Source: a virus. From it: a stretch of 30,636 nucleotides of DNA. The stretch covers positions 1-30,636 of the IMG/VR virus record IMGVR_UViG_3300020159_003798, one strand, 5' to 3'. The notes beneath the pieces were generated by a model, which was not told where the DNA came from, made no database searches, and saw only the letters and a program-made list of their open reading frames with translations. The first letter of the stretch is position 1; each line of letters begins with the position of its first letter. The position numbers and the translations under genes are program-made. Positions 1 to 30,636 of this stretch are shown here, piece by piece.

Positions 1-20
1 CCCCAAAACCCCAAAACCCC
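1..20 (+). repeat. Hypotrich-ciliate telomere repeat (C4A4C4A4C4)
   Basis: The first 20 bases are exactly two and a half CCCCAAAA units. This is the sequence, length and orientation (C-rich strand running 5' to 3' inward) of the double-stranded part of Oxytricha and Stylonychia macronuclear telomeres. Nothing else in the window resembles it. The sequence match is direct. That it is a real ciliate chromosome end joined to phage DNA, by assembly chimera, ligation or in-vivo telomere addition, is inference. Confidence 0.8.
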
Positions 21-78
21 TGAGATGGAAATGGAAATTAAGAAACACGGTGAGTAACGGTTAAATTTCAAGCTCTAA
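21..78. other. Non-coding stretch between telomere and phage coding sequence
   Basis: Roughly 58 bases, purine-rich on this strand for the first 35 or so. All that can be said of frame +1 is that it is closed by stops at 55-57 and 76-78; no gene is visible. The phage-like open frame starts right after the second stop. The stretch could be ciliate subtelomeric DNA, with the chimeric junction at about 55-80. The exact breakpoint cannot be fixed by eye. Confidence 0.4.
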
Positions 79-351
79 GTTCAAAGTAAAAACAGAAAAT
101 TAGTAGAAGCTGTAAATGACAAATCGTCTGTAGCTGAAGCTTTAAAACATCATGTAGTCTTACTAGAGCAAGATTTAAGTACTTGCCGTTTTGAACTTAA
201 GACTATGAAGTCTACCATTCAATCTTTGAATGACAAAGCAAAAGCTGCTAAAAAAACTTCTACTCCTAAAGTAGCTACAACTACTAAACCAGTAAAAGAA
301 GTTGCTACGATGTCGACGTCAAAACGCACTTACAAGAAAAAAGAAAAGTAA
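79..351 (+). CDS. 5'-truncated hypothetical protein with Lys/Thr-rich tail
   Basis: Frame +1 is open from just after the stop at 76-78 to TAA at 349-351, about 90 codons, with no ATG near its beginning. It therefore looks like the 3' end of a larger gene cut by the junction with the telomeric sequence. The visible part is a charged, heptad-like helix (roughly residues 5-55), then a Lys/Ala/Thr/Pro-rich flexible tail ending in a basic KKKEK. A coiled-coil structural or scaffold-like protein is possible but no family is recognised. Codon use matches the genes that follow. It ends 7 bases before the next start. Confidence 0.5.
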   Translation, partial: VQSKNRKLVEAVNDKSSVAEALKHHVVLLEQDLSTCRFELKTMKSTIQSLNDKAKAAKKTSTPKVATTTKPVKEVATMSTSKRTYKKKEK

Positions 352-358
352 CTGTTTA

Positions 359-736
359 ATGAAACAAGCTCCTTTCGAGCAGTTTATTAAAGGATTATTA
401 GATCAAACTGCCGCAGCAGACGCTTTAAGAGATTTAACAAAGAGGAATATTCCAGTTAATGATTCTTCTTTACTTTCTTCTATTGATGCTATGTTATTAG
501 ATAACTCAATTTCTGCACAATTTGATCCTGAAGGCTATCCAACGCCAGAAGCTAGCTTAAACATTCAGCGTAAACTTCAAGTGTTACTATCTACATTAGA
601 TGCGAATTTAGTTGTACCTGACCATCCTGATTATATTACAGTTAAGTTATGTATTAAGTATGTTAAAGACGGCTATTCACTTACTAAAGAAGCATTGGAG
701 TTTTTAAACATAATTTATAAAAGATATGCATACTAA
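359..736 (+). CDS. Hypothetical protein, 125 aa
   Basis: The ATG at 359 (MKQAPFEQF) is preferred over an upstream TTG at 302, because the TTG would read 19 basic residues out of the tail of the preceding gene. The product is acidic and probably mostly helical. Its middle contains a Pro/Tyr-rich turn (FDPEGYPTPEASL), and the C-terminal half has a Val/Tyr/Lys-rich helical region. No transmembrane segment or catalytic motif is visible and the family is not recognised. It overlaps the next start by 11 bases, so it is translated with the following small genes as one unit. Confidence 0.7.
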   Translation: MKQAPFEQFIKGLLDQTAAADALRDLTKRNIPVNDSSLLSSIDAMLLDNSISAQFDPEGYPTPEASLNIQRKLQVLLSTLDANLVVPDHPDYITVKLCIKYVKDGYSLTKEALEFLNIIYKRYAY

Positions 737-944
737 ATTATCTAATCAGTTAAAAAAAGTTTTAACTGAAGGCGAACTAAAACGATTATTAGAACTTAAA
801 AAAGCAACTGATCCTGACCTAGGTCAGCTTGGTTTAAGATCGTTTTTTCACGATCCTATAATATTTGATAAAGTAAAGACAATATACGACCCAACATGGT
901 TAGCGTATGACATATTTATTAATAGACATCTATATGAATTTTAA
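726..944 (+). CDS. Small hypothetical protein, 72 aa
   Basis: Begins inside the end of the previous gene (ATG at 726, previous stop at 734-736) and ends inside the next. The N-terminal third is a Lys/Leu/Glu amphipathic helix (LKKVLTEGELKRLLELKKA). The rest is rich in Phe, Ile, Asp and Tyr. No family is recognised. The reciprocal overlaps on both sides support it as a real gene in a polycistronic run of small phage proteins. Confidence 0.65.
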   Translation: MHTKLSNQLKKVLTEGELKRLLELKKATDPDLGQLGLRSFFHDPIIFDKVKTIYDPTWLAYDIFINRHLYEF

Positions 945-1383
945 TGAATATATAATTGACAAATCTGATTATGAGTTTTTTGATTCTTTACCAAAAGATG
1001 AAAAAATCATATTTCTATATGATCTTATCTGTGAAGACTTTTACGGTGCAGGATCTATAGATATTGAATCTACATCACAAACTAATACTAGTTTAAAAGA
1101 CTTTGATTCATTCTTAAAAGACTTTGAATCTAAATTATATCGTATAGTCGAAGCAACTATACGACTCGGGTCTGATGCTAATATCTTATTTATTAATGAC
1201 AGAGTTGTTATTAATTCTGAAAGTGAAGAAAGTTTAGCAGATGCAATATTAGATTTGACGTTAGAAGGTTTTGTGTTGCAAGAACAACAATTAAACTTAT
1301 ATCAGTTATCAATATTTCATCAACAACGTTACTGTAAGGTTTTAAAAATAATTGGTAATATAGGAAAAGTTTCTTTAAATTAA
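934..1383 (+). CDS. Hypothetical acidic protein, 149 aa
   Basis: The ATG at 934 is chosen because it sits at the classical overlap with the preceding gene (stop at 942-944); an ATG at 907 would add nine residues read from inside that gene. The protein is acidic and has a short internal near-repeat (LKDFDSFLKDFESKL at about residues 54-68). The C-terminal half is predicted helical, ending in a Gln/Leu-rich stretch and a basic tip. No motif, signal peptide or membrane segment is seen. It ends one base before a TTTG promoter element, so it closes the first small-gene unit. Confidence 0.65.
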   Translation: MNFNEYIIDKSDYEFFDSLPKDEKIIFLYDLICEDFYGAGSIDIESTSQTNTSLKDFDSFLKDFESKLYRIVEATIRLGSDANILFINDRVVINSESEESLADAILDLTLEGFVLQEQQLNLYQLSIFHQQRYCKVLKIIGNIGKVSLN

Positions 1384-1384
1384 A

Positions 1385-1416
1385 TTTGGTAGTATCAAAA
1401 GGTATACTTATCTTTA
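1385..1416 (+). promoter_or_regulatory. Host-type promoter, TTTG-N20-TATCTTTA
   Basis: TTTG at 1385-1388, a 20-base spacer, then TATCTTTA at 1409-1416. This fits the Bacteroidota primary-sigma consensus (TTTG near -33, TAnnTTTG near -7) except for the final base. It ends 18 bases upstream of the ATG at 1435, which leaves a short leader. It lies in the first true gap after three overlapping genes. Confidence 0.6.
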
Positions 1417-1434
1417 TGTATAGAAATTAAAAAT

Positions 1435-1686
1435 ATGCATTCAATTAAAAGAAATTTTATCAATTGGGAAGACAAATTAGTAGAAGTCAAACAAGTTTTT
1501 TGGATACATCACGTTAAAGATGTTAATATTATCAAAGAATGGCTTGATACAGACGTCTTATTACAGCGTGACGGTAAGTATTATTTTTGTGAAACTCTTC
1601 AAGAAGCAGATCTAATTGAAGAATTTACAAATGAAGAATTAAATTTAATTTCTTCAAAAACAGATTTGGATGTTCCAAATGAATAA
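1435..1686 (+). CDS. Small hypothetical protein, 83 aa
   Basis: Starts at ATG 1435 behind a host-type promoter and an A-rich leader with no Shine-Dalgarno sequence. The product is acidic. A Trp/Lys-rich N-terminal part (NWEDKLVEVKQVFWIHHV) is followed by what looks like a beta-hairpin (VLLQRDGKYYFC) and a very acidic helical C-terminus. It resembles small early phage proteins in size and charge, but I recognise no family. The -33 element of the next promoter lies within its last codons. Confidence 0.65.
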   Translation: MHSIKRNFINWEDKLVEVKQVFWIHHVKDVNIIKEWLDTDVLLQRDGKYYFCETLQEADLIEEFTNEELNLISSKTDLDVPNE

Positions 1687-1696
1687 CTTATATTTA
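1665..1696 (+). promoter_or_regulatory. Host-type promoter, TTTG-N20-TATATTTA
   Basis: TTTG at 1665-1668 inside the 3' end of the preceding gene, a 20-base spacer, then TATATTTA at 1689-1696. The spacing equals that of the promoters at 1385 and 4500. It precedes the UVDE gene (ATG 1724) by 27 bases. Confidence 0.6.
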
Positions 1697-1723
1697 AGTA
1701 TTAAAAATTAACAAATAAAAATT

Positions 1724-2653
1724 ATGGGCAGTATCGGTTACGCATGCATTAATATGACTTTAGGTAAGAAAGGTATTCTTACCGGCAGAGCAATGCGCAA
1801 AGCAACGTTAGAACTTAAAGGTTTAGAACACGCTTCACAATTAGCTTTGCAAAATGCTTTAGATTTAGAAACTATACTTAAATGGAATGTAGATAATAAT
1901 ATTTACTTCTTTCGTTTAGGTAGTGATTTATTTCCTTGGGGTAATAAAGTCGACGTTAATCAATTTCCAGATTTTAAGCAAATTTGTGATGTGCTAGCTC
2001 GATGTGGTCGATTCGCATCAGACAGCGGTGTGCGTATTACTACTCATCCAGGTCCATTTAATTTATTAGCTTCTCCTAAAGAAGATGTGGTTATCAATAC
2101 TATAAAAGATTTAGAGATGCATGCACTGTTATTTGACTTAATGGGTTTATCTCGCACTCCATACAACAAAATTAATATTCACGTAGGTGCTACCTATGGT
2201 GATAAGTACTCTGCAGCTGAGACTTGGTGTAGAAATTTTCATAGGCTATCCGAGGGCGTACAAGCCCGTTTAACTATCGAAAATGACGACAAAGCTTCTA
2301 TGTATTCTGTAAAAGATTTGCACGAACTTATTCATCAAAAAGTTGGTATCCCTATTGTGTTTGATTATCATCATCATACTTTTTGTGACGGTGATATGAC
2401 TGAAAAAGACGCATTGCAATTAGCAGTGTCTACTTGGAAAGATTGTAAGCCAGTTGTACATTATTCCGAGTCGAAATCTTTACACGAATCTAATGACAAG
2501 CTCAATCCTAGAGCACATTCAGATTACGTAACTAATTATATCGACACTCACGGATTTGACATTGATATTATGATTGAAGCTAAGGCAAAAGAACTTGCTC
2601 TTTTGAATTATTTAAGTCTGCATAAAAATTCTTTTGAAAAAAATGCTGTTTAA
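1724..2653 (+). CDS. uvsE: UV-damage endonuclease (UVDE/UvsE family)
   Basis: UVDE enzymes nick DNA 5' to UV photoproducts and start an excision pathway independent of UvrABC. This 309-aa protein has the family's TIM-barrel pattern from the N-terminal IGYACIN strand onward. All metal-ligand motifs expected of the family are visible: H108 (TTHPG), H153 (NIHVGA), E186 (LTIEND), D214 and H217 (FDYHHHT), H246 (VVHYSE), H265 (RAHSDY) and E285 (MIEAKAK). The length is typical for bacterial UVDE, and no essential residue looks lost. It has its own host-type promoter, which suggests early expression. The role is probably repair of phage DNA in a sunlit or surface habitat. The activity is inferred from motifs only. 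Confidence 0.92.
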   Translation: MGSIGYACINMTLGKKGILTGRAMRKATLELKGLEHASQLALQNALDLETILKWNVDNNIYFFRLGSDLFPWGNKVDVNQFPDFKQICDVLARCGRFASDSGVRITTHPGPFNLLASPKEDVVINTIKDLEMHALLFDLMGLSRTPYNKINIHVGATYGDKYSAAETWCRNFHRLSEGVQARLTIENDDKASMYSVKDLHELIHQKVGIPIVFDYHHHTFCDGDMTEKDALQLAVSTWKDCKPVVHYSESKSLHESNDKLNPRAHSDYVTNYIDTHGFDIDIMIEAKAKELALLNYLSLHKNSFEKNAV

Positions 2654-2737
2654 AAAACATTAACATAATTATATTCTTATTTTATAATTATATATAAGTA
2701 TATATTATATTCTATTACAATTAAAATATTATTTAAC

Positions 2738-2917
2738 ATGAGATACAAAGAACATACCGTTAGAAAATTAGAAGCTCAAGCTACTAAACTTAAAACATTA
2801 CAACGATCAATTAACAATGCTGATATTAGCGGACCTGAAGCTGTACAATTTTTAGAGATGATAATTAAAGATATACACGCAGTTGTTGAACGTTTAGAAT
2901 TAGAGCCTAATGAATAA
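2738..2917 (+). CDS. Small helical protein, 59 aa
   Basis: ATG at 2738 follows an 84-base, almost pure A/T gap in which I see no clean TTTG/TAnnTTTA pair. The gene ends with a TAA at 2915-2917 that overlaps the next start (ATG 2910). The product is charged and probably two helices (KLEAQATKLKTLQRSI, then EAVQFLEMIIKDIHAVVERLEL), as in a small coiled-coil partner protein. The tight overlap with a membrane/coiled-coil gene suggests co-translation. The family is not recognised. Confidence 0.65.
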   Translation: MRYKEHTVRKLEAQATKLKTLQRSINNADISGPEAVQFLEMIIKDIHAVVERLELEPNE

Positions 2918-3941
2918 GACTACACTGAAAATATTTGTTGGGCTAATTGCTTTATCATTAGCCTTTTGCGCAGCATTCTTTTCAATAATAGGATTATCAA
3001 AACTATTTGCAGGAGCAGCGTTAGCAGTTATTATAATGGCTTCATCTTTAGAAGCTTCAAAATTAGTAATTGCTTCGTTCCTGTATCAATTTTGGAATAC
3101 TGTAAATAAAACTTTAAGAGCATATCTTTTAGTTGCAGTTTCAATTATTATGATAATTACTTCAATTGGTATTTATGGATTTTTATCTGGTGCGTATCAA
3201 ACTACTAAATCAAAATACGATTTAACTCAAACTCATGTAGATAGCTTAACAGCTAAACAAATATATTACGAGTCTTCAGTTAATACATTTAAAAATCAAT
3301 TAGATAATAAAAATAATCAATTAAATAATTTAACATCAATTAGAAATTCACAAGAACAACGAGCAACTCAATTAATCACTTCAAATAGATCTTCTAATTC
3401 AGCAGATAGAAGTGCTAGACAAACAGACGCTAGTATTAAGACATTGAATTTAGATATTGATAGTTTAAACAAACAAATTATATCATACACTGACTCAGTT
3501 ACTAAAATTAAAGTAGCCATAACTCAGTTAGTATTAAAAAATGAAATCTCCTCAGAATTAGGTTCTTTAGTTTATATTTCAAAAATATTAAACGTGCCTA
3601 TGAATAAAGTAGTTAATGTATTAATAATACTCTTTATCATTGTATTTGATCCATTAGCAATTTGTATGGTATTAGCATTTAATTTTCTTAATAAACCAGA
3701 ATCTAATATTATAGAGGAAGATATAGAGTCGATTATCGGCGAAATTTACCCTGAACTGCCTTCAGATCACCCCCAAATTCAGCCTGAAATTGAACACTTG
3801 GATATTGTATCCCCTGAAGAGGAAAATCAGACTGTACAACCCCAAATAATTAATGATCGAGCCGCAGAAAAAGCTGCAAAATTACAAAAATCAGTTGGCG
3901 GAGCAATATCTGTGCAGTCAGGAGATGTTAAAACGTATTAA
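2910..3941 (+). CDS. Membrane protein with long coiled-coil domain
   Basis: The 343-aa product has three hydrophobic segments near the N-terminus (about residues 8-28, 32-58 and 72-94). A long Gln/Asn/Ser-rich coiled-coil region follows (about 100-215), then a fourth membrane segment (about 234-260) and an acidic, Pro-rich cytoplasmic-type tail. Glu and Ser inside the second segment (ASSLEASK) suggest functional polar residues. The layout is that of an inner-membrane protein with the coil on one side, such as a lysis, exclusion or membrane-anchoring factor, but none of these can be assigned. It overlaps the 59-aa helical gene upstream, a possible partner. Confidence 0.7.
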   Translation: MNKTTLKIFVGLIALSLAFCAAFFSIIGLSKLFAGAALAVIIMASSLEASKLVIASFLYQFWNTVNKTLRAYLLVAVSIIMIITSIGIYGFLSGAYQTTKSKYDLTQTHVDSLTAKQIYYESSVNTFKNQLDNKNNQLNNLTSIRNSQEQRATQLITSNRSSNSADRSARQTDASIKTLNLDIDSLNKQIISYTDSVTKIKVAITQLVLKNEISSELGSLVYISKILNVPMNKVVNVLIILFIIVFDPLAICMVLAFNFLNKPESNIIEEDIESIIGEIYPELPSDHPQIQPEIEHLDIVSPEEENQTVQPQIINDRAAEKAAKLQKSVGGAISVQSGDVKTY

Positions 3942-3959
3942 CAATTATCAAATAGAGTT

Positions 3960-4493
3960 ATGAAAAAGAAAAAATTAGAAAAAGGACAATTTGCTGAATC
4001 TGAATTTAAAACCAAAATTGTTGAAGGTCGTAGAACGATGATTTGTCAAAATTCAAAACCTGGAGGTAAGTATTGGAAAGGGCATTTTTGTGATACTTGG
4101 TCCGCAGTTTCAAATGAATGCACATCTATATTATGTTATCAATGTGTGCTACGATCTGTTGAGGCGCCTGTAATTAGAGGTATTGGTACTCCGAAATCAG
4201 ATAAACCTAAAGGTTGGAAATTTATGAAAGTATTCGTAGCTCAAGATGGTACTGTATATCATAAAGGAGAAGAACAACCTTCACTAAAAGGCACGCTACC
4301 TGTAACAGTAATTGAGCCAAAAGAGCCAAAAAAGAAAATCACCAAAGAAGAAAAGCAAGCTCAAATTCACGCCTTAGGATTAGAAATTCAAGAATTGAAA
4401 ACAATATTGTATTCAGAACAAAGAAAAGGTAAACGAGCTGATGCGACTCGCAAATTATCAAAGGCAAACCGAGAACTTAAAAAATTAATGTAA
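3960..4493 (+). CDS. Cys-rich basic protein, possible zinc binder, 177 aa
   Basis: Residues 25-65 hold five cysteines, including a CYQC pair and an upstream cysteine near a Trp/Gly-rich stretch (GGKYWKGHFCDTW). This is compatible with a zinc ribbon or small metal site. A beta-type middle (KVFVAQDGTVYHKGEE) follows, then a Lys/Glu-rich C-terminal helix (KKKITKEEKQAQIHALG). A nucleic-acid-binding role is plausible from charge and cysteines, but no family is recognised. The last codons lie next to the host-type promoter of the ClpP gene. Confidence 0.65.
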   Translation: MKKKKLEKGQFAESEFKTKIVEGRRTMICQNSKPGGKYWKGHFCDTWSAVSNECTSILCYQCVLRSVEAPVIRGIGTPKSDKPKGWKFMKVFVAQDGTVYHKGEEQPSLKGTLPVTVIEPKEPKKKITKEEKQAQIHALGLEIQELKTILYSEQRKGKRADATRKLSKANRELKKLM

Positions 4494-4499
4494 GATAAC

Positions 4500-4531
4500 T
4501 TTGGAGTAATCGAAAGATTATCTTATATTTA
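4500..4531 (+). promoter_or_regulatory. Host-type promoter, TTTG-N20-TATATTTA, with palindromic spacer
   Basis: TTTG at 4500-4503, spacer of 20, TATATTTA at 4524-4531; ATG follows at 4546. Bases 4513-4533 are identical to 26807-26827 ahead of the primase gene. The shared stretch contains AAGAT-T-ATCTT, an odd palindrome just upstream of the -7 element, where a repressor or activator could bind. Confidence 0.65.
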
Positions 4532-4545
4532 ATAAAATTAGTAAA

Positions 4546-5199
4546 ATGAATAAATTACTTAAAAATATAAACATACCTAGAAATGGGTTATATGATGAAG
4601 ATATGAATAGTAAATCAAAATTATCTAAACGTAGCGATTTAGAAGTTGAAGAATCAACCATTTTTAATGAGATTGATTATGGCGTAAACATAGAAGAATC
4701 GATTATTTACTTACATGGAGACATTCAGTTAGGTAATTTATTTGATTTTATTTCTAAAGTAAGAATTATCTTAGTAAATCGTCCAGAAGAGAAAAAGGGC
4801 GATCCTATCAATTTGTTAATTAACTCTAATGGAGGAGATGTATATGAAGCATTAGGTATTATTGACTATATTGAATCTTTAGAAGTTCCAGTTAATATTA
4901 TCGCTCGCGGACGAGCAATGTCAGCAGGTGCAATGATTTTATGTTGTGGTACTGGAGTTAGAGCCGCTTCTAAATCAACCACTATTATGGTTCATGAAGC
5001 TTCGGCTGAGATTTTTGGTAAATCAGCAGACATTAAAGCAAATGCAGATCATATCGATGATTTAGAAGATGATTTTTATAAAATCATGGCAATTAAAACA
5101 AAACATGATGAAGAGTTTTGGCGCAAAGCTTGTCGCAAAGACTATTATATGTCTGCAGTAAAAGCAAAAGAATTAGGATTAATTGACGAAATAATTTAA
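4546..5199 (+). CDS. ClpP-like serine protease (family S14)
   Basis: The 217-aa protein has the ClpP/crotonase fold signature. The catalytic triad can be placed as S126 (GRAMSAGAM), H150 (IMVHEAS) and D199 (RKDYYMSAVKAKELGLID), matching the spacing and context of ClpP Ser/His/Asp. The substrate-binding loop LINSNGGDV is also present. An N-terminal extension of about 45 residues, acidic and Ser/Lys-rich, precedes the core and could be a propeptide or targeting segment. Phage ClpP-like enzymes act as prohead proteases in some groups or remodel host proteolysis in others. With no head genes nearby, and with a host-type promoter, an early or middle non-capsid role seems more likely (inference). 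Confidence 0.88.
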   Translation: MNKLLKNINIPRNGLYDEDMNSKSKLSKRSDLEVEESTIFNEIDYGVNIEESIIYLHGDIQLGNLFDFISKVRIILVNRPEEKKGDPINLLINSNGGDVYEALGIIDYIESLEVPVNIIARGRAMSAGAMILCCGTGVRAASKSTTIMVHEASAEIFGKSADIKANADHIDDLEDDFYKIMAIKTKHDEEFWRKACRKDYYMSAVKAKELGLIDEII

Positions 5200-5202
5200 G
5201 TT

Positions 5203-5943
5203 ATGAAACAAAATACAGAGGCTCAATGGGAGCAATTAATGTTATATATTGAAACGTACATTCAAAGTCCTCGTAAAGAAGCGTTGATTGCAATGTATGA
5301 ATCGCTAGCTGATCGTATATTAACAGCACCAGCATCTTCAAATTCTTCTAGACATAATTGTTGGCCAGGCGGCTACATTGATCATGTTAATCGAGTTGTA
5401 AAATGTGCTATTGAATTATGGGAAACTTGGGATTCGTTAGGTGCTGATACTAAAAACTATACTAAAGAAGAATTAGTATTTTCTGCTATTAATCATGACT
5501 TAGGAAAAGTAGGTTCTTCGACAGACGATTATTATATTCCTAACGATTCTGATTGGCACGTAAAAAGAGGACAGATTTATAAAATCAATCCTAAATTACA
5601 ATTTATGAAAGTTCCAGATCGAAGTGTATTTTTACTTCAAGAATTTGGAGTAGAATATTCTGAAAATGAATATTTAGCAATTAAACTTCATGACGGATTA
5701 TATTCAAAAGGAAATGAATCTTATTTAATGGCAGGTCAACCTGAATTTGCATTAAAAACGGATTTACCAATTCTTTTACATCACGCTGATCATTTAGCTA
5801 CTTTAATTGAAAAATCTATAGAACATCAACCTGAAGTAGTAGAATTACCTACTACAAATAAAATTAAATCAAAATTAACTAACGTAAATGATCCAATAGC
5901 TGATGCTAGTTTAAAGGATGCATTTAATGAATTATTCGGATAA
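5203..5943 (+). CDS. HD-domain metal-dependent phosphohydrolase
   Basis: The 246-aa protein has the HD superfamily metal site: H61 (YIDHVNRV), H98-D99 (NHDLGK) and D196 (HHADHLA), in the usual order. Members hydrolyse nucleotides or phosphodiesters, for example dNTPs, cyclic nucleotides or nucleic-acid ends. The substrate here cannot be read from sequence. The start is 3 bases after the ClpP-like stop, so the two are very likely co-transcribed and perhaps coupled in translation. The C-terminal 45 residues look like a low-complexity tail. Confidence 0.8.
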   Translation: MKQNTEAQWEQLMLYIETYIQSPRKEALIAMYESLADRILTAPASSNSSRHNCWPGGYIDHVNRVVKCAIELWETWDSLGADTKNYTKEELVFSAINHDLGKVGSSTDDYYIPNDSDWHVKRGQIYKINPKLQFMKVPDRSVFLLQEFGVEYSENEYLAIKLHDGLYSKGNESYLMAGQPEFALKTDLPILLHHADHLATLIEKSIEHQPEVVELPTTNKIKSKLTNVNDPIADASLKDAFNELFG

Positions 5944-5944
5944 C

Positions 5945-6238
5945 ATGATTATTATTTTAACAATTACAATATTATCTTTGATCAGTATTGGATTAGGTTA
6001 TGGATGTTATAATCTAATCAAACAAAATGAAGCTTTAGAAGAAGCCGCATTATTTTATCAAACTAAGTTTGACGAAATTCGTGAAAAAGCATTACAAACA
6101 GAAATTCAATTAAAAGAATTAGATCTTAAAGGAGCATTTGAATCAGACGACGAAGTTGGGTTTGTATTTACATCAATTAAAGATATTAGTTCAGGATTAA
6201 ACCAAACAATACAAGACGCATATGAATACACTAGATAA
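5945..6238 (+). CDS. Single-pass membrane protein, 97 aa
   Basis: The ATG at 5945 (MIIILTITIL) is preferred over an upstream ATG at 5918, which lies inside the HD-protein gene and would place nine polar residues before the membrane helix. Residues 1-25 form one hydrophobic segment, followed by a Glu/Lys/Leu coiled coil (about 28-65) and a short acidic motif (SDDEVGFVF). The topology is an N-terminal anchor with a cytoplasmic coil. It overlaps the sigma-factor gene downstream by 17 bases. Family unknown. Confidence 0.65.
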   Translation: MIIILTITILSLISIGLGYGCYNLIKQNEALEEAALFYQTKFDEIREKALQTEIQLKELDLKGAFESDDEVGFVFTSIKDISSGLNQTIQDAYEYTR

Positions 6239-7043
6239 TTTAGAAAATATTGAACTAACAAAACCTATTGAAGTTCCTGAAGTAGAATTGGCATTAACAA
6301 ATGAACCAAAAACTCGAGGACGTAAGCCAAAAAATAAACAGTATTTTACAAAAGATACTGAAAATGCAATTTTGCTTTATAATCAATTAGAAGATAATTA
6401 TGATCGAAATAAATTGTATGATGCTCAAATCAAATATCCATTTGATAAATTAGTTGAAAATATTATTCACACTTTTAAGTTTTATCATTTTGATGTGCCG
6501 TATGAAGATGTTAAACATGAAGTAGTTGCATTTTTAAATGAAAAGATTCATAAATATACTGACCCTACTAAAGGCAAAGCGTTTTCTTATTTTTCAATCA
6601 TTGCAAAGAATTATTTGATAATTCATAATAATACAAATTACAACAAATTTAAAAATACTGAACAGCCTGAAGCAATTGACGCTAGACGTAATATCATTAA
6701 TGAAGTTATGCGTGAAGAAGACATTCAAGAAAAATCAGAGTTTATGGATTTATTTGTAAAGTATATGGATGACAATCTAAATACCTTATTCAAAAAGCAT
6801 GCAGATATTCAAGTAGCTGATTCAGTATTAGAATTATTTAAAAATAGAGTGAATATTGAAAACTTCAATAAAAAAGCTCTTTATATTATGATTCGCGATC
6901 GTACCGGAGTTAAGACTCAGTATATTACTAGAGTCGTTAATACGATGAAAAATGCTTATATTGAAATGTATTATAATTACAAACATACAGGATTTGCAAC
7001 GTTAAATCAATCTAAATTTAAAAAGTCAGAATTCCTAGAATAA
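6222..7043 (+). CDS. 55: Late-transcription sigma factor, T4 gp55-like
   Basis: T4 gp55 is a minimal sigma factor that directs host RNA polymerase to late promoters. This 273-aa protein has, after a charged N-terminal region containing RGRKPKNK, a sigma region-2-like core at about residues 70-145. The core includes the helix FDKLVENIIHTFKF and the motif KGKAFSYFSIIAKNYLI, which matches the gp55-family pattern of an (F/Y)SYF.xIAKNxxI helix after a 'Y.P.KGK' turn. The C-terminal part (about 180-250) is helical and may hold a second DNA- or clamp-binding region. It is longer than T4 gp55. It stands directly before the structural module whose gaps carry ATATTTAT motifs. Moderate confidence in the exact family; the sigma-like core is clear to the eye. 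Confidence 0.7.
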   Translation: MNTLDNLENIELTKPIEVPEVELALTNEPKTRGRKPKNKQYFTKDTENAILLYNQLEDNYDRNKLYDAQIKYPFDKLVENIIHTFKFYHFDVPYEDVKHEVVAFLNEKIHKYTDPTKGKAFSYFSIIAKNYLIIHNNTNYNKFKNTEQPEAIDARRNIINEVMREEDIQEKSEFMDLFVKYMDDNLNTLFKKHADIQVADSVLELFKNRVNIENFNKKALYIMIRDRTGVKTQYITRVVNTMKNAYIEMYYNYKHTGFATLNQSKFKKSEFLE

Positions 7044-7044
7044 G

Positions 7045-7052
7045 ATATTTAT
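7045..7052 (+). promoter_or_regulatory. Candidate late promoter ATATTTAT
   Basis: ATATTTAT lies in the 22-base gap before ATG 7066, the first structural-type gene. It is followed by TTTAAAGG, whose AAAGGA also gives a weak Shine-Dalgarno match. The same core occurs in six other structural-gene gaps. The assignment as a late promoter rests on position and recurrence. Confidence 0.45.
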
Positions 7053-7065
7053 TTTAAAGGAATTT

Positions 7066-7500
7066 ATGGATTTTGATATAGAGATTTTTAAAGGTAAGTC
7101 ATTTTCAGACTTAATGAAAGATATTTATTCTAACAGTTCTAAAAAAGATCGTCAGATAAATATGTTAATTGGTGAATTACGACCATTAATTAAAAATGTT
7201 GGAGACGCAACAGTTATCGTGCCTTTAATTAAAGAATATTTAGAAGTAGGTGTTAAAAATGACGAACATCTTGTTAAGCTAGCCGCTGTTGTGCAGAGGC
7301 TAGTTTCTACAAGTAATAGAGTTCAAGCAGAAACTGGACAATCTTGGATGTTATCTGAAGAAGAAAAGAAACAGTTAATGGGAGAACTAGATGATATTGC
7401 AGGAGCTGAAAAAGAAATTAATACAAAGGTAGTTGAATTAACTTCAAAACAAACTGATATAGAGTCAGAATTAAATGATATTCAAGACGGATTAATATAA
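7066..7500 (+). CDS. Hypothetical structural-module protein, 144 aa
   Basis: First gene of the baseplate module. It starts at ATG 7066 after a candidate late promoter and a weak AAAGGA ribosome site, and its stop overlaps the next ATG (TAATG at 7498-7502). The product is wholly helical by appearance, with an acidic C-terminal coiled coil (EEEKKQLMGELDDI to the end). Proteins of this size sit next to the spike gene in distant T4-like phages and could be chaperones or minor baseplate parts. No family is recognised with certainty. Confidence 0.65.
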   Translation: MDFDIEIFKGKSFSDLMKDIYSNSSKKDRQINMLIGELRPLIKNVGDATVIVPLIKEYLEVGVKNDEHLVKLAAVVQRLVSTSNRVQAETGQSWMLSEEEKKQLMGELDDIAGAEKEINTKVVELTSKQTDIESELNDIQDGLI

Positions 7501-10073
7501 TGGCAGAATTTCAAATTACATCAGCAGAGGTATTAGATGTATTGTATAGCGATTCTAATCCAAATTTAATATATGGAATAAAGGTTAAGCCTTTAGACGA
7601 AACTCCTTCAGACGACGAAACAACGCTGTCAGTAATAACAGCTAAACCGTTAAATACAAATATACTTCGTATACCTATTAAAGGAGAAGTTGTTTTAATT
7701 TTAAAAGCTCCAAGTTCATATTCTACCGGAACCAGAGCAACTGCAGACACTTATTATTTTGATATCGTGTCTTTACAATCGTCAATTCATCATAATGCAT
7801 TGCCGACAGTATCTTCGAAAAAAGTTCAAATAGGACCTACTTCAGGAGACTCGGATAAGTATAATGAAACAAATTCAGGAAATACTAAAAAGCAAGAAGA
7901 TCCTAAAATTGATGAAAACTTTTCTGAAAACCCAACAGTAAAACCATTACAGCCTTATATAGGTGATGTTATTATTGAAGGTAGATATGGTAACTCGATA
8001 AGATTTACTACAACACCTAAATCAGGTAAATTTACTGTAGCTCCTAAATGGAGCGGAGGCCCGGATTCAGCACCAATTACTATTTTTAGAAATTCCAAAC
8101 AAGGAATTGATACTCAAAAGATAAATGATTATATAACTGAAGATTTTACTAATAATGAGAACATCATTGTAATGGCTTCAGGTCAAACCATTGAATTTGA
8201 ACAAGGATCAGGAGTGGTTACCGCTATACAAAGTAAAGGAATAACTTCTTGGAAAGATGAAAATTGGGGTACGACACCACAAACTTTAATTTCATCAGGA
8301 AGGTTAGTATTTAATAGCAATCAAAAAGAAATTATCGCATTTGCAAAAAATGGAATTGGATTATCTTCAGAAACAAGCATTGCAATAGATGCAGCAAATA
8401 TCGTTGCAATCAATGCTACTAAAATTGAATTAGGAGATGGTGCTGATGAACCTTTAATTTTAGGTAATAAATTTAAATCTTGGGCTGAAAGTTTAATTGA
8501 TAAGCTATCAACATTAACTGTTATAACACCTGCAGGACCTTCATCGCCATTATCAGCGTCACCTCAATGGACATCTGTAGCTTCGTTAAAAGCAGAACTT
8601 CCTAATTTATTAAGTGATTTGTCGTTTACTAAAAAATCAGCATCAACATCTTCAAAAGGATCTTCAAAAGTATTACCAATACCAGATTTTAAAATGACTC
8701 CTGAAGACAAACAAGTAATTCAGCAAATAGTTGAAGACGTAAAGACAGAAGCAGCTACTGCAGTGGATACCGAGCTTCCAATAGTAAAAATAGCTCGAGA
8801 AGAATATATTGCATTTAAACAACTTGAAGTAGATGAGGAACAACATTCACATGATGACGCGGATGAATTTGAAATTGAAGATGATGAAATTGAAGAAGAC
8901 TCAAGCACATATTTTACATATTTAGAAGATAAGACAGTGCAAACTGCACAAGGAGGTACTGGAGTTGGTAGTTCATCAGGAGTTGGCAGTTCATCAGGAG
9001 TTGGCAGTTCATCAGGAGGTGGTAGCTATGGCGGTGGCGGTGGATCTACCTCAGAGTTGTTTGCAATAATTGCTGGCGCCGAAGGCGGGTACAATTCTAT
9101 GAATAGAGGTAACGCCGGAGACAGCCCAGGAGGTTCTATAAAATATCTTGGAAAAAATCTTACCGAGATGTCAGTTGGAGAGATTATAAGGTTACAGAGC
9201 GCCGGCAAACTAGTTGCCGCAGGAAAATATCAAATCATTCCAGATACTATGAAAGCATTTGTTAATAATAAGCAAGCAAACATTAAAACCACTGATATGT
9301 TTGATGCTATAACTCAAGATAAATTTCCAGAATACGTAATAAATTCTGCTAGACCCTATGTTGGTAAATATATTAGGGGAGAGCGTAATGACAGACTACA
9401 AGCGGCTCAAGAGTTAGCGAGAGAATTTGCTTCAGTTGGATTAGCTTATCCAGAAAATGGTCAACCACGAGGAAACTCTAGATATGCCGGCATAGCCGGA
9501 AATAAAGCATCTATTTCTCCAGAACAAATTGAAGCGGCACTTGATAGAGCAAGAAATAGTAGTGGCACAACTAACGTTGTTACTTTACCTCCAGACGCAA
9601 CTGGAAAAGGAGCTACGGTCGCTAAATTAGCTGTTGCAGATGCAGATGCAAAAATTCTAGAACAGCCTATAGGCTCTAATTTCGGTGGTAAAGTAACTAC
9701 ATATTTAGCTTCTGCTGGACTTACTGGGCCCGCACAATGGTGTGCTAGTGCAGTAACTTATTGGTGGAAATCAGCTGGTTTAGCAACGCCACCATCAGGC
9801 CCAGCTGGTTGCGCTAATTGGGCAGAGTGGGCAAAAGCAACTGGACGATTCTCAATAACTCCTGTAATAGGAGCGGCTGTATTATATGAAGGTGATGGAA
9901 CAGAAGAATACGCGCATATAGGAGTTGTAGTAGCAATCACTGATACGAACCCATTGAAAATTGTTACGGTTGAAGGAAATACTTCTGTGTTTGGATATGG
10001 AAAACGAGGTGTAGGTGTAGCGAAAAAAACACCTAAAATTGATCGTGTTACTGGATTTGTAATACCTAAATAA
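7500..10073 (+). CDS. 5: gp5-like baseplate spike with muramidase and CHAP domains
   Basis: The 857-aa spike paralogue 1 has five parts. Residues 1-115 look like the gp5/VgrG-type OB fold. Residues 150-340 form a beta-rich region shared with the gene at 10162. An acidic stretch at about 415-480 leads to a Gly/Ser linker (490-518) built from GVGSSS repeats. A muramidase or lytic-transglycosylase-like domain (519-690) follows, with the putative catalytic E528 in AGAEGGYN, then AAGKYQIIP and TQD motifs like those of lambda-R-type enzymes. The C-terminal CHAP domain (about 715-857) has C748 (QWCASAV), H806 (YAHIGVVV) and a VEGNTS strand. In T4, trimeric gp5 punctures the envelope and its lysozyme domain opens peptidoglycan. 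Here two cell-wall enzymes are fused. The order of domains is seen; the bonds they cut are inferred. Confidence 0.87.
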   Translation: MAEFQITSAEVLDVLYSDSNPNLIYGIKVKPLDETPSDDETTLSVITAKPLNTNILRIPIKGEVVLILKAPSSYSTGTRATADTYYFDIVSLQSSIHHNALPTVSSKKVQIGPTSGDSDKYNETNSGNTKKQEDPKIDENFSENPTVKPLQPYIGDVIIEGRYGNSIRFTTTPKSGKFTVAPKWSGGPDSAPITIFRNSKQGIDTQKINDYITEDFTNNENIIVMASGQTIEFEQGSGVVTAIQSKGITSWKDENWGTTPQTLISSGRLVFNSNQKEIIAFAKNGIGLSSETSIAIDAANIVAINATKIELGDGADEPLILGNKFKSWAESLIDKLSTLTVITPAGPSSPLSASPQWTSVASLKAELPNLLSDLSFTKKSASTSSKGSSKVLPIPDFKMTPEDKQVIQQIVEDVKTEAATAVDTELPIVKIAREEYIAFKQLEVDEEQHSHDDADEFEIEDDEIEEDSSTYFTYLEDKTVQTAQGGTGVGSSSGVGSSSGVGSSSGGGSYGGGGGSTSELFAIIAGAEGGYNSMNRGNAGDSPGGSIKYLGKNLTEMSVGEIIRLQSAGKLVAAGKYQIIPDTMKAFVNNKQANIKTTDMFDAITQDKFPEYVINSARPYVGKYIRGERNDRLQAAQELAREFASVGLAYPENGQPRGNSRYAGIAGNKASISPEQIEAALDRARNSSGTTNVVTLPPDATGKGATVAKLAVADADAKILEQPIGSNFGGKVTTYLASAGLTGPAQWCASAVTYWWKSAGLATPPSGPAGCANWAEWAKATGRFSITPVIGAAVLYEGDGTEEYAHIGVVVAITDTNPLKIVTVEGNTSVFGYGKRGVGVAKKTPKIDRVTGFVIPK
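8961..9014 (+). repeat. Three 18-bp tandem repeats encoding the Gly/Ser hinge
   Basis: Three near-identical 18-bp units (GGAGTTGGCAGTTCATCA type) encode GVGSSS repeats in the linker between spike and enzyme domains. The paralogue at 10162 keeps one clear unit and a degenerate second one. In-frame tandem repeats of this kind can change length by slippage and offer homology for module exchange. Confidence 0.85.
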
Positions 10074-10133
10074 AAATACGTAAATTCATAAAGTAAATAT
10101 TTATTATGAAATAGTGCTATGAACTCTTTATGA
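10074..10133 (+). promoter_or_regulatory. Late-promoter block, copy A, with relic start codon
   Basis: A block of about 50 bases that recurs at 12233 and 12851, including CGTAAATTCATAAAG and ATATTTAT (10097-10104). In copy C the block ends at the true start ATGAACTC of the gene at 12895. Here the same ATGAACTC (10119-10126) survives but runs into TGA after four codons (MNSL). It therefore looks like the abandoned 5' end of that gene left behind by duplication. The real start of the next gene is at 10162. Confidence 0.65.
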
Positions 10134-10161
10134 GTTTATATGACATTAGTATATTAATATA

Positions 10162-12228
10162 ATGGCAGAATTTCAAATTACATCAGGAGAGGTATTAGAA
10201 GTATTATATAGTGATTCGAATCCAAATTTAATATATGGAATAAAGGTTAAGCCTTTAGACGAAACTCCTTCAGACGACGAAACAACTTTATCCGTAATAA
10301 CTGCAAAGCCATTGAATACTAGTATACTTCGCATACCTATTAAAGGAGAAGTTGTGCTTCTGTTAAAGGCACCAAGTTCATACGCGTCTGGTACTAAAAT
10401 AACTGCAGACACTTATTATTTTGATATCGTGTCTTTACAATCTTCAATTCATCATAACGCATTACCTACGGTATCTTCAAGAAAAGTTCAAACAGGACCT
10501 ACATCAGGCGATTCAGATAAATACAATGAGACAAATTCAGGAAATAATAGCAAACAAACAGATCCTAAAATTGATGAAAATTTTTCTGAAAATCCAACAG
10601 TAAAACCTTTACAACCTTATATAGGTGATGTTATTATTGAAGGCAGATACGGAAATTCAATACGTTTTGCGACTACACCTAAATCAGGTAAATTTACTGT
10701 AGCTCCTAAATGGAGCGGCGGTTCTGAATCAGCACCGATTACAATCTTTAGAAATTCCAAACAAGGAATTGATACTCAAAAGATAAACGATTATATAACT
10801 GAAGATTTTACTAATAATGAAAATATAATGGTAATGGCTTCAGGTCAAACCATTGAATTTGAACAAGGATCAGGAGTAACGACATCTATTAATAGTAAAT
10901 CAATTACTTCATGGAAAGATGAAAATTGGGGAACAACTCCACAAACAATGATATCATCAGGTAGATTGGTATTTAATAGTAGCCAGCGAGAAATTATTGC
11001 ATTTGCTAAAAATGGAATTGGGTTGTCGACAGAAACGAGTATTGCAATGGATACAAAAGATATTGCCGTAATCAATGCTACTAAAATTGAATTAGGAGAT
11101 GATGCTAATGAACCTTTAATTTTAGGTAATAAATGTAAAGCATGGATTGAAAGTTTAATTGATAAGCTATCAACATTAACTGTTATAACACCTGCAGGAC
11201 CTTCATCACCGTTAACAGCATCTCCTCAATGGCCAGTAATAACATCGTTAAAATCAGAAATTACTAATTTACTAAGCGATTTGTCGTTTACTAAAAAATC
11301 AGCATCAACATCTTCAAAAGGATCTTCAAAAGTATTACCAATACCAGATTTTAAAATGACTCCTGAAGAAAAGCAAAAATTTCAACAAACGATTGATAAT
11401 GTAAAAGCTAAGGATGAAGTGATATCGGCTACAGAAACTGAAGAACAAAGAATAACTCGAGAAGAATATATTTCATTTAAACAAAGTCAATTAGATAATG
11501 AAGAACACGCACATGCACATATAGATACAGATGATTTTGAAATTGATATTGATGAATTAGAAGAAGATTCAAAAACATATTTTACAGCTTTAGTAGATAA
11601 GGAAGTGCAAACTGCACAAGGAGGTACTGGAGTTGGTAGTTCATCAGGAGTTGTCTGGTCACCAGGAGTTAGTAGCTATGGAGGTGGTACGGCAGATGCT
11701 TCGTATGTACCAAAAGTAGTGACTACGGGCTTTGCAGTTAATAGTCCATACGGATCTAGCGTCGCTGGAAGTAATGTAGTAATAGGCGATTCTATTTCAA
11801 TTAGTGTCGACTCAGCTTATACAAATATAAACGGTATATCATCACCTATTAAATTAAATGAGGCTGGCAGAACGGCTAGCTGGTTATTAAGTCAATTAAA
11901 ACTAATCACAACCCCTTACAATGATGTTAAAAATCTAATATTATCTATTGGATCAAATAATGGTTGGAGTAAAACTAACAATGATGAACTACTAGCTGTT
12001 GAAATTAAAAGAGTTTTTCCTAATGCAACTCGTCACATATTAAATGGTAACTATGGTTGGGGTAATTTAACAGGAAATAATAACTGGCCATCAAAAATAA
12101 ATACTTATATCAATTTTTACAAAGGTAAAGGTTTCAATGTTATAGGCACTGTAAGTCAAGTAACAGTACATCCAGCAAATGGAGATAAATTATTTAACTC
12201 CTTTAAGCCACAATTATCAGTACTATAA
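10162..12228 (+). CDS. 5: gp5-like baseplate spike paralogue with SGNH hydrolase tip
   Basis: The 688-aa protein is nearly identical to the product of the gene at 7500 over the OB fold, beta-rich body and the following Ser/Lys stretch. It diverges in the acidic region and again after the Gly/Ser hinge. Its C-terminal domain (about 525-688) shows SGNH/GDSL blocks: G542-D543-S544 (VVIGDSISIS), a Gly after NEAGRTASW, G597-S-N-N (SIGSNNG) and H670 (VTVHPANGD). The Asp normally three residues before the His is Val here, so a Ser-His dyad is likely. Such domains remove acyl groups from glycans or lipids. A role in deacylating surface polysaccharide or peptidoglycan is inferred. Both paralogues keep the trimerising body, so homo- or heterotrimers are possible. 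Confidence 0.83.
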   Translation: MAEFQITSGEVLEVLYSDSNPNLIYGIKVKPLDETPSDDETTLSVITAKPLNTSILRIPIKGEVVLLLKAPSSYASGTKITADTYYFDIVSLQSSIHHNALPTVSSRKVQTGPTSGDSDKYNETNSGNNSKQTDPKIDENFSENPTVKPLQPYIGDVIIEGRYGNSIRFATTPKSGKFTVAPKWSGGSESAPITIFRNSKQGIDTQKINDYITEDFTNNENIMVMASGQTIEFEQGSGVTTSINSKSITSWKDENWGTTPQTMISSGRLVFNSSQREIIAFAKNGIGLSTETSIAMDTKDIAVINATKIELGDDANEPLILGNKCKAWIESLIDKLSTLTVITPAGPSSPLTASPQWPVITSLKSEITNLLSDLSFTKKSASTSSKGSSKVLPIPDFKMTPEEKQKFQQTIDNVKAKDEVISATETEEQRITREEYISFKQSQLDNEEHAHAHIDTDDFEIDIDELEEDSKTYFTALVDKEVQTAQGGTGVGSSSGVVWSPGVSSYGGGTADASYVPKVVTTGFAVNSPYGSSVAGSNVVIGDSISISVDSAYTNINGISSPIKLNEAGRTASWLLSQLKLITTPYNDVKNLILSIGSNNGWSKTNNDELLAVEIKRVFPNATRHILNGNYGWGNLTGNNNWPSKINTYINFYKGKGFNVIGTVSQVTVHPANGDKLFNSFKPQLSVL

Positions 12229-12232
12229 TAAT

Positions 12233-12282
12233 AAAATTCGTAAATTCATAAAGTAAATATTTATTATAAAAATAGTATTATG
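12233..12282 (+). promoter_or_regulatory. Late-promoter block, copy B
   Basis: Second copy of the block, with ATATTTAT at 12257-12264 and the same upstream CGTAAATTCATAAAG. It ends in ATG (12280-12282), which opens only a ten-codon frame (MSLTNKIIYK, stop at 12310-12312) before the real start at 12326. The leader is therefore again longer than in copy C. Confidence 0.6.
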
Positions 12283-12303
12283 TCATTAACCAACAAAATT
12301 ATT

Positions 12304-12311
12304 TATAAATA
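12304..12311 (+). promoter_or_regulatory. Exact T4 late-promoter core TATAAATA
   Basis: TATAAATA, the T4 late consensus, lies 14 bases before ATG 12326. It is the only exact intergenic case I noticed in the window, and in A/T-rich DNA an 8-mer like this can occur by chance. Weak evidence. Confidence 0.25.
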
Positions 12312-12325
12312 AACGATTAAAAACT

Positions 12326-12850
12326 ATGGCTGAATTAATTGATTCATTATATACACAGCTAGCCGCGTCAAATAACCCAGGAGTTAGAATCGTACTAGCT
12401 GCTTATAAAGATCTTAAAGCCGGTGTATTTGAAGATCCTAAAGTGCCAAATTCAGGCCCTAGAATCGATGAAATGCAAAGAAATGCAGGATATAATTTTC
12501 CTGTATATTGGTGTGCATGTGCAGTAACTACTTGGTGGGAAGAGGCCGGTTTAAAAGTATTTAGAAATAACAAAAAACAATCAGGATATTGCCAAGATTG
12601 GGTAGATTGGGCTAAACAGACTAATCGATGGTCATTGACGCCTGTAATAGGCGCTGCTAATTTATATATGACACCTAAGAACCCAGATCACGCTCATCAT
12701 ATCGGAATTGTAGCTCAAATACTCCCAGGAGGACAGCTCATAACAATTGAAGGAAATACGTCTCCAATACCAAAAGACCCTAATGGTACGGGAGTATTTG
12801 TAAAATATCCTAAAGTATCTGAACTAGGTGGATTTGTATTGCCTAGATAA
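12326..12850 (+). CDS. Stand-alone CHAP-domain hydrolase
   Basis: The 174-aa protein consists of little more than a CHAP (amidase/endopeptidase) fold. C63 lies in YWCACAVTTWW, H125 in HAHHIGIV, and the strand ITIEGNTS follows. It aligns by eye with the C-terminal CHAP domain of the spike at 7500, sharing TPVIGAA, the WxxWAK motif and the end GFVLPR/GFVIPK. It looks like a spike C-terminal domain freed from its spike by cassette duplication. It lacks a signal peptide, so it may join the baseplate as a separate subunit or serve as endolysin. It lies between late-promoter copies B and C. Confidence 0.85.
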   Translation: MAELIDSLYTQLAASNNPGVRIVLAAYKDLKAGVFEDPKVPNSGPRIDEMQRNAGYNFPVYWCACAVTTWWEEAGLKVFRNNKKQSGYCQDWVDWAKQTNRWSLTPVIGAANLYMTPKNPDHAHHIGIVAQILPGGQLITIEGNTSPIPKDPNGTGVFVKYPKVSELGGFVLPR

Positions 12851-12900
12851 AATACGTAAATTCATAAAGTAAATATTTATTATAAAATAGTACTATGAAC
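12851..12900 (+). promoter_or_regulatory. Late-promoter block, copy C, at a true gene start
   Basis: Third copy of the block with ATATTTAT at 12873-12880, ending in the functional ATGAAC of the gene at 12895. Copies A and C share the downstream TAGTRCTATGAAC as well as the promoter core. Copy C is therefore probably the ancestral arrangement and A and B derived ones. Confidence 0.6.
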
Positions 12901-13365
12901 TCAAAAGATTTTATACAAACACTTCGAAAAGTAATACGAGAAGAAGTGCAAGTTGCTGTTCGTACTGAATTAAAACAATTTAGTTCTGTGATTAGTGAAG
13001 TAAAACAACCAACTAAGTCGACTGTATCCTATACAGAAACAATCAAACCAAAAGTTAAGCAACAACCAAAACAATATACAGCAAATCCAACATTAAATGA
13101 ATTGTTAAATGGCACTTCAGGATTTAAAGGAGACGGCCCAATGGCATATTTAGAAGAGCAAATTGATTACAATGATTTTTCAGAATGGCCAACAATGCAG
13201 TCGAGCCCAACACCTTCTGCTACGGCAATTGTATCTGATGTTGAAGGCAGAAGAATTGATATCAAGCAATTAGCTGCAACAGAAGAAGGAGCTGCAGTTG
13301 TTAATGCATTAACAAGAGATTATTCTCAATTAATGAAGGCAATAGATAAGAAAAAAGGTAAATAA
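12895..13365 (+). CDS. Hypothetical baseplate-module protein, 156 aa
   Basis: Has a charged N-terminal helix (about residues 1-35), a Pro/Lys/Gln-rich disordered middle, and a conserved-looking C-terminal region (EEGAAVVNALTRDYSQLMKAI). The stop overlaps the gp25-like start (TAATG). Position and translational coupling suggest a small structural or assembly protein of the baseplate. Family not recognised. A relic of its first codons appears at 10119, before the second spike gene. Confidence 0.65.
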   Translation: MNSKDFIQTLRKVIREEVQVAVRTELKQFSSVISEVKQPTKSTVSYTETIKPKVKQQPKQYTANPTLNELLNGTSGFKGDGPMAYLEEQIDYNDFSEWPTMQSSPTPSATAIVSDVEGRRIDIKQLAATEEGAAVVNALTRDYSQLMKAIDKKKGK

Positions 13366-13811
13366 TGGCATACGAACAAAATATATCAATAATCAATCCT
13401 GACGTTGCAGTAGGTATCAAACTGCCATTTTTAGATAAAACTGGACGATTATTTGATTTGTCATATTCCACTGAAGAGCAAGCTATCTCTAATCTAAAAA
13501 ATTTAATTTTAACTAGGCAAGGAGAAAGAATAATGCAACCTTTATTCGGAACTAATTTACAAGATTCATTATTTGAACCAGACGATGATATTTTAAAATC
13601 GTCTATTATAAGTTCTATTCAAGATGCAGTATCTTTTTGGTTGCCTTATATTTCAATTAATGATTTAAATGTTGAAACGGTAATAGCTATGGGAAATTCA
13701 AAAAAAGAAGAACATGGAGTTACAATTTCATTGAAAGTTTCGGTAAATGGAATTCAATCTGAAACTCCACTAACTTTTTTAATAACATCTAGTACAATAG
13801 AAGAATTATAA
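13365..13811 (+). CDS. 25: Baseplate wedge protein, gp25/GpW family
   Basis: gp25 is the lysozyme-fold sheath-initiator and wedge component of contractile tails. The 148-aa product matches the family in length. The diagnostic stretch is FDLSYSTEEQAISNLKNLI, followed by LTRQGERIMQPLFGTNLQDSLFEP and, after a helix, the tail-end strand pattern VNGIQSETPLTFLI. The EQA and RxGER positions that define the family are present. It is translated immediately after the 12895 gene and before the gp6-like gene, the usual order in contractile-tail baseplates. Confidence 0.9.
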   Translation: MAYEQNISIINPDVAVGIKLPFLDKTGRLFDLSYSTEEQAISNLKNLILTRQGERIMQPLFGTNLQDSLFEPDDDILKSSIISSIQDAVSFWLPYISINDLNVETVIAMGNSKKEEHGVTISLKVSVNGIQSETPLTFLITSSTIEEL

Positions 13812-13812
13812 T

Positions 13813-15687
13813 ATGACTCAAATAAAAAAAGATGTAAGATATCTTAATAAGGATTTCGGCCAATTTAGAGCAAATTTAATTGAATTTGCAAAAAATTACT
13901 TTCCAGATACTTATAACGACTTTAATGAATCATCTCCTGGAATGATGTTTATTGAAATGGCATCATATGTAGGAGATATATTGTCATACTATACCGATAA
14001 TCAATTAAAAGAATCGTTTTTAGAAACTGCAGTTAGTAAACCTAATGTATTAGCGTTAGCTGCTAATATAGGTTATAAAACAAAAAATACAATTCCAGCT
14101 ACAGTTAAGTTAGATGTATTTCAATTGTTACCTGCTAAAACTACTTCAAATGGTAAAGAGCCAGATTGGTCATATGCATTGACAATTAAGGAAAATATGA
14201 TTGCTCGAGATGACTCTAGCAATGCTGAATTTAGAACTTTATCTTTAGTAAATTTTGCAGCATCTAGTAGTTTTGATCCTACCGATGTTAGTATATATCA
14301 AGTTAGTGACGTTGATAACACGCCGGAATATTATCTAATTAAAAAGTCTGTTAAAGCTCTTGCAGGTACAATTAAAACAAACACATTTACGTTTGGATCT
14401 GCAAAGCGATTTGATAAGATTTTAATTAACGACACTGATATTATTGACGTAATGTCAATAACAGATTCAGATAGTAATGTTTGGACTGAAGTTCCATTTT
14501 TAGCTCAAGATACCGTTTTTGAAACGATATCTAATACAGTGCAAAACGATCCAGAATTATCAGTATATACAGAAGTTCCTTATCTTTTAAAATTAAAAAA
14601 GACAGCGCATCGGTTTATTACTAAATTTAGATCTGATAAAAATTTAGAAATTCAATTCGGTCCTGGTATATCTAGTAATGACGATGAAGAAATTATTCCA
14701 AACCCAGATAATGTAGGTTCTGGATTAAATGGATTACAAACTCAATTTGACCATCCAGTAGATCCTTCAAACTTTATGTATACAAAATCATATGGTTTAG
14801 CTCCTTCAAATACAACATTAACAGTAAAGTATACTGTTGGAGGTGGAAATAAATCAAATGTGTCTGCATTCTCGTTAAAAACAATTGCAAATATTGAATA
14901 TCAAATAGATTCTCAAGCTTTAGACGCTACATTGTTAAGACAAATTAAGGCTTCTGTTGCATGTACTAATCCAGAACCAGCAACAGGAGGCAAATCGGAA
15001 GAGTCAATTGAAGAAATTAGACAAAACGCAATGTCTACGTTTGCAACTCAACAAAGAACCATTACTGCTCAAGATTATATTATTAGATCATATTCAATGC
15101 CTTCTAAATTTGGATCTGTTGCAAAAGCATATGTAATTCAAGATCAACAGCTTAATCCAAATAATGTACAAGAACTAATTCCAAATCCATTAGCAATTAA
15201 CTTATATACATTAGGATATGACGGAAATGGCAATTTAACAGAACTTAATCTAGCCGTAAAAGAAAATCTAAAAACATATATAAATCAATACAGAATATTA
15301 ACCGATGCTGTTAATATCAAGACAGCATACGTTATTAATATCGGCGTTAAATTTGAAATAATTACATTACCAGAATATAACTCCAATGAAGTATTATTAA
15401 AATGTATTGATAAATTAAAAACTATTTTTGATATTAAGCAATGGCAAATTAATCAACCAATTGTTATGTCAAAAATATACACAGAATTAGATCGAGTAGA
15501 AGGAGTTCAGTCAGTGACTTCTATTAAGATTGCTAATTTATACAATCCGACTCAAGGATATTCTGAAAATATCTATGATATTGAAGCTGCAACAAAAGCA
15601 GGCGTAATTTATCCTTCATTAGATCCTTCAATATTTGAAGTTAAATTTCCAAATAAAGACATTATTGGTAAAGTTATTTCATTATAA
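13813..15687 (+). CDS. 6: Baseplate wedge protein, gp6/baseplate J-like
   Basis: The 624-aa protein begins with a typical N-terminal region (about 15-80: NLIEFAKNYFPDTYNDFNESSPGM..EMASYVGDILSYYTDNQ), the conserved start of gp6-like wedge proteins. The C-terminal half has the baseplate-J motif with SIEEIRQNA followed by TAQDYIIRSYSMPSKFGSVAKA and a final domain of the YINQYRILTDAVNIKTAYVINI type. gp6 dimers tie wedges into a ring around the hub and pass on the contraction signal. It begins one base after the gp25 stop. The length agrees with T4 gp6 (about 660 aa). Confidence 0.88.
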   Translation: MTQIKKDVRYLNKDFGQFRANLIEFAKNYFPDTYNDFNESSPGMMFIEMASYVGDILSYYTDNQLKESFLETAVSKPNVLALAANIGYKTKNTIPATVKLDVFQLLPAKTTSNGKEPDWSYALTIKENMIARDDSSNAEFRTLSLVNFAASSSFDPTDVSIYQVSDVDNTPEYYLIKKSVKALAGTIKTNTFTFGSAKRFDKILINDTDIIDVMSITDSDSNVWTEVPFLAQDTVFETISNTVQNDPELSVYTEVPYLLKLKKTAHRFITKFRSDKNLEIQFGPGISSNDDEEIIPNPDNVGSGLNGLQTQFDHPVDPSNFMYTKSYGLAPSNTTLTVKYTVGGGNKSNVSAFSLKTIANIEYQIDSQALDATLLRQIKASVACTNPEPATGGKSEESIEEIRQNAMSTFATQQRTITAQDYIIRSYSMPSKFGSVAKAYVIQDQQLNPNNVQELIPNPLAINLYTLGYDGNGNLTELNLAVKENLKTYINQYRILTDAVNIKTAYVINIGVKFEIITLPEYNSNEVLLKCIDKLKTIFDIKQWQINQPIVMSKIYTELDRVEGVQSVTSIKIANLYNPTQGYSENIYDIEAATKAGVIYPSLDPSIFEVKFPNKDIIGKVISL

Positions 15688-15700
15688 AATAAATTAAAAT

Positions 15701-16807
15701 ATGATTTGGTCAATTCCGGCATTACAAGATACAACAATATATGAAAGTGACCCGTATAGAAATACAGGGTTAGATCAAATTCTAGAAATTGGAAAATCAG
15801 GAACAAGCGCGGGAGGAGATTTATCTGAAAATCGATCGCTAGTTAAATTTGATATTAATTTATTATCAGGAATACTATCTGACAATAACATTTCAGTTAA
15901 TGATATTTCTGCTAGTTTAAGATTATATACAGTTCAAGAATCAGAACTACCTCAATTATATTCTATAGAAGCTAAAGCTTTAGCAGCTAGCTGGTCAAAT
16001 GGAGTAGGATATTCTTTAACAGACACAGTGTCAGCAACATCTGTAGTCGATGGAGCAACTTGGATATCAACTCAAGGATCTGTTTCTGGTAGCTGGGGTG
16101 ATTCACTTACTACCGGAAGAGCTATGACATTTAATACGCTTCAAGGAGGAGGTGTATGGTATACTAGTTCAATTGCAAGTCAATCATTTAGTTTTAAAAC
16201 AAATGATACTGTTAATATTGACGTTACTAGTATTGTTAAAGGATGGCAAAATGGAACAATATCTAATAACGGATTTATTATTTCATTAAATAACGCTGCG
16301 TTAAGTAATGCAAATTTCCCAAATACAAATATACAATTTTATTCTTCAGAAACTCATACAGTATTTGAACCTCAATTGTATATTAGTTGGACAGGAAGCT
16401 TTTCATATAACACAGGATCATTAGCTGTTATTACATATGAAGACAACCCTATAGTTTATACTAGAAATTTTAGGTCAGAATATCATAAAGATGCAAAAGT
16501 TAGAATTTTAATATCAGCTAGACCTAAATATCCTAGACCAACATTTGCACAAAATTCTGATTTCACTACAGTTAAAGCATTACCAGCTACTACATATTAT
16601 CAAATAATAGATGCTCATAATGATCAAATAATTATACCATATAGCGAAGCGACTAAAGTTAGTACTAATTCAACTGGAGGATATTTTGATTTTTATTCAA
16701 CAATGATGCATCCTGAAAGATATTATAAATTTGAAATTAAATCAGTTTTCAATGGAGTAACTGAATATTTTAATGCTAATGACTTTATTTTTAAAATTAT
16801 TAAATAA
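15701..16807 (+). CDS. Tail/baseplate protein with DNRLRE-like beta domain
   Basis: The 368-aa protein has an N-terminal region (about 1-230) that looks like the DNRLRE/carbohydrate-binding jelly-roll seen in bacterial surface proteins. Its parts are ATTIYESDPYRNTGL-type, a SLVKFDI strand, SLRLYTV, a VTSIVKGWQNG segment and NNGFIISL. The C-terminal third (about 240-368) contains phage-style beta structure with RSEYHKDAKVRILISARPKYPRP. It sits where T4 has gp7/gp8 wedge genes, so a wedge or fibre-attachment role is likely. It is beta-rich throughout, has no enzyme motif, and its stop overlaps the next start. Confidence 0.65.
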   Translation: MIWSIPALQDTTIYESDPYRNTGLDQILEIGKSGTSAGGDLSENRSLVKFDINLLSGILSDNNISVNDISASLRLYTVQESELPQLYSIEAKALAASWSNGVGYSLTDTVSATSVVDGATWISTQGSVSGSWGDSLTTGRAMTFNTLQGGGVWYTSSIASQSFSFKTNDTVNIDVTSIVKGWQNGTISNNGFIISLNNAALSNANFPNTNIQFYSSETHTVFEPQLYISWTGSFSYNTGSLAVITYEDNPIVYTRNFRSEYHKDAKVRILISARPKYPRPTFAQNSDFTTVKALPATTYYQIIDAHNDQIIIPYSEATKVSTNSTGGYFDFYSTMMHPERYYKFEIKSVFNGVTEYFNANDFIFKIIK

Positions 16808-17871
16808 TGGCAAATTACGAAATACAGAAATTAATTCCTCAGGAATTGAATCCAGCAAAAGTTTTTAAAGGAGAAATTAATACACTAGCGTATATTAGCT
16901 TTAAATCTGAATCGTACGGAACAAATACAGTCGGTCAAATTTATGAATTGCATGAATTTGATCCAGTAAAAGTTTTTACAAAAGAAATTAATACGCTTGA
17001 AGTTAATAGCTTTAAATACGAAGCGTATGGAACAAATACAGTTGGTCAAATAGTTATTGATAAAAATAATACGATTGAAGGAAAACGAAAATTTATTAGT
17101 TTAGCTACTAAAAAAACTTCACAAACAAAATTCAATCAAGTAATTGATATTGACTTCACAGAATTTACGGCAAAAAATGCACTATCTTCTTTAGAATCTG
17201 CTTTAGACTTTTTACGAGCTAAAATTAGTTCGTTAGAAACAGATAAAGCTTCTTTGAAATCAGGAAGAGATACTGACAGACAAAAAATTGATCAGTTAAA
17301 TAAACAAATAGCTGCGCTGTTAGAACAAATAAACCAATTGTTAGCAAAGCAGAAAGAAGAAAATAAAATTCCAAATCATTTAAATGTTAATGAAACGTTA
17401 CAAGTAGGCCCTGAAGTAAATGAACTACCAGTTGATAGAATAATGTCAAAGAATAAAAAGTATATTGCAGTTATTCAAAGTGATAGAAATTTTGTAATTT
17501 ACTCTGGAGAATTTGATAATAAAGGATATCCGTTAGAAAACACTGCGATAGAGGCTGTTTGGACAGCAAAAAATTCTTTCTTGCCAAAACAAGGAAATTA
17601 TATATTAAAATTCTATACTCATGGATTAGCTGCATATCAATATGCATATCGAGCAAATCAGACAGCAAGTGGCAAGATAATCGATTGGCAGTGGCTTTCA
17701 CAACATGAATATGTAAATACTAACGCTATACCAGCTGGCTTAGCATTAACTGATTATACTCCATATATTGAAGGTACGTTATCTGATAATGCACAATTAA
17801 TTTTAGAAGACTCTGGTAATTTAGTAATAACAAGTAACTCGGTTAAGATTCAGGCTGAATGGAATCTTTAA
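16807..17871 (+). CDS. Coiled-coil baseplate/fibre protein with bulb-type lectin domain
   Basis: The 354-aa protein contains two 30-residue tandem repeats at about residues 16-45 and 53-82, each ending GTNTVGQI. A trimeric-type coiled coil follows (about 125-185: SSLETDKASLKS..LNKQIAALLEQINQLL). The C-terminal domain (about 195-354) carries Q224SDRNFVIY, an exact QxDxNxVxY bulb-lectin (mannose-binding) signature, and a second degenerate copy LEDSGNLVI near the end. The architecture of base, stalk and lectin tip points to a receptor-binding fibre. Sugar specificity is not proven. It starts at the overlap of the preceding stop. Confidence 0.75.
   Translation: MANYEIQKLIPQELNPAKVFKGEINTLAYISFKSESYGTNTVGQIYELHEFDPVKVFTKEINTLEVNSFKYEAYGTNTVGQIVIDKNNTIEGKRKFISLATKKTSQTKFNQVIDIDFTEFTAKNALSSLESALDFLRAKISSLETDKASLKSGRDTDRQKIDQLNKQIAALLEQINQLLAKQKEENKIPNHLNVNETLQVGPEVNELPVDRIMSKNKKYIAVIQSDRNFVIYSGEFDNKGYPLENTAIEAVWTAKNSFLPKQGNYILKFYTHGLAAYQYAYRANQTASGKIIDWQWLSQHEYVNTNAIPAGLALTDYTPYIEGTLSDNAQLILEDSGNLVITSNSVKIQAEWNL
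16852..17052 (+). repeat. 90-bp imperfect direct repeat inside the lectin gene
   Basis: Bases 16852-16941 and 16963-17052 encode 30-residue units, both with KVF, EINTL, SFK.E.YGTNTVGQI, separated by seven codons. The copies differ at many third positions as well as in some residues, so the duplication is not recent. Confidence 0.85.
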
Positions 17872-17876
17872 AGTAG

Positions 17877-17884
17877 ATATTTAT
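17877..17884 (+). promoter_or_regulatory. Candidate late promoter ATATTTAT
   Basis: GATATTTATA in the 34-base gap ahead of the giant tail gene (ATG 17906), 22 bases before the start. Same core and similar A/T-rich downstream flank as the other intergenic copies. Confidence 0.45.
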
Positions 17885-17905
17885 ATAAAATCCTAAAAGT
17901 ACTAA

Positions 17906-20900
17906 ATGCTATCAGTATATACCAATCAAAAAGACTTATTAAAATCAACTAGCACCGCTGAAGTGTCTAGGCTTGAGTCTGTTGATAAGCAACTTTTAGA
18001 TATCCGAAATTTTTCGGTTACCTTTAAAGATACCAACAGACCTAAATTAGAATTACACGTATACACTCCAGACGGAGTATATTTAACAGGTAATCACAAT
18101 ACATTATTTACGATTGAGGATACTAATACTAGTACTCAATTAAACGCTTATAAACATTTAGCGATTGACACTGCTAAAGAGTTAGAGGCTCTAGGAATTA
18201 ATAAAGGTCAATATAGATTAGTTTATAATTTATTTGATAACGTTTTAGGTGGATTTGATTCACAAAAAGCATTTATAAAAGAAATATCTCCTTCTAGAAG
18301 AGAATTAAGATTGCAATTAGCTGATGAATCAAATACGGCATTAGTTAAACAATTATATGATTTAAGTACTCGATGGGAGTTTTTAAGCGACAATGACATT
18401 TTTGATTCATTTGTGTTAAATTTTGGATTTAACGAAACGTATCAAATTATCAATTTTCGTTTTCAAATTAATGCTACCGAAGCTTCTGAAATATTTATTA
18501 AATTATATGAGCCGTTACCTACATCATACGGTGAAAAATCTAAAGTATATATTTCAGAAGAAATTACTATTCCATTTTTAGATTCAGTATCAATTGTACC
18601 AAAATATATTCCAGAACCTACAACTACATTAGCAGGTCCTAATTTTGATTTAGAAGAATATGAAGGTGGTTCAGTTGCAACTTCATATAAATCTTGGAAT
18701 GAATTATTAGCTGCAAATGCATCAACGTCACAACAATTAATTGATAGTTATTTTTCAGGATCTTTATCTGGAATTAAGCTAAACATCGATTATAGATATT
18801 TTAGTAATTTTGTGCATTATGGTTCGGCAGTTGAGCGAGTTAAAAATTTCAAATATAAACTAGAATTAATTGAATATTACTCTAATCAAATAACTACAGT
18901 TAATAGCATTAGTGGATCAAGTACTTCAGTTAGTACAAATTTAATTGATTTATATTCAAAACGAAATAGTATAGTTAGTACATTTGATGATTTTGAAAAA
19001 TATTTATTTTTTGAATCGACTGAATCTAAATTATATTCACATTACGATGTTACTAGTTCATATGGAATTTCTAGTTCTATTGAGCCATGGCCAAAAAATT
19101 CTTTAAGTAATAGCACAGTATATGTTAATTGGATAGATGCATTTCAATTATGGTCTCAAAATATTAATATGTGGAGTCCTGATCCATATTCATATTTTTC
19201 TATACAACAAACAGTTAATTCTGCAGAGGCTGAAGTATATTATGAAAATTTATTAGAAATCGCAACGATTTATGATAGATATAATATACATAAGCTTCAA
19301 AATACTATTCCAATACATATTCAAGACTCTGAAGATGGAGAGCAATACGTGTTATTTATTAATATGATAGCTCAGCATTTTGATATTTTATGGACATATA
19401 TCAAAAGTTTAACGACAATACATACTCGAGAAGAACATCCTAAAGATGGAATGCCAAATGATTTATTATATCATGTAGCATCTTCAATGGGCTTTAATTT
19501 ATTAAATGGTAAATCAGCATCTGAATTATGGAAGTATTCTTTAGGAGTTGATGGTAATGGAATAGCACTTCAAAACGACGTAAATGGAATTACTTCAATT
19601 TCTGACGAAAGTAATACAAAAGAAATTTGGAGAAGATTAGTTAATAACTTACCTTACATTTTAAAATCAAAAGGTACTTCTCGTTCAATTAAAGCACTTC
19701 TTTCTTGTTTCGGCATCCCTTCATCAGTATTGACAATTAAAGAATATGGAGGACCTTCAACATTCACTGATAATGATTATTATCCAGAATATGTTCATGA
19801 TGTTTATCACTATGCATGGAAATCTGAATCTGGTTCGCTAGAAATTCCTGCCAGAACATATGATAATGGTACTGGTAATTATGTAAATCCAAATGTATTA
19901 GAATTTAGATTTAAGACTGATAGTAATTATATATACGAAGCAGGTTCATATTATGATTTAGCATCATCCGAAGATGATTCGCGTCGATTAGTTCTTAAAA
20001 AAGAAACAAATGATGATAATCAAGGAACTTTAATTTATTATGATACTAACGCACAATATATAATTACTCCTAATTTAGAAATATTTGACAATAAATGGCA
20101 TACAGTAGCGTTAACGGAACAATTTACACCTATTAGCACTAATTTATCTGTATATGATTTGAATGATAAATTTCCTGGCGATACTGTATGGATGTATGAT
20201 ACTGTATTGAATCAGCCATTGGCATATTGGAATCCAGATAATCAAGAAGTACTCGATTCTTCTGCAGCAGGTACTAGTGCCGGTGCAGTAACAAGCTTTG
20301 TAATTTCTAAAGCTGGAATTTCTGGTTCAATAAAAAAAGGAATTGCTTCGATTTGGTTCGGAACAGACATTACTGCTTATGTAAATATTACTAAGATTAT
20401 CGTTACCAGTCCTGATCTTATTACAATCGAAGTGGCAGACCCTGGAGGGTATTTCAGTGGAGTTACTATTGATAGAATTAGTAATAACGTTTCAAACCAA
20501 TTAATTGGAACTCTTAAACAAGTTAATATCAACGCGATTAATCAGAGTTCTGCCAATGGAGGTATTATTAACACAATAGATACAGTATCAAGTTTAGAAG
20601 TATTAGGAATAAATTTATTTAATTCAGAATTTAAAGCTAATTTAGGAGTATATGATTTTCCGGAAATATCATTCCCAGTATTTAATGATGCGAACGGCAC
20701 TGACCCTAATTTACAGCCAGCTGTTTTAGACTGGGATGGAGTTGATATTAACACTTCTCCATATGATCTATCCTCAATAGCTACTACATTAAATGTAGCA
20801 AAATCGCTATACGGAAAATCAATTTATTTAACTTCTGGAAGTAGTACTTTTATTGAGAATTCACAGACAGGAAACGGTTCAGGATTAATAGCTGGACAAG

Positions 20901-22465
20901 ATAATATAGCATTAGATTATTCAATTACAATAGCAGCGGATTCCAGAGCAGTGAGTCCATTAACTATTGGTGGAGAGTATATCGATTATTTAAGTAAATT
21001 CAATGGACATTTTCATGAAATTCGATTATGGTCTGGCTCATTGAATGATAATACATTAAAAGAGCATGCAGCATCTCCAACAACATATACATATAATGTA
21101 GACAAAAATGCTTTATCAAAAGGAGAAGAAGCTGGGTCTCCTTATAAGCATTTATTGCAAAGATGGACATTAGCAAATAAAGTATTTTTATCAGGATCAA
21201 TTTATCAATTATCTGGACAACCAAATAAAAACAATGTTAATGGAATTGGATCTTTATATTTTAACGGATATACAGATTCAGGATCTATAGGATTTACAGG
21301 ATTTGAAGAAACGTATTACACACCATCTCCTTCGTTAGGAGGTTCTAGTTTATATACAAATAAAGTTCGTATTGAATCTGCTTCATTAGATTTAAACAAA
21401 AGATTAAATACTAAAACTCGAATTGAAAAATCTTCATACGACAGATATTCTGTAGATTCAAATCGTTTAGGTGTTTATTTTTCTCCTCAAACTGCAATCA
21501 ATGAAGATATCTTTAATCAATTAGGATATTTTGAAATTGACGATTATATTGGAAATCCAGGAGATGTATATAACGATCATTATACAGATTTAAATAATTT
21601 TGCAATTCAATATTGGAAAAAGTATGATAATCGAAATGATTTTGAAGCTTATTTTAGAGCTTTAGAAATATATGACTTTACTTTATTTAAGTATATTAAA
21701 CAACTTCTTCCTCAAAGATCAAATGCAATTACCGGATTAGTAATTGAGCCAAATGTTTTACAAAGAAGTAAAGTTAAATTAATTAATAAACCTGTAATTG
21801 AAGATTTAGTTAAATCTGCATTTATAAAATATCAACTTAATTTAATTTCGGAATATTCACAGCCTGGTTTATTAGAAGCTGAAGTACCTGCTCCTATTAA
21901 AACAATTGAAGCACAATATAGCAATATGTCAATAGGAGAAATTCCATATTCTCCTGAATTAATAGGAGCATTGGAATCTTCAGATGGATTAATTTCAGGA
22001 GCTATTGACATTGATAGGTTAGGAACAAAATGGGTGCAGAATAAATATATAGGAGTTTATAAATTAACCGAATCAGGATCATATTATCCAACGGCAAATG
22101 AAACAGCTCCTTATGGAAATTCAAATAGAATAATTTTAAATGCAAGAGCTTCTATATATTTACAAACAATCGATCAGCTATTTTATAGCAGCGCTGAATC
22201 AGCTTCGTTAAATTTATCATATTCTTCAAGTTTGAAATATGCTGATGTTACGCCTCCTCAAGAAACTGGTTGGAAAAATGCTAGATATAACGGTTCTAAA
22301 TTAACAGGGCCCGGCATTAATATTGATTCTTCAACTACAGTTGATGGAGGCCCTGTAGTTAAAGTAACAAAAGTTAATCCGAATACTATAGTATTTGCGA
22401 ATAATCAAATTACGACAATTGATCAATCAATAACCGGTGTTAAATCTAAGTCAATATATCCATAG
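17906..22465 (+). CDS. Giant tail/baseplate protein with LamG-like domain, 1519 aa
   Basis: The longest gene in the window. The N-terminal third contains a motif frequent in phage tail-fibre and baseplate proteins (KGQYRLVYNLFDNVLGG followed by EISPSRRELRLQL, about residues 95-150). At about 573-612 there is a P2-gpI/tail-hub-like segment (IWRRLVNNLPYILKSKGTSRSIKALL, then CFGIP). Next comes a concanavalin-like LamG region (about 640-1040), with strands such as NKWHTVALTEQ and FNGHFHEIRLWSGSL. The C-terminal part is helical then beta-rich. It likely forms the outer baseplate or fibre network, comparable in place and size to gp7/gp10. It has its own late promoter and a terminator hairpin that begins in its last codons. 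The stop is TAG, so TAG is read as a normal stop here. Confidence 0.75.
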   Translation: MLSVYTNQKDLLKSTSTAEVSRLESVDKQLLDIRNFSVTFKDTNRPKLELHVYTPDGVYLTGNHNTLFTIEDTNTSTQLNAYKHLAIDTAKELEALGINKGQYRLVYNLFDNVLGGFDSQKAFIKEISPSRRELRLQLADESNTALVKQLYDLSTRWEFLSDNDIFDSFVLNFGFNETYQIINFRFQINATEASEIFIKLYEPLPTSYGEKSKVYISEEITIPFLDSVSIVPKYIPEPTTTLAGPNFDLEEYEGGSVATSYKSWNELLAANASTSQQLIDSYFSGSLSGIKLNIDYRYFSNFVHYGSAVERVKNFKYKLELIEYYSNQITTVNSISGSSTSVSTNLIDLYSKRNSIVSTFDDFEKYLFFESTESKLYSHYDVTSSYGISSSIEPWPKNSLSNSTVYVNWIDAFQLWSQNINMWSPDPYSYFSIQQTVNSAEAEVYYENLLEIATIYDRYNIHKLQNTIPIHIQDSEDGEQYVLFINMIAQHFDILWTYIKSLTTIHTREEHPKDGMPNDLLYHVASSMGFNLLNGKSASELWKYSLGVDGNGIALQNDVNGITSISDESNTKEIWRRLVNNLPYILKSKGTSRSIKALLSCFGIPSSVLTIKEYGGPSTFTDNDYYPEYVHDVYHYAWKSESGSLEIPARTYDNGTGNYVNPNVLEFRFKTDSNYIYEAGSYYDLASSEDDSRRLVLKKETNDDNQGTLIYYDTNAQYIITPNLEIFDNKWHTVALTEQFTPISTNLSVYDLNDKFPGDTVWMYDTVLNQPLAYWNPDNQEVLDSSAAGTSAGAVTSFVISKAGISGSIKKGIASIWFGTDITAYVNITKIIVTSPDLITIEVADPGGYFSGVTIDRISNNVSNQLIGTLKQVNINAINQSSANGGIINTIDTVSSLEVLGINLFNSEFKANLGVYDFPEISFPVFNDANGTDPNLQPAVLDWDGVDINTSPYDLSSIATTLNVAKSLYGKSIYLTSGSSTFIENSQTGNGSGLIAGQDNIALDYSITIAADSRAVSPLTIGGEYIDYLSKFNGHFHEIRLWSGSLNDNTLKEHAASPTTYTYNVDKNALSKGEEAGSPYKHLLQRWTLANKVFLSGSIYQLSGQPNKNNVNGIGSLYFNGYTDSGSIGFTGFEETYYTPSPSLGGSSLYTNKVRIESASLDLNKRLNTKTRIEKSSYDRYSVDSNRLGVYFSPQTAINEDIFNQLGYFEIDDYIGNPGDVYNDHYTDLNNFAIQYWKKYDNRNDFEAYFRALEIYDFTLFKYIKQLLPQRSNAITGLVIEPNVLQRSKVKLINKPVIEDLVKSAFIKYQLNLISEYSQPGLLEAEVPAPIKTIEAQYSNMSIGEIPYSPELIGALESSDGLISGAIDIDRLGTKWVQNKYIGVYKLTESGSYYPTANETAPYGNSNRIILNARASIYLQTIDQLFYSSAESASLNLSYSSSLKYADVTPPQETGWKNARYNGSKLTGPGINIDSSTTVDGGPVVKVTKVNPNTIVFANNQITTIDQSITGVKSKSIYP

Positions 22466-22482
22466 ATTTAACTTAGATTTTT
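22442..22482 (+). terminator. Hairpin terminator after the giant tail gene
   Basis: A perfect 10-bp stem (AAATCTAAGT at 22442-22451 with ACTTAGATTT at 22471-22480) encloses a 19-base loop containing the TAG stop, and is followed by further T residues. The 5' arm lies in the coding sequence. Stem composition is A/T-rich, so efficiency may be partial. A candidate late promoter follows 10 bases later. Confidence 0.55.
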
Positions 22483-22491
22483 AAAACTTTA

Positions 22492-22499
22492 ATATTTAT
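22492..22499 (+). promoter_or_regulatory. Candidate late promoter ATATTTAT
   Basis: ATATTTAT just after the terminator hairpin and 25 bases before ATG 22525, in the 59-base gap. Terminator plus promoter in this order would isolate the next transcription unit. Confidence 0.45.
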
Positions 22500-22524
22500 T
22501 AAAAAGGTATAAACAAGATATACA

Positions 22525-23208
22525 ATGGGATATTTAAACAATAGTACAATTACCGTAGACGCAATTCTTACTAAAAAAGGTAGAGAATTATTAGCGCGCG
22601 GAAAGGATGAATTCAAAATCACTCAATTTGCATTATCAGATGATGAGATTGATTATGACTTATGGAATCCAGCTCATCCGCTAGGATCAGATTACTATGG
22701 AGTAATTATAGAAAATATGCCTCTAGTCGAGGCGACAGCAGATGAGTCTAATATTATGCGTTATAAACTTGTAACTCTTCCGAAAAAGACTGCAAGAATA
22801 CCTGTAATATCAGTAGCTCAATCTTCAATTACATTAACTTCTCCAGGTCAAAATTTCATAATTACTCCAACGACTACAAACTTTGCATCTGGTAATGCTA
22901 CTTTAGGATATACGGCAATTTTATCTAATTCAGATGCAGCTACTCTTCAAGTATCTCAACCGGTAGCTGCTGGTGTTAGTCCAACAGTTCCTAGATTTAT
23001 TGGAGATTCTGAAGCTGCTCAAACAATATCAGCAGTTGGATTTAGTTTCAATATAGTTGCTAAGCAACAATTAGTGTCTGACGTATCAGCTACTATTACA
23101 ATTATTGGAAATGAAACAGGTGGTAGATCGACAATTAACTTAACAGTTAAGAAAACTCAATTGGCAACTGCTTTATCAACCGACCTTATTAACGCGGTTC
23201 CTTTCTAA
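22525..23208 (+). CDS. Conserved phage structural protein, 227 aa
   Basis: The N-terminal block (about 1-75) is a recognisable phage structural pattern: GYLNNSTITVDAILTKKGRELL, then FKITQFALSDDEIDYDLWN and HPLGSDYYG. It is often found next to tail or baseplate genes in distant T4-like phages. The rest is Thr/Ser/Ala-rich beta structure (about 95-225), like a small Ig-like or fibre domain. No catalytic residues are evident. Exact function unknown; membership in the virion is inferred from the pattern and the neighbours. Confidence 0.65.
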   Translation: MGYLNNSTITVDAILTKKGRELLARGKDEFKITQFALSDDEIDYDLWNPAHPLGSDYYGVIIENMPLVEATADESNIMRYKLVTLPKKTARIPVISVAQSSITLTSPGQNFIITPTTTNFASGNATLGYTAILSNSDAATLQVSQPVAAGVSPTVPRFIGDSEAAQTISAVGFSFNIVAKQQLVSDVSATITIIGNETGGRSTINLTVKKTQLATALSTDLINAVPF

Positions 23209-23240
23209 CGCTCAATAATAAAAAATTATAAAAGACAAAT

Positions 23241-24527
23241 ATGGCCACAAATAATATGCAAGGACCTTTAAGTCGTCTAGCCAATAATAATATGGTTTTA
23301 CCGGCACGTATGCAGGTTGCTAACGATTTAGCAACATCTGAAATGACTTCGGCTCCTATGGTTAATTCAGCACAGCTACAAAGTGAACTTGAAATTCGAG
23401 CTCAACAAATTGCGAGTGAAATGATCAAAGCCCAGGCAATGCAATCTCAAATTGCAGCTTCGGGTCGAGTATTTACAAGATTTGATGTCGCTTCTGATGT
23501 TATCGAAAATCAAAAGACTTATGTGACAACAGGATTATTTTCAGGTAACGCGTCTTCATTGACAGCAATGTATACTAGCTCACTTCAGTCTAGCGGATCA
23601 AAACAATACTATTACGAAGTTTGGAATGGAACAAGCTCAACTTCAGAAGCACAATTTTCAGTAGCATGGGGTCATAAATATGGTTCAGGTTCTTCAACAG
23701 CGGGTACATTAAACGACTCTCCTACTAAAGCAATATATTCTCAGTATAAATCATTGTTATTAGAACCAGGGGACACGACATTTACATTTGCAGACGGAAA
23801 CTCTCCACCACAGATTTATGCTATTAATTTTAATAGAGCTCGAATCAAAGATAAATTAGATCCAGGAAATTGGCAATTATCATTAGGACAATTATCAGGT
23901 TCATCAGTGGCAAATAACGTACATACTGGCTCAAACGTTAAATTAGCAAATAATCCAGGAGTTATTTCATTAATCGATGATTCTGGACAAAGTCAAGCAG
24001 TTAATTTAACAACATCAGGTCGTGTATTTAATGTTGTATCTGGATCAATCTCCGGAGGAATTTATAATCCTTTATCTCCTTTTTATTTCGGATTAGTTTA
24101 TCCTGATATGGGTATCATTATATTAAATGGAGAATCGCTAGATGCAATTCCTTCATTTAATGCTGTAACAGGATCAAATATTGCAGGTGACAATGCTTGG
24201 AAATTATACACTTCAATATCCGGTGCAATGTCAATTAGTCCGACAAATAACGCATTTCAAGCTAGAAATGAAGAAACCATAACTTCAACTCATTATTTTG
24301 TAAGAATTAAAAATGGAGAATATAACTTCTCAAATAATCCTTCATTTACAACGGGTTCTGTAGGCGAATTTGCTCAACCAACATTTATCGGCGATCCTAA
24401 AACATATATCACAACAATTGGTATGTATAATGATCGTCAAGAATTGTTAGCAGTTGCAAAATTAAGCCAGCCAGTACAAAAATCATTTAGTAACGAATCT
24501 TTGATAAAGGTTAAGTTAGACTTCTAA
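23241..24527 (+). CDS. Tail/fibre structural protein, paralogue of the 24591 product
   Basis: The 428-aa protein has a Met/Ala/Gln-rich N-terminal helix (about 1-75), then beta-rich sequence (YYYEVWNG, SLLLEPGDTTF, VISLIDDSGQ). A C-terminal end YITTIGMYNDRQELLAVAKLSQPVQKS matches the end of the next gene's product (YITTVGLYNDAGQLLAVGKL). Short blocks in the middle also correspond, which suggests two related proteins, one with an inserted domain. No enzyme motif. It starts after a 32-base A-rich gap without an obvious promoter, so it probably shares the upstream transcript. Confidence 0.65.
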   Translation: MATNNMQGPLSRLANNNMVLPARMQVANDLATSEMTSAPMVNSAQLQSELEIRAQQIASEMIKAQAMQSQIAASGRVFTRFDVASDVIENQKTYVTTGLFSGNASSLTAMYTSSLQSSGSKQYYYEVWNGTSSTSEAQFSVAWGHKYGSGSSTAGTLNDSPTKAIYSQYKSLLLEPGDTTFTFADGNSPPQIYAINFNRARIKDKLDPGNWQLSLGQLSGSSVANNVHTGSNVKLANNPGVISLIDDSGQSQAVNLTTSGRVFNVVSGSISGGIYNPLSPFYFGLVYPDMGIIILNGESLDAIPSFNAVTGSNIAGDNAWKLYTSISGAMSISPTNNAFQARNEETITSTHYFVRIKNGEYNFSNNPSFTTGSVGEFAQPTFIGDPKTYITTIGMYNDRQELLAVAKLSQPVQKSFSNESLIKVKLDF

Positions 24528-24548
24528 TTTTAAAAATCAACCAATATT

Positions 24549-24580
24549 TAGGCTCTTTGATATTTATATTAAAGAGCCTA
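24549..24580 (+). promoter_or_regulatory. Late-promoter motif inside a hairpin loop
   Basis: A perfect 10-bp inverted repeat (TAGGCTCTTT at 24549-24558, AAAGAGCCTA at 24571-24580) frames the 12-base loop GATATTTATATT, which contains the ATATTTAT core (24560-24567). ATG follows at 24591. No T-run follows the stem, so it is not a typical intrinsic terminator. It may combine weak termination with promoter function, or be a protein-binding palindrome. Confidence 0.55.
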
Positions 24581-24590
24581 ACTACTATAT

Positions 24591-26372
24591 ATGGGAAAAG
24601 GAGTATTTAAAAGAATTAATGGACGAGATCAAACCATTACGCCATTCAAGGTTTATAAATCTTGGAGATACACTGATACAGGTAGTTTACAAAATGACGG
24701 AATTGACTTATTATACGCACTAAAACCTAATCCTGCAGTATATTCAGGAAATAAAGTAACGCTAGATACCTTGCAAACAAATTTAGATTCTAGTTCATTA
24801 ATGATTAATTCTGCAAATAATAAAGAAGCGGCAGTTATTTGGCACAGCTTAAATCATTTATATTATAAAAGAGCAGGTAAACCGTCTGAGACATTTGGAT
24901 ATGCAGATCCATATGCTATTAAACGAACTTTATTTAATGAAGCTATGGTTTATTCAATACCTCAAAGAAAATTCGGAGAATCAATTAAACCAGGCTCAGT
25001 TAAATTAAATTATAAAAATATATCATTAAATGCAACTTCAATGTCATTAATAGATGACGGAAAAGGAAATTTAATTAATACTGCTTTAAGTAGTTCTGTG
25101 TCTGGAGAAGTATTGCATTTAGGATTTGATATGATGACGTATTGCTCTAATTACGGTGCAAATTTCAACTTAAACACTTCGCAGCAAGTTGGTAATTTAA
25201 TTGACTTTCAAGTTGATTCAATTAATCCTAATTTAACCGCTCAAGGAAATGTATGGATTAATAACAGTACTGTAGTAGGAAACTATTATTCTTCATCTAT
25301 AGCTTCTGTATTTCCTTGGGGAAATGATGCATTCTTTACGACAGCATCTTATATTAGAATACCAAATGACGATTCATTTAACTTTAAACAAACAGATGAT
25401 TTTGCTTTATCATTTTGGATAGGAAAATATTCTAACGTTCCTGCAGTTCAGCAAATAATTTCAAAACGAACTACCGGAGTTGGTCAGTATATGCTTAAAA
25501 ACAAAGTTTATACTGGAGATATAAATTACAATGCTGGTCAATATCCATTTGACATTTATTTTCCTAGTGGTAGTGGAATTCCGGCAGGTACATTGTATTG
25601 TAAAAATTCCAATGGACCTGTAATTACTACGGTAAGTGGTACAATAGCCACTAACACTGAAAATCATGTAGTATTACAAAAAACAGGTTCTGTATTTCAG
25701 TTATATATTGGAGGAGTGTTAACCCAACAAACTACATTACCAACAGATGGAAATTTTTATAATAACGCTGATTTATTTATTGGCTCGTTAGGATTAAATT
25801 CTAATGGAAATGGATATAATTCATTTAAAGGAACTTTTGATGAATTTTTTATTTTTAATAAAGGATTAACTCAATCAGAAATTACTCAATTAGGATATAC
25901 AGGTTCATTTACAATGGTAACTAATACCAATGTAGTTGGAAATGTATTTTATGAGCATGGATTAATTGTAATTTCAGATCCAAGACCAGATTATATATCA
26001 TCAGGATCTATTAATACATTTAATAACTTTATTTACGATAAAAATACAAAAATTGTACCTACAAGCTATTTTGATAATACAAAATTCAAATTAGAATATA
26101 ATTCAACTGTAACTCTTTATGAACATGAATATATTTGTAAATTAAAAGAAGATGAATTTAATTTTACGTCAAATCCGACAATTAGATTGAATAATGACGT
26201 AAATTCACAAATACCAAAAGATATTGTTTCAAACGATTCATTCGCTCCATATATAACGACAGTTGGATTGTATAATGATGCTGGTCAATTATTAGCAGTA
26301 GGAAAGTTAGGAACACCAATTCGAAAACGAGATAATGTTGATACTAGCATTATTATTCGTTTTGATATTTAA
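24591..26372 (+). CDS. Tail/fibre protein with LamG (concanavalin-like) domain
   Basis: The 593-aa protein has a backbone related to the preceding product, including the C-terminal YITTVGLYNDAGQLLAVGKL block. A LamG-like sandwich is inserted at about residues 245-440: SYIRIPNDDSFNFKQTDDF, then FALSFWIG, TENHVVLQKT, VFQLYIGGV and FKGTFDEFFIFNKGLT. LamG domains bind glycans or proteins, so surface recognition is a fair inference. N-terminal region about 1-200 includes the phage pattern VYSIPQRKFGESIKPGSVKLNY. It has its own late-promoter hairpin and ends 16 bases before the endonuclease I gene. Confidence 0.75.
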   Translation: MGKGVFKRINGRDQTITPFKVYKSWRYTDTGSLQNDGIDLLYALKPNPAVYSGNKVTLDTLQTNLDSSSLMINSANNKEAAVIWHSLNHLYYKRAGKPSETFGYADPYAIKRTLFNEAMVYSIPQRKFGESIKPGSVKLNYKNISLNATSMSLIDDGKGNLINTALSSSVSGEVLHLGFDMMTYCSNYGANFNLNTSQQVGNLIDFQVDSINPNLTAQGNVWINNSTVVGNYYSSSIASVFPWGNDAFFTTASYIRIPNDDSFNFKQTDDFALSFWIGKYSNVPAVQQIISKRTTGVGQYMLKNKVYTGDINYNAGQYPFDIYFPSGSGIPAGTLYCKNSNGPVITTVSGTIATNTENHVVLQKTGSVFQLYIGGVLTQQTTLPTDGNFYNNADLFIGSLGLNSNGNGYNSFKGTFDEFFIFNKGLTQSEITQLGYTGSFTMVTNTNVVGNVFYEHGLIVISDPRPDYISSGSINTFNNFIYDKNTKIVPTSYFDNTKFKLEYNSTVTLYEHEYICKLKEDEFNFTSNPTIRLNNDVNSQIPKDIVSNDSFAPYITTVGLYNDAGQLLAVGKLGTPIRKRDNVDTSIIIRFDI

Positions 26373-26388
26373 AAAATAAAATATAGTT

Positions 26389-26793
26389 ATGGCAAGAAAA
26401 AATCCATATAGTAAAAAAGCTGTCGCAGCTAAGTACGGCTTTCGTAGTGGTTTAGAAATGGATATTGATGCATCTCTTAAAGATCAAGGAATTGATGGAG
26501 AGTATGAACAGCATATCATTGAATACGTTAAACCAGAAACCAAGCACAAATATCATCCAGACTTTAAACTTCCAAATGGAATTTTTGTAGAAACTAAGGG
26601 AAGATTCTTGGTAGATGACAGAAAAAAACATATATTAATTAAAAAGCAATGTCCTGATTTAGATATTAGATTTTTATTTCAAAACTCAAAAACTAAAATT
26701 TCTAAAAGTTCAAAGACAACATACGCAGACTGGTGCATTAAACACGGCTTTCAATTTGCTGATAAGATAATTCCTGAAGATTGGTTAAAATAA
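26389..26793 (+). CDS. Endonuclease I, Holliday-junction resolvase (T7 gp3 family)
   Basis: T7 endonuclease I is a dimeric PD-(D/E)XK resolvase that cuts branched DNA. The 134-aa product follows the T7 enzyme almost throughout: FRSGLE with E23, HPD58F, LPNGIFVE68TK70G, DDRKKHILIKKQ, DIRFLFQNSKTK, YADWCIKHG and FADKIIPEDW. All four catalytic positions (E23, D58, E68, K70) are present. It lacks the basic C-terminal tail of T7 gp3. T4 uses an unrelated resolvase (gp49), so this is a functional replacement in a T4-like setting, beside other recombination genes. Confidence 0.95.
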   Translation: MARKNPYSKKAVAAKYGFRSGLEMDIDASLKDQGIDGEYEQHIIEYVKPETKHKYHPDFKLPNGIFVETKGRFLVDDRKKHILIKKQCPDLDIRFLFQNSKTKISKSSKTTYADWCIKHGFQFADKIIPEDWLK

Positions 26794-26794
26794 T

Positions 26795-26825
26795 TTTGAC
26801 AAATCAAAAGATTATCTTATATTTA
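26795..26825 (+). promoter_or_regulatory. Host-type promoter, TTTG-N19-TATATTTA, near-leaderless
   Basis: TTTG at 26795-26798, spacer of 19, TATATTTA at 26818-26825. Its last 19 bases lie in a 21-base block (26807-26827) identical to the ClpP promoter region (4513-4533), including the AAGAT-T-ATCTT palindrome. The ATG at 26832 is only six bases after the -7 element, so the mRNA would start at or very near the start codon. Confidence 0.65.
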
Positions 26826-26831
26826 ATGTAG

Positions 26832-27779
26832 ATGTTAGATACTAGATTAACACAATTAATAGAAAATGTACTAGGTAAAGGAAAAGTTACTAATAAAGGT
26901 AACATAGCACATCATTGTCCGTTTTGCCAAACTAAACAAAAGAAGCTAGAAGTGCAAATGATTACTAATGATAAAGGAGAAAATCCATGGCATTGTTGGG
27001 TATGTAATAAGTCAGGAAAAAAGCTAACTTCTTTGTTTAAAGCACTAAATGTAAGTCGTGATAAAATATCTGAACTTTACAAAGTACTTTCCATCCAGCC
27101 AAAATATAGTAATTCTCAGATCGACAGTACCTTTCAAAGTACGACGGCGGTAGACCTGCCTAAAGAGTATATTCCCTTGTTTAAAGTAACCGATTCTATT
27201 GAATATAAAAATGCTATTCATTATTTAAGAGCAAAGCGAAAGATAACACTTTCAGAAATTGTAAAATACAATATTGGATATTGCGAATCTGGAGAATATG
27301 CTAAAAAGATTATAATTCCTTCATATGACGAAACAGGTAAATTAAATTACTTTGTAGGAAGAGCATATTACGAAGCAGAATCATTTAAACATAAAAATCC
27401 TGATGTTTCTAAAAATTGTGTAGGATTTGAATTGTTTATAAATTGGGCACTTCCATTAGTTTTAGTAGAAGGATCGTTTGACGCGATTGCAGTTAGAAGA
27501 AATGCTATACCATTGTTTGGCAAAACGATATCTGAAGATTTGCGTAAGAAAATTATTGAAAATAAAGTTAGTCAGTTATATATTTGTTTAGATAAAGATG
27601 CACAAAAGCAAGCTCTAGAGCATGCAGAATATTTCATGAATAATGGAGTAGAAGTGTATTTTGTAGATTTAGAAGAAAAAGATCCTGCAGAAATAGGATT
27701 TGAAAAAATGTGTAAGTTAATTAAGGAAACTCAACCATTAACTTTCAGTAAATTTATTGAGTATAAATTATTTGGATAA
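26832..27779 (+). CDS. DNA primase (zinc finger plus Toprim)
   Basis: The 315-aa protein synthesises RNA primers for the lagging strand by analogy with DnaG and T4 gp61. An N-terminal zinc ribbon has C29-PF-C32 and C55-WV-C58 (HHCPFC, WHCWVC). A Toprim domain contains E213 (LVEGSFDAI) and D254-x-D256 (CLDKDA), the metal-binding acids. Between them, the stretch IIPSYDETGKLNYFVGR is typical of DnaG-type catalytic cores. No helicase domain is fused; the protein is shorter than bacterial DnaG, as for phage primases. It ends in TAATG, coupled to the Mre11-like gene. Its promoter gives almost no leader. Confidence 0.9.
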   Translation: MLDTRLTQLIENVLGKGKVTNKGNIAHHCPFCQTKQKKLEVQMITNDKGENPWHCWVCNKSGKKLTSLFKALNVSRDKISELYKVLSIQPKYSNSQIDSTFQSTTAVDLPKEYIPLFKVTDSIEYKNAIHYLRAKRKITLSEIVKYNIGYCESGEYAKKIIIPSYDETGKLNYFVGRAYYEAESFKHKNPDVSKNCVGFELFINWALPLVLVEGSFDAIAVRRNAIPLFGKTISEDLRKKIIENKVSQLYICLDKDAQKQALEHAEYFMNNGVEVYFVDLEEKDPAEIGFEKMCKLIKETQPLTFSKFIEYKLFG

Positions 27780-28471
27780 TGGAACAAATTAATATTGGAA
27801 TAGATACGATTAATAAAATATATCACATAGCAGATATTCATATTAGAAATTTAAAACGACATAAAGAGTATCAAACAGTATTTCAAAGAACAGTAGATGC
27901 AATTAAAAGAACAATTGAGCCAAATGATATCATCTTTTTAGGCGGAGATATCGTACATGCTAAAACAGATATGACACCTGAATTAGTACAGTCTGTTCAA
28001 GAATTCTTTAAAATGTTTTCTGATATAGCACCTACTATTTTAATTACAGGTAATCACGATTGCAACTTAAATAATAAATCTAGATTAGATGCATTAACGC
28101 CAATTGTCAATGCATTAAACCATCCAAATCTCCATTATCTCAAAGAGTCAGGAATATATCAATTAGCCGACAAACACTTTGTAGTTATGTCTGTTTTTGA
28201 TAAGCCTAAAGATTTTATAAAAGCAGATTCGTTTGAAGGCGATTTTAAGATTGCACTTCATCATGGAGCTGTAAATAATGCAATGACTGATATTGGGTTT
28301 AGGTTAGTAAATGATAATGTTGATATTGATACATTTGCGGGATATAAACTTACATTGTTAGGAGATATTCACAAACCTAACCAAACTTTACAAGAATATT
28401 CATATGAAGAATTAGAAATTGATGAAATTGATTTAGACAGATATTTGAAAGAAGGCTGGGAATGTATGTAA
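27779..28471 (+). CDS. 47: Mre11/SbcD-type nuclease domain, C-terminally split (gp47-like)
   Basis: The 230-aa protein has all five calcineurin-like phosphoesterase motifs: D19-I-H21, G-G-D57 (LGGDIVH), G91-N-H-D94, H161-H162 and G195-D196-I-H198. These identify the Mn-dependent nuclease of the Mre11/SbcD/gp47 family, which processes DNA ends with Rad50. Homology to Mre11 stops near residue 207, right after motif V. The expected cap domain is absent and instead encoded at 28807. Residues 208-230 (YEELEIDEIDLDRYLKEGW) are an acidic, helix-like tail, net charge about -7, resembling linkers seen beside phage homing-endonuclease domains. Start is TAATG-coupled to the primase. Confidence 0.88.
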   Translation: MEQINIGIDTINKIYHIADIHIRNLKRHKEYQTVFQRTVDAIKRTIEPNDIIFLGGDIVHAKTDMTPELVQSVQEFFKMFSDIAPTILITGNHDCNLNNKSRLDALTPIVNALNHPNLHYLKESGIYQLADKHFVVMSVFDKPKDFIKADSFEGDFKIALHHGAVNNAMTDIGFRLVNDNVDIDTFAGYKLTLLGDIHKPNQTLQEYSYEELEIDEIDLDRYLKEGWECM

Positions 28472-28477
28472 TTTTAA

Positions 28478-28789
28478 AAGTTACGACAGCTAAAAAAATC
28501 AAAACCTGAAATAGACGCAGAAAAGCTATTAACCGAATTAAATACAGACTTCATTTATCAATATAAATTTAAAAATAGATATTTTGATTTTGGAATAGAG
28601 TCTAAAAAAATATTAATAGAAATAGATGGTGATTATTGGCATTCAAAAGGCATATTATATGAAAATATGAACGAACAGCAACGTACTACATTTCGTAATG
28701 ATAGATATAAAGATGATTTAGTACGTAATTCAGATTGGAAATTGATACGAATTTGGGCGTCTGACTTAGAAAAATATAGACATAAATAA
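28478..28789 (+). pseudogene. Vsr-like (EDxHD-type) homing endonuclease, start lost
   Basis: This open frame of 103 codons lies between two parts of one recombination gene. It encodes a Vsr-fold nuclease: EIDAEKLLTELNTDFIYQYKF, then RYFDFGI, KKILIEIDGDYWHSKG, FRNDRYKDDLV and WKLIRIWASDLEK. This is the arrangement of Vsr and I-Bth0305I-like homing enzymes. It is in frame with the Mre11-like gene upstream but separated by TAA at 28469-28471 and 28475-28477. No ATG, GTG or TTG occurs before the catalytic strands; the first ATG is at about codon 60. It therefore looks like a decayed insert, or one started at a non-standard codon. Flanking non-coding sequence is too short for a group I intron core. 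Confidence 0.75.
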
Positions 28790-28806
28790 GTTACAAAATA
28801 TATTAT

Positions 28807-30636
28807 ATGAACAAAAAAATACGAATTAAACGAGTAAAGCCGGGTATAAAATATGTTGGAAGTCTTATTCAACAAAACTATGCCGAGGCATTGGAGCATG
28901 GAATGTTAGTATGGGATACAAAAATCTGTCAAGCAGAATTTGTAAAAATTGAAAATGATATTTGTTATTATACTTTGGAAATTGATAATAAGAAATATAC
29001 GCCAATTCCAAAGTCTTTAGAAGATAAAACGATTCGTCTCCGAATTAAAGTACAAAATACAGAGCCAGCAGACTTAAAAGCAATTATTGCAAAGGTTAAA
29101 ACTAAATTTAATATTGAAGAATTTACGATTCAAAAGATCAATGATTTTTCAGTTAATAAAAATAGAGTACAAAAAATTAATATCGGAGATGTTCGTGATG
29201 TTGAATATCAAAATGAATTAATTTCGAAGTACTTAGAAAATAAATTTGCACTAGATGATGTGATATTAGATGGAGTTCGTCATGTAAATAGAACCGTAAA
29301 TTCTGGATTGCCTAATTTAGAAGTAAATCGAAATGTATCTTGGATTCCTAAACGATTTGAATTTTCAAATATGTTTAGTTATGGTATAGACAACGTAATT
29401 GACTTTACAAATATGAAAGGAGTGTATGGAATATTTGCTCCAAACGCTTCTGGAAAGTCGACTATGTTAGATGCAATTACATATTGTATATTTGACAAAT
29501 GCGGTCGAACTTCAAAGGCAGCGAGTGTAATGAACAATAAATCAAATTCATTCAAATGTACATTTAATTTTGAATTGGATGGAAGAAATTATTTTATTGA
29601 AAAGACAGGTACTAAAGGAAGAGGAAATCACGTAAGAGTAGATGTTAATTTCTATTCAATAGATGATTTAGGAAATAAAGAATCATTAAATGGAAAAGAA
29701 CGTAGCGAGACTAATGATCACATTAGACAATTATTAGGCACGTATGAAGATTTTGTGCTAACAGCATTGTCAGTTCAAAATAACAATTCTGGATTTATTG
29801 ACATGGCTCAAAAAGATCGTAAAGATTTATTAGCTCAATTTTTAGATATTAATATATTTGAGGACTTGTATAGAATTGCAAATGACGATATTAAAGAAGT
29901 AGCTACTTTAGTTAAAGAATATCAGAGACAAGATTTTGGAACTCAATTAGCACAAGCAATTAATGACATTGATACATACTCTAAAGAACATAAAGATTAT
30001 CAAATTGATAAAGCAGAATTAGAATTAAAAATTGAAGAGTTAAATCAAAAGATTTTATCATTGACTTCAGATTTAGTTCCGATAGATGCTTCAATTGAAA
30101 ATATAGATTCATTAACTGAATTAAAATCTAAAGTAGAAAAATTAGTAATTGATTTAAGCATTAATGCTGTCGACAAAACAGAAGAATTATCTAATGTTGA
30201 AATTAAAATTACAGAATTAAATTTGCAATTAACTAAATTTAATATTTCAGAAATTCAAGCTCGTATAGATGTTTTAGAAGATATTAAGACTACTGAAAAA
30301 ACTTTAGTAGGTCATGTAGAAAGACTCAAAGCGGAAGTTCGTCATAAGCTAGAAAAAATGGAAAAGCTAAATGATTTAGAATATGATGAAAATTGTAAAT
30401 TCTGTATGGACAACGTTTTTGTTAAAGACGCTATTGCTACTAAAGCTTCGATAGAACATGATAAATCAGAAGCTCAAGAGTTAGTAAATAAATTAGATGT
30501 AGTTAAGAAAAAAATTGAAGAGTTAATTCCTTCTGTGCAAGAAAAAGAAGAGTATAACAAGCTGCAAAAAGAAATTCATCAAAATGAATCTGTTAAATCT
30601 TCTATTGAATCTGCATTACATCAAATAGATTCTAAA
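28807..30636 (+). CDS. 46: Mre11 cap domain fused to Rad50/SbcC ATPase (gp46-like), 3' partial
   Basis: The ATG at 28807 opens a frame that runs off the window (610 codons seen). Residues 12-37 (KPGIKYVGSLIQQN, then HGMLVWD) are the conserved start of the Mre11 cap domain. Mre11-like sequence continues to about 170. From about 178 the protein is Rad50: FEFSNMFSYG, a Walker A A211-PNAS-G216-K217-S218 (Ala for the usual first Gly), LDAITYCIFDK, and a Q-loop region ALSVQNNNSGF. Long coiled coils follow, with the zinc hook C530-KF-C533. The C-terminal ATPase lobe lies beyond the window. The start MNKKIRIKRVK is strongly basic (net about +6). Leader A/T-rich, no Shine-Dalgarno. The missing Mre11 catalytic part is encoded at 27779. 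Confidence 0.88.
   Translation, partial: MNKKIRIKRVKPGIKYVGSLIQQNYAEALEHGMLVWDTKICQAEFVKIENDICYYTLEIDNKKYTPIPKSLEDKTIRLRIKVQNTEPADLKAIIAKVKTKFNIEEFTIQKINDFSVNKNRVQKINIGDVRDVEYQNELISKYLENKFALDDVILDGVRHVNRTVNSGLPNLEVNRNVSWIPKRFEFSNMFSYGIDNVIDFTNMKGVYGIFAPNASGKSTMLDAITYCIFDKCGRTSKAASVMNNKSNSFKCTFNFELDGRNYFIEKTGTKGRGNHVRVDVNFYSIDDLGNKESLNGKERSETNDHIRQLLGTYEDFVLTALSVQNNNSGFIDMAQKDRKDLLAQFLDINIFEDLYRIANDDIKEVATLVKEYQRQDFGTQLAQAINDIDTYSKEHKDYQIDKAELELKIEELNQKILSLTSDLVPIDASIENIDSLTELKSKVEKLVIDLSINAVDKTEELSNVEIKITELNLQLTKFNISEIQARIDVLEDIKTTEKTLVGHVERLKAEVRHKLEKMEKLNDLEYDENCKFCMDNVFVKDAIATKASIEHDKSEAQELVNKLDVVKKKIEELIPSVQEKEEYNKLQKEIHQNESVKSSIESALHQIDSK

Follow-up and report, generated by a model that had tools for sequence, protein, structure and literature searches.

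The split SbcD-SbcC gene of the window

The window, by which we mean the whole stretch of DNA that was analyzed, spans 30,636 bp and is a virus record in IMG/VR that consists of a single metagenomic contig. It contains a phage SbcD-SbcC (Mre11-Rad50) fusion gene that is split in two, with the following features (loci in other contigs are designated by L numbers):

27779..28471, + strand: N-half of SbcD-SbcC, 230 codons, with phosphoesterase motifs I-V and the acidic tail
28361..28384, + strand: motif V (GDIHKPNQ), the final stretch in common with intact short-loop relatives
28391..28866, + strand: inserted segment, 476 bp where the intact relative L005 has 36 bp (limits from blastn block ends)
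28400..28468, + strand: acidic C-terminal tail SYEELEIDEIDLDRYLKEGWECM on the N-half, 23 residues, net charge -7, with TAA next
28462..28509, + strand: short overlapping ORF (MYVILKVTTAKKIKT, then stop), which would need an A7 run (28492-28498) one base shorter to reach the nuclease frame
28478..28789, + strand: homing endonuclease remnant, Vsr-like domain frame, 103 codons, no start codon, ~144 N-terminal residues deleted
28807..28851, + strand: basic head MNKKIRIKRVKPGIK on the C-half, 15 residues, net charge +7
28807..30636, + strand: C-half, 610 codons up to the window end, with the remaining Mre11 domain and the Rad50 ATPase N-lobe

In profile searches the N-half ORF (27779-28471) matched Metallophos (E 9e-11) and the SbcD-like phrog_100 (E 6e-13), and the C-half ORF from 28807 matched AAA_23 (E 3e-17) and the SbcC-like phrog_77 (E 1e-34). 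The phosphoesterase residues DIHIR, GDIVH, GNHD, HHG, and GDIH are all retained in the N-half, and Mre11 structures were the top Foldseek matches for a predicted relative (3tho, E 9e-13). These motifs, the Rad50-type ATPase and the Mre11 fold place the gene among Mre11/SbcD-Rad50/SbcC, the assignment made in the original prediction. A T7 endonuclease I-like gene (26389-26793; Phage_endo_I, E 2e-58) is followed in the window by a DnaG-like primase gene (26832-27779), and a primase-like gene is also located upstream of the split gene in several relatives (e.g., L030, L062, L065, and L168).

Intact relatives and the point of insertion

An HMM search of ORFs found the gene to be intact in 134 of 166 loci, with loci on the same contig counted more than once. 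The nearest intact relative of the window, L005, shares 95% protein identity with it and has the phosphoesterase and ATPase domains on a single chain of 1052 residues. Comparison of the two by blastn gave blocks at 23442-28390 (84.6%) and 28867-30636 (85.6%), which map the insertion point, as homology to intact genes ends at 28390, just past GDIHKPNQ, and restarts at 28867 within YVGSLIQQN (28852-28878). A break and a resumption at these two motifs had been proposed from the window's letters, and this is correct relative to genes with the short loop of intact genes (GDIHKPNQYLDEAKTIAYPGSLIQQN). The proposed insert of ~430 bases with short flanks is also real, but it is wider than was thought and includes both the 23-residue tail and the 15-residue head. 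Two intact genes, L138 and L153, have a loop of intermediate length (TLQTYHVAEGVKKPLIKYPGS in L153) that is similar to both flanks of the split junction; these loops may be empty donor-type sites or cleaned re-fusions.

The nuclease frame in the window is a remnant

The frame between the two halves has the catalytic domain sequence of a Vsr-like (EDxHD-type) homing endonuclease, with matches to REase_MTES_1575 (E 3e-7) and Vsr (E 0.004) that are both below the curated Pfam cut-offs and a match to phrog_559 (E 2e-13). Other phages have full-length endonucleases at this site, and the frame is 46-49% identical to the final ~100 residues of these; it aligns solely to residues 145-244 of the full 248-residue enzymes of L072 and L074. 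We consider the frame to be a truncated remnant, as it lacks a start codon, comes after TAA TTT TAA read in the frame of the N-half, and has lost its first ~144 residues. The original prediction that a homing endonuclease splits the gene just after motif V stands with regard to origin and position, but the copy in the window is N-terminally deleted; intact endonucleases are present in L072, L074, L082, L172, L168, and L078. Relative to the phage homing endonucleases of PHROG 559, 9084, and 3339, the remnant represents the Vsr-like C-terminal domain and has neither the N-terminal, DNA-binding part nor a start codon. The ATG at 28462 of the short overlapping ORF, combined with slippage on the A7 run, is unlikely to be the nuclease start, as among the other split loci only L015 has that ATG, and such a start would also leave the DNA-binding part of the nuclease absent.

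Other split loci and anatomy of the element

Besides the window, approximately 13 further distinct split loci were identified in public viral contigs from independent metagenomes (~14 in total). Full Vsr-like endonucleases lie between the gene halves in L072, the L074 group, the L082 group, and L172, while L078 has an HNH-type endonuclease (DHIIPI motif and family match) and a TnsA-like PD-(D/E)xK domain is complete in L168 and a remnant in L062 (Pfam TnsA-like, E 2e-6). L168 corresponds to positions 122547-124771 of LR756508.1, a public 484-kb huge-phage record without annotation.

The endonuclease is a remnant in five loci (the window, L015, L062, L065, and L169), in all of which it is N-terminally truncated and the part that survives is the 3′ end adjoining the C-half start. 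That this end was kept in five of five remnants suggests that the translation signals of the C-half lie there. In four of the five the nuclease frame is that of the N-half, behind at least one stop codon (chance ~0.05):

window, 28469-28789
L065
L015
L062

L030 has no nuclease, and its N-half stop and C-half ATG are separated by 2 nt.

At four loci an RNA hairpin was found in the stretch that leads from the N-half stop to the endonuclease start:

L072, 4079-4139: strong (z -5.5), spanning the AUG
L078, 4082-4161: strong (z -5.7)
L074, 3050-3114: weaker
L082, 1258-1322: weaker

The hairpin sequences differ between the Vsr-like and HNH-type elements, and it is possible that the hairpins exert translational control on the endonuclease.

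Acidic tails and basic heads

Every split N-half (14 loci) ends in the motif E.E.DE..L..YLK.GWE, within a tail usually 23-25 residues in length (exceptions being L069, with 21 residues visible at a contig end, and L168, in which it is longer), and every C-half with a readable start among the split loci opens with M.KKI...KKP. In the loci for which it was computed, net charge was -4 to -10 for the tails and +5 to +7 for the heads. Both halves have extra sequence that is missing from unsplit homologues, with the tail-type stretch not present in intact genes. The distant relatives of the L168 endonuclease are free-standing genes with no such tails. In metagenome 3300032237, two contigs, L011 and L069, are broken precisely where the gene is split: one finishes in the N-half tail and the other begins in the C-half head. 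They probably derive from a single phage whose endonuclease, lying in between, is variable or repeated.

In an AlphaFold2 model of the naturally fused protein of L002, the tail-like and head-like stretches are predicted, with modest confidence (pLDDT 62-73), to be paired strands (208-214 and 221-228); in the N-half modelled alone, the tail is merely a helix (216-224). A tblastn search of sequenced phages with a 38-residue tail query returned no relatives, as did a search of the phage collection with the insert DNA. Scans for other genes bearing the tail confirmed only SbcD N-halves, tblastn confirmation with so short a query being weak.

Phylogeny and mobility

A tree was built on the gene cores, with the loop left out. 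The split trait required 11 changes for its 13 split rows (12.5 with shuffled labels), the nearest row to the window was the intact L005, and a single clade of split rows was rejected (p-AU 8e-50), as was, on this test, one ancient split that was vertically inherited. Tail DNA was far more similar than core DNA between the window and L015 (96.4 vs. 78.1%, Fisher 1.3e-5) and between L068 and L069 (96.2 vs. 77.7%, Fisher 3e-5), with synonymous distances for these pairs of ~0.08 in the tails against ~2 in the cores; several more distant pairs had the same direction (tail above flank) at levels that were not significant. Identity in the head DNA of L072 and L074 drops with distance outward from 91 to 64%.

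This outward decay, together with the excess of tail over flank identity, is typical of a unit that is copied with short flanks, and since the split is scattered over the gene tree and tail DNA is so far above its flanks, the tails, endonuclease and head seem from these comparisons to move together as one unit, for which we infer homing. It is feasible that the scattered distribution arose through repeated loss by recombination, although the tail identity speaks for transfer, and the low divergence of the tails could in part be due to constraint on the DNA itself.

A probable re-fused lineage

In L002-L004, which come from three metagenomes, the gene is unsplit and remnants of both tail and head are kept in its loop (TLQEYSCEELVVNESKLTTKKIKHIKPAIKY). 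These genes have the sequence SICMLGDIH in common only with the split loci L068 and L069, as would be expected of a re-fused descendant. The simplest reading of these sequences is that L002-L004 represent a re-fusion in which the endonuclease was deleted and the frame restored; that they represent the state prior to insertion is less likely. A different route to a joined product may exist in L030 (3640-3662), where a slippery sequence, A_AAA_AAA_TAA, closes the N-half 2 nt ahead of the C-half ATG, and a -1 shift would join the halves, making a fused protein with both tails possible there.

Proposed mechanism and rival explanations

We think it likely that the window has a decayed mobile element inside a phage SbcD-SbcC fusion gene, with matched tails that let the split halves work together. 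A full element would comprise a new acidic end and stop codon for the upstream half-protein; a short leader, often with an RNA hairpin, and then the homing endonuclease; and, for the downstream half-protein, a start codon followed by the basic head. Intact alleles would be cleaved by the endonuclease just past motif V, and their repair would bring in the complete unit plus some of its immediate flanks, leaving a split gene that produces two proteins. If the model of L002 is a guide, the tail and the head would lengthen the two strands of a beta-hairpin located at the cut and would probably pair with each other, allowing the halves to fold into one working nuclease, non-covalently and in the absence of splicing. 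The opposite charges, the hairpin model and the dN/dS values given below speak indirectly for such an assembly. The endonuclease may later be lost by deletion, as appears to have happened in the window, whereas the split would remain because the halves still work, and on rare occasions the gene may re-fuse. By analogy, the best model is that the two proteins reassemble non-covalently like NrdA of phage Aeh1, but with portable tails. The original prediction of two polypeptides agrees with the lack of any sign of an intron or intein; it had overlooked the charged tails, the at least 13 other loci with three nuclease classes, the survival of the split beyond the endonuclease and the apparent re-fusion.

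The other readings (ALTERNATIVES: introns, inteins, gene death, recoding, and artefact) are less likely. That the insertion broke the gene and left two non-functional ORFs is in our estimation improbable, even though the endonuclease is itself decaying and the insertion in the window could be recent, given an intact relative with 95% identity in protein. Both halves remain open with whole catalytic motifs, the tail and head motifs are kept across lineages whose host proteins are ~40-50% identical, and the split lasts in at least six lineages after damage to or loss of the endonuclease. Core dN/dS between split loci is also well under 1. Across all comparisons, core values were 0.03-0.10 for the window and the intact L005 and 0.03-0.23 for the other computable pairs, with those for tails and heads mostly <1 but noisy due to their short length. 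As the window's own insertion may be recent, the low value for the window and L005 could mostly be older than the insertion in this genome; nevertheless, low core dN/dS in combination with intact phosphoesterase motifs argues that the split genes work. Production of a single protein via frameshifting, readthrough or ribosome bypassing over the insert is more doubtful still. The slippery end of the L030 N-half is in its favor, as is the continuation of the N-half frame by the window nuclease frame after TAA TTT TAA, but a distance of 106-843 nt with several stops separates the halves in the window, L015, L065, and the full-length elements, each half there has a start codon of its own, and recoding gives no reason for conserved tails and heads of opposite charge.

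Homing endonucleases are often carried in introns, and removal of the insert as a group I or II intron would yield one full-length protein. We give this almost no credence, since no Rfam intron match was obtained in the window (E up to 1) or in eight split loci (gathering thresholds) and in L030 the C-half ATG follows the N-half stop after only 2 nt; the original prediction had likewise found the space too small for a group I intron. Protein trans-splicing by a split intein is equally hard to credit. A Vsr-like family endonuclease reportedly lies between the two gene halves in fractured genes, but here the N-half carries only ~23 non-host residues and the C-half only ~15, far fewer than any intein has, these stretches have no Pfam match, and their junction residues are not conserved Cys/Ser/Thr nucleophiles. 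Finally, although the window is one metagenomic contig, an assembly artefact or chimera is a negligible prospect, as this type of junction is seen in ~14 loci from independent metagenomes and the huge-phage record LR756508.1, and the re-fused form is present in three metagenomes.

We lean, with less assurance than for the mobile element as a whole, toward the tails belonging to the element, as a portable non-covalent "dock" carried into each gene copy that it enters. If true, homing elements would have in the dock a third route, besides introns and inteins, to reside inside an essential-type gene without killing it, and the split would be a lasting gene architecture once the endonuclease is gone.

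Relationship to known genes-in-pieces

The kind of arrangement is already known, as genes-in-pieces created by homing endonucleases; what is new is tails that, judged by their sequences, look portable. The loci make up a natural series for a second gene of DNA metabolism (intact genes, full elements of three classes, remnants, splits that have no endonuclease, and a likely re-fusion) that is open to test by comparison and mutation and illustrates how selfish DNA may leave permanent gene fission. Short acidic/basic peptide pairs of this type may also serve as protein-reassembly tags. Our literature search, which covered subscription papers thinly, found no Mre11/SbcCD gene split by an endonuclease.

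The fractured genes of Dassa 2009 are reportedly similar in having gene halves around a free-standing endonuclease with a Vsr-like domain, but intein halves are not present here, the tails being too short and without splicing residues. Aeromonas phage Aeh1 is reported (Friedrich 2007, Crona 2011) to have the genes-in-pieces order NrdA-a / MobE / NrdA-b, and the original prediction chose the right comparison in its nrdA: in both cases a host gene that is continuous in relatives is split into two ORFs by a free-standing endonuclease gene, in an essential DNA-metabolism gene, and the two translated parts have extra tails.

The split nrdA of Aeh1 and the split genes of T4 and Aeromonas phages are among the subjects reviewed in PMC2988022, and the Aeh1 alpha subunits consist of two polypeptides (PMC3267527). 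According to the parts of the review consulted, the T4 topoisomerase genes 39/60 with mobA and the Aeromonas phage DNA polymerase genes 43A/43B are replication genes split at an endonuclease insertion whose two polypeptides assemble, and those parts describe no portable common tail pair for them (PMC2988022). The same source attributes to Aeh1 mobE a hairpin that sequesters the ribosome-binding site (Gibb and Edgell 2009, cited in PMC2988022), a likeness to the RNA hairpins ahead of the endonuclease start described above.

Aeh1 differs in its host gene and in being one locus with an intact HNH enzyme, whereas ~14 loci and three nuclease classes are represented here, and the tails seemingly travel along with the element and persist once the endonuclease is gone. 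The Aeh1 tails are also oppositely charged, with values computed here of +6 for the NrdA-a end and -10 for the NrdA-b start, an order of charges that is reversed relative to the window element.
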